DNA from: Marinobacter zhejiangensis | GTDB taxonomy: Bacteria > Pseudomonadota > Gammaproteobacteria > Pseudomonadales > Oleiphilaceae | NCBI RefSeq assembly: GCF_900114775.1 | Contig: NZ_FOUE01000002.1 | Coordinates: forward strand, 248,001 to 312,000 | Length of the DNA: 64,000 nucleotides | Reading direction: 5' to 3' | Shown here: piece by piece, positions 1 through 64,000 of the stretch | Layout of the letters: every line of letters starts with the position of its first letter | Numbering within the stretch: the first letter of the stretch is position 1 | The notes under the pieces: model-generated | The model's input: only the letters and a program-made list of their open reading frames with translations | Databases searched by the model: none | What the model was told of the DNA's origin: nothing | Position numbers and translations under genes: made by a program

Positions 1-30
1 GAATTGGACAACGGCAGCGTTGCCTGACCC

Positions 31-843
31 TCAGTCTTCTAGGGTCACCTGGCCTTCCATATAGAACGCTGCCTGACCGGAAATACTGACCCGGTCTCCC
101 TTCAGCTCGCAGTTCAAGTGTCCGCCTCGGGCTGAAAGCTGCTGGGCGGACAGGCGACTCTTACTCAGTCGTCCGGCCCAGTAGGGCGTTAGCACGCTGT
201 GAATAGACCCGGTGACCGGGTCTTCATCAATACCAATCCCGGGTGCAAAGTAGCGACTGACAAAATCACAATGTTCCCCTTCTGCCGTGATGATCAGCCC
301 CTGGTTGCCGAGCTCCTTCAACAGACGAAAATCGGGCGTCGCGTTGCGAACCGCGGCTTCATCCGTCAGCACCACCAGGTAGTTGGTATCGTTGGGTACG
401 AAGTAAACATGATCGTCAACCCCTTCCAGGGCGTCGTGCAGAAGCTGGGGCGTCGGCACCAGTTCCATGGCAAGGTTAGGAAAGTCCAGTTCAAGCCAGT
501 GATTGTCGCGTCTCACAACGCCAAGGGGGCCGCTCATGGAGCGGAACCGGATGGCATTCCGCTCGAACCCCAGACGGTTGAACAGCACCCAGGCGGTGGC
601 CAGGGTGGCATGGCCACACAGGGGAACCTCTGCCCCCGGCGTGAACCAGCGAATGTGAAAGTCGGCCTCGCTGCCTTCCGGTTCACGGACGACAAACGCG
701 GTCTCTGACAAGTGGTTCTCCTGTGCGATGTTCTGAAGCAGGGTATCGGGCAGCCATTGTTCCAACGGCATGACGGCCGCCGGGTTGCCGCGGAATTGCT
801 GGCTGGTGAAGGCGTCGACCTGATAAATCGGAAGTGTCGTCAT
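31..843 (-). CDS. PhzF-family isomerase-like protein (270 aa)
   Basis: This is a soluble cytoplasmic protein of the PhzF/DapF-like epimerase fold; most members outside phenazine operons have unknown substrates. The N-terminus carries the family signature, YQVDAFTSQQFRGNPAAV at residues 7-24, followed by SETAF at 46-50, whose Glu47 matches the catalytic acid of PhzF. A CGHATLATA loop follows, and DPVTGSIHSVLTPYW lies near the C-terminus. The length fits the family (about 260-300 aa). I chose the ATG at 843 because homology begins there; the open frame extends further upstream without family sequence. No phenazine genes are nearby, so a phenazine role is not supported. A small unknown gene lies upstream in the same direction and a MocR-type regulator is divergent, a plausible control arrangement but only an inference. 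Confidence 0.9.
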   Translation of the reverse strand: MTTLPIYQVDAFTSQQFRGNPAAVMPLEQWLPDTLLQNIAQENHLSETAFVVREPEGSEADFHIRWFTPGAEVPLCGHATLATAWVLFNRLGFERNAIRFRSMSGPLGVVRRDNHWLELDFPNLAMELVPTPQLLHDALEGVDDHVYFVPNDTNYLVVLTDEAAVRNATPDFRLLKELGNQGLIITAEGEHCDFVSRYFAPGIGIDEDPVTGSIHSVLTPYWAGRLSKSRLSAQQLSARGGHLNCELKGDRVSISGQAAFYMEGQVTLED

Positions 844-869
844 GGTTTGTCCTGTCTGCGGATGTTGGG

Positions 870-1178
870 TCAGGTGGAGTGTCTGCCAGTGTATAGCGTG
901 GCGTATTGGTGTGCTCGCAGGTTCACGAACAGGGCCAGCTCCGTTGCGCCATACAGGTGAATCCTGGTTTGGGTTCCGCGCCGGCAGATCACCCAGTGGC
1001 GCCTGCCGGCGCGGCAAACTTCAAAGCCAAGTGCCTCAAGATGTTGCAGGTTTCGGTCAGCACTGTCGGTTGCGTTTCTGTTCAGCGCATGGCTGTTGGC
1101 AATGCCCAGCAGGTCCCGTCGGTCGCCACTGGGACTGGGTAAAACAGGGGGCGTAAGTCTGGATTCAAAGGTGGTCAT
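870..1178 (-). CDS. Small protein of unknown function (102 aa)
   Basis: I do not recognise a family. The ATG at 1178 is preceded by GGGAG at a suitable distance, and the stop lies 26 bases before the PhzF-like start, so the two are probably co-transcribed. The protein is soluble, with several basic residues and two cysteines, no signal peptide and no membrane segment. The middle part (LQHLEALGFEVCRAGRRHWV) looks like a small alpha/beta domain, but that is only an impression. The frame being open with a ribosome binding site, and lying on the coding strand of its neighbour, are the main reasons to call it. Confidence 0.6.
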   Translation of the reverse strand: MTTFESRLTPPVLPSPSGDRRDLLGIANSHALNRNATDSADRNLQHLEALGFEVCRAGRRHWVICRRGTQTRIHLYGATELALFVNLRAHQYATLYTGRHST

Positions 1179-1248
1179 CGGTCGGGCTCCCGTTCCGTGG
1201 ATTTCCCGATTATTGTGGCTCTGATGGTCGAAGCCATAACAGATTCAG

Positions 1249-1254
1249 ATTATA
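1249..1254 (-). promoter_or_regulatory. Consensus -10 for the small gene/PhzF-like operon
   Basis: The minus strand reads TATAAT here, 71 bases before the start codon at 1178. I see no good -35 at 16-18 bases; the area where it would lie overlaps the left arm of the inverted repeat at 1262-1306, so expression may depend on a bound factor. Only the -10 is seen; the rest is inference. Confidence 0.4.
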
Positions 1255-1261
1255 TTTTTTT

Positions 1262-1306
1262 GAACCGGTACAGTGTTCAGGATTTGAAAACTGTGCTGTA
1301 TGGTTC
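1262..1306. promoter_or_regulatory. Imperfect inverted repeat, candidate MocR operator
   Basis: The left arm GAACCGGTACAGT (1262-1274) and right arm ACTGTGCTGTATGGTTC (1290-1306) are imperfect reverse complements: both contain GAACC followed after one or two bases by TACAG. They lie between the divergent MocR regulator and the small-gene/PhzF operon. The right arm fills the spacer of a possible promoter for the regulator (TTGAAA 1284-1289, CATAGT 1306-1311, 16-base spacer). MocR/GabR-type regulators typically bind paired half-sites in such divergent regions. Binding is inferred. Confidence 0.45.
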
Positions 1307-1358
1307 ATAGTAAATCTGTGCTGCACCCGCTGTTCACCGATCTGGCAGGATATTGATC

Positions 1359-2777
1359 ATGAGTGTTCTCTATAACCACATTGCCGACCAGCTTCAGACT
1401 CTGATCCTTGATGGCGTTTACCGGGATGGCGAGCGGTTGCCGGGTGTCCGGTTGCTGAGCAAACAGTTTGGAGTCAGTGTGTCCACCATTCTTCAGGCCC
1501 ACCAGACCCTGGAAGGACGTGGCTATCTGCAGGCCAGGGAGCGCAGCGGCTACTTTGTTCGTTTGCCTCGTCTGGATATGCCTGAACCGGCAATGAGTAT
1601 CTCCCGGGCTGAGCCTGTTGCGGTCAGTGCCCGCGACATGGCCCTGGAGCTGTGCCTTGATGAGCTCAATCGCATGGTGCCGCTGGCGGCGGCGATTCCC
1701 CATGCCGATTTCCTGCCGGTGCGGCAGATTCAACAGGCGTCATTGTGGGCGGCCCGGCATGGGTTTGAAACCCTGGATTATGCCTTTCCCGGCAAGTCTG
1801 CCTTCCGCCGTCAGATTGCTCAGCGGATGACGGGCCTGGGCTGCATGGTATCGCCGGACGATATACTGGCGACCAACGGCGCCCAGGAAGCCATCATCCT
1901 CGCGTTACGGGCGGTAACCGAACCCGGTGATATTGTGGCGGTTGAGTCGCCTTCCTTCCCAGGTATTCTTCAGGCATTGGATGTGGTCGGCCTGCGGGTC
2001 ATTGAAATTCCGACCCATGCCACCGATGGCATTAGCCTCGAAGGCTTGCAACTGGCGTTGGAGCAATGGCCGGTCAAGGCCTGTGTGATGGTGGCCAACC
2101 ACAGCAACCCATTGGGAACCTGTCTCAGCGATGAGCGCAAGGTGGCTCTGGTGAACATGCTGGAGGCCGCGGGGGTGCCGCTGATCGAGGATGATATCTA
2201 TGGCGATCTCTATCACAGCGGTGAACGTCCCCGCCCGGCGAAGACCTTTGACCGTACCGGCAACGTGATCTATTGCAGCTCCTTCTCCAAGACGATATCG
2301 CCGGGGCTGCGGTTGGGCTGGATGGTGCCCGGGCGTTACCGCACCGAGGCTCGCCACCAGAAGTATTTCAGTAACCTGGCCACGGCCAGCCTGCCGCAGC
2401 TTGCGGTGGCGCGTTTTCTGGAGCAGGGCGGATACGATCGGTACCTGCGCTCGGCGCGCCAGTGGTACCGGGATGCGACTGAGCGGATGCGGATAGCCGT
2501 TGGTCGCTCCTTCCCGGAGGGCACCGCGGTCAGCAAGCCCCAAGGGGGCTTTGTGCTGTGGGTGCAGTTACCGGGCAATGCTTCCGGCACTCGGGTGTAC
2601 CAGCTGGCGCGGGAGGAGGGGATCAACGTGGCACCGGGGCGGATGTTCTCCACCACCGCAAACAAATATGAGAACTGCTTGCGCCTGAACTGCGCCAACC
2701 CTTGGAATGAGCGGATCGAAAATGCGATTCATCGCTTGGGCATTCTGGCGACCCAGGCCGTTGCCGAATTGTCCTGA
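1359..2777 (+). CDS. MocR/PdxR-type GntR regulator with aminotransferase domain (472 aa)
   Basis: This is a transcription factor fused to a class-I aminotransferase fold. Residues about 5-75 form the winged helix of the GntR family (DGERLPGVRLLSKQFGVSVS, then a QAHQTLEGRGYL helix). The remainder is PLP-binding, with the Schiff-base lysine in SSFSKTISPGLRLGWM. Members such as GabR, TauR and PdxR sense PLP or amino-compound adducts and often control a divergent metabolic gene. The ATG at 1359 is preferred over the in-frame TTG at 1353 because AGGA lies about 8 bases upstream of it. The divergent small-gene/PhzF operon and the gene itself are the likely targets, through the inverted repeat at 1262-1306. 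The ligand is unknown. Confidence 0.92.
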   Translation: MSVLYNHIADQLQTLILDGVYRDGERLPGVRLLSKQFGVSVSTILQAHQTLEGRGYLQARERSGYFVRLPRLDMPEPAMSISRAEPVAVSARDMALELCLDELNRMVPLAAAIPHADFLPVRQIQQASLWAARHGFETLDYAFPGKSAFRRQIAQRMTGLGCMVSPDDILATNGAQEAIILALRAVTEPGDIVAVESPSFPGILQALDVVGLRVIEIPTHATDGISLEGLQLALEQWPVKACVMVANHSNPLGTCLSDERKVALVNMLEAAGVPLIEDDIYGDLYHSGERPRPAKTFDRTGNVIYCSSFSKTISPGLRLGWMVPGRYRTEARHQKYFSNLATASLPQLAVARFLEQGGYDRYLRSARQWYRDATERMRIAVGRSFPEGTAVSKPQGGFVLWVQLPGNASGTRVYQLAREEGINVAPGRMFSTTANKYENCLRLNCANPWNERIENAIHRLGILATQAVAELS

Positions 2778-2801
2778 CCGCGTGTGACTCGGGTTAGGAC
2801 G

Positions 2802-3443
2802 TCACACTGCCCGAAGATCCAGGGGATCCATCAGTCCCGCCGCGATGGCCAGGCCAGTGACATCTGGTAGCCGGTCCACATCAAGACGTTTCATCACGCG
2901 GGAGCGGTATAGGTCTATGGTCTTGACGCTGACGCCGAGCTGCTCAGCGATTTCACGGCTGGTGTAGCCTTGCGCCAGTGGCAGGAATACGTCCCGCTCT
3001 CTGGGGGTCAGGGTGGCGATCTTCGCCATGGCATCCGGTGACGCGCCTCCTGTTGATGGCGGGCTTTGGCGATCCTGCAAGGCCTGCTGGACGCTATCCA
3101 GCAGCAGCTGTTCGTTGAAAGGCTTCTCGATAAAGTCGAAAGCGCCGGACTTGAATGCACGCACGGCGATGGGAACGTCGGCGTGACCGGAGACGAAAAT
3201 CACCGGCAGGTCCAGCTTCCGCTTTTGCATTTCTTCCTGAACGTTCAGCCCCCCGAGCCCCGGCATCCGCACATCGAGAACGACACAACCGGTCGCAGAG
3301 TCCGGAATCGCATCAAGGAACTGGCGCCCATCGGCGTAACCCTGAACCCTCAGACCAACGGACTCCAGCAGCCACTGGGTTGAGTCCAGCATTCCAGTAT
3401 CGTCGTCGACAACATAGACAACCGCTTCTTCCGGCTTGGTCAT
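2802..3443 (-). CDS. FixJ/LuxR-type response regulator (213 aa)
   Basis: This is a two-component transcription factor. A receiver domain (residues about 8-125) has the acidic pocket VVDDD, the phospho-acceptor Asp57 in CVVLDVRMPG, and Lys107 in FIEKPF. It is followed by a LuxR-type helix-turn-helix (about 145-205: LTPRERDVFLPLAQGYTSRE). The composition is that of FixJ/TodT-like regulators. It lies 50 bases downstream of the PAS-kinase on the same strand and is surely its partner. The pair is divergent from an acyl-CoA synthetase and a permease, which are the likely targets. It converges with the MocR regulator across 24 bases. Confidence 0.93.
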   Translation of the reverse strand: MTKPEEAVVYVVDDDTGMLDSTQWLLESVGLRVQGYADGRQFLDAIPDSATGCVVLDVRMPGLGGLNVQEEMQKRKLDLPVIFVSGHADVPIAVRAFKSGAFDFIEKPFNEQLLLDSVQQALQDRQSPPSTGGASPDAMAKIATLTPRERDVFLPLAQGYTSREIAEQLGVSVKTIDLYRSRVMKRLDVDRLPDVTGLAIAAGLMDPLDLRAV

Positions 3444-3493
3444 GAGGGCCCCTTATGGTGATTGTTGTTTGTGATTGATGGTTGGTTAGGGTT

Positions 3494-5323
3494 TCAGGTT
3501 GCGCTATGGCCCAGCGCGGCCTTGGCGGGAAACCGGCAAATCAGCCGCAGGCCGCCTTCGGCGCTCCGTTCGGCATCCAGGAAACCGCCGAAACTCTCGA
3601 CAATGGAGCGGCTCATGGACAGACCCAACCCCAGCCCCTCGGACTTCAGGGTGAAAAACGGTGTGAACATCTGCCGCAGCCCTTCGTCATCCAGCCCCGG
3701 CCCCTGATCCTCCACCTCTATCCATACATCCTGGCTGGCCGACAGCCGGGTCGTAATGCGGATCTGGGAGGGCGCATCGTGATGGCGTTCCCGGTTGGCG
3801 TCAACTGCGTTTCGTATCAGGTTGATCAACACTTGCTGAAGTAGCACCGGGTCGGCCGTCAGGGTGGGGTTGGCCTCGGCCAGCTCCAGCTCAACGGTGA
3901 TGTTGTGCTTGGCGGTTTCCCAGTGGCAGAGGCGTACCGCAGCGTCAATGGTCTCGTTCAGGGCAATGCAGGCGCTACGCTTTTTGCCTTTGCGTAGGAA
4001 GGCGCGCAATCGCTTGATCACTTCAGCAGCGTGGTCGGCATGGTGGGTGATACGCTGCAGGCCGTCCTGCACCCGGTGGAGGGCGTCCGGATTGTCGTCA
4101 AGTTGGCCAAGGTAGCGTTTACTGGCATTGGCGTAGTTGACGATGGTGGCCAGCGGCTGGTTCATTTCGTGGGCAATACCGGAAGCCAGCTCCCCCAGGG
4201 TCGCTAACCGGGCGGTGTGGGCGAGTTCCTCCTGGTGGCGGCGTTGTTCGCTTTCCCGAAGTTCCCGTTCCGTCATGTCCCTCGCCACCAGTGAATAATA
4301 GGTCGCGCCCTGGGCTGCCTGGTGGGAAAGCAACACCAGGGATACCGGCAGCGAGCTATTCCCATCCAGCGCCGCCAGGCGAGTCTCCGTCTCCCAGACA
4401 CCGCTTCGATCAGCCTGCGGCAGCCCGACAGAAATCAGGCGCTGGAACTCACCGGGTTCGAAGAATGCTGTGACCGATGGCAGTGGGTTGTTGTCCGCCA
4501 CGGCCAGCGCCCGCCGGGCAGCCGGGTTCATGTAGCTGACATCGCCGGTGCGGCTGACAAACAGCACCAGGTCTGTATTGGCCTCAACCACCTGGGCCAG
4601 ACGCCGGTTGTTCTCTTCCGAATTGACCCGGGCGGTGATGTCCCGGGACACGCTCACCACTTCAATCACTGCGCCGGTATAGGTCTCGCGGATGGCCCTG
4701 GCAGCGGTTTCAAACCATCGCAATTGACCATCGCGGCGGCGGATCTGCAGCGTCAGGGTCGCATAACCGGAGTCCCGTAGGCTGTTACGGGCCTCATCCA
4801 GTTGGCCTTCAAGGCTCTCCGGGACGACAACATCCATCAGGCCTTTCCCGCGCAGCTCCTCGGGCCAGAAGCCTAACAGACGCCAGGACGCCGGCGAGGC
4901 ATCCACAAAGTGACCGCCAGGAGCGTGGCGAGAAATCAGGTCGGTGGTGTTCTCGATGATGAGTCGGTACAGCCGGTTGGAGCGGGTCGCTTCCGCCAGT
5001 TCGTGGAGGGTCTCTGTCGCATCCCGCCCGCGAATCACCACGTGCTGGTTTTCCGGGTCGGGGATAAAGGTCCATAGCACCGAGCGTTCGCCAATTCGGC
5101 TTTCCACGTTAGTGATGGTTCGGACCTGGCTCTGGCAGGCCTGGATCAGGGCGCCCTGATTCTGTGGCAGCAGCGCGATGGGGGTATCCATGCCAGCGGC
5201 CTGTAGCCATTGCCCGGTGGTTTCATTCCAGGCCTGGATCGCCCCGCTGGTGTCGCAAATCAGGCAGGCATCCGGGTCGTTGGCCAACAAAAGCGGGTTG
5301 GGTTTGTTGGAGGCTGACGTCAT
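3494..5323 (-). CDS. Soluble multi-PAS sensor histidine kinase, FixL-like (609 aa)
   Basis: The protein is a cytoplasmic sensor kinase without a convincing membrane segment. Three PAS-like regions precede the kinase (about residues 10-80, 115-230 and 240-350). The dimerisation/phosphoacceptor helix has ASGIAHEMNQPLATIVNYAN, with the His in AHEMNQPL. The ATPase part has an N-box (LINLIRNAVDANRE) and glycine boxes (VEDQGPGLD; GLGLGLSMSRSIVESFGG). AHEMNQPL is typical of FixL/DctB/TodS-type kinases. It heads a two-gene unit with the FixJ-type regulator. The signal is unknown; the PAS domains show no obvious heme-binding signature that I could verify. Context suggests it detects a carbon source activated by the divergent ligase. 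Confidence 0.9.
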   Translation of the reverse strand: MTSASNKPNPLLLANDPDACLICDTSGAIQAWNETTGQWLQAAGMDTPIALLPQNQGALIQACQSQVRTITNVESRIGERSVLWTFIPDPENQHVVIRGRDATETLHELAEATRSNRLYRLIIENTTDLISRHAPGGHFVDASPASWRLLGFWPEELRGKGLMDVVVPESLEGQLDEARNSLRDSGYATLTLQIRRRDGQLRWFETAARAIRETYTGAVIEVVSVSRDITARVNSEENNRRLAQVVEANTDLVLFVSRTGDVSYMNPAARRALAVADNNPLPSVTAFFEPGEFQRLISVGLPQADRSGVWETETRLAALDGNSSLPVSLVLLSHQAAQGATYYSLVARDMTERELRESEQRRHQEELAHTARLATLGELASGIAHEMNQPLATIVNYANASKRYLGQLDDNPDALHRVQDGLQRITHHADHAAEVIKRLRAFLRKGKKRSACIALNETIDAAVRLCHWETAKHNITVELELAEANPTLTADPVLLQQVLINLIRNAVDANRERHHDAPSQIRITTRLSASQDVWIEVEDQGPGLDDEGLRQMFTPFFTLKSEGLGLGLSMSRSIVESFGGFLDAERSAEGGLRLICRFPAKAALGHSAT

Positions 5324-5478
5324 AGCTGATCTTCTTATGGTGGTTTTACTATAATACTATGGGTCTATTGCTATAAATATTTGTGCAATTACTATTGGCA
5401 GCTAGAAAGAGTATAGCTGTAATTGTAAGTGCTCTGGAAATGCCACAAGAACAACAGCGTTCTACATAGGTGACCCCC

Positions 5479-7107
5479 ATGACCGCGATTTTTGAAACCG
5501 GCCTAGAACAGGTCCATGCCAACCACAGCGTCCTGTCTCCGTTGGACTTTATTGCCCGTACCGCAAGTGTGTATCCGGATTACCCCTCGGTGATCCACGG
5601 TGCGATCCGCTACAACTGGAGCCAGACTTATGATCGTTGTCGTCGTCTGGCATCTGCGCTGGTCGGACGGGGCATTGGCAAGGGCGATACCGTTGCTGTG
5701 ATGTTGCCCAACATTCCCGCCATGGTGGAATGCCACTTTGGTGTGCCTATGATTGGCGCTGTGCTTAACACCCTGAACGTGCGTCTGGATGCGGAAGCGA
5801 TTGCTTTCATGCTGGAGCATGGTGAAGCCAAGGTGGTCATTGCTGACCGGGAGTTCGGTGAGGTTATCCGTGAGGCCGTTAACCACATGGAACACCGCCC
5901 ACTGGTTATTGACGTTGATGACCCTGAGTACGGTGAAGGATCCGCCGTCAGCGACCTGGATTACGAGGCCTTCCTGCAGGAAGGTGACCCAGGCTACCAG
6001 TGGCAGCTGCCGGAAGACGAGTGGGATGCCATTTCACTCAACTACACCTCTGGCACCACCGGCAACCCGAAAGGTGTGGTCTATCACCACCGGGGTGCTT
6101 TTCTGAATGCCATGGGTAATCAGGCGGTATGGTCGATGGGGCAGCACCCGGTCTACCTGTGGACCCTGCCCATGTTCCACTGCAACGGCTGGTGTTACCC
6201 CTGGACGGTGACGGCACTGGCGGGAACCCATGTCTGCCTGCGTCGGGTCGATCCCGAGAAAATCCTGCGTTTGATTCGTGAGCACCGTGTCACTCACATG
6301 TGTGGTGCGCCGATCGTTCTCAATGCCCTGCTGAATGTGCCGGAAGCAGCGAAGGGTGGAATCGACCATGTCGTCAGCGCCATGACAGCGGGCGCAGCGC
6401 CCCCAGCCCAGGTGATCGGAGCCATCGAGGAAATGGGCATCCGTATCACTCACGTCTACGGTCTGACCGAAGTGTATGGTCCGGTCACGGTGTGTGCCTG
6501 GAAATCCAAGTGGGATGAGCTGTCGCTGGACGAGCGCGCCGTGATCAAGGCACGCCAGGGCGTTCGTTACCCAACCCTGGCCGGCATGATGGTCGGCGAC
6601 CCCAACACCATGGCGCCGGTCCCCAAAGACGGCAAGACCATCGGCGAAATCTTCCTACGTGGTAACACGGTCATGAAGGGCTACCTCAAGAACCCGAGTG
6701 CAACCGAAGAAGCCTTCCGCGGCGGCTGGTTCCACACCGGTGACTTGGCGGTGTGGCACGAAGACGGTTACATGGAGATTAAGGACCGCCTGAAAGACAT
6801 CATCATTTCTGGCGGCGAAAACATCTCCACCATCGAAGTGGAAGATGCCCTGTATCGCCACCCGGCGGTGCTGGAAGCGGCGGTGGTCGCGCGTCCGGAT
6901 GAGAAGTGGGGCGAAACGCCGTGTGCCTTCATTACGCTGAAGCCTGAGGCTGGCAATGTGACGGAAGAGGACCTGATCAACTTCTGCCGCGAGCGCCTGG
7001 CCCGCTTCAAGGTCCCGAAGACCATTGTGTTTACCGCACTGCCGAAGACATCCACTGGAAAAATCCAGAAGTTTGTCTTGCGCGATCAGGCGCGAGAACT
7101 GGGCTAA
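5479..7107 (+). CDS. Acyl-CoA synthetase (AMP-forming ligase, 542 aa)
   Basis: The enzyme activates a carboxylic acid to its CoA thioester through an acyl-adenylate. Core motifs are all present: the phosphate loop NYTSGTTGNPKGVVYHHRG (about residues 182-200), the YGLTEVYGP motif, TGDLAVWHEDGYMEIKDR, the hinge ISGGENIS, and the C-terminal catalytic lysine in PKTSTGKIQKF. The sequence resembles the medium-chain/methylmercaptopropionate (DmdB-like) ligases, but the acid is not determinable here. ATG 5479 is chosen over GTG 5470 because AGGTGA ends five bases upstream of the ATG. It is followed by a permease gene and preceded divergently by a FixLJ-like pair, suggesting a regulated uptake-and-activation module. 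Confidence 0.9.
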   Translation: MTAIFETGLEQVHANHSVLSPLDFIARTASVYPDYPSVIHGAIRYNWSQTYDRCRRLASALVGRGIGKGDTVAVMLPNIPAMVECHFGVPMIGAVLNTLNVRLDAEAIAFMLEHGEAKVVIADREFGEVIREAVNHMEHRPLVIDVDDPEYGEGSAVSDLDYEAFLQEGDPGYQWQLPEDEWDAISLNYTSGTTGNPKGVVYHHRGAFLNAMGNQAVWSMGQHPVYLWTLPMFHCNGWCYPWTVTALAGTHVCLRRVDPEKILRLIREHRVTHMCGAPIVLNALLNVPEAAKGGIDHVVSAMTAGAAPPAQVIGAIEEMGIRITHVYGLTEVYGPVTVCAWKSKWDELSLDERAVIKARQGVRYPTLAGMMVGDPNTMAPVPKDGKTIGEIFLRGNTVMKGYLKNPSATEEAFRGGWFHTGDLAVWHEDGYMEIKDRLKDIIISGGENISTIEVEDALYRHPAVLEAAVVARPDEKWGETPCAFITLKPEAGNVTEEDLINFCRERLARFKVPKTIVFTALPKTSTGKIQKFVLRDQARELG

Positions 7108-7221
7108 GTCAACGGAATTTCCATCAGGTCAGGTAACTGCCTGGCCTGGTGCATTGCAGTAACCCCAATTACCACAAAAACAACATCAGGCGAGCTTAAC
7201 GCTGTGCCAGGAGGTTCTTTT

Positions 7222-8598
7222 ATGCAAATGTACCATCGTAGAGACGGCGCGGAGCAGCCCAGCTGGGCCGCCGGACCGTTCAAGATTCGACTGCCGTTTG
7301 TTCACTATCGCTGGGAAGTTGCAGAGATGGTGCAGGCGCTGATCATGTTCGTGGTCAGCTTGGCCATGATCCCGCTGCTGGAAAAATACCTGGGTGTACC
7401 CTACGACGTTGCCCTGGCCTATGTGGTGGTTTGTGGTATCGGTTTCATGTTGCCAGCGTTGCTGGGGGTTCCCCTTGTGCCGGGCTGGATCACCCCGGGT
7501 ATCCCCGTTGTTCTGCTGTTCCTCGGTGACTTTGAGCCGGGCGCTGAGGCGATTCAGGCGCTGTTTGCGCTGCAGTTCCTGGTATTCCTGATTTTCCTCG
7601 TACTGGGCCTGACCGGTATGGGTAACAAACTGGTGGAGTGGATTCCCCGGTCGATGAAGGGCGGAATCATCATCGGTGCCGGTATTGCCGCTCTGATGGG
7701 TGAAATCGAAGCCGGTGGACGGCTGGCGGAAACCCCGATCTCGCTGATTGTGGGTGGCCTGGTGTGCCTGTACCTGATGTTTTCACTGTCTTTCAAAGGG
7801 TTTGTGGAAACCAATCCGATTGCCCGGAAAATTGCCAACTACGGCATGGTGCCGGGTATGGTTGTAGCGATTCTGGTGGGTTTTGCGACCGGAGAATATG
7901 AGGTGCCGACCGTGCAGTGGGGCATTACCCAGCCGGCGTTTGGCGAGCTCTGGAACTACCTGCCGTTTACTGTTGGATTCCCTTCGGCTGACGTGTTCCT
8001 GCTGGCCATTCCGACCGCCGTGATTGCCTACATCATTGCGTTTGGCGACATCATCGTAGGTAAGTCCCTGATGGATCGCGTTGACCACCTGCGCAAGGAC
8101 GAAGTGATCGACAGCAGCGTGGACCGGGTTCACCTGGTGACAGCGATCCGCAACGGTATGCACGCGTTCTTTGCACCCTACCCGGGGTTGGCCGGACCGA
8201 TCTGGACCGCCGTGACCGCCACCATGGCGGAACGCTACAAGTACGGCCGTAAGGCGATGGATTCCATTTACAGTGGCGGTGGCACTTTCTGGATTACCGG
8301 ATTTATCGCCCTGTTTATCCTGCCGCTGGTGAGCTTTTTCCAGCCGGTACTGCCGATTGCCCTGTCACTGACCCTGCTGCTGACCGGTTACATCTGTCTG
8401 ATGGTGGGCCTGGAGCAGCTGGAGAACAACACCGAGCGTGGTATTGCCGGAACCATGGGGGTTGTCCTTGCGGTGTACGGTGCGGGCTGGGGCTTGGCCA
8501 CCGGAGCCGTTCTCTACCTGCTGATTGAGCGCACCAAGCTGTTGGGCTTTACCCCGGACCCGGAAGCGCCGGGGGCAAGGGCCGCCGAAGAACATTAA
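7222..8598 (+). CDS. Polytopic permease, NCS2/SulP-like (458 aa)
   Basis: The protein has about 12-14 hydrophobic segments after a short hydrophilic N-terminus, with paired half-helix-like stretches (VPLVPGWITPGIPV; GFPSADVFLLAIPTAVIAYIIAFGDIIVG) reminiscent of NCS2 xanthine/uracil and SulP carriers. I cannot assign a subfamily or substrate; DUF3360-type membrane proteins are a possible relative. The ATG at 7222 has a strong AGGAGG eight bases upstream; an in-frame GTG at 7204 lacks this. It sits 114 bases behind the acyl-CoA synthetase and ends at a strong terminator, so the two probably form one unit, with the permease importing the acid that the ligase activates. The function is inferred from context only. 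Confidence 0.75.
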   Translation: MQMYHRRDGAEQPSWAAGPFKIRLPFVHYRWEVAEMVQALIMFVVSLAMIPLLEKYLGVPYDVALAYVVVCGIGFMLPALLGVPLVPGWITPGIPVVLLFLGDFEPGAEAIQALFALQFLVFLIFLVLGLTGMGNKLVEWIPRSMKGGIIIGAGIAALMGEIEAGGRLAETPISLIVGGLVCLYLMFSLSFKGFVETNPIARKIANYGMVPGMVVAILVGFATGEYEVPTVQWGITQPAFGELWNYLPFTVGFPSADVFLLAIPTAVIAYIIAFGDIIVGKSLMDRVDHLRKDEVIDSSVDRVHLVTAIRNGMHAFFAPYPGLAGPIWTAVTATMAERYKYGRKAMDSIYSGGGTFWITGFIALFILPLVSFFQPVLPIALSLTLLLTGYICLMVGLEQLENNTERGIAGTMGVVLAVYGAGWGLATGAVLYLLIERTKLLGFTPDPEAPGARAAEEH

Positions 8599-8614
8599 TC
8601 TCCTTGTGTGTTTT

Positions 8615-8652
8615 GGGGGAGTCTGGGCTTGTCCCGGCTCCCCCTTTTTTTT
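8615..8652 (+). terminator. Intrinsic terminator after permease gene
   Basis: A GGGGGAG/CTCCCCC stem (8615-8621 with 8638-8644) is followed by eight T residues (8645-8652). It closes the acyl-CoA synthetase/permease unit. Confidence 0.9.
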
Positions 8653-8782
8653 GGTGATTGCTGAGGGCTGGCTTAATGGGCCAGTTTGATCATGATGCTG
8701 GTCGAATAGTGTACAATTTTAGTCGGTTCCGACACACGCAGCTCCATGACTCCAAAAAACACAATAATGATGGGAGGCAGGT

Positions 8783-9619
8783 ATGGCGATCAGCACAACC
8801 CCTAGCGGTGTTTCGGTGGCTCCCCGCCATCTGGAATTTGATGTATCCCAGGACCTGAAAACGGACTGGTACGGCAACGACGCCTTCCGAACGGCGTTTT
8901 TCAATGCCCTGTCTTTGCAGTTCCCTGACGGTGAGCAGCAGTTCATCAATGCGGTCCGGTTGTATCGGGAGCGGATCGACGACCCCAAACTGAAACAGGA
9001 AATTCGCGGGTTTATTGGCCAGGAAGCGCTGCACAGCCGTGAACACCGGGCCTATAACGACGCCCTGAAGGCTCGTGGCTATGACATTGACGCCATTGAC
9101 CGGCGCTTCATGAAACATATGAAGTGGGTTAGCCGTTTGTCCGCCAGCCGTCAGCTTGCCGGTACCTGTGGCGCTGAACATTACACCGCGGTGTTGGCTA
9201 ATGCGATTCTGAGCCACCCGGAATGGATGGCCGGGGCGACCCCTAACATGCGACGGCTATGGCGCTGGCATGCGATTGAGGAAACCGAACACAAATCGGT
9301 GGCTTTCGATGTGTATCAACACTGTATTGGCAATGAGCGGCTGCGGCGTATTGTCTTTTTGTTTGTGACCTACCACTTTTTCAAGTTCACCTTCCTCAAC
9401 ACCTGCAGCCTGTTGAAGGCCGATGGCAAGCTCTGGAGCCTGAAGACCTGGTTGGGGGGCATGAATTTCCTGTGGGGGAAACCGGGAGTGATCCGCCGCT
9501 GCCTGCCGGATTTCCTGGCCTACCTGCGTAAGGGCTTTCAGCCCTGGCAGCAGGACAACCGGGCGCTGCTGGAGCGGAGCCTTGAAGACCTTGAGGAGAT
9601 GCCGGCACAACCGGGTTGA
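8783..9619 (+). CDS. PF10118 metal-dependent hydrolase-like protein (278 aa)
   Basis: This belongs to the family annotated as predicted metal-dependent hydrolases (PF10118), an all-helical ferritin-like protein. Candidate metal ligands are visible as E/H clusters: GEQQFINA, GQEALHSREH, CGAEHYTA and the strong HAIEETEHKSVAFD motif around residue 170, a carboxylate/histidine pattern typical of di-metal sites. No substrate is established for the family. The ATG has GGGAGG close upstream. The gene stands alone between terminated units. A possible -10 (TACAAT, 8712-8717) lies upstream, with TTGATC 20 bases before it, an unusually long spacer. Confidence 0.88.
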   Translation: MAISTTPSGVSVAPRHLEFDVSQDLKTDWYGNDAFRTAFFNALSLQFPDGEQQFINAVRLYRERIDDPKLKQEIRGFIGQEALHSREHRAYNDALKARGYDIDAIDRRFMKHMKWVSRLSASRQLAGTCGAEHYTAVLANAILSHPEWMAGATPNMRRLWRWHAIEETEHKSVAFDVYQHCIGNERLRRIVFLFVTYHFFKFTFLNTCSLLKADGKLWSLKTWLGGMNFLWGKPGVIRRCLPDFLAYLRKGFQPWQQDNRALLERSLEDLEEMPAQPG

Positions 9620-9772
9620 TCAGGCGAACGTCAAGCCTGTTGATTCGCCACAGAAACAGCACCCTGACTGGGAGCGGGTGCTGAATTAATGATCGATTTG
9701 TGATAAAAATGGCGGCCTGGAAAACAACGATAATAAAAGCGACCCACAGGGTCATCACCCCGGAGGCCTCCG

Positions 9773-10723
9773 ATGCGAGTTGGTCTGATTGTAGACTCAG
9801 CCTGTGACTTACCTTATGAATTCCGGCGCCAGCACGACCTGTTTGTCTTGCCGGTCACTGCCCGGATCGACCATCAAACCTATGTTGATGAGCACGACCC
9901 GGTGCGAACTCAGGAGTTCTACCAGAGCGGCCTGCTGCAGAAGGGGCATCACGCTGAAACTGAAGCGTTTTCGGTACAACAAATCCATGACCTGTTCATG
10001 GAGAAGATCGTAAACCAGTTTGACATTGCGATCTGTGAGACGGTAACCCGGTCCCGCAGCCTGATTTACCAGAATGCCAGCGAGGCCATGAATTCGGTCA
10101 TGGCCCAGTACCGGGAAGTACGTAATGCGGCCGGGGTTCCGGGTAGTTTCTCGATGCGGGTGGTCGACAGTAAACAGATTTTTGCAGGGCAGGGGCTGTT
10201 GGCTGCCCACACGCTGCGTTTGATTGACCAGAAACTGTCGAAGAATGCGCTGCGCAACGAGATTGAGCGGTTCTCAGATAACATCTATACCTGCGTCATT
10301 CCGCGAGATCTGCACTACATCCGCGAGCGTGCCCGTCGGCGTGGTGACAAGAGCGTCTCTGCCGTGGTGGCTTTTCTTGGCAAGGCCCTGAACATCACGC
10401 CGGTGATTTTTGGCCAGGGGGTGGAAGGCCAGCCCGTTGCCAAAACCCGTAGCTTTGACGTTGCTGTGGAGAAGGTGATGAACTACGCGACCGGCCGGGT
10501 TCAGGCGGGGCTTCTGACCCCCTACGTCAGCCTGTCCTGTGGCATGACCTGGACCGAAATCGAAGAATTGCCAGGTCTAAACCGCCTGCGGGATGCCTGT
10601 GAGCAGCAGGGCATCGAATTGCTGCTGTCCCAGATGGGCATCACCAGCAGCATCTATCTGGGCCCGGGAAGCGTGTGCCTGGCGCTGGGTGCAGAGCCTC
10701 ACCGGTTCAGCGATTTTCAATAG
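9773..10723 (+). CDS. DegV-family fatty-acid binding protein (316 aa)
   Basis: DegV/FakB-type proteins bind a fatty acid in a two-domain alpha/beta fold. The N-terminus VGLIVDSACDLPYEF holds the typical DSxxDLP motif; later landmarks are VVDSKQIFAGQGLLA (the family's VxDSxxxSxGxG region, with IFAGQ in place of the usual serine-rich form) and VEGQPVAKTRSF. In Firmicutes FakB hands fatty acid to the kinase FakA. No FakA-like gene is in the window, so the role in this organism is unknown. GGAGG lies just before the ATG. It reads as a single gene followed by an unknown protein on the same strand. Confidence 0.85.
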   Translation: MRVGLIVDSACDLPYEFRRQHDLFVLPVTARIDHQTYVDEHDPVRTQEFYQSGLLQKGHHAETEAFSVQQIHDLFMEKIVNQFDIAICETVTRSRSLIYQNASEAMNSVMAQYREVRNAAGVPGSFSMRVVDSKQIFAGQGLLAAHTLRLIDQKLSKNALRNEIERFSDNIYTCVIPRDLHYIRERARRRGDKSVSAVVAFLGKALNITPVIFGQGVEGQPVAKTRSFDVAVEKVMNYATGRVQAGLLTPYVSLSCGMTWTEIEELPGLNRLRDACEQQGIELLLSQMGITSSIYLGPGSVCLALGAEPHRFSDFQ

Positions 10724-10855
10724 TGGTCAGGCCCGGCCGGGCTTGGCCGAGCTGCGGCTATTTCGGGTTTTTCCGGCGAACGTCCGGGCTGGGGCTTCGT
10801 GGTAGCCTCGCCCTGACATAGCTTCTCTTCTCTGGCTTCCACTGGGACTGACACC

Positions 10856-11890
10856 ATGACCACATCACCGGCCGATCTCGTCAATGCGTTGCTGGAGCAA
10901 CACGTCAAGCATGAAATGGCGGCCCTCAAGGGCGCTAAGCTCCGCAAGATGATTGAGCGCGAAGTCAGTGAACTGATGGTGCTGGCTGATACCGTCACCC
11001 TTGGCAGGGCGGTGTCGCCTGACCAGGTGATGGGGGTGATCCGGCGTCTGGTCATGGACATGGAACTGGATGGCGGGATTCCTGAGCTTGCCGGAGAAAT
11101 GGCGGCCAAAGTGATGAATGCTCCGGTGCAGGCAGACACGCTGCTCAAGGATGTACTCAGCCGGGAGCAGACGACCTCGATTCTTGAGCAGGTGCTGGAG
11201 CTCAAGCATCACCGGGAGCGGATGATCAGCAGTGTGATGGCCCACCCGGTGTACCAGGAGCTGGTCTCCAGCGTGGTCTACCAGGGCCTGGTCAGCTACC
11301 TCTATGAAGACAACCTGATTACCCGCAGTGTGCCGGGTGTCGGCTCGATGATGAAGTTCGGCAAGAAGATGGCGAATAAGGCGGTACCGGGACTGGACGA
11401 AAGTTTCGAGCGCCGGATCAAGGCCTGGCTGTCGGATAGCTTGCCGGGGCTGATCAGTCGCAGCGAACAGTTCCTGCACAAAGCGCTGAGTGATGACGAA
11501 CTCCGCGACACCGTGATGGCGGCCTGGATCACGCTGGAGGGCCGCACCATTGGTGAGCTGAGGGAAGGGCTGGGGGACATCCAGCTGCAGGAGTTCGTGG
11601 TGCTGGGCTATGAATTCTGGCTCAGCTTTCGCCAAACCCCGTACTTTGAAGGCTGCTGCGAGGCTGTGGTGAACCACCTGTTCGAGAAGTACGGTAATCA
11701 GTCCCTGGCCACCCTGTTGGACGATATCGGGGTGGATGAAGGGATGATTATGGCGGAAATGGACGCCTTCATTTTGCCGCTGGTGGACGTCCTGCGAGAG
11801 GAAGGGTATCTTGAAGGCTTCTTGCGCCGACGGCTGTCATCGTTCTATAAGTCCGCCGCGGTGAAAAAAATCCTTCAGCTGGATGCCTGA
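10856..11890 (+). CDS. Unknown, mostly helical soluble protein (344 aa)
   Basis: I recognise no family. The protein is rich in Leu, Glu, Met and Asp, is predicted by eye to be mostly alpha-helical, and has neither signal peptide nor clear membrane segments. Hydrophobic patches such as VYQELVSSVVYQGLVSYLYE look amphipathic. The start has GGGACTG upstream and the coding frame is clean over its whole length. It follows DegV and precedes LysE on the same strand, with gaps of 132 and 44 bases, so it may share a transcript with LysE. Possible functions cannot be stated. Confidence 0.8.
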   Translation: MTTSPADLVNALLEQHVKHEMAALKGAKLRKMIEREVSELMVLADTVTLGRAVSPDQVMGVIRRLVMDMELDGGIPELAGEMAAKVMNAPVQADTLLKDVLSREQTTSILEQVLELKHHRERMISSVMAHPVYQELVSSVVYQGLVSYLYEDNLITRSVPGVGSMMKFGKKMANKAVPGLDESFERRIKAWLSDSLPGLISRSEQFLHKALSDDELRDTVMAAWITLEGRTIGELREGLGDIQLQEFVVLGYEFWLSFRQTPYFEGCCEAVVNHLFEKYGNQSLATLLDDIGVDEGMIMAEMDAFILPLVDVLREEGYLEGFLRRRLSSFYKSAAVKKILQLDA

Positions 11891-11934
11891 GCCGTAACTC
11901 CCTGACCAGGCATGTTTATCGGGAGCGGTGTTGC

Positions 11935-12573
11935 ATGCCTTCCATTGAACTGCTTGGTGCTTATCTGGTCGCTATTTTCCTGCTGACCATTTCCCCCGGC
12001 GTCGACACCTTACTGACCATACGGAATACCGCTCGCTCGGGCGTACGCTCAGGGGTTGTCACGAGTGTTGGCATTTGCAGTGGGCTGTTTATCCATGCGG
12101 GCCTCTCAGCGGTGGGGATTTCGCTGATTCTGGTCCAAACCGCCTGGGCTTTTAGCGTGCTCAAATGGGCCGGAGCCTGCTACCTGGTCTGGCTTGGCCT
12201 TAATAGCCTGAGGCAGGCCTGTGTGCGACCTGCCGTCGGTGTTGCCAGCCAGCCGCCGCAACCTCAGCACTCCCGGTTTGCCCGGGACTTCCGCGAAGGC
12301 GTGCTTTCGAATGTGCTTAATCCCAAAACAGCACTGTTCTATATGGCCCTGTTACCTCAGTTTATTGATCCTCAAGGGAGTGTGTTGTTGCAATCCATGC
12401 TGCTGGCTGCGATCCATTTTGTAATGGGACTTGTGTGGCTGTCCGGCGTGGCTGTGGTGGTGGCTCGTTCCCGTGGGCTGGCCTCCCCGGGGTGGCTCAA
12501 GCGGATGATGCATGGTCTCACCGGTGGGGTTTTCATTGGGGTTGGTGCCAAAGTGGCACTTTCGCAGGCGTAG
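11935..12573 (+). CDS. LysE/RhtB-family amino-acid exporter (212 aa)
   Basis: A six-helix inner-membrane exporter of the LysE superfamily. The N-terminal helix ends in the family motif (FLLTISPGVDTLLTIRNTA), where SPGxDxL is diagnostic, and GVLSNVLNPKTALFYMALLPQFI carries the second conserved NPK motif. Family members export amino acids or related metabolites such as homoserine lactones; the substrate here is unknown. The gene lies 42 bases upstream of a P-type ATPase, with both genes reading the same way. The length is normal. Confidence 0.92.
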   Translation: MPSIELLGAYLVAIFLLTISPGVDTLLTIRNTARSGVRSGVVTSVGICSGLFIHAGLSAVGISLILVQTAWAFSVLKWAGACYLVWLGLNSLRQACVRPAVGVASQPPQPQHSRFARDFREGVLSNVLNPKTALFYMALLPQFIDPQGSVLLQSMLLAAIHFVMGLVWLSGVAVVVARSRGLASPGWLKRMMHGLTGGVFIGVGAKVALSQA

Positions 12574-12615
12574 GGCACCTTTCCAACTTTCCGGATCACA
12601 GAGGTGGTTCTGAGA

Positions 12616-15318
12616 ATGGAGCAGCGTGATCAATGGCACCGCGTGACGGTGGATGCAGCTTTAGCGGCTTTGGAAACTTCGCCCCAGGGGCTGTCTCAAC
12701 CTGAGATAGAGGCCCGACACCAGCGCTATGGAGCCAACCGGCTGCCAGCGCCACCGCCCGAGCGCGCGTTCCTCCGTTTTCTCCGTCAGTTTCATCATAT
12801 TCTGATCTATGTGTTGATTGGTGCCGCCACGATTACTGGTCTGCTCGGGCACTGGCTCGACACGTCGGTGATTCTCGCTGTTGTGCTTCTAAATGCGCTC
12901 ATTGGTTATGTTCAGGAAGGCCGGGCCGCCCGAGCCATCACGGCTATCCGTCACATGTTGGCACCACAGGCTTCCGTTCTGCGCAGCGGCCGTAGGCTGT
13001 CGGTTGCAGGAGAGGACCTGGTTCCCGGTGATGTGGTACTGCTGGATGCCGGAGACCGGGTGCCGGCAGACCTTCGGCTGATCAGGGCTCACAGTCTCCA
13101 GATTCAGGAAGCGATTCTTACCGGAGAGTCTGTCGCTGTCGATAAACAGACTGAGCCACTGGGTAAGGCGGCGGCCATTGCGGACCGTTCGTGTATGGCA
13201 TATAGCGGAACCACCGTCACCCGAGGGCAGGGGTGTGGTGTGGTTGTTGCGACAGGGGGCCTAACCGAGGTTGGGCAGATCAGCGGCATGCTAGTCAATG
13301 TGGATACGCTGAAAACGCCGCTGATTGAACAAATGGAAGTTTTCGCTCGCTGGCTTACGCTGGTGATTGCGATTGTTGCCGGGCTTTTACTGGTGTACGG
13401 CCACTTTGTCCAGCAACAGGCGTTTGCCGGTCTATTTATGGCGGTGGTCGGGCTTTCCGTGGCAGCGATTCCTGAGGGTTTGCCGGCGGTGCTGACCATT
13501 ACGCTGGCGGTAGGCGTACAGGCTATGGCCAAGCGGCATGCGATCGTTCGGCGACTGCCTGCTATCGAGACCATCGGCTCAGTCTCGGTGATTTGCACGG
13601 ACAAAACCGGAACTCTGACCCGGAATGAAATGAGTGTGGCCACGCTGGTAGCTGGTGGCCAGCATTTTGACGTCGAGTGCTCGGGCTATGCCCCAACGGG
13701 TTCTCTGACCTTAGCCCGCGACGTTGTGGCGCCAGAGTCGTTGCCTTTGGCTGTGGAACTGTTGGTGCGTACCGCCGTGTTGTGTAACGACGCGGAACTG
13801 CACAAGCAGGAAGCCTCCTGGCATGTCGAAGGAGATCCCATGGAGGGGGCGTTGTTAGCGCTAGCGGGTAAAGTAGAACTCTACCCCGAGGAACTCCGCA
13901 GTCGGTGGCGACGAACGGATGTGATTCCATTTGATACCCGCCATCGGTTTATGGCCACGCTCAATCATGACCACCGGGGCCATGGCAGCATTTTCTTGAA
14001 AGGAGCCCCGGAAGCTGTGTTGGCTCTTTGCGTGGGGCAACTCGACGTCAATGGTGACGTACAACCGCTAGAGGAGAGGCAGTGGCATCGCTTGGCGGAA
14101 CAGATTGCAGCCGCGGGTCAGCGGGTGCTGGCGTTTGCCTATCGCCCGGTTTCTGCCAGTCACTCAGTCGTTGAGCTGGCGGATCTTGAACAAGACTTGG
14201 TGATGATTGGCTTGGCTGGGTTTATTGACCCTCCACGGGAAGAAGCTTTGGCGGCAGTGGTGGAGTGTCAGCGGGCGGGAATTGCGGTCAAGATGATTAC
14301 AGGGGATCACGCCAGTACTGCCGCGGCTATTGGTCATCAGCTGGGGTTACCGAACAGTCACCATACCCTGACAGGCACAGAGCTAGACAGGCTCAGCGAA
14401 GATCAGTTGGCAGCAGTAGTCCGGGACATCAATATTTTTGCCCGCACCAGCCCTGAGCATAAACTGCGCCTGGTCAAAGCCCTGCAATCCCAAGGTATGA
14501 CGGTGGCTATGACGGGGGATGGTGTCAATGATGCCCCGGCGTTACGTCGTGCGGATATTGGCATCGCTATGGGCGGGAAGGGCACTGAGGCGGCCAAGGA
14601 GGTGTCAGACCTGGTGCTTGCTGACGACAATTTTGCCTCGATTGTGGCCGCGGTTCGGGAGGGACGTACGGTCTGGGACAATATTCGAAAGATGATCGGC
14701 TGGACACTACCGACCAGCAGCGGTGAAGCATTTGCCATTGTTGTCGCGTTGCTTGCAGGGCTTGCTTTGCCGGTGACTCCTATCCAGATTCTCTGGGTTA
14801 ACATGATCACCACCGTTTCCCTCGGGTTGGCTCTTGCCTTTGAGCCCACAGAAGAAGGTGCAATGCGCCGCTGCCCGCGTCCGAGACATGATTCTCTGCT
14901 CTCTGGGGCCTTGTTGTGGCAAATCGCCTTGGTTACTGCGTTGATCGTGTGTGGCGTTTTTGGGATTTACTCATACGCGGTTGGACAGGGATATACCGTA
15001 GAACTGGCGAGAACCCTTGCAATGAACACGCTGGTGGTTATGGAGATTTTCTATCTGTTCTTTATTCGGAATATGAACAGTACGACCAGCTCCTGGAACC
15101 TGGTTCGCGGTACGCCGGTGGTCTGGCTCGCGGTAGTGGGCGTCACGCTTGGTCAGGTGGTGATCACCTATTTGCCGCCGGCCCAAACGGTTTTTGGCAC
15201 CCGGGCAGTTTCATTGGTGGACGCGGTGCTGGTCATCGCTATCGGCTTTGCCCTGTATGTCGCTGTGGAGCTGGAGAAGCAGCTTCGATTGCGTCTGATA
15301 CGCGCAGGACAGCCATAA
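12616..15318 (+). CDS. P2-type cation-transporting ATPase (900 aa)
   Basis: An inner-membrane ion pump of the Ca2+/Na+-like P2 class. Domains in order: the cation-ATPase N domain (residues about 5-70), the actuator with LTGESV, the phosphorylation site [15 protein letters not shown], the hinge [21 protein letters not shown], and C-terminal membrane helices. The ion-binding helix 4 reads [18 protein letters not shown], the PEGLP form of Ca2+, Na+/K+ and related pumps rather than the CPx form of heavy-metal pumps. The ion is probably Ca2+, Na+ or Mn2+, undecided. I chose ATG 12616, with GAGGTGG upstream, over GTG 12604. Its stop codon is embedded in the stem of a bidirectional terminator. Confidence 0.9.
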
Positions 15319-15353
15319 AAAAGGGGAAGCGACGCTCCCCCTTTTTTATGGCT
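15311..15353. terminator. Bidirectional terminator between ATPase and fdxA
   Basis: A perfect 16-bp inverted repeat: AGCCATAAAAAAGGGG (15311-15326) pairs with 15338-15353, enclosing an 11-base loop. It has a T-rich 3' arm on both strands, so it can stop transcription arriving from the ATPase (+) and from fdxA (-). The ATPase stop codon TAA (15316-15318) lies inside the left arm. Confidence 0.92.
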
Positions 15354-15381
15354 GTTGTCTTACCCTATCCGGGCAGAGCCT

Positions 15382-15705
15382 TCAGCGCTCCAGGTACTGC
15401 AGCTTGTTGGGCTTGCCATCCCACTCTTCTGCATCCGGAAGCGGATCTTTTTTCTCGGTGATGTTGTCCCATTTGGCCGCCAGGTCAGCGTTGATTTCAA
15501 CAAACTGGACCTGATCTGCAGGCAGTTCGTCTTCAGAGAAGATGGCCTCAGCAGGACATTCCGGCTCACACAGCGCACAGTCGATGCACTCGTCCGGATC
15601 AATTACCAGAAAGTTTGGGCCTTCGTAAAAGCAGTCCACCGGACATACTTCAACACAGTCAGTGTATTTGCACTTGATGCAGTTATCAGTAACGACAAAT
15701 GCCAT
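15382..15705 (-). CDS. fdxA: Seven-iron ferredoxin FdxA (107 aa)
   Basis: A small electron carrier with one [3Fe-4S] and one [4Fe-4S] cluster. The N-terminal ligands sit in [21 protein letters not shown] (residues about 9-29) and the second cluster in [17 protein letters not shown]. The length and the C-terminal tail ([19 protein letters not shown]) match FdxA of Azotobacter and Pseudomonas. It lies downstream of mutS on the same strand, separated by 160 bases, which probably hold its own promoter. The fdxA-mutS neighbourhood is typical of pseudomonad-like genomes. Confidence 0.97.
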
Positions 15706-15865
15706 AGTCAGATCCCTGTTCGGTGGTCGTTCTCATCAGTACGGAATTGTGTGGGTCAGCCTGAGTAATGCAAATGCCCAGGCTGCCAATTCGCAACTCC
15801 TGAATTTATAGCGCGATATTGTAGGGAGCGCCTCTCGCTGTCGCAAGCTTCAGGCTGCTATAAGG

Positions 15866-18493
15866 TTATGCCTTCAACTTTTTTTGCAGCTCGTACAGTT
15901 CGTTCAACGCCTGCCGGGGCGTTAGGTCATCCAGATCCAGGTTCGCCAGGGCCAGTTCGACCTGGCTGGGCTCCAGGGTGGCAAACATGTCACCCTGGAA
16001 CGCGGGGGGCTCGGCAGGGTGGGCCGTAGCGACAGGGTTGCCGGGACTGGTTAACTGCGGCGCTGATGGCGCTGAGGAACCTTCCAGTTGGGCCAGCTGG
16101 GCCTTGGCATTGCTGATCACGCCCTGGGGCACGCCTGCCAGTTTAGCCACCTGCAGACCATAGCTCTGGCTGGCCGGACCTTCGTGGACGTTGTGCAGGA
16201 AGACAATGCTGTCGTCATGTTCCGTGGCCGTCAGGTGAACGTTCACCGCGTGTTCCAGTTCTTCCGCCAGTTGCGTCAGTTCGAAGTAATGGGTGGCGAA
16301 CAGGGTGTAGCTGCGAATGTCGCGAGCCAGGTGCTCCGCCGTTGCCCAGGCCAGGGACAGACCATCAAAGGTACTGGTGCCCCGGCCCACTTCGTCCATC
16401 AGGACCAGGCTGTGTTCAGTGGCATTGTGAAGGATGTTGGCGGTTTCGGTCATTTCGACCATGAAGGTGGAGCGGCCACCGGCAATGTCGTCCGACGAAC
16501 CCATGCGGGTGAAAATCCGGTCCACCGGACCGAGTACTGCCCGGTTGGCGGGAACAAAGCTGCCGGTATACGCCAGCAGGGCAATCAGCGCAGCCTGGCG
16601 CATGTAGGTGGACTTACCGCCCATGTTCGGGCCGGTGATCACCAGCATGCGGCGCTTTTTGTCCATCAACAGGTTGTTGGGTACGTAAGGTTCGCTCAGC
16701 AGCTGCTCAACCACTGGGTGGCGACCGTCTTCGACGTCGAAGCCCGGCTCCAGGCGAAATTCCGGTGCACAGAAACGCAGGCTGGTTGCGCGCTCAGCAA
16801 AGTTGGCCAGTACGTCCAGTTCCGCCAGGGCCTGGGCGGTATCCTGAAGTTGCGCAAGGGTGGCAGCCAGGGTTTCCAGGATCTCGTCATACAGCGATTT
16901 TTCCCGCGCCAGGGCACGGCTCTTGGCACTCAGGGCCTTGTCTTCGAAGACCTTCAGCTCAGGGGTAATGAAACGCTCGGCATTTTTCAGGGTCTGGCGA
17001 CGGATGTAATCCACCGGAGCCTGCTCGGATTGGGCCCGGCTGATTTCGATGTAATAGCCGTGAACCCGGTTGTAGCCGACTTTGAGGGTGCTGATGCCGG
17101 TTCGCTCCCGTTCCCGGGTTTCCACATCCAGCAGGTACTGACCGGCGTTTTCGCTGATGTTGCGAAGCTCGTCCAGCTCGCTGTCGAAGCCATCGCGGAT
17201 GACCCCGCCGTCGCGGATGACCACCGGCGGGTTATCGATAATGGCCCGCTCCAGCAGGTCGGCATGGTCGGGGTACTCGCCAATGGTTTCGGCCAGGCTC
17301 TTGATATGGCTGGCGCCAATGTGCGACAGGGTTTGCTGCAGGTCCGGTAAGGCCGCAAAAGCGTCCCGCAACCGGGCCAGGTCCCTTGGGCGGGCCGAAC
17401 GCAGGGCCACGCGGGCGAGGATACGCTCCATGTCGCCGACGGCCTTGAGGGACTCATGCACCGGCTCGTAATGGAAACCATCAAGCAAGGCTGACACCGC
17501 CTGTTGTCGCTGCTCAACGGTGTGAACGTCCCGCAGTGGGCGGTTCAGCCAGCGCCGCAGTTGCCGCCCGCCCATCGCCGTGGCGGTCCGGTCCATTACC
17601 CAGGCCAGGGTGTGCTGGGTGCCTCCCATCAGGTTGGTGTCGATCTCCAGGTTACGGCGGCTGGTGGCATCCAGTATCACCGCCTCGTCCCGGCTTTCTC
17701 GGGTGAGCTTGCGGATATGGGGCAGGGCGGTGCGCTGGGTTTCGCGGGCGTACTGGAGCAGGCAGCCCGCTGCGCAGGTCGCCAGGCTAAGGTCTTCGCA
17801 TCCGAAACCGGTCAGGTCACGTACTTGCAACTGTTGGGTGATCACCCGCATGGCGGTATCGAACTCGAACAGCCAGGGGCCCTGGCGACGGACGCCGGTG
17901 AAACCGTCCAGTACGTCGTCGTAGGGGAAGTCCTCACTGATCAGGATTTCGGCGGGGCGCAGACGCTGAAGCTCCCCCCGCAACTCGTCCAAACTATCCA
18001 GCTCAGAGATGGCAAAGCGGCCGCTGGATATGTCCAGGGAGGCAAAGCCGAAACGTTCCCGCAGGCAGTAGATGGCCGACAGCAGGTTGTCGCGGCGGTC
18101 CTCGAGAAACGCCTCGTCGGACAGGGTCCCGGGTGTCACGACCCGCACGACCTGGCGTTCAACCGGGCCTTTGCTGGTGGCGGGGTCGCCAATCTGTTCA
18201 CAGATCGCAATGGACTGACCAGTACGGACCAGCCGGGCGATGTAGTTCTCGGCGGCGTGGTACGGAATCCCGGCCATGGGAATCGGTTGGCCTCCGGACT
18301 GACCCCGAGCCGTCAGGGTAATGTCGAGGATGTCAGCCGCTTTCTTGGCATCGTCATAGAACAGCTCATAGAAATCCCCCATTCGATAGAACACCAGCTC
18401 ATTGGGGTGCTCCCCTTTGATTCTCAGGTACTGCTGCATCATTGGGGTATGGGCGGTTTTCTTGGCGTCTGATTTTGCTGATTCTTTCGACAT
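15866..18493 (-). CDS. mutS: DNA mismatch repair protein MutS (875 aa)
   Basis: MutS recognises base mismatches and short loops and starts strand-directed repair with MutL. The mismatch-reading motif is visible as [11 protein letters not shown] near residue 40 (the Phe-x-Glu wedge in GDFYE). The ABC-type ATPase domain has Walker [26 protein letters not shown] and [11 protein letters not shown]-terminal tetramerisation tail ends [11 protein letters not shown]. The ATG at 18493 gives the expected length; the frame stays open upstream to 18796, but that part has no family sequence. A long stretch of opposite-strand open frames is only its shadow. Confidence 0.97.
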
Positions 18494-18662
18494 TAAGGGC
18501 TGGTCAATCCGCTTGGTTGCATGGGGCGCGTGGACACCTCCGGGCTCTACCGGAGGAGAAGCGCACTTTGAATGGGGCATTATCCAGCCTGTCGCAGCTA
18601 ATGCAAAATCTGAAATAGAGGTTGGTTGCAGTGGTTGCCTGGATGGAATGAAGGCGAGCCCG

Positions 18663-20426
18663 CTACGCTGGCAAGCGTATGATGAAAACAGCGCCGGGAC
18701 CCTCATTGTAGACTTGAAGGGTTCCTTTGAAGTCATTGGTGACAATGTCCCTGGCAATGTATAGCCCGGTGCCCGCGTCGGGTTGTGTTTTTTCACTGAA
18801 CCCTAATGAAAAAACGTCGTTCGGTCTGCTTGTCTTGATTCCGCCGGCGTTATCACTGATGACCAGCACATAGTCTCCCTCGTCGCAGAAATCCCGTATG
18901 GTGATTCGGGGGTGGGCAACGTCCCTCATTACAAGAACTTCCCGGGCATTACCTACGATGCTTAAGATGACTTGTGCCAGGCGACCACGCTTACCCTCAA
19001 GGTGCACGCTTTGAGCGTCGTTTTTGTAGTCAATGGCGATGTTCTGCAAGGCGAGGCTGTCTTTGGTCACCAGCAGAATATCCTTCACAACCTCCCGGGG
19101 CTGGAAGTCCTCAACGGTGTCGCGGTTGCTCATCAGGTGGCCAAAGGCCTCAACAGTGTCGGCCATAAACTCCAAGACTTGGTGTCCCCGTTCGCTGATG
19201 GTTTCGATCGCCCTGGCCTCGTTGTTGGCGCTTCCTTTCAGGGTGGCGGCGAGTTGCTCGATGCGCATCAGCTGGATCCCAAGCTCATTGAGAGGCTGCT
19301 TCCATTGGTGACTGACGTTTTTAAGTGATTCGCCGATGTTCGCGTACTGGTTTTTTATCACAATCAGACGCTTCAGCTGCTTGTTAAGCTTGTTGAACCG
19401 GTAAGCAATGCCGGATATCAGCAGCACCACTAATAACGCGATCAGGATAACTCTGATCAGCAGGGTGTAATCGGCGCTCTCTGGTTCTTCGTACAGGAAA
19501 CCGTCGAGCGAGAAATCCTGCCTCAACATGCCGGATTCGATGTAGGTGTCTGCGATATGGCGCCAACGGGAGTCCAGCATGTAGCCGATGTGGATGAGCT
19601 CTGGAAGCATGAGCTGGCGGATCTGTTTCGCTTCGTAGATAAGCACGTCCCGGCTCTTGGTGGTGGGGTACTCCGCCAAGATCAGGTCTACGATTTCCTC
19701 GGGATGCGCCATGGCGTATGTCCAGCCTTGCAAGCTGGCTTGCCGGAACCGTCGTACCCGTTCTGGGTGGTGATGAATTTCGTGTTCCGTGGTAAAGAGG
19801 TTGTCGCCGTAAAAATCGATGTTGGCTGAGGTCGGGTGGAAGACGTTGTAGGGCACTCCCTGCTGCAGCAGTTCGTAGGGCTGAGTGGTTAGGTAAGCGT
19901 CGATGGCATCAACCCGTCCCTCGATGAACGCCTCAAGGTTCTGGGAGTTATCCTGGATGTCTGCAAAGCCTTCCAGTGGAAGGTCGACATTGTGGAGGAA
20001 CGCCTGGATTTCATCGGCCTGCGGCTCCAGCATCAGGCGTCCGCCTCTCAGCCCCTGAATTCCATCAAATGTCACTCTTTTGTTGGTAATAAGCACAAAC
20101 GGGGAGTGCTGCATGATTACAGCGAGAACAACTAAGGGGTGGCCCTGTGCTCTGGAAAGCAATAGACCGCTGTTGCCGGTACCGAATTCCGCGTTGCCAT
20201 CCAGAACCGCCTGCACCGGGTCGGTTCCGGGCCCTGCTGGGATGATGGTTACATCCAGTCCTGCCTCTTGATAGTACCCCTGAGCTTTGGCGGCGTAGTA
20301 GCCCGCAAACTGGAACTGGTGGCCCCATTTCAGCTGTAGTCTCACACTGTCGGTGGCCTGAACCTGGCCGCCCGACAGAATGAACAACGGAAGCAGGGGA
20401 GCCCATAAGCGGTACAGCCAGGTCAC
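18663..20426 (-). CDS. Sensor kinase with NMT1/THI5-like binding-protein domain (587 aa)
   Basis: A membrane histidine kinase whose sensor is a whole ABC-type solute-binding protein. After a signal segment (residues 1-24), residues about 28-310 match the NMT1/THI5-like fold ([44 protein letters not shown]). One membrane helix follows (about 322-345), then a kinase core with the phospho-His in [13 protein letters not shown], an N-box-like [11 protein letters not shown], and VISDNAGGI. The start is GTG 20426, overlapping the regulator stop (GTGA), so the two are translationally coupled. The ligand may be a pyrimidine- or thiamine-precursor-like or sulfonate-like small molecule; this is inference from the fold. 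No matching ABC permease is present. Confidence 0.9.
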
Positions 20427-21130
20427 GTCTGCCGGCTCTCGAGGACCCAGCCGGCGCCGTGGCGATTTCTGATGATGTTGTAGCTGAGTTTCTTCCTGAG
20501 TTCTGCCAGTAGATTCTTCAGGGCCGATTCACTGATGTCTTCATTGGGCCAGACCGAGTCATAAATTTCCTGTTTGGTGACCAGTTGGTGGCGGTTTCGA
20601 ACCAACAGGTCCAAGAGGCGGCATTCTTTGCTGCCAAGACTGATTTCCCGATCATCCACCCGCAGTGTTTTATGCAGGGGGTGATAGCCGACCGCTGCGT
20701 GCAGCTGCACTGGCGTAATGGTGTGTTTCAGACGCTTGACGGCATTGGCCATCGCGGAGTTGAGCTTCCGGGGGTTCAGTGGCTTGATTACCAATCCATC
20801 CACCTGGAGATTGGCTGCACGCATCAGGTGGTCGTGGTCACCGTGGGCCGTCACGACAATGACCGGCACGATGCTGTCGTGCGTCTGGCGGATGTGCTCA
20901 ACGAGTTTCAGTCCGTCCATGCCTGGAAGGCAGATGTCCGTAATGATCATGTCCACCGATTCTTCGGCCAGCATGTCCAGGGCGCGCTCTGCTGTGTGAG
21001 CCAGGAGTACTTCTGAAAAACGGTTGGAAAGCAGCGAATACAGCGCAGCACTGCTGTCGTAATTGTCGTCAACCAGCAACACTGTCAGGTGCTTGAGTAT
21101 TAGGTCCGTATCCAAATCCATGAGGTCCAT
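20423..21130 (-). CDS. OmpR-type response regulator (235 aa)
   Basis: The receiver domain spans about residues 15-130, with acidic residues LLVDDN, phospho-acceptor Asp65 in MIITDICLPGMDG and Lys in LVIKPLNPRKL. A winged-helix DNA-binding domain follows (about 150-230: LGSKECRLLDLLVRNRHQLVTKQEIYDSVW). It is the first gene of the pair and overlaps the kinase start. The start is uncertain: ATG 21130 is chosen, TTG 21157 and ATG 21121 are alternatives, and none has a clear ribosome binding site. The large surface-protein operon begins divergently 270 bases away and could be a target, though this is not shown. Confidence 0.9.
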   Translation of the reverse strand: MDLMDLDTDLILKHLTVLLVDDNYDSSAALYSLLSNRFSEVLLAHTAERALDMLAEESVDMIITDICLPGMDGLKLVEHIRQTHDSIVPVIVVTAHGDHDHLMRAANLQVDGLVIKPLNPRKLNSAMANAVKRLKHTITPVQLHAAVGYHPLHKTLRVDDREISLGSKECRLLDLLVRNRHQLVTKQEIYDSVWPNEDISESALKNLLAELRKKLSYNIIRNRHGAGWVLESRQT

Positions 21131-21402
21131 TTCTAAGGTGTAAACAGGGTAATGCAAGCGTTATGAAATACCCACTTAAAGCATGCCTAGAAGAGGGGGT
21201 TTAGTCGAAAATCTGACTCTTTTCAGACTGTTCAGCCATTACTCTCGTACCCGCCACAAGTATGTCCGGGTAATACGCATATCGGTTTTGATGCTAGTCA
21301 AAGAACCGGTGAGTGACGGCGCTTGTTGTGCGACCAGGCTGCCGTTGGTGTACGTGTGTTTTCAGAAATACAGCGGCAGGAGCTTCGTTACAGGGGACGT
21401 TC

Positions 21403-24400
21403 ATGAGAGTAATGCGGAACACAGCGCTGTGCGGTTTGCTCGCCAGTGTGATACCGGTTGGGGGAGTTCAGGCGGCGACTACGGATCTTGTGGGGGGCAG
21501 CGCATGGACTGCCCTGCTGAAGGGCGAGCGCTTTGACTATCCGGAGGATACCCAGGCACAGGCTGCTGGCACTGAGGTGGTGGGTGGCGCAAACCACGCT
21601 TCGTTTTACTACAACTACGATGACCTGGGGACGCCTGCTGACATCAGTGATGATATTCTCTCGCTGCGTCTGCGGGTAGGTGATGAGACCAAGACCTCCT
21701 ATTCCGCCTATGCGTTCGTGGGAATCGATGCCAATGAAGATGGTGTTTTGGACGCCTTCATCAGCAGTGGTAGTGGCAAAACATCGATCTGGGATCCGGG
21801 CACCGACAGCAATATCTCTCCAAGTACGACTAGCATCGCCAATAAGCCTTTTGTCACCGTTCCCCAAGACACCACCAACTACAATTTCGCCGTAGTTTCG
21901 GCAACGAACGATCCCGACTGGGATGGCAACACTGACCTGGACCTGGATTCGAACCCGGATGTCTTTGTCAGTTTTTCAGTGAACATCAGCGATCTTGATG
22001 CGTTGCTGACCAACGCTGGCATCCCAATGACGGTCGAGACCGGTCTTCGTTTCATTTCGCTGACGGCGACCCAGACCAACTCGCTCAACTCGGACTTTAA
22101 CGGTATTGATGATGGTACCAATGATGACTGGGGCAAGCCTTACGAGGAACTGGGGCTTTTCACTCCAACGGTCAACCCCGGTGGCGTCGTCGACACGGTA
22201 GCGCCCATTACGCCAACGGTTGTCAGTCAGGTGACCAGTGATACCACACCGACCATTACCGGTACCTTTGACAGCACGGACTTTGACACCTTTACCGTTG
22301 AAGTTAACGGGACTACCTACTCTCTGAATGACGGCAATCTGACCAATATCGGTAATGACTGGAGCCTGACGATACCGAATGCGTTGCCGGAAGCGACCTA
22401 CGCGGTAACAGCAACAGCGACGGATGGCGCGGGCAACAGTTCGGTCGATACGACCACCGGCGAACTGGTGATCGACCTGAGCGGCCCCGCAGCCCCGACA
22501 GTGGTCAGTCAGACCACCTCAGATACCACGCCAACCATCAGCGGGTCATTTGACAGTGCGGATACCGATGTACTAACCGTCTTTGTCGATGGTGTTACCT
22601 ACACATTGGGCGATGGGAATCTGACAGCCTCCGGGGATACTTGGAACCTCACCATTCCCGCCGGGAATGAAGTTCTTGAGGGGACCTACCCGGTGACGGC
22701 AACGGCCACCGATGCCCAAGGCAATCCCACCACTGATGGCACGACGGATGAGCTGATTGTTGATCTGACCGCTCCTGCAGCCCCGACGGTCAACAGCCAG
22801 GTCACCAGCGACACCACCCCGACCATCACCGGTACCTATCCTAGCGCCGACGCCACCGCCCTAACGGTCGAGGTGAACGGTGTGACCTATACGCTCAACG
22901 GTAGTACCGGCCCCCTGACAGCCGTTGGCGATAACTGGAGTCTCACGATACCAACGGCAATGGTTGAGGGAACCTACCCGGTCACCGCTAAGGCTTCCAA
23001 CGCACTGGGCAACTCTTCAACGGATACCACAACCAACGAGTTGATCATTGACCTGACCGGCCCGGTGGCCCCGACGGTGGTCAGTCAGACTACATCGGAC
23101 ACCACGCCGACCATCACCGGTACCTATAGCAGCGCGGATTCTGTGGCGTTAACCGTTAACGTGAATGGTGTGGACTATACGCTCAACGATGGAAGCCTGA
23201 GTGCTACTGGTGATGCCTGGACGCTGGTTATTCCTGCTGTGAATGAACTTGCGGAAGCCACCTATGACGTTACGGCAACCGCCGAAGACAGTGTGGGTAA
23301 CGCCACCAGCGATGCGACCAACGGCGAGCTAGTGATCGACCTGACCGGCCCGACAGCCCCGACGGTTGATAATCTCATCACGGCAGACACCACACCGGAA
23401 CTCACCGGTACCTACAACAGCAGTGACTCAGCGTCCCTGTTCGTCACCGTTAATGGAGTTACCTATACCCTTGGCGATGGCGACCTGACGGCACTGGGTG
23501 ATGACTGGACCGTCGTCATCCCGGATCCAAACGCGGTGGTACCTGGTGTGTATGACGTTACCGCCATTGCTAAAGATGCCTACAACAATGAGACACAGGA
23601 CAGCTCAACGAATGAGCTGACGGTTGAAGCTGACCACGATGGCGATGGCATTCCCAACAGCGTTGATCTCGATGACGACAACGACGGTATCCCGGACAGC
23701 GTTGAAGGGAATGGCGCGGTCGATACCGATGGGGATGGCATTCCCGACAGCCTGGATCTCGACTCCGACAACGACGGCCTTCTCGACCTCGTGGAGTCTG
23801 GTCTTGGTGCAGCACTGATTGCGACGCTGGACGCTGACTCCGACGGCGTGATCGATGCGGGCAATCCGTTCGGCACCAACGGTCTGTCTGATGACGTGGA
23901 AACCGCCACTGACAGCGCTACGCTGAACTACACCGTGGTGGATACCGACGGTGACACGGTGTACGACTTCCGTGACCTGGACTCCGACAATGACGGCATT
24001 ACCGATGTGGTTGAGTCCGGTGGCAGTGATCCGGACAACGATGGCCAGCTCGGCGGCGGGGATGAGGGTGGAAGCGTTGACGAAAACGGCATCCCCTCCG
24101 GTGGCCCTGTGTCGCCCAAGAATGACGACGGTGATGGTGAGCCCAATTACCGTGACCCCGACAGCGATAACGACGGCATCCCCGATGTAACCGAAGCGGG
24201 TGGTGAAGACCAGGGCGATGGCACGGCGGGTCCGGGCGATCCGGGCAACGGAGGTTTGCCGGGTGGTACGCCTCTGATCCCGAAAGACAGCGATGGTGAC
24301 GGGATACCGGACTATCAGGACAACACCGACAGTGATGGCGACGGAACCCCAGATACCGCCGACCTGGATGACGACAATGATGGCATCCCGGACAGCGTTG

Positions 24401-26244
24401 AAGGCAATGGTGCAGTCGATACCGATGGGGATGGTATCCCCGACAGTCTGGATCTGGATTCCGACAACGATGGTCTACTGGACCTCGTAGAGTCGGGGCT
24501 CGATGCCATATTGATTGGTTTGCTGGACAGCAATTCAGATGGCGTAATCGATGTGGGCAACCCGTTTGGCGCCAACGGTCTGTCTGACGACGTGGAAACC
24601 TCTGCTGATAGCAACGTGCTGTTCTACACGGTCGCGGATACTGATGGTGACGCGGTTTATGATTTCCGTGATCTGGATTCCGACAACGATGGTATTACCG
24701 ATGTCGTCGAGTCTGGCGGCAGTGACCCCGATGCTGATGGCCGGCTTGGGGACGGCGACGAAGCCTCGAATACTTACGCCAACGGTGTGCCTCTAAATGG
24801 CCCGCTGACACCTCAGGATAAGGACGGGGATACCATCGCCAACTTCCGTGATCTTGACAGTGACGACGACGGCCTCCACGACGTGGTCGAGGCTGGCGGC
24901 GACGATGGTGATCAGGATGGACGTCTGGGAGATGGGGATGAAACGGCTAATGTGGATGCCAACGGCATGCCGGCCGGCGGACCGCTGACGCCACCTGACA
25001 CCGATGGCGACACGGTTAAAGACTATCTGGACCTGGATGCCGACAACGATGGTATCCCGGATGTCACCGAGTCCGGTGGAAACGATAGTGGTAACGGTAC
25101 CCTTGGCGCTGGTGATCCTGGCAACAACGGCGTCCCGTCCAGTGGCCCGCTGTCTCCAGTCGATACCGATGGCGACGGTGATGATGACTATCGGGACCTC
25201 GACTCGGATAACGATGGCGTCAAGGACATTGTCGAAGCTGGCGGATCAGACTCCGATAATGACGGCAAGGTGGATGGATTCAGCGATCCGAACGGCGATG
25301 GCTACGATGATGGCAATGCGTCAAACCCTCTGCCGGTACCGGATACTGATAACGATGGCCGTCCTGACTTCCAGGACAATGACGACGCCGACAACGATGG
25401 TATTCCAGACACCGTCGATGTTGATGACGACAACGATGGCATCCCAGACCTCCTCGAAGGGGATGGCGCTGTAGACACCGATGGCGATGGTATTGCTGAC
25501 AGCCTGGATCTGGATTCCGACAACGACGGTATCTTCGACCTGGCCGAATCAGGAGCCGCTTCGCCGCTGGCCCTGGACGCCGATAACGACGGTCGCATCA
25601 ATGGCCCGGTTGGCAGCAATGGTCTGGCTGACGCTGTTGAAACCTCTGCGGATAGCGGCAGTGTCAATTACAACGGTGGTTTGCCCGTTGATACCGACGG
25701 TGACGGTGTGGCCGATTTCCGGGATATCGACTCGGACAACGATGGCATTGCAGATGTCACGGAGAACGGCGGCACTGATAACGGAAATGGCCGCCTTACC
25801 GGCACCCCTAACGTCAACGGTGTGATTTCCGGAACGACGGGAAAAACCGTAGATACGGACAAGGACGGCCAGCCCAACTTCCGGGATCTGGACTCCGATA
25901 ACGATGGCGAAAAAGACATCGAAGAGGTGGGTGGAACTGACAAGGATGGTGACGGCAAGATTGATGACTTCGACGATCGGGATGGCGACGGCTATGACGA
26001 TTCGACCCGACTGACCGCTGGCGATCTCGACAATGACGGCGTGCTTGACTACGTGCAGGCGAAGCCTCATGCCAGTGAACCGGCTGGTGTCGTTGAAACC
26101 GGGGTCAAGGGCGTAGGCGGATGTACCGTTGGATCCGGGGCGCCATTCGATCCGACCTTGCCGGCCTTGTTGGTCGTCTCACTCATGGTCGCTGGACGCT
26201 CCCGCGTCCAGAGGCTTGTTGCCGTACTGAAGGAGAAGTACTAA
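21403..26244 (+). CDS. Giant Ig-like/thrombospondin-3 repeat surface protein with JDVT-CTERM tail (1613 aa)
   Basis: A secreted or surface protein. Signal peptide MRVMRNTALCGLLASVIP...VQA, cleaved near residue 25. Residues about 26-268 form a unique N-terminal domain. Residues 269-742 are five Ig-like repeats. Residues 743-1560 are a long run of Asp/Asn/Gly calcium-binding thrombospondin type-3-like motifs (DTDGDGIPDSLDLDSDNDG). The C-terminus has the tripartite JDVT-CTERM sorting signal: GVGGCTVGSGAPFDPTLP with invariant Cys1574, a short hydrophobic stretch, and a basic tail. I chose ATG 21403 because AGGGGA precedes it and the signal peptide starts there. Its stop overlaps the OmpA-like start (TAATG). 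The likely processor is the MrtJ-type protease at 27459-27923. Function may be adhesion or envelope structure (inference). Confidence 0.9.
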   Translation: MRVMRNTALCGLLASVIPVGGVQAATTDLVGGSAWTALLKGERFDYPEDTQAQAAGTEVVGGANHASFYYNYDDLGTPADISDDILSLRLRVGDETKTSYSAYAFVGIDANEDGVLDAFISSGSGKTSIWDPGTDSNISPSTTSIANKPFVTVPQDTTNYNFAVVSATNDPDWDGNTDLDLDSNPDVFVSFSVNISDLDALLTNAGIPMTVETGLRFISLTATQTNSLNSDFNGIDDGTNDDWGKPYEELGLFTPTVNPGGVVDTVAPITPTVVSQVTSDTTPTITGTFDSTDFDTFTVEVNGTTYSLNDGNLTNIGNDWSLTIPNALPEATYAVTATATDGAGNSSVDTTTGELVIDLSGPAAPTVVSQTTSDTTPTISGSFDSADTDVLTVFVDGVTYTLGDGNLTASGDTWNLTIPAGNEVLEGTYPVTATATDAQGNPTTDGTTDELIVDLTAPAAPTVNSQVTSDTTPTITGTYPSADATALTVEVNGVTYTLNGSTGPLTAVGDNWSLTIPTAMVEGTYPVTAKASNALGNSSTDTTTNELIIDLTGPVAPTVVSQTTSDTTPTITGTYSSADSVALTVNVNGVDYTLNDGSLSATGDAWTLVIPAVNELAEATYDVTATAEDSVGNATSDATNGELVIDLTGPTAPTVDNLITADTTPELTGTYNSSDSASLFVTVNGVTYTLGDGDLTALGDDWTVVIPDPNAVVPGVYDVTAIAKDAYNNETQDSSTNELTVEADHDGDGIPNSVDLDDDNDGIPDSVEGNGAVDTDGDGIPDSLDLDSDNDGLLDLVESGLGAALIATLDADSDGVIDAGNPFGTNGLSDDVETATDSATLNYTVVDTDGDTVYDFRDLDSDNDGITDVVESGGSDPDNDGQLGGGDEGGSVDENGIPSGGPVSPKNDDGDGEPNYRDPDSDNDGIPDVTEAGGEDQGDGTAGPGDPGNGGLPGGTPLIPKDSDGDGIPDYQDNTDSDGDGTPDTADLDDDNDGIPDSVEGNGAVDTDGDGIPDSLDLDSDNDGLLDLVESGLDAILIGLLDSNSDGVIDVGNPFGANGLSDDVETSADSNVLFYTVADTDGDAVYDFRDLDSDNDGITDVVESGGSDPDADGRLGDGDEASNTYANGVPLNGPLTPQDKDGDTIANFRDLDSDDDGLHDVVEAGGDDGDQDGRLGDGDETANVDANGMPAGGPLTPPDTDGDTVKDYLDLDADNDGIPDVTESGGNDSGNGTLGAGDPGNNGVPSSGPLSPVDTDGDGDDDYRDLDSDNDGVKDIVEAGGSDSDNDGKVDGFSDPNGDGYDDGNASNPLPVPDTDNDGRPDFQDNDDADNDGIPDTVDVDDDNDGIPDLLEGDGAVDTDGDGIADSLDLDSDNDGIFDLAESGAASPLALDADNDGRINGPVGSNGLADAVETSADSGSVNYNGGLPVDTDGDGVADFRDIDSDNDGIADVTENGGTDNGNGRLTGTPNVNGVISGTTGKTVDTDKDGQPNFRDLDSDNDGEKDIEEVGGTDKDGDGKIDDFDDRDGDGYDDSTRLTAGDLDNDGVLDYVQAKPHASEPAGVVETGVKGVGGCTVGSGAPFDPTLPALLVVSLMVAGRSRVQRLVAVLKEKY
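22207..23631 (+). repeat. Five tandem Ig-like repeats of 94-96 codons
   Basis: Units begin at about 22207, 22489, 22777, 23065 and 23353. The last three intervals are exactly 288 bases and the first is 282. Each unit opens with APTV-S/N-QxTSDTTPTITG and ends with ELxxDLTGP. This matches bacterial Ig-like domains found in large adhesins. Sequence similarity is high at the protein level and moderate at the DNA level, so the duplication is not very recent. Confidence 0.9.
23665..26050 (+). repeat. Three nested super-repeats of calcium-binding TSP3-like motifs
   Basis: A longer block starting D-D/V-DDDNDGIPDxxEG-GAVDTDGDG recurs at about 23665, 24361 and 25417, with internal DLDSDNDG units and the repeated phrase NGLSDDVET. 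Blocks one and two are closest and keep almost the same order of sub-motifs; block three is shorter and more diverged. Thrombospondin type-3 motifs bind Ca2+ and stiffen when loaded. The layout suggests internal block duplications. Confidence 0.85.
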
Positions 26245-27338
26245 TGACTCGCCTCAAGCGCTTTGATGTTGCCGTATTGGCTATTGCTGTGGGTTGTGGT
26301 GCCTCCTGGGCTGTCGCTGATGACTTCGATGGCCCCTATGCCGGAATTGGCATCAGCCCCGGCATGACCCACATGGAGCCTGATAGCAACGGCACCATTT
26401 ACAGTACCGACGACGAGTACGACTCCGGCGGGAAAATCTACCTGGGCTACGATATAACCCGCCGATTCAGTGCTGAGATCTATTACTCGGATCTGGGTGA
26501 AGTCACCATGAACCCCTCCGGCAGCATTGACTACCGCGATGTGGGGGCCTACGGGCTTTACTACTTGTATCGCCCCGAAGAGTCGCGGGAAGGACTGTCC
26601 CTTTACGCGGCTCTGGGGGGTGGAAAAATGCTCAACAAATCGTCGGGCGTGCCCATGCGCACGGATCATGACTTCCATTTGATGGCGGGCGTGGGCGCTG
26701 AGTACGGCCTGTTTGATGGCTGGGCTTTGCGGGCCAACCTGGATCTCTATGACCATGATGCTCAGATGATCAGCTTTGGTGTGATGAAGCGCTTTGGTGG
26801 GAAGCCGGCACCGGTTGTTCTCAGTGAGCCGGAACCCGAGGTGGTCTTTGTGCCGGAACCGGAGCCAGCCCCCGAGCCTGTACCCGTCCCGGTTGTTGAA
26901 AACCCGGATCTGGATGGCGATGGCATTCTCAACGCCAATGACCGTTGTCCGGATACCGAGCCGGGCGTAAAAGTGGACGAGCAAGGGTGTGACCTTCAGG
27001 AAACGATCGTGCTTGAAGGGGTTACCTTTGCCACCAACTCAGCAACGCTGGTGGGCGAGTCTACGGTGATTCTCGACGAGGTTGTCGCCACACTGAAGCG
27101 GTACCCGGAGCAACCGGTTGCGATTGCTGGCTACACCGATGACCGGGGCGCTGCCAGCTATAACCAGCAGCTTTCTGAGCGGAGGGCGACGGCTGTCATG
27201 AACTACCTTGTTGAGAAAGGCGTTCAGGCCGACCGTATTCGCGCCCAGGGCTACGGAGAAAGCGACCCGATTGCGGACAATGCCACGGCCGAAGGCCGGG
27301 CGATGAACCGCCGGGTAGAGCTGCAGCTGGACGACTGA
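26244..27338 (+). CDS. OmpA-family outer-membrane protein with TSP3 linker (364 aa)
   Basis: Signal peptide (residues about 1-25, MTRLKRFDVAVLAIAVGC...AVA), an N-terminal eight-strand-like barrel (DGPYAGIGISPG; ISFGVMKRFG), a proline/glutamate-rich hinge, one calcium-binding repeat (NPDLDGDGILNANDRCPDTEPG), and a C-terminal OmpA peptidoglycan-binding domain with GYTDDRGAASYNQQLSERRA. It should span the outer membrane and grip the cell wall. Its ATG overlaps the stop of the giant surface protein (TAATG) and has AGGAGA upstream, showing translational coupling. It may anchor or help display the giant protein (inference). It ends at a strong terminator. Confidence 0.93.
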   Translation: MTRLKRFDVAVLAIAVGCGASWAVADDFDGPYAGIGISPGMTHMEPDSNGTIYSTDDEYDSGGKIYLGYDITRRFSAEIYYSDLGEVTMNPSGSIDYRDVGAYGLYYLYRPEESREGLSLYAALGGGKMLNKSSGVPMRTDHDFHLMAGVGAEYGLFDGWALRANLDLYDHDAQMISFGVMKRFGGKPAPVVLSEPEPEVVFVPEPEPAPEPVPVPVVENPDLDGDGILNANDRCPDTEPGVKVDEQGCDLQETIVLEGVTFATNSATLVGESTVILDEVVATLKRYPEQPVAIAGYTDDRGAASYNQQLSERRATAVMNYLVEKGVQADRIRAQGYGESDPIADNATAEGRAMNRRVELQLDD

Positions 27339-27363
27339 TGGACGTTCAGTTCCGTTGATGGTG

Positions 27364-27402
27364 GAGCTGTGCCAACCGTTATGGATGGCACAGCTCTTTT
27401 TT
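27364..27402 (+). terminator. Intrinsic terminator after OmpA-like gene
   Basis: A perfect 11-bp stem GAGCTGTGCCA (27364-27374) pairs with TGGCACAGCTC (27386-27396), then six T residues. It separates the surface-protein operon from the protease gene, so the protease must rely on read-through or its own promoter. Confidence 0.95.
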
Positions 27403-27458
27403 GTCGGTGAGCCCTTCACCCTGCACAGGCGCAGACCGTTCTGATTGTCGCGACAACC

Positions 27459-27923
27459 TTGCTAACCGCCGGATCACGGCCATTCAGCCGTTCGCCCATT
27501 TTCTGGCTGGCCATGCTGGCCGGGCCGGGTGTGTGTGCCCTGTTGTTTACCTTGCTAATGGCGGCCCCCGTTAGGTTTGAAGTTGACGTCGCGCAGTGGC
27601 GGCTGTGGTTGTGGCTGGTTGTTATCTATCCGGTGGTCGAGGAATACCTGTTCCGGGGTCGGTTGCAAACGTGGTTGATGGATACTGCCTGGGGCCAGAA
27701 AGCGGTGGCTGGACTGAGTCTTGCCAACGTGGTGACCAGCCTGCTGTTCAGTGGGCTGCATTTCTTCAGCCATCCGCCGTTGTGGGCGCTGATGGTTCTA
27801 TTCCCTTCGCTGCTGTTCGGCTGGTTTCGTGATCGCCACCAGAGCGTTCGTCCGGCGTTCGTTCTTCACGCCTGGTACAACTTTGTGTACTTCAGTATCT
27901 TCGGGCTGCCAGTTAGCCAGTAA
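27459..27923 (+). CDS. mrtJ: JDVT-CTERM system intramembrane protease, MrtJ-like (154 aa)
   Basis: A small polytopic membrane protease of the CAAX/ABI glutamic type. The three signature motifs are present: EEYLFR (Glu61, Glu62, Arg66), SGLHFFSH (His101) and HAWYNFVY (His137, Asn141). Established knowledge: CAAX-type proteases of this compact size encoded beside a single JDVT-CTERM protein (named MrtJ) are proposed to cut its C-terminal signal at the invariant Cys. The JDVT-CTERM protein is two genes upstream. The start is uncertain: TTG 27459 gives a full first helix, but no ribosome binding site is obvious; CTG 27441 and ATG 27513 are alternatives. A strong terminator lies 57 bases upstream. 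Confidence 0.88.
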   Translation: MLTAGSRPFSRSPIFWLAMLAGPGVCALLFTLLMAAPVRFEVDVAQWRLWLWLVVIYPVVEEYLFRGRLQTWLMDTAWGQKAVAGLSLANVVTSLLFSGLHFFSHPPLWALMVLFPSLLFGWFRDRHQSVRPAFVLHAWYNFVYFSIFGLPVSQ

Positions 27924-28056
27924 GCCGTTATCCAGTATGCCGCTGCCCAGAGAGCGGTTATGCGGTTGGCTCTGATATCCCCGCGCGGCTGTGGAGCTTC
28001 CGGTGTTAAGAAACTACCATGGAGCTTGGGAGCATCCGAACCGGATAGGGGACACG

Positions 28057-28557
28057 ATGACAGCGGGTGATCAGGAATTGGAGCAGGCCGGGTTGCGCCT
28101 CGGTGAACTGCTGGAGAAGAAACAGCTCACCATAGCGACCGCCGAAAGCTGCACGGGTGGCTGGGTGGCCAAGGTGCTGACGGATCGTGCGGGATCCTCC
28201 GCCTACCTGATGGCGGGCCTGGTGACCTACAGCAATGCGGCAAAACAACATCTCCTTGGCGTTGAAAGAGACGCTCTTGATCAGCATGGAGCCGTGAGTG
28301 AACCGGTCGTGAGGCAGATGGTGGCCGGGGCTATCAAAGCCGCTGGGGTAGACCTTGCGGTTGCGATCAGCGGGGTTGCCGGGCCCGGAGGCGGTAGTGC
28401 GGAGAAGCCGGTTGGCACGGTCTGGTTTGCCTGGGGTAGTGGACCGGATCACACCGAAACCGCTGTGAAATATTTTGACGGCGATCGTGATGACATTCGC
28501 AGGCAGTCAGTTTTGTTTGTATTGCAGGCAGTTACCGATTTCGTCAAAACGATGTGA
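28057..28557 (+). CDS. pncC: NMN amidohydrolase, CinA C-terminal type (166 aa)
   Basis: The enzyme converts nicotinamide mononucleotide to nicotinic acid mononucleotide and recycles pyridine nucleotide breakdown products. Motifs: TIATAESCTGGWVAKVLTDRAGSS near residue 25 and VAISGVAGPGGGS near residue 105, with the PVGTVWFA segment. This is the short form without the N-terminal molybdopterin-like domain. ATG 28057 follows AGGGGAC. It directly precedes recA, the order found in many gammaproteobacteria and streptococci (as cinA-recA). The recA promoter with its SOS box lies between them, so recA has its own start. Confidence 0.95.
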   Translation: MTAGDQELEQAGLRLGELLEKKQLTIATAESCTGGWVAKVLTDRAGSSAYLMAGLVTYSNAAKQHLLGVERDALDQHGAVSEPVVRQMVAGAIKAAGVDLAVAISGVAGPGGGSAEKPVGTVWFAWGSGPDHTETAVKYFDGDRDDIRRQSVLFVLQAVTDFVKTM

Positions 28558-28589
28558 CATTTTTCTTGGCCGGGTTCGCAGTTAGGGGG

Positions 28590-28618
28590 TTGGTCTCCCC
28601 ATCGGCTTATGCTTTAAT
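28590..28618 (+). promoter_or_regulatory. Predicted recA promoter
   Basis: TTGGTC (28590-28595) and TTTAAT (28613-28618) are separated by 17 bases. The SOS operator begins two bases after the -10, well placed to block RNA polymerase. Confidence 0.75.
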
Positions 28619-28619
28619 A

Positions 28620-28635
28620 CTGTTCAAATATACAG
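28620..28635. promoter_or_regulatory. LexA (SOS) box upstream of recA
   Basis: The sequence CTGTTCAAATATACAG is a perfect CTGT-N8-ACAG LexA operator. It lies 86 bases upstream of the recA start codon and adjoins the -10. This shows that recA is DNA-damage induced in the usual gammaproteobacterial manner. Confidence 0.95.
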
Positions 28636-28721
28636 TTTGATACTGGATGGCGTTGAGAAGGTTCGCCTCAACCGGCCGGTCCATGTTTCAGGTTTGAAGA
28701 CCTAAAGAGGGCATCGCAGCA

Positions 28722-29768
28722 ATGGAAGACAACCGTAAGAAAGCACTCAGCGCAGCACTGGGCCAGATTGAACGTCAGTTCGGCAAGGGCGCCGTCATGA
28801 AAATGGGCGATCAGCCCCGGGAAGCTATTCCTGCGGTCTCCACCGGTTCTCTGGGACTGGACGTTGCGCTGGGTATTGGTGGTCTGCCATACGGCCGTAT
28901 CGTTGAAATCTACGGTCCGGAAAGCTCCGGTAAAACCACGCTCACCCTGCAGGTGATTGCTGAAGCCCAGAAGCAGGGCAAGACCTGTGCTTTCGTTGAC
29001 GCGGAGCACGCGCTGGATCCGATCTATGCCGAGAAGCTGGGCGTCAATGTGGACGAGCTGCTGGTGTCCCAGCCGGACACCGGTGAGCAGGCTCTGGAAA
29101 TTGCCGACATGCTGGTGCGCTCCAACGCGGTTGACGTCATCATTGTTGACTCGGTGGCGGCACTGACGCCGAAGGCGGAGATCGAGGGTGAGATGGGTGA
29201 CTCCCACGTCGGCCTCCAGGCTCGTCTGATGTCCCAGGCCCTGCGTAAGCTGACCGGTAGCGTCAAGCAGGCCAACTGCCTGATGGTCTTCATCAACCAG
29301 ATCCGTATGAAAATCGGCGTTATGTTCGGTTCACCCGAAACCACCACCGGTGGTAACGCCCTTAAATTCTATGCCTCTGTGCGCCTGGACATTCGCCGCA
29401 TCGGCTCCGTTAAGGATGGCGACGAAGTTGTGGGTAACGAAACCCGGGTCAAGGTCGTCAAGAACAAGGTATCCCCGCCATTCCGTCAGGCCGAGTTCCA
29501 GATCATGTACGGCAAGGGCATTTACCACATGGCCGAAGTGCTGGACATGGGCGTGAAGGAAGGCTTTGTGGACAAGTCCGGTGCCTGGTATGCCTACAAC
29601 GGCGACAAGATCGGCCAGGGCAAGGCCAACGCCTGCAAGTTCCTGGAAGAAAACCTGGACATGGCCAACGAGATCGAAGCCAAGGTTCGCGACAAGCTGA
29701 TGCCCAAGCCGGAAAGCAAGAAAGAGGCGGAAGCCGCACAGCCCAGCGAAACCGGTGAACTGATCTAA
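28722..29768 (+). CDS. recA: Recombinase A (348 aa)
   Basis: RecA forms filaments on single-stranded DNA, drives strand exchange and stimulates LexA self-cleavage. Walker A is [10 protein letters not shown] (about residues 66-75), Walker B is [12 protein letters not shown], and the L2/DNA-binding region is [16 protein letters not shown]. Length is normal. The acidic C-terminal tail ([16 protein letters not shown]) is present. No recX follows: the next gene is a flavodoxin-like protein, with a strong hairpin in between. Confidence 0.99.
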
Positions 29769-29781
29769 ACCTGCCTTGCCC

Positions 29782-29815
29782 GCCGCTGACTTGTGCTCCT
29801 GTACAGGTCAGCGGC
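29782..29815 (+). terminator. Strong hairpin after recA (no T tract)
   Basis: GCCGCTGAC (29782-29790) pairs with GTCAGCGGC (29807-29815), extended by TGT/ACA with a single mismatch in between. There is no T run, so it may be a weak terminator, a processing site or an mRNA-stabilising end rather than a classical intrinsic terminator. Confidence 0.55.
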
Positions 29816-29862
29816 AGTCTCGACCAAAGACACTAAACCGTCCTTTGCCAGGGGAGAGTGAG

Positions 29863-30333
29863 ATGTCCGAAAAACGGCAGCTACTCATTGTCGCCCACGC
29901 ACCCTCGCCGAACACACTGGCCTTACGCAACGCTGTTGTGGAGGGCGCCCGCCACCCGGATATTGAATCGATTACCGTGAAGGTGCTGGCTCCTTTGGAT
30001 GCCGGGCCGGACGATGTACTTGCCTGTGATGCCATTATCCTCGGGACCACGGAGAACCTGGGATACATGAGTGGCGCCCTGAAGGATTTCTTCGATCGTT
30101 GCTACTATCCTTGCCTGGAGCAGACTCAGGCACTTCCGTTTGCCTTTTATATCCGTGCCGGTCATGACGGAACCGGGACCCGGCGTGCCATTGAATCGAT
30201 CACCACCGGGTTACGTTGGCGGCTGGTACAGCCTCCGCTCCTGTGTCGGGGGGATTTTCAGCAGGACTTTATTGTCCAGTGTGAAGAGCTTGGTTTGGCC
30301 GTCGCCGCAGCTTTGGAGGCGGGCATCATCTAA
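29863..30333 (+). CDS. Flavodoxin/NADPH-dependent FMN reductase-like protein (156 aa)
   Basis: A small FMN-binding-fold protein. The N-terminus LLIVAHAPSPNTLALRNAVVEGA resembles the phosphate-binding loop of the flavodoxin/WrbA group, and ILGTTENLGYMSGALKDFFDRCYYP is the typical second flavin-contact segment. ATG 29863 is preceded by GGGGAGAG. It follows recA on the same strand but is separated by a hairpin. The substrate is unknown. It could equally be an electron carrier or a quinone/flavin reductase. Confidence 0.85.
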   Translation: MSEKRQLLIVAHAPSPNTLALRNAVVEGARHPDIESITVKVLAPLDAGPDDVLACDAIILGTTENLGYMSGALKDFFDRCYYPCLEQTQALPFAFYIRAGHDGTGTRRAIESITTGLRWRLVQPPLLCRGDFQQDFIVQCEELGLAVAAALEAGII

Positions 30334-30353
30334 AGGGGGCAATAACTGCCTCT

Positions 30354-32246
30354 TTAATCCACCGGGTGGCTGCTACCAGAAATTGTCGTAAACGAGCGAG
30401 GAACTGAGGAGCCCAGACACTCCTCTATGGCTTGCTGGTGCAGTGTTTCCTCTTGCTCAAGGCGGGTGATCAGCGTTTCAATGTTTGGCTTGTGGGCTTC
30501 AATAAGGTCCATGGCTGTATTCTGGGCCGATAACAGAAGCTGTTGTACCGCATCGTCAACCACTTTGGCTGCGTGTTCACTGTAATGGCGCGGTTGGGCG
30601 ATTTCTCTCCCCAGGAACGGGTGGCCCTCGCTGGCGCGGAGGTCGACCGGACCAACCTCATCGGACATTCCCCAACGGCTGACCATGGACCGGGCAAGCT
30701 GGGTGGCCTGATGGATGTCATCGTCGGCCCCGGAGCTGACGGTACCCAGTAGCAGCTTTTCTGCGGCACGGCCTCCAAGCATCACGGCAAGGCGGTCCTT
30801 GAGGTAATCCTCAGAATAGGTGTGCCGCTCTTCGACCGGGAGCTGATGGGTGCCCCCTAATGCTTGTCCTCTGGGAACGATGGACACCTTGTACAGCGGG
30901 TCGGCGTTGGGCAGGAAATGCGCCACCAGGGTATGGCCGGATTCATGCACCGCTAAACGATGTTTCTCTTCGGCGGATATGACCAGACTTCGAGCTGTCC
31001 CCAGGATGATCTTGTCGCGGGCCTCATCAAAGTTTGCCATGGTGACCGCGGTGGACTGGGTCCGGGCGCCAGCCATGGCGGCTTCGTTGACCAGGTTCTT
31101 GAGGTCGGCACCGGAGAAACCTGGGGTGCCGGCTGCAATCTTGCTGAGGTCTACGGTTGGATCCAGGGGGACATGACGGGTGTGAACGGTAAGAATTGCT
31201 ACCCGGCCCTTCAGGTCAGGCAGGTCCAGAGTCACATGACGGTCAAAGCGACCGGGCCGGAGCAGGGCGGGGTCAAGTACGTCAGGACGATTGGTTGCCG
31301 CCAGGACGATCACCGCCTCATGGCCTGCAAAGCCATCCATTTCAGCCAAAATCTGGTTGAGGGTCTGCTCCCGCTCATCATGGCCTCCGCCGAGCCCGGT
31401 GCCGCGGGTGCGACCAATGCTGTCGAGTTCGTCAATGAAAATGATGCTGGGGGTATTCTTCCTGGCTGTTTCAAACAGCTGCCGCACCCGTGAAGCTCCA
31501 ACACCGACGAACACCTCAATAAACTCGGACGCCGATATGGGGTAGAACCGTACGCCGGCCTCTCCGGCCAGAGCCTTGGCCATCAGGGTTTTTCCTGTGC
31601 CGGGTGGGCCCATGAGTAGGATGCCGTGGGGAACCTCGGCACCTAGACTGCGGAACTGTTCGGGGTTTCGGAGAAACTCGATAAGCTCCTGGACTTCTTG
31701 TTTGGCGTTGTCTTGCCCCGCGACGTCTTCAAAGGTGGTGTCGGGAATGTCCCCTTTGATCTGGGCCTCAAGCTGGCGGGAAAAATCCAACGGGCTGCCT
31801 TTGCCGCTGAGCTGTCCCATGGTTCGTCGCGACAGCCAGAAAAAGTAGAGCAGTAAAAGGACCCAGGGCAGTATCGAAAGTATCGCTCTCAGGGTCGAAT
31901 TCTCGTCGTCATCACGGACAACGAGTACAACCCCCCGAGCTTCGAGTTGATCAAGAAGGCGGTCATCACCGGTTGCAGGTACTCGGGTCTGAAACTCGCT
32001 AAAGGCTTTGTCGTCCCGCTCCAGGTATTGGGGTTCACGGAACTCACCCAGAATACGGTTGCCCTGCATCTCGACGCGGGTAATGGCATTGTCGGCAAGG
32101 TGAGACTTGAAACTGCTGTACGGAAGGTCTGCAACCGTGTTTTTTTTCGGCGAATTAAACAGGTAGATGGCCACCAGCAGCAGTGCCAACATCATCCACA
32201 ACTGGGACCAGTTGAATAGGGGCGATTGCGGCTGTTCGTTGGCCAT
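30354..32246 (-). CDS. FtsH-type AAA zinc metalloprotease, stand-alone paralogue (630 aa)
   Basis: A membrane-anchored ATP-dependent protease. Two membrane helices flank a periplasmic domain (about residues 14-32 and 122-143). The AAA module has Walker [20 protein letters not shown], Walker [17 protein letters not shown] and the arginine-finger region [11 protein letters not shown]. The zinc site is [15 protein letters not shown] (HExxH). The gene is not next to rlmE/folP, where the housekeeping ftsH usually lies in gammaproteobacteria, so I take it to be a second FtsH. PilZ and an arginine-rich protein follow upstream on the same strand, though gaps of over 100 bases make one operon uncertain. 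Confidence 0.92.
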
Positions 32247-32365
32247 GATGTCCTCCCGATCACCGGATACCTACATTCTTGGTTATCCGGGCCCGCTAGG
32301 CAATGATACAGCTCAACTAACGGGCTGGGCGGTCCCTGTTCTGAAGGCCGGGGCAGGGTTGTTGG

Positions 32366-32761
32366 TCAGCTGGCGTACCGGTTGTAGATTGCTTCAATGC
32401 GCGAAAGGGCGTTGTCGACGGCACGGGAGTAGCTACGTTGACACAGAAAGTTGGTGAACTGAACGCCGACCCGGAAGCCTGACTGGTAGGGGTAACAGTC
32501 AACAACCATGGCGCGAACGTTGGTCTCGGAAATGTACTTGCCGTGGAAATCAAGGAGCAGTCGCGAGCCCGGCTCCACCGGCCTTGGCGACAGAATACCC
32601 ATACCGTAACGGTTCATGTCGAGACAACAGACCGTGGTTGGCTTTTTTTCCCGCCCGAAGAAACCCCTTTCCCTGAGGCTGACCTTTAGGCATTGCGCGG
32701 CATAGCGTTCCTTGATTCGGCGATCTGCGGAATCGGGCATCATAGGTGCGTATCCATACAA
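32366..32761 (-). CDS. PilZ-domain protein (131 aa)
   Basis: A single-domain candidate c-di-GMP receptor. The RRxxxR-like motif is visible as RRIKERY near residue 14, followed by CLDMNRYGMGILS, which fits the D/N-x-S/N-x-x-G second motif with Asn replacing the usual Ser. Such small proteins relay c-di-GMP levels to motility or surface functions. The start is ambiguous: ATG 32761 gives the longest form, while the double ATG at 32743/32740 would put the binding motif closer to the N-terminus. None has a strong ribosome binding site. Confidence 0.82.
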   Translation of the reverse strand: MYGYAPMMPDSADRRIKERYAAQCLKVSLRERGFFGREKKPTTVCCLDMNRYGMGILSPRPVEPGSRLLLDFHGKYISETNVRAMVVDCYPYQSGFRVGVQFTNFLCQRSYSRAVDNALSRIEAIYNRYAS

Positions 32762-32905
32762 AGTCTTATGATTATTGTGTTCCCGACAGGCGCAGTGGTC
32801 GGGAGTGGAAGTTTAGTTCTGAGGTCGTGGGCTTAAAAATGACCAAGCGCCATTATGTGACGAACCTCTCAAAACAAGAGTGAAGAAGGTCTCTGGTTTG
32901 TCGGA

Positions 32906-33190
32906 TCAGGCCTTAGCATCCAACAGACGCCCTCGACGGTCTTCCAAAGGGGCTGACTCGGCCGTTTTGGGGTCGAGCAGGAGAGGTCGACGGCGTGTTT
33001 TCCGCTTGCGGCGGTCGGGGCCATCGAAGGGTTCCTGGCTACGGCGTCTATCTGGTTGACGGCGACGGTCTGTGGCCGTCTGATTGGGGGCTGCTTTGGC
33101 CTCTTCAGCGGGTGGCGGACGATGGTTGCCCTCGCTTTTCGGCCGATCGAGGGTTGATACCGGTTGATAGGTATTGCGATAGATGTCCAA
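32906..33190 (-). CDS. Small arginine-rich unknown protein (94 aa)
   Basis: I do not recognise a family. The protein is low-complexity and strongly basic, with RRRQPDRRR and GPDRRKRKTRRRP stretches and many Pro, and no hydrophobic core that would suggest a globular fold. AAGGAG (33204-33199 on the minus strand) has ideal 8-base spacing to the TTG at 33190; the in-frame GTG at 33199 would overlap that site, so TTG is preferred. It might bind nucleic acid or polyanions, but this is only from charge. Similar DRR-rich short proteins occur around motility genes, which I cannot confirm here. Confidence 0.6.
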   Translation of the reverse strand: MDIYRNTYQPVSTLDRPKSEGNHRPPPAEEAKAAPNQTATDRRRQPDRRRSQEPFDGPDRRKRKTRRRPLLLDPKTAESAPLEDRRGRLLDAKA

Positions 33191-33417
33191 GTAAGTCACT
33201 CCTTCCAGCAGCGGCGCTTCTGTGCCGGGCTGCCAGCGACTGCCAGTTCAGGGTTACGATTGATCATTATATCGGCAATCTGCGGTGAAACTTGAGGCAG
33301 AGCGAGACAGCAGCCATGGCAGATTCTACAATGAGCATCAGGTAGTGTGATAAACCCTTGATTGTTGCGCTACTCTTGGTCCATTAACCCATAATCGTCG
33401 CGGTACAGGAATTTAAC

Positions 33418-35820
33418 TTGAAGGCATTGCCCTTACAACGGCTCTACAAAGCCTGCGTCCTCAAAGATTTTCCATTCAAAACCACCCGTCAGCTTGAGCC
33501 GTTGGCAGAAATTGTCGGCCAGAACCGCGCCCAGGAGGCGGTACGGTTTGCGCTGGCGATGCCGCATGGTGGCTACAACGTCTACGCGGTTGGTCGCAAC
33601 GGGTTGGGCAAGCGTACGATGATGCTGCGCTTTCTTGAGCATCATGTGGATACCCGTCAGCAGGCGCACGACTGGTGCTATGTCGCCAATTTCGAAGAGC
33701 CCCGGGTCCCGAAAGTATTGATGTTGCCGGCTGGGCGGGGCAACCAGCTCCGGCAGGATATGGACAAGCTGATGACGCGCCTGATGAAGATGGTGCCTCA
33801 GACCTTCGACAGCGACAATTTTCTGGAACGTGCCTCTCAGTTAAAAGAGGACTTCGCCGAGCGCCAGGACAAAGAGCTGGCCAAAGTGACGGATCAGGCT
33901 CGCCGCAAGAAGATCAACCTGACGGTGACGACCCCTGGCGGCTACCGCCTGGTCGCGATGAATGGGGAAGAGCCGCACACCGCCGAATCGTTTGATGCGC
34001 TCCCCGAGGGAACCCGCAACCGGTTCGAGCAAGACATCGATAAGCTTGAGAAGAAGCTGCGTCAGGCGGTCCGGAAAGTTGCAGACTGGGAGCAGGAGTA
34101 TGCTGAGCAGCAGCATGCCCTCAACCAGGAAACCCTCGAAAGCATTTCCGGCCATCAGATTGATGAGCTGATTGCCCGGTATCGCGAATTTGACGATGTG
34201 GTGAGTTATTTGGAGTCGGTGCGCCTGGACCTGGCTGACAATCTCGATATTTTCCTTGAAGAAAATGACGAGCAGGCGGCGATTGCCTATGCCTCACTCG
34301 ACAAAAAACTGCCCCGACGCTACCAGGTGAATGTCCTGGTTCATCAGAAGAATGACGAAATGCCGGTGGTGGTCGAAGACAATCCAACCTACCACAACCT
34401 GTTCGGATACGTTGAGAACGTGACCTTCAAGGGGTCGGTGTTCACCGACTTTTCGCTTGTGCGCCCAGGCAGCCTGCACCGAGCCAATGGCGGGTATCTG
34501 TTGATGGATGCCATCAAGGTACTTGAACAGCCGTTTGTGTGGGATGGGCTGAAGCGGGCATTGCGTTCGAAGGCCATGCAGATCAATTCGCTGGAACGGG
34601 AGATGACACTGTCGGGGACGATATCCCTGGAGCCGGAACCGATCCCGCTGGACGTCAAGATCGTATTGTTCGGCGACCGCGAAACCTGGATGCTGTTGCA
34701 GGAGTACGACCCCGAATTTTCCGAACTGTTCCGGGTGACCGCGGATTTCGAAAATGAAATGGATCGAACCCCCGACAGTCAGCTGCTGTACGCAAAGTTC
34801 ATTGCCAGCCTGGTGATGGAGAAGAAACTGCTGCATTGTGACCGCCGTGCCGTAGCGCGGGTTATCGAACAGAGTGCCCGTATGGCGGAGCACCAGGACC
34901 GGCTTTCACTACATGCTGCCCACATCGCTAACCTGTTGCGGGAATCCGATTTCTGGGCGCGCCAGGACGATGCCCAGCTTATCTCGGCAGAGCATGTGGA
35001 GAAGGCGTTAAGCAGTGCTCAGTACCGCTCAAGCCGCATTCGGGATCAGTTGTACGATTCCATCCGTGACGGAACCACACTCATTTCCACATCCGGCAAA
35101 ACGGTCGGGCAAGTCAACGCACTATCCGTCATGTCCACCGGCGGGTTTGAGTTTGGCCTGGCCAACCGGGTGACTGCCACCACCTACTATGGCGGTGGCG
35201 ATATCATCGATATCGAGCGGGACGTCAAACTTGGGGGCAACATCCACTCTAAAGGGGTGATGATTCTCAGCGCCTGGCTGGCCTCCCGTTTTGCGGTGAC
35301 CGACCCCATGCACTTGTCGGCCAGCATCACCTTTGAGCAGAACTACGGTGAGGTCGACGGTGATAGTGCGTCGCTGGCAGAGCTGTGCGCACTGTTGTCG
35401 TCGCTGTCGGGTGTGCCGATCCGTCAGGATCTGGCGCTGACGGGGTCGGTCAACCAGTTTGGCGAGGTTCAGCCTATTGGTGGTGCCAACGAAAAAGTCG
35501 AAGGCTTTTTCAGGACCTGCCAGTTTACCGAGATCACCGGTTCCCAGGGGGTGCTTGTGCCCTCAACCAACGTGCAGAACCTGATGTTGGATGCGGAAGT
35601 ATTACAGGCGGTGCGGGACCGCCGGTTCGCCGTATACTCGGTGTCAACCGTGGAAGAAGCCGTTGCCTTGTTGATGGGGCGCCCGGCGGGTGTGCCTGAC
35701 AAGAAAGGCTGTTACCCGAAAGGCACGATTTATGGCTTGATTCAACAGCGGCTGGAGGCAATGCGGGAACATGAGCGGCAGGAGCACGCTGCTGCGACGG
35801 CAACAACAGACAATAAATAG
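33418..35820 (+). CDS. LonB-type AAA protease, peptidase S16 (800 aa)
   Basis: A cytoplasmic ATP-dependent serine protease of the COG1067 kind, distinct from Lon itself. A Walker A-like GRNGLGKRTMMLRF lies near residue 60. A long helical insertion follows (about 110-290). The C-terminal S16 domain has Ser in DGDSASLAELCALLSSLSGVPIRQD and Lys in GGANEKVEGFF, forming the Ser-Lys dyad. The start is TTG 33418 with CAGGAA upstream. Substrates in this lineage are unknown. It is followed after 54 bases by a two-component pair on the same strand, so it may share its transcript. Confidence 0.93.
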   Translation: MKALPLQRLYKACVLKDFPFKTTRQLEPLAEIVGQNRAQEAVRFALAMPHGGYNVYAVGRNGLGKRTMMLRFLEHHVDTRQQAHDWCYVANFEEPRVPKVLMLPAGRGNQLRQDMDKLMTRLMKMVPQTFDSDNFLERASQLKEDFAERQDKELAKVTDQARRKKINLTVTTPGGYRLVAMNGEEPHTAESFDALPEGTRNRFEQDIDKLEKKLRQAVRKVADWEQEYAEQQHALNQETLESISGHQIDELIARYREFDDVVSYLESVRLDLADNLDIFLEENDEQAAIAYASLDKKLPRRYQVNVLVHQKNDEMPVVVEDNPTYHNLFGYVENVTFKGSVFTDFSLVRPGSLHRANGGYLLMDAIKVLEQPFVWDGLKRALRSKAMQINSLEREMTLSGTISLEPEPIPLDVKIVLFGDRETWMLLQEYDPEFSELFRVTADFENEMDRTPDSQLLYAKFIASLVMEKKLLHCDRRAVARVIEQSARMAEHQDRLSLHAAHIANLLRESDFWARQDDAQLISAEHVEKALSSAQYRSSRIRDQLYDSIRDGTTLISTSGKTVGQVNALSVMSTGGFEFGLANRVTATTYYGGGDIIDIERDVKLGGNIHSKGVMILSAWLASRFAVTDPMHLSASITFEQNYGEVDGDSASLAELCALLSSLSGVPIRQDLALTGSVNQFGEVQPIGGANEKVEGFFRTCQFTEITGSQGVLVPSTNVQNLMLDAEVLQAVRDRRFAVYSVSTVEEAVALLMGRPAGVPDKKGCYPKGTIYGLIQQRLEAMREHERQEHAAATATTDNK

Positions 35821-35874
35821 CATGAGTAACCTTGGGCCGACGTTCATGGTGGTCTGGCAAATGGAGAGTAGAGC

Positions 35875-36501
35875 ATGAGTGACATCCAGCAAACGGTATA
35901 TGTTGTAGAAGACGATGAAGCGGTACGGGACTCTCTGGAGCTGCTGTTGAAGTCTGATGGCAAGACCGTCGCGACGTTCGACAACGCCAATGCGTTCCTG
36001 AAAGACTATTCCGAGGATATGGCCGGCTGTATCGTGCTAGATATCCGGATGCCGGGCATGGACGGCCTTGAGCTTCAGAAGCGGCTTAACGAACGTCATT
36101 CCATCTTGCCGATCATTTTTGTCACCGGCCACGGCGATGTGCCCATGGCCGTTGATGCCATGAAAGAGGGCGCGGTCGATTTTATCCAGAAGCCCTACCG
36201 GGAGGAGGCGCTGCTGGAGAAGATCGAAGTGGCTCTGTCTGAGGACCGCGAGCAGCGTAAGACCCTGGGGGAGCAGAAAGAGATCCTGAAGCGGATCAAG
36301 ACGCTGACCCCGAGGGAAGCTGAAATCATGGATCGGATGATTGCCGGTCAGGCCAACAAAGTTATTGCCATTGAATTGGAGATCAGTCAGCGGACGGTAG
36401 AAATCCACCGTTCAAGGGTTATGCACAAGATGGGCACCCATTCCCTGGCGCACCTCGTTCGTATGGTGTTGTCCGTAAAGGACCGTATCGACGCCAGCTA
36501 G
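35875..36501 (+). CDS. FixJ-type response regulator (208 aa)
   Basis: Receiver domain with acidic pocket YVVEDDEA, phospho-acceptor Asp56 in CIVLDIRMPGMDG and Lys in FIQKPYREE. The C-terminal LuxR-type helix-turn-helix is LTPREAEIMDRMIAGQANKVIAIELEISQRTVEIHRSR. It is closely similar in layout to the regulator at 2802-3443 but has a different linker. A REC-PAS-kinase follows at 36547, so the two are a pair, in the unusual order regulator first, and the kinase also carries its own receiver. Confidence 0.93.
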   Translation: MSDIQQTVYVVEDDEAVRDSLELLLKSDGKTVATFDNANAFLKDYSEDMAGCIVLDIRMPGMDGLELQKRLNERHSILPIIFVTGHGDVPMAVDAMKEGAVDFIQKPYREEALLEKIEVALSEDREQRKTLGEQKEILKRIKTLTPREAEIMDRMIAGQANKVIAIELEISQRTVEIHRSRVMHKMGTHSLAHLVRMVLSVKDRIDAS

Positions 36502-36514
36502 TCTGAGGGGCATC

Positions 36515-36550
36515 ATGCGAGTATGTATTCAACTGGCTGCGAATCAATGA
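36515..36550 (+). CDS. Possible 11-codon leader ORF upstream of the sensor kinase
   Basis: ATG 36515 has a strong GAGGGG four bases upstream and encodes MRVCIQLAANQ. Its TGA overlaps the ATG of the kinase gene (ATGA at 36547-36550). The kinase ATG has no ribosome binding site of its own, so translation may be coupled to this micro-ORF. This is read from the sequence; expression is not shown. Confidence 0.35.
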   Translation: MRVCIQLAANQ

Positions 36551-38142
36551 GTGAACAGGTCTGTGCAAGTGCCGATGCAACGGTTTTGCTGGTCGATGAC
36601 AACCCCCAGAACCTGAAGGTTCTCTACGAAACGTTGAAAGACAAGGGGTATCGGCTGCTGATCGCCAATGACGGCAAGAAGGCGCTGACCCTGGCCCGCC
36701 GTGACCGGCCGGAGGTAATCCTGCTGGACATCATGATGCCCGAGCTGGACGGTTACCAGGTTTGCCAACAGCTTAAGGCCAATCCCGAGACCGCTGACAG
36801 TGCGGTTGTTTTCCTGTCTGCCCTGGATGATGTTGAAGCCAAGGTGAAAGGGTTCAGTCTGGGGGGAGCGGACTACATTTCCAAGCCCTTCCAGGCGGCA
36901 GAAGTGATTGCACGGGTCAAAACACATGCCAGTGTCGTGCGACTGGAGCGCCAGTTACAACAGCGTAACCGTCAGTTGGAAAGTGACCAGAGCCGCATCC
37001 TCAATGCCATCAGTGAAGGGATCTATGGGCTTGATGCCTCAGGCGACATCATCTTTGCCAACCCCGCTGCGGAAGCCATTGTACGAAGCTCCGGCGATGA
37101 GCTCATTGGTTCCAACTTCTTCCTGACCCATTGTCGGGACTGGGGCTGTCAGGGTGACGAACCTGGGTCAGAGTCGGAGCTTCCGGTTCAGGCCACTTGC
37201 CGCTTGGGCACATCAGAGCATCGTCGTGGTGTCACCATGACCCGTCCTGATGGCAGCGTATTCTCTGCCGAGTATCGTTCGTCCCCAAAGCTGGAGGGTG
37301 ATGAGCTTCTGGGCGCGGTCGTGGTCTTTCGCGATATCACCGAGGAGCTTGAGCGGGAAGCCGAGCTGAAGGCCGCCCAGGATATGGTTGAGGAACAGCG
37401 TGAGCAGCTGGCTCATGCGTCCCGACTGTCGACTCTGGGGGAGATGGCCGCCGGGTTTGCCCATGAGGTCAACCAGCCATTAACCGCGATCACGAACTAT
37501 GCGCGGGTTGCCATGCGGTTGATCGACAACGACGAAGTGGATTTGACGTTGCTTCGTGAAACTCTGGTAAAAACCGAAGCCCAGTCCCATCGCGCCAGTG
37601 AGGTGATTCGCCGCATCCGTCAGTTTGTGAAGAAGCCGGCTTCCGGTAAGGAGGTGGTGCCTGTGGCGGCGTTGCTGGAAGACACCCGGCAGTTTGCCGA
37701 AGTCGATGTGCGGCATAACGGTGGGGGGGTGAATGTATTGGTCGAGGACGGCGTTGAAGACGTCATGGCGGACCCTGTACAGGTTCAGCAGGTCACACTC
37801 AACCTGATTCGCAATGCGTTGGAAGCAACTCGGGCCGCCGGCTCTTCCGAGCCGGTTAATGTCACGGCCGTGCGTACCGGCAATGGTTTCGTGCGTATCG
37901 ACGTCACTGACCGGGGCACCGGACTGCCAGAGGATGCAGAGAGCAAGCTGTTCCTGCCGTTCTACACGACCAAGCCGGAGGGTATGGGTATTGGTTTGCC
38001 CATGTGCCAGTCCCTGATCAAATCCCAGGGCGGAGAGATTGGCTTTGAGCGCCCGGAGCAGGGCGGGGCGCGATTCTATTTCACCTTGCCGGAGTCCAGC
38101 GCTGCTGAACCCGACGCCCTTCGTCACCAGGCGGCCGAGTAA
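36547..38142 (+). CDS. REC-PAS hybrid sensor histidine kinase (531 aa)
   Basis: A soluble kinase. An N-terminal receiver (residues about 8-128) has Asp61 in VILLDIMMPELDG and Lys in YISKPF. A short coiled linker and PAS domain (about 140-255) follow. The phospho-acceptor helix reads AAGFAHEVNQPLTAITNYAR. The ATPase part has LNLIRNALEATRAAG, DVTDRGTGLP and GMGIGLPMCQSLIKSQGG. The receiver at the N-terminus suggests it is itself phosphorylated by, or exchanges phosphate with, another kinase. ATG 36547 is preferred by homology; ATG 36523 is in frame but lacks a ribosome binding site. The partner regulator is directly upstream. Confidence 0.92.
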   Translation: MSEQVCASADATVLLVDDNPQNLKVLYETLKDKGYRLLIANDGKKALTLARRDRPEVILLDIMMPELDGYQVCQQLKANPETADSAVVFLSALDDVEAKVKGFSLGGADYISKPFQAAEVIARVKTHASVVRLERQLQQRNRQLESDQSRILNAISEGIYGLDASGDIIFANPAAEAIVRSSGDELIGSNFFLTHCRDWGCQGDEPGSESELPVQATCRLGTSEHRRGVTMTRPDGSVFSAEYRSSPKLEGDELLGAVVVFRDITEELEREAELKAAQDMVEEQREQLAHASRLSTLGEMAAGFAHEVNQPLTAITNYARVAMRLIDNDEVDLTLLRETLVKTEAQSHRASEVIRRIRQFVKKPASGKEVVPVAALLEDTRQFAEVDVRHNGGGVNVLVEDGVEDVMADPVQVQQVTLNLIRNALEATRAAGSSEPVNVTAVRTGNGFVRIDVTDRGTGLPEDAESKLFLPFYTTKPEGMGIGLPMCQSLIKSQGGEIGFERPEQGGARFYFTLPESSAAEPDALRHQAAE

Positions 38143-38170
38143 ATCCGGCCGCTATTCAAAACCCAGTCTG

Positions 38171-39049
38171 CTAATCCTGGTGCCAGGTAATATCGCCGGA
38201 CAGGTGAGGGGCATCGCCCTTGCTGTTCAGTAGCTGGTAGTCCCAGGTGTTGCCATTTTCCTGCCAGTTCAGCTGCGCGCTGCCGGGCAGGAAGAACGGT
38301 TTCTTGAAGCTGCAGCGTACCGTCAGCGGTCCTTTCCGCCAATTCTCCTGCTGTTCAAGCATGGCGAGTACGTGGGCCTTGCTCCACATACCGTGGGCAA
38401 TGGCCCGTGGAAACCCGAACGCCTTTGCGGTCAGTGCATGGAGGTGAATCAGGTTAAGATCCCCGGAAACCTTACCATAGCGACGGCCCAGGTTTTCTGG
38501 CGCCTTGACGTCCAGGGTGTTCGGGTAGCGGGGCAGTTCGGGTTTGCTGCCAGTGCCAGGCTTGCCGCTGCCGGCTGCGCTTTGGCGGAACAGGTTGGTG
38601 CTGGTCTCTTCCCAGACCTTTTGACCGGATGAGAAGCATTCGGTAACGAGGTCGAATTCCAGGCCGCGGTCGGTCTGCGTTTCGCCATCAAGCCGCACTT
38701 CAATATCCAGTCGTTCCCCAGTACCGATCGGGCGAAATTGGGTAATGCTGTTCCGCAAATGGACCAGGCCCAGAAGCGGAAGAGGGAACTGGCTATCGGT
38801 CAAAAGCTTAAGTTGCAGCGGGAACGCCAGGATGTGTGGCCAAGTAATTGGCACTGATGTGTGAGGCGCGAAACCGCATACCTGCTCATAACGTGCTAGC
38901 TTTGGCCCGATGGTGCTGACGCCCGTCAGCCTGGCGCTGAGTGCCGGCAGTGATGGCGCTGTAAGGTTTTTTTGCTTCGGTAGCACTGCGCGGCTATAGA
39001 GTGGCCAGAGCCCCGGAGCCTGTTTGTTATAGGTGTAGTTTGCGGTCAT
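38171..39049 (-). CDS. MaoC-like acyl dehydratase (292 aa)
   Basis: A hotdog-fold protein with a C-terminal MaoC module. The hydratase signature is GDLNLIHLHALTAKAFGFPRAIAHGMWSKA, containing the D-x(4)-H catalytic pattern near residue 210. The N-terminal half resembles a degenerate second hotdog domain. ATG 39049 is chosen, with AGGAGG 11 bases upstream; the frame extends to a TTG without reason to prefer it. It probably hydrates enoyl-CoA or a related thioester in fatty-acid metabolism, a theme shared with fadH 2 kb away. It is divergent from an AraC regulator that might control it. Confidence 0.88.
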   Translation of the reverse strand: MTANYTYNKQAPGLWPLYSRAVLPKQKNLTAPSLPALSARLTGVSTIGPKLARYEQVCGFAPHTSVPITWPHILAFPLQLKLLTDSQFPLPLLGLVHLRNSITQFRPIGTGERLDIEVRLDGETQTDRGLEFDLVTECFSSGQKVWEETSTNLFRQSAAGSGKPGTGSKPELPRYPNTLDVKAPENLGRRYGKVSGDLNLIHLHALTAKAFGFPRAIAHGMWSKAHVLAMLEQQENWRKGPLTVRCSFKKPFFLPGSAQLNWQENGNTWDYQLLNSKGDAPHLSGDITWHQD

Positions 39050-39128
39050 GGCGGTGCCGACCTCCTGCAATCGCTTGAGAACTGTGAAAAATCTGGTACA
39101 ACTGTGCCTTATTGGCCCAAATTGCCCG

Positions 39129-39143
39129 ATATTACGCTAATAT
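39129..39143. promoter_or_regulatory. Perfect palindrome between maoC-like and AraC genes
   Basis: ATATTACGCTAATAT is a perfect 6+3+6 inverted repeat in the divergent intergenic region, 81 bases upstream of the MaoC start and 117 upstream of the AraC start. Such a site could bind a dimeric repressor or the AraC protein. Only the symmetry is observed. Confidence 0.35.
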
Positions 39144-39260
39144 TGTTCGAATGCGCCTGAGTCTGGCAAACTCATTGGGTCAGGACATTGACTCGGCCTA
39201 CTGGCCCTTTGGTCTGGATGGCCAACGTAGAAAAAAATATACAACTATAAGCGGGATGAT

Positions 39261-40292
39261 ATGCAGGAACTTCGTGATGCTGGTGTGATGCTGCGCTTGA
39301 TCTATCAGGCAATGAAGAAGAAGGGAATCGATACTGATGCAGTTTTTACCCGGCTTGGTGTTGACGAGGCTTATGTCTACACCGAGCAGCTTCGAACACC
39401 ACACAATGCCCAGCTGTATTTCTGGCAAGTTCTTGAAGATGTTTCAGGTGATCCGGACATCGGACTGCAACTGGGGAAACTGTTGCCGGTTTACCGAGGG
39501 CAGGTGCTGGAGTACCTTTTTCTCAGTAGTCCCACCTTTGGTGAAGGTCTGCGCCGGGCGCAAAACTATCAGCGCTTGCTGAGCGACGCGGCGAATACGG
39601 ACTTCATCATTGAAGGTGACGAAGCCTGCATGGTTCTCGATACTGCCTCCGAAGAAGTCCGCCGCCTGAAACATTTTAATGAGTGTTTTGTGCAAGGGCT
39701 GGTGGCTTTCTTCAAGTCCATCACCGATGGCAGCTTTTACCCGTCCCGAATCGAATTTGAGCACGAACGTGACCGTGGCCAGGATCTGGTGGCAGACATT
39801 CTTGAGTGTGAGGTGCGGTTCGGAGCCAAGGAAAACCGGCTCTATTTCTCGACCAGCTTGCTCTCTTACCCGTCGTCCCATGCGGAACCTGAACTGCTGG
39901 CCCTGCATGAACGGTTTGCCAGCGAGCAGGTTGCGCGGCTCGAAAAGAAAGATATCGTGGGGCAGGTCGAACGCATCATTGCCGAGCTGCTGGAAAGCGG
40001 GGAGGTGACTCTGGATGCCGTGGCCGAACGTTTGGATATCAAGGCCCGCACACTGCGTACGCGTTTGACGGAAGCCGAAACCAGCTTCAATCAGGTACTG
40101 GCGGATTTTCGCTATCGCCTTGCGCGCCAGTTGCTGGCGACCACCGATGAGTCCATTGATGAAATCGTGTATCTGACGGGGTTCTCAGAGCCGAGTACCT
40201 TTTATCGGGCGTTCAAACGCTGGTCTGGGATGACTCCGATTGAATACCGGAAGAACGCCCAGGGTCGCGATGCGACCATCGATGCTATGTAA
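39261..40292 (+). CDS. AraC-family transcriptional regulator (343 aa)
   Basis: An OruR/ArgR-like AraC regulator with the long N-terminal arabinose-binding-like domain (about residues 10-200, PF12625-type) and a C-terminal pair of helix-turn-helix motifs (about 235-335: VTLDAVAERLDIKARTLRTRL and SIDEIVYLTGFSEPSTFYRAFKRWSGMTPIEYR). The divergent MaoC-like gene is the natural candidate target; members of this group often respond to fatty acids or similar ligands. tRNA-Asp follows on the same strand with its own promoter. Confidence 0.93.
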   Translation: MQELRDAGVMLRLIYQAMKKKGIDTDAVFTRLGVDEAYVYTEQLRTPHNAQLYFWQVLEDVSGDPDIGLQLGKLLPVYRGQVLEYLFLSSPTFGEGLRRAQNYQRLLSDAANTDFIIEGDEACMVLDTASEEVRRLKHFNECFVQGLVAFFKSITDGSFYPSRIEFEHERDRGQDLVADILECEVRFGAKENRLYFSTSLLSYPSSHAEPELLALHERFASEQVARLEKKDIVGQVERIIAELLESGEVTLDAVAERLDIKARTLRTRLTEAETSFNQVLADFRYRLARQLLATTDESIDEIVYLTGFSEPSTFYRAFKRWSGMTPIEYRKNAQGRDATIDAM

Positions 40293-40327
40293 TTGAAGAA
40301 AATTCTAAAAAGTTTTTTGAAAAGCGT

Positions 40328-40355
40328 TGACACGGGGGCAAAGCTCTATATAATG
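40328..40355 (+). promoter_or_regulatory. Full-consensus promoter of tRNA-Asp
   Basis: TTGACA (40328-40333) and TATAAT (40350-40355), 16 bases apart, both perfect, followed by a G+C-rich discriminator (GCGCCCTC), as is typical of stringently controlled stable-RNA promoters. Confidence 0.92.
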
Positions 40356-40414
40356 CGCCCTCGTTGTCACCACACAGTCATCTACGGATGGCCATTCAGG
40401 TGGCAGCCCAACGC

Positions 40415-40491
40415 GGAGCGGTAGTTCAGTTGGTTAGAATACCGGCCTGTCACGCCGGGGGTCGCGGGTTCGAGTCCCGTCCGCTCCGCCA
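40415..40491 (+). tRNA. tRNA-Asp (anticodon GTC)
   Basis: A 77-nt cloverleaf. The acceptor GGAGCGG pairs with CCGCTCC. The D arm is in TAGTTCAGTTGGTTAGAATA, the anticodon loop CTGTCAC carries GTC, and the T arm is GCGGGTTCGAGTCCCGT. The 3' CCA is encoded. A perfect-consensus promoter lies upstream. Confidence 0.98.
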
Positions 40492-40640
40492 TTTTTTCCT
40501 CTCTTTTCTTTGGCATCCGCCAAATTATCCCTGAAGTCGTCAATGTTTCGCCATTCTGGCGCTTGTCATCACTTTGTCATTGTAGTTTCATAATCTGGCG
40601 TTATCTCGCTGAAGGACTCAATCCGTGAGGATGCTGGACT

Positions 40641-40730
40641 ATGATGGAATATGAAGAAGAATTGTTGTCTCAGGACAATGAAGATTTTGACGATGATGAA
40701 GAAGAACTGGACGACGCGACCGAGCTTTAG
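40641..40730 (+). CDS. Possible 29-residue acidic microprotein
   Basis: ATG 40641 opens a 29-codon frame reading MMEYEEELLSQDNEDFDDDE, then EELDDATEL and a stop. More than half of the residues are Asp or Glu. GAGG lies about 10 bases upstream, so the ribosome binding site is marginal. It stands alone between tRNA-Asp and a convergent AraC gene. Such a sequence could be a genuine microprotein or chance. No family is recognised. Confidence 0.35.
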   Translation: MMEYEEELLSQDNEDFDDDEEELDDATEL

Positions 40731-40754
40731 CCTTTGGCGTAGCGGTTTTGTCCG

Positions 40755-41810
40755 CTAACCGTAATCTTGCGCCCGAAGTGTTTTTCGGTGCTCTCCAGGA
40801 CTTACGTTGAACCACCGCCTGTAGGCTTTGTGAAAGGCCGCAGGCGTTGAAAACCCAAGAAGCCAGGATACCTCAGAGAGTGAGAGTACGGTCTCGCGGA
40901 TGTAGTCCTCGGCAAGCTCCTTCCGTGTTTCGTCGATCAGTTGTCGATACCCGGTTCCTTCCTCCGCCAGTTTGCGCTGCAGTGTCCAGGGGGACAGGCC
41001 AAATTCCTGTGCCACCGATTCCAGACTGGGAGCTGATTGTTCCAGCATCGGTGTCACTTTGTCCTTGACCTGCTCCCGCAAGGTCCAGCCTGACCGCAGT
41101 CGTTTCAGTCGCAGTTCACAGTCGCTCAGCAGCAGTCGGTTCAGGGCGGGCTGGGCGGATAGTGACGGAAGCGCCCTGACGCCTTCCGCCAGTTGGATGC
41201 CGTTCTCGCCAGCGGAGAACGCCACCTGGCAGTCAAACCACTGGGTAAACAGCTCTTCCAGGCCTTGTGATGGGTATTCGATCGATACCCGTTCAACTAC
41301 ATGATGGTGGCCGGACAGTTCGCGAATCAGTTGAACCCAAGTCGACAATACTGAATCCACCACGAAAAAGTTGAAGGCGTTGTAGGGGCGAATGGAATAG
41401 AAGTGAGCCTGTGAGCTGCCTGCCGCCATGTGGGGTTGGCCACGGCTGTTGCGACTGGTCAGGGGGAAGTAGCGAACGATGGCCTCCAGAGCATCGCCAA
41501 TGGTTTCAGACGTCAGCGCGGCCAGGCCCGCCAGTCCAATGTCAACCGGTCGGCTCAGGCTGCCCATTGCCAGCCCAAGGGCAGGGTTCCCTGTCAGTTT
41601 GATCGCCGCATGTCCCAGGCGCATATAGCGGGGGATACTGATTCGTGCGTCGGGCGACGACAGTAGTCGCTCGTTCAGGTTGAACTGGTCGATCAAGGGC
41701 TGGGCAGAACAGCGCTCGTGGCGGACGGCCCTTAACAGCGCGTTGACGTAAAACACGCTGATGTCGCCAAGGGTGTTCTTGCGTGGATTGGGAGGCTCAG
41801 GCTTGGTCAT
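40755..41810 (-). CDS. AraC-family regulator divergent from fadH (351 aa)
   Basis: It has the same architecture as the regulator at 39261: an arabinose-binding-like N-terminal domain (about residues 20-210) and a C-terminal AraC helix-turn-helix pair (PSLESVAQEFGLSPWTLQRKL; SLSEVSWLLGFSTPAAFHKAYRRWFNVSPGEHR). It lies 110 bases from fadH, facing away, and probably controls it. The inducer is presumably a fatty acid or its CoA ester (inference). The two AraC proteins are distant relatives, not recent duplicates. Confidence 0.92.
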   Translation of the reverse strand: MTKPEPPNPRKNTLGDISVFYVNALLRAVRHERCSAQPLIDQFNLNERLLSSPDARISIPRYMRLGHAAIKLTGNPALGLAMGSLSRPVDIGLAGLAALTSETIGDALEAIVRYFPLTSRNSRGQPHMAAGSSQAHFYSIRPYNAFNFFVVDSVLSTWVQLIRELSGHHHVVERVSIEYPSQGLEELFTQWFDCQVAFSAGENGIQLAEGVRALPSLSAQPALNRLLLSDCELRLKRLRSGWTLREQVKDKVTPMLEQSAPSLESVAQEFGLSPWTLQRKLAEEGTGYRQLIDETRKELAEDYIRETVLSLSEVSWLLGFSTPAAFHKAYRRWFNVSPGEHRKTLRAQDYG

Positions 41811-41896
41811 AAGGGTGATTGTGGTTTAGGGATAGTTAAATGTTATTTCAGGATATTGAGGCGGGCAAGCAGGCAGGCTACTTTATCGCCATATAA

Positions 41897-43993
<2,097 letters not shown>

Positions 43994-44042
43994 GGTCATT
44001 GCTTGAGAGGGGACGTTGCTCCTCTCTAGGTTATTGAATGAC

Positions 44043-44080
44043 AAGCCCGGTTGAGCGTTCCGCTCTTCCGGGCTTTTTTT
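44043..44080 (+). terminator. Intrinsic terminator after fadH
   Basis: AAGCCCGG (44043-44050) pairs with CCGGGCTT (44068-44075) and is followed by a T run to 44080. Confidence 0.92.
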
Positions 44081-44235
44081 CGGGTGGTTAAAAAAAGTTA
44101 CTTCAAGACTGGAACATTTCGCCGTAAAGTCTGCCAGAATGAATCCACAGCACTACAATCATTGCTGGGGTATCTTTAATCCAGGTAGCGTGAAGTCAGC
44201 AGGCGTCCGCTGTGCGCATTTAACAGGAGTCAAGA

Positions 44236-45504
44236 ATGGGGTCTGCCGGTCAGGCGAGTGAGGGGTATGCTGCGGTATTCTTCATGGACGGTAAAAAAAT
44301 TGCCCGTCAGATGCGAGCTTCAGAATTTGGTGCTTTCCTGGATGGCTATGTCGGCCTGTCGGATTTGAAAGAAACGGACGTCAAGGCCATTTATGTGTCG
44401 CTGACGGACGATCTCCAGATCCAGGGTATGGTGTTTTTTCGCATCTACTTCGACGAAGAAGGGCGTGCGGACAGCAGTTGGAACATTCCGATCGAGCAGC
44501 TTTCACTGACCGGAGGGAAGGGGCCGAACCTGGGGAACGGTCCCATTCACCTGGCTTGTAAAAGCCAGTGCCCCATCCCGGGAATTAAGGATGAGTTGTG
44601 GGACCCGGACATGACGCCGGGCAACAACACCTTCCAGGTTATCCGCAAGGCCATTGACTCCAACACGCTAAAATTCAAGAAAAAAGAGCCTACCCCGCAG
44701 ACCGGCGACGACGAAATTCCGGTACTGGGTGCGGCCGTTGTTCCGGTTTTGGAGGCCGAATCAGAGGCAGAGCAGGAGCTGAAGGCTGAGCGCACCCGCA
44801 TGGCCAACCTTCTCCGGGAACACCGGCTCAGAATCAAAACCCTCCAAAGCGTTCATCGGGATGCGTTGGCGGATACTCGCCACGAGCACCGTATTGAAGT
44901 GAAGGCCGTGCGTTCGGAACTGACCGAGCTTGAGCAGAAGTATGAGCGGCTGCGGATTGCCAACGAGCAGCTAAAGCAGCGTCTCGCTGAGCGCAATGAG
45001 CAGTACCTGATGATGCAGGAGCAGGTTAGTCAGGAGAATGAGCAGCCCGAAGAGCCGAGCCTGGCCAGCAGTGCTGAAGCAGTTTTGCTGAACGAACAGA
45101 TCGAGCGAAAGCAGCGGGAGTTGGAGCTGCGGGACGAGAAGCTGGTCTTGCTGGAACAGGAGCTCCATGAGCTGCGTCACCGGGAACCGACGGAAAACAC
45201 GGTGATGAGACATCTGCAGGATCAGTCAGTATTCTTGGTGGGGTATCATCCGGGGATTGGGCACCTGACCCTCCCTTATGAAGATATTGAGGTCTACTTT
45301 CAGAATCCGACCGCGTATGCCGCGGACAAGTGCGGGCTGAATGAGCCTGCCTACCGTGACTGGCTGGATCACTACGAAAACCCGGTGTGCCGACACCAGG
45401 GCAGCGACGGTGTTGCCTGCGAACAGCCGGTCATGCGAGTCAGCCAGCCAGCGGAGTTCCGCCCGGGTGTCGATGACCGCTGTGATGAGCACAGGGGCGG
45501 TTAG
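44236..45504 (+). CDS. Unknown coiled-coil protein with C-terminal Cys/His cluster (422 aa)
   Basis: I do not recognise a named family. Residues about 1-150 form a globular N-terminal part (AAVFFMDGKKIARQMRASEFGAFL), residues 175-315 are a long heptad-rich coiled coil (KAERTRMANLLREHRLRIKTL; LEQELHELRHRE), and the last 80 residues hold C/H residues (CGLNEPAYRDWLDHYENPVC, CEQPVM, RCDEH) that could bind a metal. There is no signal peptide. The gene is isolated between fadH and a convergent DUF1853 gene. A structural or scaffold role is possible; the metal-binding idea is speculative. Confidence 0.82.
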   Translation: MGSAGQASEGYAAVFFMDGKKIARQMRASEFGAFLDGYVGLSDLKETDVKAIYVSLTDDLQIQGMVFFRIYFDEEGRADSSWNIPIEQLSLTGGKGPNLGNGPIHLACKSQCPIPGIKDELWDPDMTPGNNTFQVIRKAIDSNTLKFKKKEPTPQTGDDEIPVLGAAVVPVLEAESEAEQELKAERTRMANLLREHRLRIKTLQSVHRDALADTRHEHRIEVKAVRSELTELEQKYERLRIANEQLKQRLAERNEQYLMMQEQVSQENEQPEEPSLASSAEAVLLNEQIERKQRELELRDEKLVLLEQELHELRHREPTENTVMRHLQDQSVFLVGYHPGIGHLTLPYEDIEVYFQNPTAYAADKCGLNEPAYRDWLDHYENPVCRHQGSDGVACEQPVMRVSQPAEFRPGVDDRCDEHRGG

Positions 45505-45514
45505 TCCAGGTGAG

Positions 45515-46417
45515 CTAACCTTGTCCCGGCCAAGAATCGGGAACGACAAACCAGCGTTCCACCTCCACCAGACCTTCCCCTTGCTGACTCCGGCCCATGT
45601 TTGCGAATAACGCGGGTCTTTCACTGACTGGAATCTGTTTTAGTGCCTGCTGCGCGTGCTCTGCAGGTTCCGCCTGGCGCTGCTGATAGGGACCCAGCCA
45701 ATGGGGTTTTCGAAGCTGGGTCCAGTGTTCGGTATTCACCTGGTCCAACTGGGAGTGATAGAGCCAGCGTCCGGTTTCGTGGTGGGGGTTAATGTAGTCA
45801 CTGTCGGAGCTTTCGGGTAATTCTGGGGACAACGGCCTGAAGAGGTAGCCCGGCATGGTCAGCACCGGGGTGATCGATCCGTTAACACCATGGCTGGTCA
45901 GTATCTTTCGGGTTTCCGGGCGCTGGGTCATGGTGAGCTGGTGGCTTGTCATGCGACCGGCTTTCAGGTCAAGGCGGTCACGGGCGTTGGGGCCGAACCA
46001 AAGGGTTTGGCCGTCCTGCACAAGGCCCAGGTAGAACTTGACCGCTATTTCGTGATGCTCAAATTCCTTTGTGACCGGGTTATGGACGATGAAGTCGAGC
46101 TCCCCCAGGGTGTGGCCGTCGTCTGCCCGGATGGCAGCGTTGCGGAGGATGATCGGCCACTCCAGAAGCCATTCCAGCAAGAATGCATAGAGCGCTTCAA
46201 AGTAGTGCCCCAGGCGGTGGCTTTGGCTGCGATTGAGGGCGGTCAGCAGGGGCGCAGGTTGGCGATCCAGTGCTTGCAGGCGGTCAAAGGTGTCGCCAGG
46301 CAGCCAGGCCGACAGAGGGCGGATTGTTGGCTGGCAGATCAGCGAGGGTGCCTGGCAGAGCCAGGCAAGGTGACGAACCGCGGGTGTCTGCCAGAAAGTG
46401 TCATGGAACTGTGTCAT
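45515..46417 (-). CDS. DUF1853-family protein (300 aa)
   Basis: It matches the DUF1853 family of unknown function, often encoded beside nadK in pseudomonad-type genomes. Conserved-looking stretches: SHRLGHYFEALYAFLLEWL and GELDFIVHNPVTKEFEHHEIAVKFYLG. The E/D-x(n)-E-x-K pattern (ELDFIV, then EIAVKFYL) is reminiscent of PD-(D/E)xK nuclease folds, which is my inference. It is divergent from nadK with 144 bases between, and converges with the coiled-coil gene across only 10 bases. Confidence 0.88.
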   Translation of the reverse strand: MTQFHDTFWQTPAVRHLAWLCQAPSLICQPTIRPLSAWLPGDTFDRLQALDRQPAPLLTALNRSQSHRLGHYFEALYAFLLEWLLEWPIILRNAAIRADDGHTLGELDFIVHNPVTKEFEHHEIAVKFYLGLVQDGQTLWFGPNARDRLDLKAGRMTSHQLTMTQRPETRKILTSHGVNGSITPVLTMPGYLFRPLSPELPESSDSDYINPHHETGRWLYHSQLDQVNTEHWTQLRKPHWLGPYQQRQAEPAEHAQQALKQIPVSERPALFANMGRSQQGEGLVEVERWFVVPDSWPGQG

Positions 46418-46561
46418 GGCAAAGTCAGGAAATCAGGCAAAGTTGGATAACGGGTTTTCAGTAATCTGCCGATATTCGTTAAGATGACATTAACCAAGGC
46501 CGCTGAACAGTGCGGCGGTCTTATCCGGATGCCAGCTACGGGACTCTTTACGGAACTCCAA

Positions 46562-47446
46562 ATGGATCAATTCAGAAATATCGGCGTGATCGGGCGAATG
46601 GGTAGCGTCAAAGTGGTGGAATCCCTCCGCCAGCTTAAAAGCTACCTGATCAGGGAAAACTATCACGTCATCATTGAGGACGACACAGCCAGTATGTTAC
46701 CTGGCCATGGGCTGCAGGTAGCCAGCAAGAAACTGCTGGGGGAAATCTGCGATCTGGTCATCGTGGTCGGCGGTGATGGCAGTCTGTTAGGTGCAGCCCG
46801 AGAGTTGGCAAAATCCAACGTACCACTGCTGGGTGTTAACCGGGGCCGGTTGGGTTTCCTGACGGATATTTCGCCCTCTGATCTTGAAGAACGCCTGTCA
46901 AAAGTACTGGCGGGCGAGTACATCGAAGAAAAGCGGTTCCTGCTGGATGGTAGTGTGGAGCGAAACGGCCAGGCCCTGGGGTTTGGTGCGGCCTTGAACG
47001 ATGTGGTGCTTCATCCTGGCAAATCCACCCGGATGATCGGTTTTGATCTCTTCATCGACGGCCACTTCGTTTATAGCCAGCGCTCTGATGGCCTGATCGT
47101 CTCTACACCCACAGGGTCAACGGCATACTCGCTTTCCGCGGGTGGGCCGATCATGCACCCGAAGCTGGATGCCATCGTGCTGGTGCCGATGTTCCCCCAC
47201 ACTTTGAGCAGCCGGCCGATTGTGGTCGATGGCAAGAGTGAGATAAAGCTGGTAATCGGTGAAACCAACGAGGCGTACCCCCAGATCAGCTTCGATGGTC
47301 AGATGAACATTGCGTGTGCACCCGGTGACATCATCCGTATCACCAAGAAGCCCTTTAAGATCCGGTTGATTCATCCGGAAGACCATAATTTCTATGCCAC
47401 TTGCCGAGACAAACTGGGCTGGGCGAGTGAGATCGCAGCGAGTTGA
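46562..47446 (+). CDS. nadK: NAD kinase (294 aa)
   Basis: NAD kinase makes NADP+ from NAD+ and ATP. The diagnostic GGDGSLLGAAR lies near residue 70, with a second motif LVSTPTGSTAYSLSAGGPI near 185. Start ATG 46562 fits the family N-terminus (MDQFRNIGVIGRMG). It heads a same-strand series: a phosphoesterase (2-base gap), a rhomboid protease (overlap) and, after an intergenic region with a candidate small RNA on the other strand, yeaC, DUF2797 and pepN. The order is conserved in Pseudomonas as I recall it. Confidence 0.97.
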   Translation: MDQFRNIGVIGRMGSVKVVESLRQLKSYLIRENYHVIIEDDTASMLPGHGLQVASKKLLGEICDLVIVVGGDGSLLGAARELAKSNVPLLGVNRGRLGFLTDISPSDLEERLSKVLAGEYIEEKRFLLDGSVERNGQALGFGAALNDVVLHPGKSTRMIGFDLFIDGHFVYSQRSDGLIVSTPTGSTAYSLSAGGPIMHPKLDAIVLVPMFPHTLSSRPIVVDGKSEIKLVIGETNEAYPQISFDGQMNIACAPGDIIRITKKPFKIRLIHPEDHNFYATCRDKLGWASEIAAS

Positions 47447-47448
47447 TT

Positions 47449-48462
47449 ATGGCCGTACATAAAAAAACCGCGAGCCGCGGTTACGACATTATCGGAGATG
47501 TACACGGGTGCGCCCATACCTTGGTCCGCCTGTTGGATCAGATGGGCTATCGCAAGATCAATGGCGTCTACGAGCATCCACGGCGTCAGGCGATTTTTAT
47601 CGGCGATATCGTCGACCGGGGCCCGCGTATCCGGGAGTCGCTTCATCTGGTCCGGGATATGGTGGAGCACGGTTCGGCGCGAATGGTCATGGGCAACCAT
47701 GAGTACAATGCGCTGGGGTACTGTACCCGTGCACCGGCTGGGAGCGGCAAGAAGTGGCTCCGTGAGCATAACCCGCGCCACGACCGGCTTATCCGCGAAA
47801 CCCTGGACCAGTTCGAGCATTACCCTCAGGAGTGGAACGAGTTTCTTGAGTGGTTCTATACAATTCCCCTGTTCATCGAGGAAGACCATTTCCGGGTGGT
47901 GCACGCCTGCTGGGATAACGACCTGATTGAAAAGTTCAAAGCCGCGCAAGGGGGAGCCTGCATTGATGAGGACTTCCTGCAGGCATCGTCTGCGCTGGAA
48001 TCGTTTGCTGGTCAGGTGATGGACACACTGTTGCGGGGGACCGACCTCAAATTGCCAGAAGGCCTGGCGATCACTGGCAAGGATGGGTACGTGCGTCAGT
48101 TTTTCCGCACCAAGTTCTGGGCTGACAATCCGAAAACCTACCAGGATGTGGTGTTCCAGCCTGACCCGCTTCCCCCGGAAGTCTCCAGCCGGGTACTGAC
48201 CGCGGAGGAGCATGCGCAGTTGCTTAGCTACTCATCGACGGAGCTACCGGTATTTGTTGGCCATTACTGGATGGATGGCAGGCCGGAGCCGATTGCGCCC
48301 AACGTGGCCTGTATCGACTACAGTGCGGTCAAGTACGGCAAGTTGGTGGCCTACCGTATGGACGACGAACGTGAACTGTCGCGGGATAAGTTCGTCTATG
48401 TGGACGTAGAGCGTCCGGAACAGGGGAGTGACCCCTATTCTGAAGACAGCGTGGCGAGGTGA
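47449..48462 (+). CDS. Metallophosphoesterase (337 aa)
   Basis: A calcineurin-like phosphoesterase. Metal-ligand motifs in order: IIGDVHGCAHTL near residue 16, FIGDIVDRGP near 46, and VMGNHEYNAL near 80. A conserved His lies in VVHACWDN and another in FVGHYWM. The substrate could be a diadenosine tetraphosphate-like nucleotide or a phosphoprotein; family members vary. ATG 47449 comes two bases after the nadK stop, and the stop overlaps the rhomboid start, so the three are translationally coupled. Confidence 0.92.
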   Translation: MAVHKKTASRGYDIIGDVHGCAHTLVRLLDQMGYRKINGVYEHPRRQAIFIGDIVDRGPRIRESLHLVRDMVEHGSARMVMGNHEYNALGYCTRAPAGSGKKWLREHNPRHDRLIRETLDQFEHYPQEWNEFLEWFYTIPLFIEEDHFRVVHACWDNDLIEKFKAAQGGACIDEDFLQASSALESFAGQVMDTLLRGTDLKLPEGLAITGKDGYVRQFFRTKFWADNPKTYQDVVFQPDPLPPEVSSRVLTAEEHAQLLSYSSTELPVFVGHYWMDGRPEPIAPNVACIDYSAVKYGKLVAYRMDDERELSRDKFVYVDVERPEQGSDPYSEDSVAR

Positions 48463-49322
48463 CCTTGTACCGGATCAAACAGCTCGAAGCGGATGTGAAC
48501 CTCGCAGAGTTCAGCCGCTGGTTGCGTGAACAGGGGGTAAATCACCGGATTACTGCGGAGGGGAACTTCCAGGTTCTGTGGCTGGAAAATCCGGATTACA
48601 CAGATGCGGTACTGGCAGCACTCAACCAGTTCCTTGAATCCCCCGCGTTTCGGTCCGGGGTGCAGGACAGTAATCGTTCCCCGGTGTATAGGGGCGGCAG
48701 GTGGCAGCCTTCCCCACGCCATGCGCCGTTGGTGCTTTCGCTGATTGTGATCGCCGTTGTGGTGGCCTGGGTGACCGGGCAGGGGACCAGTGTGCTGTCA
48801 GCGAACCTGACGTTTGTGGATCCCCGCTACTACGAGTGGGGCACGTTTGCACAGCGGATGGCCTCGTTGGCGGATAGCCTGGCATCGGGCCAGGTCTGGC
48901 GACTGATTACCCCGGATTTCCTGCACTTCAGCTGGACCCATGTGATCTTTAATTCGGTGATGCTGTGGTTCCTGGGCAGTCAGGTTGAGTGGTTTGACGG
49001 CAGGGGGCGGTTGATTGCGCTGTTTCTGGTGAGCAGTCTGCTATCCAACGGGCTCCAGTATGCGGTGTCCGGCCCACTGTTTGGTGGGTTGTCCGGCGTG
49101 GTGTACGGCGTGCTCGGCTATTGCTGGCTCAGCCAGCAGCGATTGCCCCGCTTCCAGTTTCCGCCGGCATTGGTGGTGTTTGGGGTGGTCTGGATGGTTA
49201 TTGGTTTTACCCCATTGCCGGAATGGTTGGGACTTGGCAGGATGGCGAATGAAGCGCATCTCGGCGGCTTTGTCGCCGGACTGGTCATGGCGGTATTGCC
49301 GCCACGGGCTGTGCGGCGTTAA
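48459..49322 (+). CDS. Rhomboid intramembrane serine protease, GlpG-like (287 aa)
   Basis: A six-helix membrane protease cutting transmembrane segments. It has a soluble N-terminal domain (residues about 1-75, resembling the GlpG cytoplasmic domain) and a core with HVIFNSVMLWFLG (H-x3-N motif), GLSGVVYGVLGY (catalytic Ser) and NEAHLGGFVAGL (catalytic His). GTG 48459 overlaps the previous stop (GTGA), favouring this start; TTG 48465 is an alternative. It is a third distinct intramembrane or membrane protease in the window, alongside FtsH and the MrtJ-like enzyme. Confidence 0.93.
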   Translation: MTLYRIKQLEADVNLAEFSRWLREQGVNHRITAEGNFQVLWLENPDYTDAVLAALNQFLESPAFRSGVQDSNRSPVYRGGRWQPSPRHAPLVLSLIVIAVVVAWVTGQGTSVLSANLTFVDPRYYEWGTFAQRMASLADSLASGQVWRLITPDFLHFSWTHVIFNSVMLWFLGSQVEWFDGRGRLIALFLVSSLLSNGLQYAVSGPLFGGLSGVVYGVLGYCWLSQQRLPRFQFPPALVVFGVVWMVIGFTPLPEWLGLGRMANEAHLGGFVAGLVMAVLPPRAVRR

Positions 49323-49339
49323 GTTGCTTGATGGTGTTC

Positions 49340-49365
49340 AAAAAAAGCCCCACCAGAGGTGGGGC
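49340..49365 (-). terminator. Intrinsic terminator on minus strand
   Basis: The stem at 49347-49365 (8 bp, loop AGA on the plus strand) has seven A residues before it on the plus strand, so the U tract exists only for minus-strand transcription. No minus-strand gene lies upstream apart from the candidate small RNA; the plus-strand rhomboid transcript would meet the stem without a T run. Confidence 0.85.
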
Positions 49366-49424
49366 ATAAAAGAGCTATGAGCTCCTGATGAGAGAGACCA
49401 AATGAACGACCTTTGTCATTTGGT
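49340..49424 (-). ncRNA. Candidate Fur-regulated small RNA (about 85 nt)
   Basis: On the minus strand a promoter (TTGACC, then 18 bases, then TATCAT) is covered by a perfect Fur box. Transcription from about 49424 would give an RNA with a 5' hairpin (CCAAATGA / TCATTTGG, 8 bp), a mostly single-stranded pyrimidine-rich stretch (TCTCTCTCATCAGGAG), a small GAGCT/AGCTC stem and a perfect 8-bp terminator GCCCCACC-TCT-GGTGGGGC followed by seven T. This layout is that of RyhB/PrrF-type Hfq-dependent iron-sparing RNAs. No coding frame uses this strand here. Sequence similarity to known RNAs was not tested. Confidence 0.65.
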
Positions 49425-49429
49425 GGGGT

Positions 49430-49448
49430 AATGATAATCGTTATCATT
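49430..49448. promoter_or_regulatory. Fur box
   Basis: AATGATAATCGTTATCATT: both 8-base arms are perfectly symmetric around TCG and agree closely with the Fur consensus GATAATGATAATCATTATC. It overlaps the spacer and -10 of the minus-strand promoter described at 49431-49460. yeaC begins 55 bases away on the plus strand, where I see no good promoter. Confidence 0.9.
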
Positions 49449-49460
49449 TAATGGGGTCAA
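49431..49460 (-). promoter_or_regulatory. Promoter of the candidate small RNA
   Basis: On the minus strand the -35 is TTGACC (49460-49455) and the -10 is TATCAT (49436-49431), each 5 of 6 to consensus with an 18-base spacer. The Fur box lies across the spacer and -10, the classic position for repression. Confidence 0.65.
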
Positions 49461-49502
49461 CCCCAGAATGATAGTTATGTGCAATAAACTCGGAAAGATG
49501 TG

Positions 49503-49760
49503 ATGACATACCAGGAATTGATTGAGCGTATGGACCCATCGGTATACCGCAGCCTGCGTCAGGCGGTGGAGCTGGGTAAATGGCCTGATGGCCGGGTGCT
49601 GAGCGAGGAGCAGCGGGAGTTGTGCATGGAAGCTGTGCTGTACTATGAAAGCCAGCATATCCCCGAAGATCAGCGCGTAGGCTATATCGACCGGACCAAG
49701 AGTGATGGCAGTACCTGTGGTCCCGACGATGACGCTTCTCCCATCCGTATCATGAATTGA
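49503..49760 (+). CDS. yeaC: YeaC-family (DUF1315) small protein (85 aa)
   Basis: A small soluble protein of the DUF1315 family (E. coli YeaC), function unknown. Its helical N-terminal half is typical (MTYQELIERMDPSVYRSLRQ, then AVELGKWPDG), followed by LSEEQRELCMEAVLYYESQHIP. ATG 49503 is preferred over the adjoining GTG 49500; GGAAAG lies upstream. It precedes DUF2797 with an 8-base gap. The Fur box lies just upstream but points at the other strand's promoter. Confidence 0.9.
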   Translation: MTYQELIERMDPSVYRSLRQAVELGKWPDGRVLSEEQRELCMEAVLYYESQHIPEDQRVGYIDRTKSDGSTCGPDDDASPIRIMN

Positions 49761-49768
49761 GGTTGGGT

Positions 49769-50605
49769 TTGAACGCAGCAATTGATGTGATGGGGCGGCT
49801 CCGGAAAATGCCGGTTGAAGCCTCTAACCCGGTTAGCTATACCATCAAGGTCGGGGATACCCTGCTGCCTCTGAATGATCTCATTGGGCGTCAGGTCCAG
49901 ATTGATTTTGACGGGGTTATTCGCTGTATCCACTGCGACCGCACCACGAAGAAGAGCTTTAGCCAGGGTTTCTGTTACCCGTGCTTTCGTAAGCTGGCGG
50001 CTTGCGACAGTTGTATTGTCAGCCCTGAGAAGTGCCATTTCCATGAGGGCACCTGCCGTGAGCCGGAATGGGCAGAGACGCACTGTATGACGGAGCATGT
50101 GGTGTACCTCGCCAATTCGTCAGGACTGAAGGTCGGAATTACCCGTGCCTCCCAAGTGCCGATCCGGTGGATTGACCAGGGAGCAGTGGCCGCAATCCCC
50201 ATGCTGAGGGTTGCAACCCGGCAGCTGGCTGGCCTGGTTGAAGTGGCCTGCAAGCAGTACGTGGCGGACCGCACCAACTGGCGGGCCATGCTCAAGGGCG
50301 AGGTGTCGGAGCTGGATCTGGCCGCAGAGCGCAGCGCTCTGTTGCAGAAGATAGACGCCGAGCTGAGCGCTTTGCAGCAAGAGCATGGGCCAGAATCGCT
50401 GAGGGTGGTGGATGAGCCGGGCTTAAGTCTCAGTTATCCCGTCCAGGTCTGGCCCTTGAAGGTCAAAACCCATAATCTGGACAAAACCCCATCGGTGACC
50501 GGTGTGCTTCAAGGTATCAAGGGACAGTACCTGATTCTTGATACCGGTGTGATCAATATTCGCAAGTACACCGCCTATGAAGTCCGGTTTCAGGTCAGTG
50601 CCTGA
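49769..50605 (+). CDS. DUF2797-family zinc-ribbon-like protein (278 aa)
   Basis: Unknown function. Cysteine/histidine clusters suggest metal binding: IRCIHCDRTTKKSFSQGFCY, then PCFRKLAACDSC, and later CHFHEGTCREPEW. The following segment VVYLANSSGLKVGITRASQVPIRWIDQGA resembles the start of GIY-YIG-like domains (VYLA...LKVGIT). Both readings are mine. TTG 49769 has GAGG six bases upstream; TTG 49757 and TTG 49763 (closer to or overlapping that site) and ATG 49790 (further away) fit less well. It lies between yeaC and pepN on the same strand. Confidence 0.85.
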   Translation: MNAAIDVMGRLRKMPVEASNPVSYTIKVGDTLLPLNDLIGRQVQIDFDGVIRCIHCDRTTKKSFSQGFCYPCFRKLAACDSCIVSPEKCHFHEGTCREPEWAETHCMTEHVVYLANSSGLKVGITRASQVPIRWIDQGAVAAIPMLRVATRQLAGLVEVACKQYVADRTNWRAMLKGEVSELDLAAERSALLQKIDAELSALQQEHGPESLRVVDEPGLSLSYPVQVWPLKVKTHNLDKTPSVTGVLQGIKGQYLILDTGVINIRKYTAYEVRFQVSA

Positions 50606-50678
50606 AACCGGCGCCACAACGTCATAATTCCAACGATTCCCCCCCGGCGTATTACCGCCCTGTCAGCTGGAGAAAATC

Positions 50679-53318
50679 ATGCGAACAAATCAGCCTCGAA
50701 CCATTTACCTGAGCGAGTATCGCGTGCCGGCCTTTCTGGTCGATCATGTCGATCTCAGGTTTGAGCTGTTTGAGCAAGGTGCCCGGGTGCACAGTACCCT
50801 GGACGTTCGCCGTAATCCGGATTACCCGGAGCGGGCTGAACACCTGGAACTGGACGGTGACAGCTTGCGCCTGGAAGCGGTCAGCCTCAATGGCGTAACC
50901 CTGGAGGCAGACCACTATCAGGACCAGGGTGACAAACTGGTTGTTCTGTCCGTGCCAGACCAGTTCCAGTTGACGGTGGTGACCTGGATTGAACCGCAAA
51001 ACAACACCCGCCTGGAGGGACTCTATAAGTCATCGGGCATGTTCTGTACCCAGTGTGAGGCCGAGGGTTTCCGCTGTATTACCTTCTTCCCGGACCGGCC
51101 CGATGTCATGGCGCGTTTCCGGACCCGTATCGAGGCTGACAAATCGAGTTACCCGGTGTTGTTGTCCAACGGCAATGATATTGAGCGGGGCGAGCTGGCG
51201 GACGGCCGTCATTTTGTCACCTGGGAAGACCCGTTCCCCAAGCCCTGTTACCTGTTTGCACTGGTGGCGGGCGACCTGCTCCTGAAACAGGATACGTTTA
51301 CCACCTGCTCAGGCCGGGAGATCGATCTGCGTATCTATGTTGAGCCGCGCAACGCCACCAAGTGTGAGCATGCGATGGACTCGCTACAGCGGTCGATGCG
51401 CTGGGACGAAACGGTATACGGTCGCGAATACGACCTGGATATCTTCATGATCGTTGCGGTTGATGACTTCAATATGGGGGCCATGGAGAACAAGGGGCTC
51501 AACATCTTCAACTCCTCCTGTGTCCTGGCAAGCCCGGAAACCGCAACCGATGCTTCGTTTCAGCGTATCGAAGCGATTGTCGCCCATGAATACTTCCACA
51601 ACTGGTCCGGAAACCGGGTCACCTGCCGGGATTGGTTCCAGTTGAGCCTCAAGGAAGGCTTTACGGTCTTCCGTGATGCCGGATTCTCGGCAGATATGGG
51701 GTCCCCGATCGTTAAGCGGATTGAAGATGCCACTCTGATGCGGACTGCCCAGTTTGCTGAGGATGCTGGGCCTATGTCCCACCCGGTGCGGCCGTCGTCT
51801 TACATGGAAATCTCCAACTTCTATACCCTGACTATCTATGAGAAAGGGGCTGAAGTGGTGCGGATGATTCATACCCTGTTGGGGCCCGACTTGTTCCGTA
51901 AAGGCAGTGATCTGTATTTTGAACGCCACGATGGGCAGGCGGTAACCACCGATGATTTTGTGCGGGCTATGGAAGATGCCAGCGGGCGCGACCTGAGCCA
52001 GTTCCGGTTGTGGTATGAGCAGGCCGGCACCCCGGTGCTGACCGTGCGTGACGAGTTTGATGCCGAAGCCGGTATCTACCGGTTGTCGATTGAGCAGTCC
52101 ATCCCTGATACCGCCGGGCAAACCGACAAGAAGCCCCAGCACATTCCGTTTGCGCTGGGGCTGCTGGGGCCGGATGGCGAGGCTGTGCCGCTCCGTCTGT
52201 CGGAGAATGAAGCGGATGCCCCACTGGAGCGGGTGCTTGAGCTGACTGAGGCGCGTCATTCTTTCGAATTCCATGGTGTGCAGACGCAGCCAGTACCGTC
52301 CCTGTTGCGCGAGTTTTCCGCTCCGGTCCGAGTCGACTACCCGTGGACCCGGGAGCAACTGCTGTTCCTGATGAGCCATGACAGTGATGGTTTTAACCGC
52401 TGGGATGCTGGTCAACAGCTGGCCGTGGACGTCATTCGGTCATTGATGGACGGCGAAAACGGAGCCGTGGATGAGCGCCTGGTCGACGCTTATCGTGTTC
52501 TGCTGAACGATCCGGCACTGGACCAGGCTTTGGTGGCCAAGATGTTGCTGTTGCCGTCAGAGGCGTATTTGATTGAGCTGTCGAATGATGTGGATGTTCA
52601 GGCCATACATGAGGCTCGTACACGGGTTCTGGATCATTTGGCAAACGCCCTGCGGGATGATCTGCTGGCATGCTTCCACCGCAACGCCGGCTCAGGAGAC
52701 TACCAGTTAACGCCGGAGGCGATTGCCGGCCGCAGCTTGCGTAACACAGCCCTCGCCTGGTTGCTGCATATTGGTGATCAGGAGGCCTGCACGTTGGCGC
52801 AACAGCAGTTCGACGTGGCCGGCAACATGACCGATCGTTTGGGGGCTCTCCGTGCCTTGGTCAACTCCCGGTTTGTCGCCGAGCGAGAAGCCGCCTTGGA
52901 GACCTTTTACCAATGCTGGGAGGCTGATCCACAAGTTGTGGAGCAGTGGTTCTCCGTCCAGGCAGGCAGTCAGCAATCTGGAACGCTGGAGGCGATCAAG
53001 GCGCTGCTGCAACATCCGGCGTTTGACTGGAAAAACCCGAACAAAGTGCGTTCCGTGATTGGGGTGTTTGCCGGTCAGAACCTGGCCCAATTCCACCAGC
53101 CGGACGGCTCTGGCTACCGTTTCCTGGCCGATCAGGTCTGTCGACTGGACGATAGCAACCCGCAGATTGCGGCACGGCTCGTTTCCCCGCTGACCCGTTG
53201 GAAAAAATTTGCTCAGCCTTACTGCTCGGCGATGAAGGAAGCGCTGGAGACGGTTCGGGCAAAAGATGGGTTGTCAAAAGATGTCTATGAAGTGGTTCAC
53301 AAAAGCCTGCGGCCGTAG
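50679..53318 (+). CDS. pepN: Aminopeptidase N (879 aa)
   Basis: A zinc aminopeptidase (M1 family) that removes N-terminal residues from peptides. The exopeptidase motif GAMENKGLN lies about residues 265-273, and the zinc site HEYFHNWSGNRVTCRDWFQL with the downstream Glu in LKEGFTVFRD follows near 305-330. A long helical C-terminal part resembles E. coli PepN. It is a cytoplasmic protein without a signal peptide. It ends the nadK-to-pepN block. Confidence 0.97.
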   Translation: MRTNQPRTIYLSEYRVPAFLVDHVDLRFELFEQGARVHSTLDVRRNPDYPERAEHLELDGDSLRLEAVSLNGVTLEADHYQDQGDKLVVLSVPDQFQLTVVTWIEPQNNTRLEGLYKSSGMFCTQCEAEGFRCITFFPDRPDVMARFRTRIEADKSSYPVLLSNGNDIERGELADGRHFVTWEDPFPKPCYLFALVAGDLLLKQDTFTTCSGREIDLRIYVEPRNATKCEHAMDSLQRSMRWDETVYGREYDLDIFMIVAVDDFNMGAMENKGLNIFNSSCVLASPETATDASFQRIEAIVAHEYFHNWSGNRVTCRDWFQLSLKEGFTVFRDAGFSADMGSPIVKRIEDATLMRTAQFAEDAGPMSHPVRPSSYMEISNFYTLTIYEKGAEVVRMIHTLLGPDLFRKGSDLYFERHDGQAVTTDDFVRAMEDASGRDLSQFRLWYEQAGTPVLTVRDEFDAEAGIYRLSIEQSIPDTAGQTDKKPQHIPFALGLLGPDGEAVPLRLSENEADAPLERVLELTEARHSFEFHGVQTQPVPSLLREFSAPVRVDYPWTREQLLFLMSHDSDGFNRWDAGQQLAVDVIRSLMDGENGAVDERLVDAYRVLLNDPALDQALVAKMLLLPSEAYLIELSNDVDVQAIHEARTRVLDHLANALRDDLLACFHRNAGSGDYQLTPEAIAGRSLRNTALAWLLHIGDQEACTLAQQQFDVAGNMTDRLGALRALVNSRFVAEREAALETFYQCWEADPQVVEQWFSVQAGSQQSGTLEAIKALLQHPAFDWKNPNKVRSVIGVFAGQNLAQFHQPDGSGYRFLADQVCRLDDSNPQIAARLVSPLTRWKKFAQPYCSAMKEALETVRAKDGLSKDVYEVVHKSLRP

Positions 53319-53498
53319 TGGGTGGGTCACCCGGCCTGTGACACTTCACCAACAAAAATCGCACTTTTGGACGATGACCTTTATTGGCTATTCGTCTAAC
53401 CTGAATTTCACTTGGAGGACCGGATTGCCCTCGTTAGTACAATAATAAAGCACAACAAGACGCCTGATAGGCATATAGACTCACCTAAGGTTGATAAC

Positions 53499-54887
53499 AT
53501 GCTGAACAATAAAAATTTGCTTCTGGGTGGCCTTTTCGCGCTGTCGGTTGCGGCAGCACCAGCGCTTGGCGCGGTATCCGCCAGCGAAGCGGCTCGCCTG
53601 GGTAATGACCTGACCCCTTTTGGCTCCATAAAAGCGGGTAACGCCGCTGGCACTATTCCGGCCTGGACTGGTGGTTTGACGACGCCCCCGGCTGGCTACG
53701 AACGTAGTGGTCAGCACCACATTGATCCATTCCCGGGTGATCAACCGCAGTTCACCATCACCGCTGCGAACATGAGTCAGTACAAGGGGCAGCTATCCGA
53801 TGGCGTTCGGGCGCTGCTGGAAACCTACCCCACCTCGTTCCAGGTGCCGGTCTACATCTCTCGCCGCACCCATGCCGTACCGGAGTGGGTTGAGGACAAT
53901 GTCCGCAAGAATGCCGTGAGTGCGACCATTGTGGGTGAGGGCGCCGGGCTTGATGGTGCTTATGGCGGATACCCTTTCCCAATCCTCAGTGGCTCCAATG
54001 AGGAAAAGGCCTGGCAGGTAATGTGGAACCATCTGACCCGTTGGCGTGGTGTCTCTGTAACGCGCCGCGCCAGTGAAGTGGCGGTTCAGGGCAACGGTGA
54101 TTACTCTCTGGTTACCTCTCAGCAAGAAGCCTTCTTCAATTTTTACAACCCGGAGGGGGATGAAGGCGATCTGGATAATGTGATTTTCTATTACCTCTCA
54201 TTTACCCAGTCGCCGCCGCGTCTGGCGGGTGGTGCGATCCTGATCCACGAGACCCTGAACCAGATCATCAACCCCCGTAATGGGTGGGGATATAACGCTG
54301 GCCAGCGTCGGGTTCGTCGTGCTCCCAACCTGGGTTACGACTCGCCGATTGCCGCTGCTGACAACCTGCGTACGGCGGACGATACCGATATCTTTAACGG
54401 CGCGTTGGACCGCTACAACTGGAGTTATGAGGGCGTCAAAGAGATCTACGTCCCTTACAACAACTACCGGCTGAGCGAGGACGGCCTGCCGTACTCTGAA
54501 ATTTTGGGCGTGGCACACGTTAACCCGGAGCTGACTCGTTGGGAACTGCACCGGGTGCATGTGGTTGAGGCAAGCCTGAAGGACGGTGAGCGCCACATAT
54601 ACAGCAAACGCCGTTTCTATGTTGATGAAGACAGCTGGAACATATTGCTGGTGGACCAGTACGACGGTCGTGGCCAGCTCTGGCGCGTGACCTTCGGGAT
54701 GGCCATCAACTATTACGAGCTGCCGGGCGTCTGGACCGTTCTGGATGTGTACCACGACCTTCAGGCGCGTCGGTATCACGTGCTTGGGCTTGATACCGAA
54801 GAGCCTGGCACTCGTGTGTTCAGCAACGAAGTACCGAACCGTCGTTACTACTCGCCGGCCTCGTTGCGCCGTCGCAGCGTGCGTTAA
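53499..54887 (+). CDS. DUF1329-family periplasmic protein (462 aa)
   Basis: A secreted protein with a signal peptide (MLNNKNLLLGGLFALSVAAA, then PALGAVSA, cleavage near residue 28). The DUF1329 family (PF07044) has a lipid-carrier-like LolA/LolB-type fold in available descriptions. CTAAGG sits 8 bases before ATG 53499, which is why I reject the longer upstream frame. It is followed by a YCF48-like beta-propeller and an MMPL exporter, a combination repeated in pseudomonads and Marinobacter. The usual DUF1302 partner is not in the window. Confidence 0.88.
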   Translation: MLNNKNLLLGGLFALSVAAAPALGAVSASEAARLGNDLTPFGSIKAGNAAGTIPAWTGGLTTPPAGYERSGQHHIDPFPGDQPQFTITAANMSQYKGQLSDGVRALLETYPTSFQVPVYISRRTHAVPEWVEDNVRKNAVSATIVGEGAGLDGAYGGYPFPILSGSNEEKAWQVMWNHLTRWRGVSVTRRASEVAVQGNGDYSLVTSQQEAFFNFYNPEGDEGDLDNVIFYYLSFTQSPPRLAGGAILIHETLNQIINPRNGWGYNAGQRRVRRAPNLGYDSPIAAADNLRTADDTDIFNGALDRYNWSYEGVKEIYVPYNNYRLSEDGLPYSEILGVAHVNPELTRWELHRVHVVEASLKDGERHIYSKRRFYVDEDSWNILLVDQYDGRGQLWRVTFGMAINYYELPGVWTVLDVYHDLQARRYHVLGLDTEEPGTRVFSNEVPNRRYYSPASLRRRSVR

Positions 54888-55018
54888 GGAAATAAAGAAA
54901 AATTACGATGAAGCAGGAACAGACCGGAAGTCGTGAGGCTGCCGGTCTACTTTTACATGGGAGCGGTATTCTCAGTCGCCCCCACAGAGACACTTAACAA
55001 ACATAATAGGCACACTTA

Positions 55019-56164
55019 ATGGCTACACGGTTGACGTGCAAGACCCTGGGTTCGGCCTGCCTTGGAATGACCATGGCATGCTCCGCCCCTGCGGCTTTTG
55101 CCCTGACGGACATCCTCGAAACCCCGGCCAGGGAAACAAGGCTGGCTCCCACCCACTTGCTGACGGACGTAGACTCCGCAGGCGAGCGCATCGTTGCGGT
55201 TGGTGAGCGGGGCCATATCATTTTCTCTGATGATGAAGGTAAGTCGTGGACCCAGGGACATGTGCCCGTGTCGGTGACCCTCACTGCTGTCGACTTTATC
55301 GGGCCCGAGACTGGCTGGGCGGTAGGACACAGTGGCGTTGTGCTCAAGTCTGAGGACGCCGGTGCGAATTGGGCCGTGCAGTTGGACGGTGTTCAGGCTG
55401 CTGAGCTGGCCATTGCTGGTAAGGAAGAGCGTGCCGCCGAGCTCGAAGCAAAAATCGAGGAGGCACCGGAAGAAGAGCGGGGCGACCTGGAATGGGCGCT
55501 GGATGACCTCTACTTCTCCATAGAGAACATGCGTGCGGATATGGACATCGGGCCGGTAAACCCGTTGCTGGACGTGTGGTTTGAGAATGACCAGTTCGGT
55601 TTCGTGGTGGGTGCCTACGGCATGCTGCTGCGGACCGAGGATGGTGGCGCCAGCTGGCAAGACTGGTCGGGTCGTTTGGACAATTCGTCTGGCTACCACC
55701 TTAATGCGGTCACCCGTATTACCGGAGGAGCCCTGGCCATTGTGGGTGAAGCTGGGCAGATTCACGTCTCTGTGGATCACGGTGAAACCTGGGAACTGCG
55801 CGACAGCCCCTATCCCGGTTCCCTGTTCGGTGTGATTGGCACCGGTAACGTAAACGAAATCCTGGCCTTTGGGCTTCGTGGCAATGTATTGCTGTCCACG
55901 GATTTGGGCAAGTCCTGGAATATCGTACCGAGTGGTGCGAGTGCCACGCTTAATGGTGGCATGGTGTCAGAAGACGGTCGAATTACTCTCGTAGGCAATG
56001 GCGGTGTCATTCTGGTGAGCTCTAACGATGCTGAAAGCTTCCGCCAGTCTTATCGCGAGGACCGGGAGGGTGTGATGAGCGTGGTGCCGGTATCCGACAC
56101 CAATATTCTCATTGTGGGTGAGCACGGTGCCACGGTCACTGATGCTCGCGGACAAGACCTTTAA
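55019..56164 (+). CDS. YCF48-like beta-propeller protein (381 aa)
   Basis: A secreted seven-bladed-propeller-type protein. Signal peptide MATRLTCKTLGSACLGMTMA...AFA, then BNR-like repeats with S-x-D-x-G-x-x-W cores: SDDEGKSWTQGH, SEDAGANWAVQL, TEDGGASWQDWSG, SVDHGETWELRD, STDLGKSWNIVP. A charged helical insertion (about residues 120-165, AELAIAGKEERAAELEAKIEE) interrupts the propeller. Such proteins in this gene set may act as periplasmic accessory factors to the exporter downstream. The exact role is unknown. Confidence 0.88.
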   Translation: MATRLTCKTLGSACLGMTMACSAPAAFALTDILETPARETRLAPTHLLTDVDSAGERIVAVGERGHIIFSDDEGKSWTQGHVPVSVTLTAVDFIGPETGWAVGHSGVVLKSEDAGANWAVQLDGVQAAELAIAGKEERAAELEAKIEEAPEEERGDLEWALDDLYFSIENMRADMDIGPVNPLLDVWFENDQFGFVVGAYGMLLRTEDGGASWQDWSGRLDNSSGYHLNAVTRITGGALAIVGEAGQIHVSVDHGETWELRDSPYPGSLFGVIGTGNVNEILAFGLRGNVLLSTDLGKSWNIVPSGASATLNGGMVSEDGRITLVGNGGVILVSSNDAESFRQSYREDREGVMSVVPVSDTNILIVGEHGATVTDARGQDL

Positions 56165-56213
56165 TTACGCCCTGTTGCGGCGAAACTGACAGATTTGAAG
56201 AGGGGCTTATTTA

Positions 56214-58598
56214 ATGTCCAACCCGAAGCACGATAAGGGCGAACATTACCTGACGACGCCGAAGGCGGAGCCGTTCCTGGAGCGGCTGATTTTCAATAAC
56301 CGCGCGGCGATCCTGTTCGGCTTTCTGATCCTGACGTTGTTCCTGGGATACAACGCGGTCAAGATCCAGCCGGATGCCAGCTTTGAGCGAATGATTCCGC
56401 TGGAGCACCCGTACATTGTCAACATGATTGAGAATCGTGATGACCTGGAAAACCTGGGTAACTTTGTACGGATTGCCGTAGAAGCCAAAGACGGCGATAT
56501 TTTCAGCAAGGAGTACATGGAAACACTCAAGGAGATCACTGATGAAGTGTTCTTCCTCAACGGTGTAGACCGTGCCGGTCTGAAATCACTGTGGACGGCG
56601 AACGTTCGCTGGGTCGAAGTGACCGAGCAGGGCTTCCAGGGTGGCAGTGTTATCCCTGATGGCTATGACGGCTCTCCGGCCAGCCTGGAGGCGCTGCGTC
56701 AGAACATTTTGCGTTCCAATGAAGTAGGACGTCTTGTTTCCGACAACTTTGGTTCAACCGTGGTCTATGCGCCGCTGTATGAAACCAGCCCGGAAACGGG
56801 TGAGCCTCTGGACTACGCCCAGTTCTCCCGTCAGCTGGAGGAGCAGATTCGCTCGAAGTACGAGCAGCAGAACCCGAACGTTGAAATCCGCATCGTGGGC
56901 TTCGCCAAGAAAGTGGGTGACCTGATCGAGGGTATCGGCTCCATCGCCTGGTTCGCCGGTATCACCATCGTGCTGACAACCCTGCTGCTGTTCGGCTATT
57001 CCCGTTGCATCTCTGGAACCCTGGTTCCGGTTTTTGCCTCCATTGTTGCTGTGTTCTGGCAGCTTGGCGCACTGCGGCTGCTGGGCTATGGCCTGGACCC
57101 ATACTCGGTGCTGGTGCCGTTCCTGGTGTTCGCGATCGGGATCAGTCATGGGGTTCAGGTGGTCAACGCCATGGCGCTGGAAGCGGCCAAAGGCTTTGAC
57201 CCAATCACTGCGGCACGTCTGGCGTTCCGGGCGCTGTATATTCCAGGCATGCTGGCGCTGATCTCGGATGCGTTCGGCTTCCTGACCCTGCTGTTCATTG
57301 AAATTGACGTTATCAAAGACCTTGCTGTTGCGGCGGGTCTGGGTGTGGCGATCGTTATTGTGACCAACCTGGTCCTGCATCCGCTGATTATGTCCTATAT
57401 CGGCATCACCAAAGGCGGCATTCGCCATGTTCAGAATCATGGTGAGAAGCAAGATCGCAAATGGCGGGTCATGTCGTACTTCTCCCACCCAAGTGTGGCT
57501 CCGATCTCATTGCTGATCGCGGTTCTTGGCCTGGGTCTCGGTGTGTACTACAAGCAGGGCCTGAAGGTCGGTGACCTGGATCAGGGTGCGCCAGAGCTGC
57601 GTGCAGACTCTGTCTACAACCAGGATAACGCGTTCCTGATCAACAACTACTCAAGCAGCGCCGATGTGCTGGTAGTCATGGTGGAAACCCCTGCGGAGCA
57701 GTGTACCCAGTACAACGTACTGCGGGCCATGGATGCGTTGCAGTGGGAACTCCAGAACACACCGGGCGTGCAGTCTTCCGCGTCTCTGGCTGACGTCTCC
57801 AAGATTGTGACCAAGGCGCTGAATGAAGGTAACTGGAAGTGGTACGAGATTTCCCGCAACCAGACCATCATTAACGCCTCTATCCGTGAGGCCCCGGCTG
57901 GCCTGATCAATACCGACTGTAGTCTGACCCCGGTACTGGTCTTCCTGGAAGATCACAAAGCGGAAACGCTCAAGACTGTGGTTCAGGTTGTCGAGGCCTT
58001 TGCGGCCGAGGCCAGCAATGATGAGCACAACTTCCTGTTGGCCGCGGGTAATGCGGGCGTGGAAGCGGCTACGAACGAGGTTATTTCCAGCGCCAAGAAC
58101 ATGATGCTCGTGTTCGTCTATGGCGTGGTGAGCCTGCTGTGCTTCGTGACCTTCCGTTCCATTCGGGCTGTGTTGTGTATCGTGGTTCCGCTGGGCCTGA
58201 CCTCCATTCTGTGTGAGGCCATCATGGCGGTGTCCGGTATCGGCATCAAAGTGGCCACCTTGCCGGTTATCGCCCTGGGTGTGGGTATCGGTGTGGACTA
58301 CGGTATCTACATCTATACCAAACTCGAGAAGTTCCTGCTGGAAGGCAAGACCCTTCAGGAAGCTTACTATGAGACGCTGCGCTCAACAGGTAAGGCGGTT
58401 GTCTTCACCGGTGTAACGCTGGGTCTCGGTGTGGTGACCTGGATTTTCTCACCCATCAAGTTCCAGGCCGATATGGGCTTCCTGTTGTTCTTCATGTTCC
58501 TCTGGAACATGGTTGGTGCAATCTGGCTGCTGCCTGCGTTGGCGCGCTTCCTGTTGCGCCCGGAGCGCATGGTGGCCAAGGCCCAGAAAGCCAAATAA
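56214..58598 (+). CDS. MMPL/RND-family transporter (794 aa)
   Basis: A large inner-membrane exporter with two halves, each with one N-terminal helix, a periplasmic loop and five more helices. Helix groups near residues 25-45, 240-400 and 620-780 show LVPFLVFAIGISHGVQVVNAMALEA and VIALGVGIGVDYGIYIYTKLE, the second with the Asp/Gly motif of MMPL proteins. The organisation is that of lipid or sterol-like transporters of the RND superfamily. It ends the three-gene set starting with DUF1329 and is followed by a UUCG-loop terminator. Confidence 0.92.
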   Translation: MSNPKHDKGEHYLTTPKAEPFLERLIFNNRAAILFGFLILTLFLGYNAVKIQPDASFERMIPLEHPYIVNMIENRDDLENLGNFVRIAVEAKDGDIFSKEYMETLKEITDEVFFLNGVDRAGLKSLWTANVRWVEVTEQGFQGGSVIPDGYDGSPASLEALRQNILRSNEVGRLVSDNFGSTVVYAPLYETSPETGEPLDYAQFSRQLEEQIRSKYEQQNPNVEIRIVGFAKKVGDLIEGIGSIAWFAGITIVLTTLLLFGYSRCISGTLVPVFASIVAVFWQLGALRLLGYGLDPYSVLVPFLVFAIGISHGVQVVNAMALEAAKGFDPITAARLAFRALYIPGMLALISDAFGFLTLLFIEIDVIKDLAVAAGLGVAIVIVTNLVLHPLIMSYIGITKGGIRHVQNHGEKQDRKWRVMSYFSHPSVAPISLLIAVLGLGLGVYYKQGLKVGDLDQGAPELRADSVYNQDNAFLINNYSSSADVLVVMVETPAEQCTQYNVLRAMDALQWELQNTPGVQSSASLADVSKIVTKALNEGNWKWYEISRNQTIINASIREAPAGLINTDCSLTPVLVFLEDHKAETLKTVVQVVEAFAAEASNDEHNFLLAAGNAGVEAATNEVISSAKNMMLVFVYGVVSLLCFVTFRSIRAVLCIVVPLGLTSILCEAIMAVSGIGIKVATLPVIALGVGIGVDYGIYIYTKLEKFLLEGKTLQEAYYETLRSTGKAVVFTGVTLGLGVVTWIFSPIKFQADMGFLLFFMFLWNMVGAIWLLPALARFLLRPERMVAKAQKAK

Positions 58599-58614
58599 AC
58601 GCTTTCTGAGCTGA

Positions 58615-58644
58615 TAAAAAAGCCCGTTTCGACGGGCTTTTTTA
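58615..58644 (+). terminator. UUCG-loop terminator after MMPL transporter
   Basis: AGCCCGT (58621-58627), loop TTCG, ACGGGCT (58632-58638), then T residues. A run of A residues before the stem allows action in both directions. The UUCG tetraloop is especially stable. Confidence 0.95.
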
Positions 58645-58781
58645 TTGCCTGCTCAAACGGTTAGCGTGTTAACAGTCACTTTATTTAACGTTTGATCTGG
58701 TCTATGGTTTACGGGTAGCCATAGTCTGCCTGCCGCAAAAGCAGGCGGTGAATGATAATGATGAAAAAAAGGGAAGAGCTC

Positions 58782-59765
58782 ATGGCACTTGGAAAGAACC
58801 TTTCTGCACTCGCACTGGTAGCCGCAGTTGGACTCGGCGTGACCTCAGTCTCCGCCACTGCAACGGAACAACGCTTCGTGACAATCGGAACCGGTGGAGT
58901 GACTGGTGTTTACTATCCAGCAGGCGGAGCCATCTGTCGTCTGGTCAACATGGACCGGAAAGAGCACGGAATCCGCTGCTCTGTCGAAAGTACCGGTGGT
59001 TCGGTCTACAACCTCAATGCGATTCGACAGGGTGAGCTGGACCTTGCGGTAGCCCAGTCAGATCAGCAATACAACTCCTATAACGGTGCCGGTGACTTTA
59101 CCGAGGTAGGGCGTGACGAAAACCTTCGCTCGGTCTTTTCACTTCACCCTGAACCGTTCACCGTAGTTGCTTCCAAGGGCTCAAACATTCAAAGCTTCGA
59201 AGACCTGGCCGGCAAGCGCGTCTCTGTGGGCAACCCGGGCTCCGGCCAGCGCGCCACCGCAGAGGTCCTGATGGAAGCCATGGGGTGGGGGCTCGACAAG
59301 TTCTCCCTGGCCGCTGAGCTGAAGGCTGCCGAGCAGTCCCAGGCGCTGTGTGATGGCAACATTGATGCATTCTTTTACACCGTTGGTCACCCATCCGGGG
59401 CGATCAAGGAAGCGACAACTTCCTGTGACAGCGTGCTCGTTAACGTAGATAACGAAGCTACTCAGGAGTTGGTTGCCGAGCATCCCTACTATCGCGTGGC
59501 CACTATTCCGGGCGGTATGTACCGTGGCAACGATGAGGACGTGACCACCTTTGGTGTTGCTGCGACGTTCGTGACTTCGGCCAGTGTCGATGAAGACGTG
59601 GTGTATGAGGTGGTGAAAGCAGTGTTCGAAAACTTCGACAGCTTCAAGCGCCTGCACCCTGCATTCGCCAATCTTGAAAAAGAGGAAATGGTTGCTGATG
59701 CGCTCACCGCACCTCTACACCCAGGCGCTCTGCGCTACTACAAAGAGGTTGGTTTGATCGACTGA
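58782..59765 (+). CDS. TAXI-family TRAP transporter binding protein (327 aa)
   Basis: A periplasmic substrate-binding protein. The signal peptide is the hydrophobic N-terminus [20 protein letters not shown], ending near VSATA. The family start [25 protein letters not shown] and the core [20 protein letters not shown] fit TAXI proteins (TRAP-associated extracytoplasmic immunogenic). ATG 58782 has AGGGAAGAG just upstream; earlier ATGs at 58758-58761 are in frame and would add a basic N-terminus. The fused permease follows after 80 bases. The substrate may be a C4-dicarboxylate or glutamate-like acid (family knowledge), undecided here. Confidence 0.93.
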
Positions 59766-59845
59766 TCACCACAGGTCCAAGCGGCGGGCATTTTAAATGC
59801 CCGCTGCTGTATTCAGACTCTTATTCGCTTTGACAGGATGTAACT

Positions 59846-62452
59846 ATGGCCAATGGTGAGCCAGGAGCTAATACGAACAAAGAGCAGGCGGACGTCGAGC
59901 AGTTTCTCCAAACTGAATCCGGAGGACGGGCGCTTACCGGTCCCGCGGCGGTTATCCTCTTTGTCGTACCATTGTGCTGGTCGTTGTTCCAGCTATGGAT
60001 AGCATCTCCACTGCCCTATGTGGTGGAATTCGGTATTTTCAATTCGACAGAGGCCCGTTCGATTCATCTGGCCTTTGCGTCGTTTCTTGCTTTTTCTGCG
60101 TTCCCCATGATCCGGGGAAAGCATACCAATCACGTTCCGGTGTACGACTGGGTACTTGCACTGGCTGCGGCATTCGCGGCCTCATACCTCTACCTCTTCT
60201 ATGATCAGCTGGCTACTCGGCCGGGTGCTCCCATTACCCAGGACCTTGTGGTGGCTCTGGGAGGTCTGGTGCTGTTGCTTGAGGCGACCCGGCGTGCGCT
60301 AGGTCTGCCGCTGACCATTGTCGCTGCGGTATTCATTGTTTACTCCCTCGCCGGCCCCTATATGCCGGATGTCATATCCCACAAAGGGGCCAGCCTTGAA
60401 AAGCTGGCGTCGCATCAATGGCTGGGGACCGAAGGTGTCTTCGGCGTTGCATTGGGGGTGTCGACGGGCTTTGTGTTCCTGTTTGTGCTGTTTGGTGCCT
60501 TGTTGGAGCGTGCCGGTGCCGGCCACTATTTTATCCAGGTCGCCTACGCCTTGCTTGGGCATATGCGAGGAGGACCAGCAAAGGCTGCGGTGGTTTCCAG
60601 TGGGCTCAGTGGTGTGATTTCAGGGTCGTCTATTGCCAACGTCGTAACTACAGGTACCTTTACTATCCCGCTGATGAAACGGGTCGGGTTTCCTGCTACC
60701 AAGGCTGGGGCGGTGGAAGTTGCGGCGTCAACCAATGGCCAGCTGACCCCGCCCATCATGGGGGCGGCGGCGTTCCTGATGGTGGAGTACGTCGGTATTT
60801 CCTACATCGAGGTGATCAAGCATGCGATTCTGCCGGCGTTGATTTCCTATGTGGCGCTGATCTACATCGTGCACCTGGAAGCCTGCAAGTTGAACATGCA
60901 GGGGGTTGAGCGGCTGAATCGCCCTTCACTGGCCCAGCGAATGTTGACTTGGGTGGTACTGTTGTTGGGGCTGTGCCTGCTGACCTTTGCCGTCTACTAC
61001 GGGATTGGCTGGTTGAAAGATGTCTACGGTGATAAGGCTATCTGGCTGGTCGGGCCTATGCTGTTCGTGGCATACGTCGGGCTGGTTTGGTACGCCACCC
61101 GGTTCCCTGAGCTCGAAGAAGACGACCCCAGCAAGGCCATGGCTGAGCTGCCTCCAGTGGGGCCGACGGTTAAAACCGGACTTTACTACCTGCTGCCGGT
61201 TGTTGTTCTGGTGTGGTGTCTGACGGTAGAGCGGTTCTCGCCTCAATTGTCGGCGTTTTGGGCGACCATGTTTATGGTCTTCATTATCGTTACCCAGCGG
61301 CCAATCAAGGCATTTTTCCGAGGGGAAAATCAACTGAGTCAGGGGCTCAGGGAAGGGGGGGCTGACTTGTTCCACTCCTTGGTGACCGGGGCCCGTAATA
61401 TGGTGGGTATCGGTGTGGCAACCGCGACCGCAGGCATCGTGGTAGGAACGGTGACGCTTACTGGTATCGGTTTGGTGATGACCCAGTTCGTTGAGTTTAT
61501 TTCTGGCGGTAACTTGCTGGCGATGCTGATGTTTACCGCGATTATCAGCCTTATCCTGGGGATGGGGCTGCCGACCACCGCCAACTATATCGTCGTGTCC
61601 ACACTGATGGCGCCGGTGATCGTAACTCTGGGCGCCCAAAACGGGCTGATTGTTCCGCTGATCGCCGTGCACCTGTTCGTGTTCTACTTCGGGATACTGG
61701 CAGACGACACTCCCCCGGTGGGGTTAGCGGCTTATGCCGCGGCAGCAATTTCGGGGGGGGACCCGATACGAACCGGTATCCAGGGCTTCACCTACGATAT
61801 CCGGACAGCCATTCTGCCGTTCATGTTCATCTTTAATACACAGTTGCTGCTGATTGGGTTGTCGGGCTGGTTTGACCTGTTGGTGACCATTTTCAGTGCG
61901 GTTACCGCCATGTTGGTTTTTTCGGCTGCAACCCAAGGCTACTGGTTTACTCGGAGCAAGCACTGGGAAACTGCGCTGTTGCTGCTGATCACGTTTACCC
62001 TGTTCCGGCCAGGCTTCTGGTGGGACATGATCTATCCGCCGACCGAGAACCGGCCTGGCACCGAGATCATGCAATACGTTGACCGGGTACCGGCGGACGA
62101 GCCGATTGTGATCCAGGCTTCCGGTATGTCTCTTGATGGGCAGGACGTTTCCACCTTTGTGGAGTTGCCGTTGCCGGAGGGCGCAACGCCTGAAGACCGG
62201 CTGATGCAGGCGGGTCTGCAGTTGCGACAGGACGAAGACCGGATGGTGGTGGACTTTGTTGGTTTTGGCTCGGCGGCGGAAGATGCGGGAATTTATTTCG
62301 ACTGGACTATTGATTCGGTGCAGGTGGCGCTCGACCGTCCACCGAAAGAGCTGATGATCATTCCTGCCTTGTTGCTGTTGGCGGTCCTGGCTTACGGCCA
62401 GATTCGTCGTCGTTCCCGTGAAAATGGCGGTTCCTCTGCGGCTGTCGCTTGA
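59846..62452 (+). CDS. TRAP transporter fused permease, DctQM-type, with DUF3394 tail (868 aa)
   Basis: A sodium-driven permease with the small (DctQ) and large (DctM) parts fused, as in TAXI systems. The N-terminal hydrophilic segment is followed by about 16-18 helices, including the conserved VSSGLSGVISGSSIANVVTTG and GMGLPTTANYIVVSTLMAP. The last 110 residues hold a soluble domain (residues about 730-835) with a final helix, resembling DUF3394, found after DctM in many such fusions. It pairs with the binding protein upstream. It converges with the parA-like gene. Confidence 0.93.
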   Translation: MANGEPGANTNKEQADVEQFLQTESGGRALTGPAAVILFVVPLCWSLFQLWIASPLPYVVEFGIFNSTEARSIHLAFASFLAFSAFPMIRGKHTNHVPVYDWVLALAAAFAASYLYLFYDQLATRPGAPITQDLVVALGGLVLLLEATRRALGLPLTIVAAVFIVYSLAGPYMPDVISHKGASLEKLASHQWLGTEGVFGVALGVSTGFVFLFVLFGALLERAGAGHYFIQVAYALLGHMRGGPAKAAVVSSGLSGVISGSSIANVVTTGTFTIPLMKRVGFPATKAGAVEVAASTNGQLTPPIMGAAAFLMVEYVGISYIEVIKHAILPALISYVALIYIVHLEACKLNMQGVERLNRPSLAQRMLTWVVLLLGLCLLTFAVYYGIGWLKDVYGDKAIWLVGPMLFVAYVGLVWYATRFPELEEDDPSKAMAELPPVGPTVKTGLYYLLPVVVLVWCLTVERFSPQLSAFWATMFMVFIIVTQRPIKAFFRGENQLSQGLREGGADLFHSLVTGARNMVGIGVATATAGIVVGTVTLTGIGLVMTQFVEFISGGNLLAMLMFTAIISLILGMGLPTTANYIVVSTLMAPVIVTLGAQNGLIVPLIAVHLFVFYFGILADDTPPVGLAAYAAAAISGGDPIRTGIQGFTYDIRTAILPFMFIFNTQLLLIGLSGWFDLLVTIFSAVTAMLVFSAATQGYWFTRSKHWETALLLLITFTLFRPGFWWDMIYPPTENRPGTEIMQYVDRVPADEPIVIQASGMSLDGQDVSTFVELPLPEGATPEDRLMQAGLQLRQDEDRMVVDFVGFGSAAEDAGIYFDWTIDSVQVALDRPPKELMIIPALLLLAVLAYGQIRRRSRENGGSSAAVA

Positions 62453-62493
62453 GGCTGTTTGGGGTGGCCGGCTGAGCGCCGGCTGCCCGAGGG

Positions 62494-63240
62494 CTATAAG
62501 CGGGTGATCTGCCGAACTTCCTGCCACATCAGGCGGTAGGCATGGGAGGCCGCAGAGCGGGGCATCAGAACCGGTACTGGCTTGCGCGCTTCGCCCATTT
62601 TCTCCACGTCGCTGGCGTACGGGATGTAGCCCCGGAGTCTGTCTTTCAGGCGCTCGTCGCCTTCTTCCAGGATGGTACGGTGCAGGCCCTTCCTCCGGTC
62701 CACCATGGACAGGAACGGATGGAATTTGCCAACCTTGATTTTCTTGTCTTTGGCGAACTGTCGCAGTTGCTGCCAGCTGTTGATCGAGAGCCAGGTCGGA
62801 ATCGTAGGAACGTAAACCTGGTCGGCACAGGACAAGACCTCTTCGGCGAGGTGTGACAGAGATGGCGGGCAATCCAGAATGACCAGTCCGTAGTCCTCCG
62901 ACAGTGGTGCCAGCCAGGATTTAAGCGTGTTGGCGTGGGTCTGCTCTGCCAGCCGGACATCCAGATTCCGGAAGCTCGGGTGGGCCGGGATCAGGTCCAG
63001 CTTCGGGTACTGTGTCGGGTAGATCAGTTTGCCGACCGGCGTTTTGCCTTTGAGCAGACGCGATGCTTTTTCACCGGTAATGTCCGGATCTTCACCAAGG
63101 TACCAGCTTGCTGCTCCCTGAGGGTCCAGATCCCAAAGCAGCGTGGGTATCCCACTGGCGCTCGCCAGGTAGGCGATATTTACTGCCGCAGCCGTTTTGC
63201 CAACCCCGCCCTTGAGGTTGTGAAAAGCAATAATGCGCAT
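62494..63240 (-). CDS. ParA-family ATPase without ParB partner (248 aa)
   Basis: A MinD/ParA-type ATPase. The deviant Walker A is FHNLKGGVGKTAAAVNIAYL (residues about 7-26), switch I lies in LWDLDPQGAASWYLGE, and Walker B in DYGLVILDCPPSLSHL. There is no neighbouring parB, parS-like repeat or chemotaxis/flagellar gene. It may position another cargo or be an orphan. It is divergent from thrS. An opposite-strand open frame is a shadow. Confidence 0.9.
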   Translation of the reverse strand: MRIIAFHNLKGGVGKTAAAVNIAYLASASGIPTLLWDLDPQGAASWYLGEDPDITGEKASRLLKGKTPVGKLIYPTQYPKLDLIPAHPSFRNLDVRLAEQTHANTLKSWLAPLSEDYGLVILDCPPSLSHLAEEVLSCADQVYVPTIPTWLSINSWQQLRQFAKDKKIKVGKFHPFLSMVDRRKGLHRTILEEGDERLKDRLRGYIPYASDVEKMGEARKPVPVLMPRSAASHAYRLMWQEVRQITRL

Positions 63241-63382
63241 CCCTTTCTCTCTGTCGGTCTGGGTGTCGTTTCCGTGAGCATGGAAGGTAACGGAGTGTGA
63301 TCGAGCCCCTATTTTGCATAGCCAGACAGGAAATGACAGGGGTCTTTGGTCTGGCCTCTGTTAATAACCTTGGCACCCCTGC

Positions 63383-63388
63383 TAAAAT
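63383..63388 (+). promoter_or_regulatory. Possible -10 of thrS
   Basis: TAAAAT matches the -10 consensus in five of six positions, 89 bases before the thrS start. The upstream -35 is weak (TGTTAA about 18 bases before), so the promoter is only tentative. A transcript starting here would include the operator hairpins. Confidence 0.35.
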
Positions 63389-63405
63389 TCTGTCCCCAAA
63401 CCGGA

Positions 63406-63423
63406 CCGCGTCCTGTATCGCGG
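63406..63423 (+). promoter_or_regulatory. Upstream hairpin in thrS leader
   Basis: CCGCG (63406-63410) pairs with CGCGG (63419-63423), loop TCCTGTAT. It lies upstream of the anticodon-arm mimic and may correspond to the second tRNA-like domain of the E. coli thrS operator. Only the symmetry is seen. Confidence 0.4.
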
Positions 63424-63437
63424 CTCACCGATAACAA

Positions 63438-63458
63438 GTGGTCTTTCGTAGGGACCAC
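63438..63458 (+). promoter_or_regulatory. tRNA-Thr anticodon-arm mimic in thrS leader (translational operator)
   Basis: A 7-bp stem (GTGGTCT with GGACCAC, the inner pair T-G) encloses a 7-base loop TTCGTAG. Position by position the loop copies a tRNA anticodon loop: T at 33, CGT at 34-36 (the CGU anticodon of tRNA-Thr), A at 37. It ends 18 bases before the ATG. E. coli ThrRS represses its own translation by binding exactly such an element. The same mechanism is inferred here. Confidence 0.75.
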
Positions 63459-63476
63459 CACTGACCGGAGTCAAAC

Positions 63477-64000
63477 ATGCCTGTTGTTACCTTGCCTGAT
63501 GGCAGCCATCGTAGCTTTGCTGAAGCTGTCACTGTCCATGACGTTGCCGCCGATATTGGCGCTGGCCTGGCCAAAGCCGCCCTTGCCGGACGCGTGAACG
63601 GAAAGCTGGTTGATACCAGCCACCTGATTTCTGAAGACTCAGAGCTGGCGATCATTACCGAGCGTGATGACGATGGTGTTGATGTTATCCGCCACTCCAC
63701 GGCTCACCTGTTGGCCATGGCGGTCAAAGAGTTGTTTCCCTCTGCACAGGTAACGATTGGCCCCGTTGTCGACAACGGCTTTTACTATGACTTCCGGTTT
63801 GAGCGCCCGTTCACCAACGAAGACCTGGCGCGTATTGAAAAGCGCATGGAAGAGCTGGCGAAGCAGGATATACCGGTATCCCGTTCGGTGCTGTCCCGTG
63901 CTGAAGCAGTCCAGCTGTTCGATGAGATGGGTGAGGAATATAAGGTCCGCATCATCGAAGACATTCCTGGTGAAGAGGATCTGTCCTTCTATCGTCAGGG
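63477..64000 (+). CDS. thrS: Threonyl-tRNA synthetase, N-terminal part (truncated by window end)
   Basis: The first 174 codons of a threonyl-tRNA synthetase, open to the window end. A TGS domain fills residues about 1-60 ([20 protein letters not shown]), followed by the editing domain, with [16 protein letters not shown] holding the H-x3-H metal/editing residues near 74-78 and [18 protein letters not shown] lies six bases upstream of the ATG at 63477. The hairpin at 63438-63458 and the ribosome site fit ThrRS autocontrol. The catalytic core and anticodon-binding domain lie beyond the window. Confidence 0.96.

Follow-up and report, generated by a model that had tools for sequence, protein, structure and literature searches.

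How does a giant repeat protein ending in a JDVT-CTERM tag reach its place in the cell, and does the OmpA-like gene lying between it and its sorting protease belong to the giant protein or to the sorting system? These questions are raised by a locus of the window, i.e. the whole stretch of 64,000 nucleotides that was analysed. A block of five genes, coding for a sensor kinase, a response regulator, the giant protein, an OmpA partner and the protease MrtJ, stands there between mutS and cinA-recA (Table 1). The cinA search covered 31 genomes, among which G004 gave no locus and 29 others were compared; in 22 of these 29 relatives the insertion site is empty, mutS being found directly beside cinA. 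The G+C content of the kinase and regulator genes is slightly below that of the flanks. A consensus scan of positions 20350-28800 detected no sigma-70-like promoter. A role of the block in anti-phage defence was considered and rejected, the matches being restricted to generic MotB/OmpA-domain and receiver-domain proteins.

Table 1. Features of the inserted block (positions in the window).
Feature	Position	Strand	Basis
Inserted block, outer limits	18494..28056		mutS adjoins cinA in 22/29 other genomes of the genus
Sensor histidine kinase, NMT1/THI5-like sensing domain	18663..20426	-	PF09084 (146.8 bits), PF02518
Response regulator of the OmpR type, transcribed away from the giant gene, putative TTG start	20423..21157	-	PF00072, PF00486
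Divergent intergenic region, presumed control region	21158..21402		position only
Giant JDVT-CTERM protein, 1613 aa	21403..26244	+	ATG at 21403, stop ends at 26244
Putative signal peptide, giant residues 1-24	21403..21474	+	read by eye
N-terminal domain, giant residues 25-265	21475..22197	+	relatives in 2/389 other genomes of the order
Five Ca_tandemer (NF033510) / Big_13 (PF19077) Ig-like repeats, residues ~266-735	22198..23607	+	profile matches
TSP3-like DxDxDG stalk, ~25% Asp	23608..26109	+	sequence, repeat analysis
JDVT-CTERM match, residues 1570-1601	26110..26205	+	NF033191; GGCT motif, hydrophobic stretch
Codon of invariant Cys1574	26122..26124	+	sequence, alignment
OmpA partner, 364 aa: putative signal peptide, barrel, Pro-rich and TSP3-type linker, OmpA peptidoglycan-binding domain	26244..27338	+	profile matches
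Terminator-like hairpin and U run, ompA/mrtJ gap	27363..27402, ends approximate	+	fold
MrtJ glutamic intramembrane protease (predicted), 154 aa	27459..27923	+	NF033192; putative TTG start

The initial annotation had read the end of the 1613-residue protein as a JDVT-CTERM signal and the 154-residue CAAX-type protein as MrtJ. In the HMM searches that it had proposed, both models exceeded their cut-offs: NF033191 scored 33.6 bits on the giant protein (curated cut-off 27) and NF033192 scored 111.7 bits on the protease (cut-off 75). The invariance claimed for Cys1574 was borne out by an alignment of the giant protein with 49 other JDVT proteins (one of less than 200 aa was left out), in which all 50 sequences possess the same cysteine, share Asp1583 and Leu1586 and hit NF033191 at E ≤ 0.001. 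The only other cysteine of the giant protein is Cys10, in the signal-peptide-like N-terminus, leaving one in the mature part. The basic tail continues after the JDVT-CTERM match, to position 26241. By eye, the C-terminal hydrophobic stretch is short.

Among the 50 scanned JDVT proteins, the giant is the sole Ca_tandemer carrier, and its Ig-like region displays a repeat spacing of 288 nt. A regular expression counted 38 DxDxDG-type motifs in it and at most four in each other JDVT protein, many of which are partial sequences, N-terminally cut as only about 1.5 kb upstream was covered. PDB sequence searches with the Ig-like repeats and with the TSP3 stalk returned nothing at E ≤ 0.01. The N-terminal domain has relatives in G236, in a frame that leaves the contig end, and in G096, on a 3.2 kb contig; these were the only matches listed, with none in G165, and a plasmid collection gave no match either. 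Folded alone, this domain yielded an unusable model (pLDDT 34.8).

In MrtJ, the residues E61, E62, R66, H101, H137 and N141 are invariant in 41 aligned sequences, in agreement with the earlier assignment (alignment numbering is one lower; six loci lacking a called gene, L047, L085, L097, L100, L104 and L110, and the 70-residue L087 were left out). The protein also matches PF02517 (57.5 bits, cut-off 22.4). A structure model built from four sequences reached a pLDDT of 74, too low in quality to establish an Rce1-like fold, and matched no PDB entry with E ≤ 0.001, and a PDB sequence search with the MrtJ alignment returned nothing at E ≤ 0.01. The window MrtJ falls outside the main MrtJ clade of the genus (17 rows, 100/99), and no JDVT tail was found in the four Thiogranum/Thiohalobacter MrtJ stretches that are its tree neighbours.

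The genome-wide count gave one JDVT-CTERM protein and one MrtJ above cut-off, so that the proposal of a single target with a dedicated protease stands for this genome; it does not stand as a rule, since in the genus 25 genomes are JDVT-positive and 13 of them contain two or three JDVT proteins. Over 390 genomes of the order, JDVT exceeds the cut-off in 17, MrtJ in 22 and both in 16 (Fisher p ~1e-22, ignoring relatedness), and this co-occurrence is more than chance. With 124 genomes sampled, MrtJ was above cut-off in 22 of the 25 JDVT genomes. MrtJ without JDVT over cut-off was seen in 6/22 genomes of the order and 2/24 of the genus. None of 14 control genomes exceeded either cut-off; sub-cut-off matches were found there for MrtJ (11/14) and for JDVT (9/14, E up to 1).

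The OmpA gene begins at ATG 26244, preceded by AAGGAG, and, as had been noted, overlaps the giant gene, the two sharing one base (TAATG). Its product bears the barrel PF13505 and, at residues 261-356, PF00691, and matches 78 PDB sequences. The calcium-type repeat ascribed to it holds in part: a TSP3-type linker is present, but it matches the TSP_3 model only weakly (13.9 bits, cut-off 25). It had been proposed that such a gene be sought beside other cassettes. None was recovered: an OmpA-domain gene is found beside MrtJ in 0/47 other stretches, by gene calls and also by tblastn without gene calls (positive control: OmpA recovered in 33/33 OmpA loci), and at 0/90 other JDVT loci (most about 3 kb, some duplicating one place, two copies of the window left out). 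The OmpA-JDVT-MrtJ trio is present in one genome only. On these counts, OmpA was rejected as a standard part of the MrtJ cassette.

These counts also speak for an alternative, in which the JDVT/MrtJ system operates as already described and the OmpA protein is a neighbour with its own role of tethering the outer membrane to the wall, without binding the giant; that the same genome has two further OmpA genes whose products carry a TSP3-type linker points the same way. We consider this explanation unlikely, though less so than the other alternatives, and against it stand the gene overlap and the following observations on the relatives of the OmpA partner. Its three best matches within the order are the C-terminal ends of repeat-rich proteins encoded in a single frame, and the best one (39% identity) lies at a mutS/cinA locus as here, in another family. 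In five genomes of three genera, OmpA relatives terminate repeat-rich frames of 884-3303 aa. One of these frames occupies the same fdx-mutS/cinA-recA locus and is similar in its Ig-like (4e-23) and OmpA (6e-63) parts. What the fused giants have in common with the window giant rests on widespread repeat domains. By a threshold count, two hydrophobic segments precede the barrel in three of the five fused frames. No curated sorting model exceeds its cut-off on the tails of the fused relatives, one of which gives a MYXO-CTERM match of 15.8 bits versus 20.

In the OmpA tree, for which loci were chosen by similarity to the window OmpA, a clade of seven rows (95/90) that unites long branches groups the window, the five fused relatives and one giant-adjacent row. 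A repeat partner is found in 17/18 rows of the larger clade that also includes the lipoprotein pairs (91/90), and in 0/14 of the remaining rows. L154 and L158 are not in the tree, their OmpA gene having been missed by the gene caller; tblastn detects OmpA at both, with no repeat partner within 3 kb. Row L162 is the top phmmer gene, not the top tblastn stretch. Because of the recurrent fusion, the fused relative at the same locus and the supported clade, the giant and its OmpA partner look like one unit, with JDVT and MrtJ as its apparent variable anchor.

The divergent kinase/regulator pair of the inserted block was absent from the initial annotation. No kinase match was found beside MrtJ in 47 stretches, and regulator matches there were few (two by phmmer, one by tblastn), weak and generic; the pair as a part of MrtJ cassettes elsewhere was rejected on these grounds. 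In 174 genomes of the order, the 27 other kinase matches are confined to residues 4-366, outside the kinase domain (479-586). The adjacent pair probably controls the giant unit. Positions 27335-27415 fold into a hairpin (-33.8 kcal/mol, z -3.83) that is absent from a pattern-scan listing. Lying between ompA and mrtJ, it speaks against a simple co-transcription of mrtJ with the upstream genes.

The reading that we favour, with moderate confidence, is that the five-gene block encodes an adhesin-like surface stalk protein together with the means of placing it. The giant would leave the cytoplasm through Sec and stay anchored in the inner membrane by the hydrophobic stretch at its C-terminus; Cys1574 would be lipidated and MrtJ would cleave just past it, yielding a C-terminal lipid anchor. 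A type II secretion system may then deliver the giant to the cell surface (GspD scores 532.9 bits in this genome, cut-off 351). The OmpA partner, located in the outer membrane with its OmpA domain bound to peptidoglycan, would grip the stalk, itself stiffened by calcium, at its base, in the manner proposed for TraB with TraA, and the kinase/regulator pair would probably govern the block.

A passenger placed N-terminally to an OmpA-type barrel is periplasmic by default, following the OmpA topology, and this is the arrangement of the fused relatives. The giant could thus be a calcium-dependent spacer of the periplasm or inner face, tied to peptidoglycan via OmpA and not displayed at the surface. 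The adhesin-type repeats argue against such a spacer, as do TraA and MXAN_4924, which bear a related tag and reach the cell surface according to PMC11980579, and we hold it to be improbable. It is very improbable that the unit is decaying or mis-sorted, with MrtJ having arrived late and processing of the JDVT tail being inefficient, for in spite of the position of MrtJ outside the main clade of the genus, its putative TTG start and the short hydrophobic stretch, all frames are open, the catalytic residues are all retained and the tail scores above cut-off.

On the reading of a placed surface stalk, the locus joins the little-studied JDVT/MrtJ pair to a TraA/TraB-type adhesin and wall-anchored barrel in a gammaproteobacterium. 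Within one OmpA lineage, the linked repeat protein is in some cases fused to OmpA, in others lipidated at its N-terminus or tagged at its C-terminus, a natural series for comparing the contribution of each anchor type. As a one-target system, it makes MrtJ processing, the acyltransferase and the role of OmpA approachable without dozens of substrates. We tentatively advance a wider possibility, to which we give well below even chances: a module of TraA/TraB format outside Myxococcota, whose giant-OmpA unit (fused, lipoprotein-paired or tag-paired across related families) has here been re-anchored via JDVT-CTERM/MrtJ and travels as an island with a two-component switch of its own, and whose 1:1 calcium-dependent junction would tie the surface stalk to the wall for cell-cell contact.

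How does this block compare with known systems? The proteobacterial dedicated sortase system combines a single target and a single sorting enzyme with an OmpA-like protein and a two-component pair, a composition found here too. Membership, suggested by the kinase, the regulator and OmpA, was rejected because of the model scores: the window OmpA reaches 90.9 bits versus a cut-off of 152.2 for PdsO (TIGR03789), and no pds model is among the 14 matches of the kinase or the best 25 of 99 of the regulator. The pairs of a TSP3-repeat lipoprotein with OmpA (nine in the same genus, one in another family) likewise set a related OmpA with TSP3 linker beside a DxDxDG-repeat protein, but there the OmpA gene comes first and an N-terminal lipobox is present in 9/10 (absent from the called frame of L164).

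The JDVT-CTERM/MrtJ system itself is already published, as a two-gene neighbourhood of beta- and gammaproteobacteria (Guo, Haft, Wall 2025, PMC11980579, which cites an earlier in silico study). The window shares with it a target with invariant Cys, hydrophobic stretch and basic tail and a dedicated CPBP protease nearby, and differs by a cargo of Ca_tandemer repeats and 38 DxDxDG motifs and by an OmpA gene between target and protease, where the published description has two genes only. The literature examined, partly accessible and mostly without subscription papers, mentions no OmpA partner of JDVT/MrtJ. The claim that the OmpA anchor is undescribed is nevertheless to be narrowed: OmpA goes with the giant, not with the MrtJ system, and adhesin/OmpA pairing is known in Myxococcus. 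TraA and TraB act 1:1, the gene of the myxosortase-tagged adhesin overlapping that of a barrel/TSP3/OmpA protein (PMC3325183, preprint PMC12045341); TraA is cleaved by MrtX and requires its tag cysteines, and MXAN_5598 unites adhesin, internal tag, barrel and OmpA in one protein (PMC11980579). The latter format is that of our five fused relatives, whereas the window giant and OmpA are separate overlapping genes. Unlike TraA, the giant carries a JDVT tag with no MYXO-CTERM match (E ≤ 1), no PA14 or Cys-rich repeat match (Pfam, NCBIfam) and a single mature cysteine; the OmpA partner has 364 aa and reaches 120.5 versus 700 bits with the TraB model, over residues 220-361 only; and in Myxococcus xanthus mrtX (MXAN_2755) lies away from traB (MXAN_6898). 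Both systems nevertheless combine a signal peptide, a recognition domain, a repeat stalk and a Cys-containing C-terminal tag with a CPBP sorting protease and a downstream overlapping gene for a barrel, a TSP3 linker (sub-cut-off in the window) and an OmpA domain. Since an adhesin with a C-terminal tag and an overlapping barrel-TSP3-OmpA gene make up the TraA/TraB layout, the pairing is, by this analogy, not undescribed and may be regarded as a JDVT/MrtJ version of that layout outside Myxococcota.

After a signal-peptide-like start, the giant protein has an N-terminal domain of 241 residues, then five Ca_tandemer/Big_13 Ig-like repeats and a long Asp-rich DxDxDG stalk, and it ends in a JDVT-CTERM sorting tail. 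By profile search, the tail was located at residues 1570-1601 with a score of 33.6 bits (curated cut-off 27), and the protein has just two cysteines, one in the tail (Cys1574) and one in the signal-peptide-like start (Cys10). In an alignment of 50 JDVT proteins, Cys1574, Asp1583 and Leu1586 never vary, in agreement with the signal and the invariant cysteine proposed in the initial annotation. The MrtJ-like protease proposed there also passed its curated model, and its catalytic residues are invariant among 41 aligned MrtJ proteins. A second CPBP-family match in the same genome reached 37.2 bits, under the MrtJ cut-off, and the whole-genome count gave one JDVT and one MrtJ match above cut-off, as expected for a single target with a dedicated protease. 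MrtJ would cleave the giant protein, Cys1574 would be lipidated, and the protein, presumably exported by a T2SS, should be displayed at the surface; GspD is encoded in the genome (532.9 bits). A relative of the N-terminal domain was observed in a frame of ~2400 residues leaving the contig end at another locus (L205, G236:C2:1-20000).

Features of the gene block in the window
Feature	Position	Strand	Product	Remark
Kinase	18663-20426	-		
Regulator	20423-21157	-		
Giant gene	ATG 21403 to stop 26244	+	1613 aa	
Hairpin + U run	27335-27415 (segment folded)			between ompA and mrtJ
MrtJ	27459-27923			third gene, after giant and OmpA; 111.7 bits, cut-off 75

JDVT and MrtJ co-occur. Among 390 genomes of the order, MrtJ was found above cut-off in 22, JDVT in 17 and both in 16 (counting G141, where JDVT passes only together with its neighbours in the frame); for 124 genomes of the genus the numbers were 24, 25 and 22, giving Fisher p values of ~1e-22 (order) and ~4e-19 (genus), with relatedness ignored. 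MrtJ without JDVT over cut-off was seen in 6/22 and 2/24 genomes, respectively, and JDVT without MrtJ in 1/17 and 3/25. With our own tail profile, a JDVT gene was detected in the stretch around MrtJ at no fewer than 23 of 42 loci, a lower bound because this profile missed G141 and G399, both given by the curated model. MrtJ genes above cut-off at L089-L092 (G100, G265, G205, G159), L086 (G077) and L079 (G293) belong to genomes devoid of JDVT over cut-off, which may possess a variant tag that the model does not recognise. Of the 25 JDVT-positive genomes of the genus, 13 encode two or three JDVT proteins, some of them distant from mrtJ. Choice-of-anchor F and O were matched by 23 and 10 of 50 scanned JDVT proteins, and TIGR03788 (marine proteobacterial sortase target protein) by one protein of the JDVT alignment A4 (E 4.1e-14), suggesting that a sortase-type cargo may bear the tag, unless the match reflects only a VWA domain common to both.

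The OmpA gene starts within the stop codon of the giant gene (TAATG), with AAGGAG just upstream, and its 364-aa product is composed of a barrel, a TSP3-type linker and an OmpA domain. The initial annotation had raised its presence beside the cassette in other genomes; no OmpA-domain gene was found in 47 other MrtJ stretches (3.7-20 kb; gene calls and tblastn) or in 90 other JDVT-bearing loci, which rules out OmpA as a general part of MrtJ cassettes. OmpA goes with the giant protein, and its linkage with repeat proteins is recurrent. When 164 genomes of the order were searched, the top-scoring OmpA match other than the gene itself (213 bits) was to the end of a 3303-aa frame in G165, from another family; this frame lies between fdx-mutS and cinA-recA as in the window, with no kinase, regulator or MrtJ adjoining. 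The OmpA parts share 39% identity (132 of 338, E 6e-63), and the Ig-like parts match with E 4e-23 (composition adjustment), such repeats being widespread. Four further repeat-OmpA frames (884-1572 aa) occur in G125, G052, G039 and G082, which represent two additional genera. A giant with a hydrophobic/basic tail adjoins an OmpA gene in G137 and overlaps another small barrel gene. The fused frames of G165, G082 and G125, three out of five, have two hydrophobic segments over threshold ahead of the barrel, the first tail-like with basic residues and the second resembling a signal peptide; the second is seen by eye, under threshold, in G052, and G039 has one segment only, contrary to the tail-then-signal-peptide reading. 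The curated sorting-signal cut-off was reached by no tail of the fused frames or of G137. OmpA would bind the giant protein, perhaps in a calcium-dependent manner.

An OmpA tree of 32 rows places the window OmpA in one group with G137 and the five fused frames (95/90), and the sister group consists of ten OmpA rows adjoining a DxDxDG-repeat protein, plus G177. Counting as a repeat partner any fused or neighbouring frame with five or more DxDxDG motifs, the joint clade (91/90) has one in 17 of its 18 rows, against 0 of the 14 rows outside it; since loci entered the tree for their resemblance to the window OmpA and it contains several long branches, this is support and not proof. Pairs of OmpA with a TSP3 linker and a DxDxDG-repeat protein were observed at L153, L163-L169, L171 and L268, the first (G000:C5, 9424-11933) in the window's own genome. 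The paired genes overlap or lie at most 18 bases apart, L164 excepted, and the partner has an N-terminal lipobox in nine of ten pairs. Read together, these data point to one OmpA lineage whose repeat proteins are either fused to OmpA, lipidated at the N-terminus or, in the window, JDVT-tagged.

Because mutS lies directly beside cinA in 22 of the 29 other genus genomes whose cinA locus was read (of the remaining loci, five contain something else at the site and two are truncated by the end of a contig), the kinase, regulator, giant, OmpA and MrtJ genes form a single insertion no longer than 9.6 kb. The same data also fit a giant-OmpA pair that is old at this site, as in G165, and was lost from most of the genus. 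Within the insertion, the G+C of giant, OmpA and MrtJ (0.576-0.587) is similar to that of the flanks (0.572-0.588), with kinase (0.548) and regulator (0.544) slightly under. The kinase had 27 other matches in 174 genomes, all within residues 4-366, around the NMT1 sensing part and outside the kinase domain; this two-component pair would control the unit. The mutS/cinA site may be a recurrent insertion point, since other genus genomes hold different genes there (L214, L215 and L217 with mutS; L216 and L218 in stretches without it). In the MrtJ tree, the 17 rows that make up the main clade of the genus (100/99) do not include the window protein, whose nearest rows come from other families with weak support (85/71), a position that fits a lateral arrival; a JDVT tail was found in 0/4 of the neighbouring Thiogranum/Thiohalobacter MrtJ stretches. 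As a strong hairpin with a U run (-33.8 kcal/mol, z -3.83; absent from the list of the pattern scan) separates ompA from mrtJ, the latter may not be transcribed simply as part of the giant-ompA unit.

Myxococcus TraA is described as a protein whose recognition domain and repeat stalk are accompanied by a signal peptide and a MYXO-CTERM tag; cleavage of this tag by MrtX requires the tag cysteines (PMC11980579). The traB and traA genes overlap by four bases (PMC3325183), the traB product combines a barrel, TSP3 repeats and an OmpA domain, and TraA:TraB is given as 1:1 (PMC12045341, preprint). MXAN_5598 unites adhesin, internal tag, barrel and OmpA within a single protein (PMC11980579). The earlier statement that no such OmpA partner had been described holds, as far as the literature was searched, for JDVT/MrtJ but fails for myxosortase systems as a whole, because these formats are already described. 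The window pair is not TraAB by sequence: its OmpA matches the TraB model at 220-361 only (120.5 versus 700 bits), and neither PA14 nor Cys-rich repeats, features of TraA, were found in the pair. The likeness to the described systems is one of format, the giant and OmpA sharing the two-gene arrangement of TraA/TraB (an adhesin with a tag and an overlapping barrel-TSP3-OmpA gene) and the G165-type frames resembling the one-protein format of MXAN_5598.
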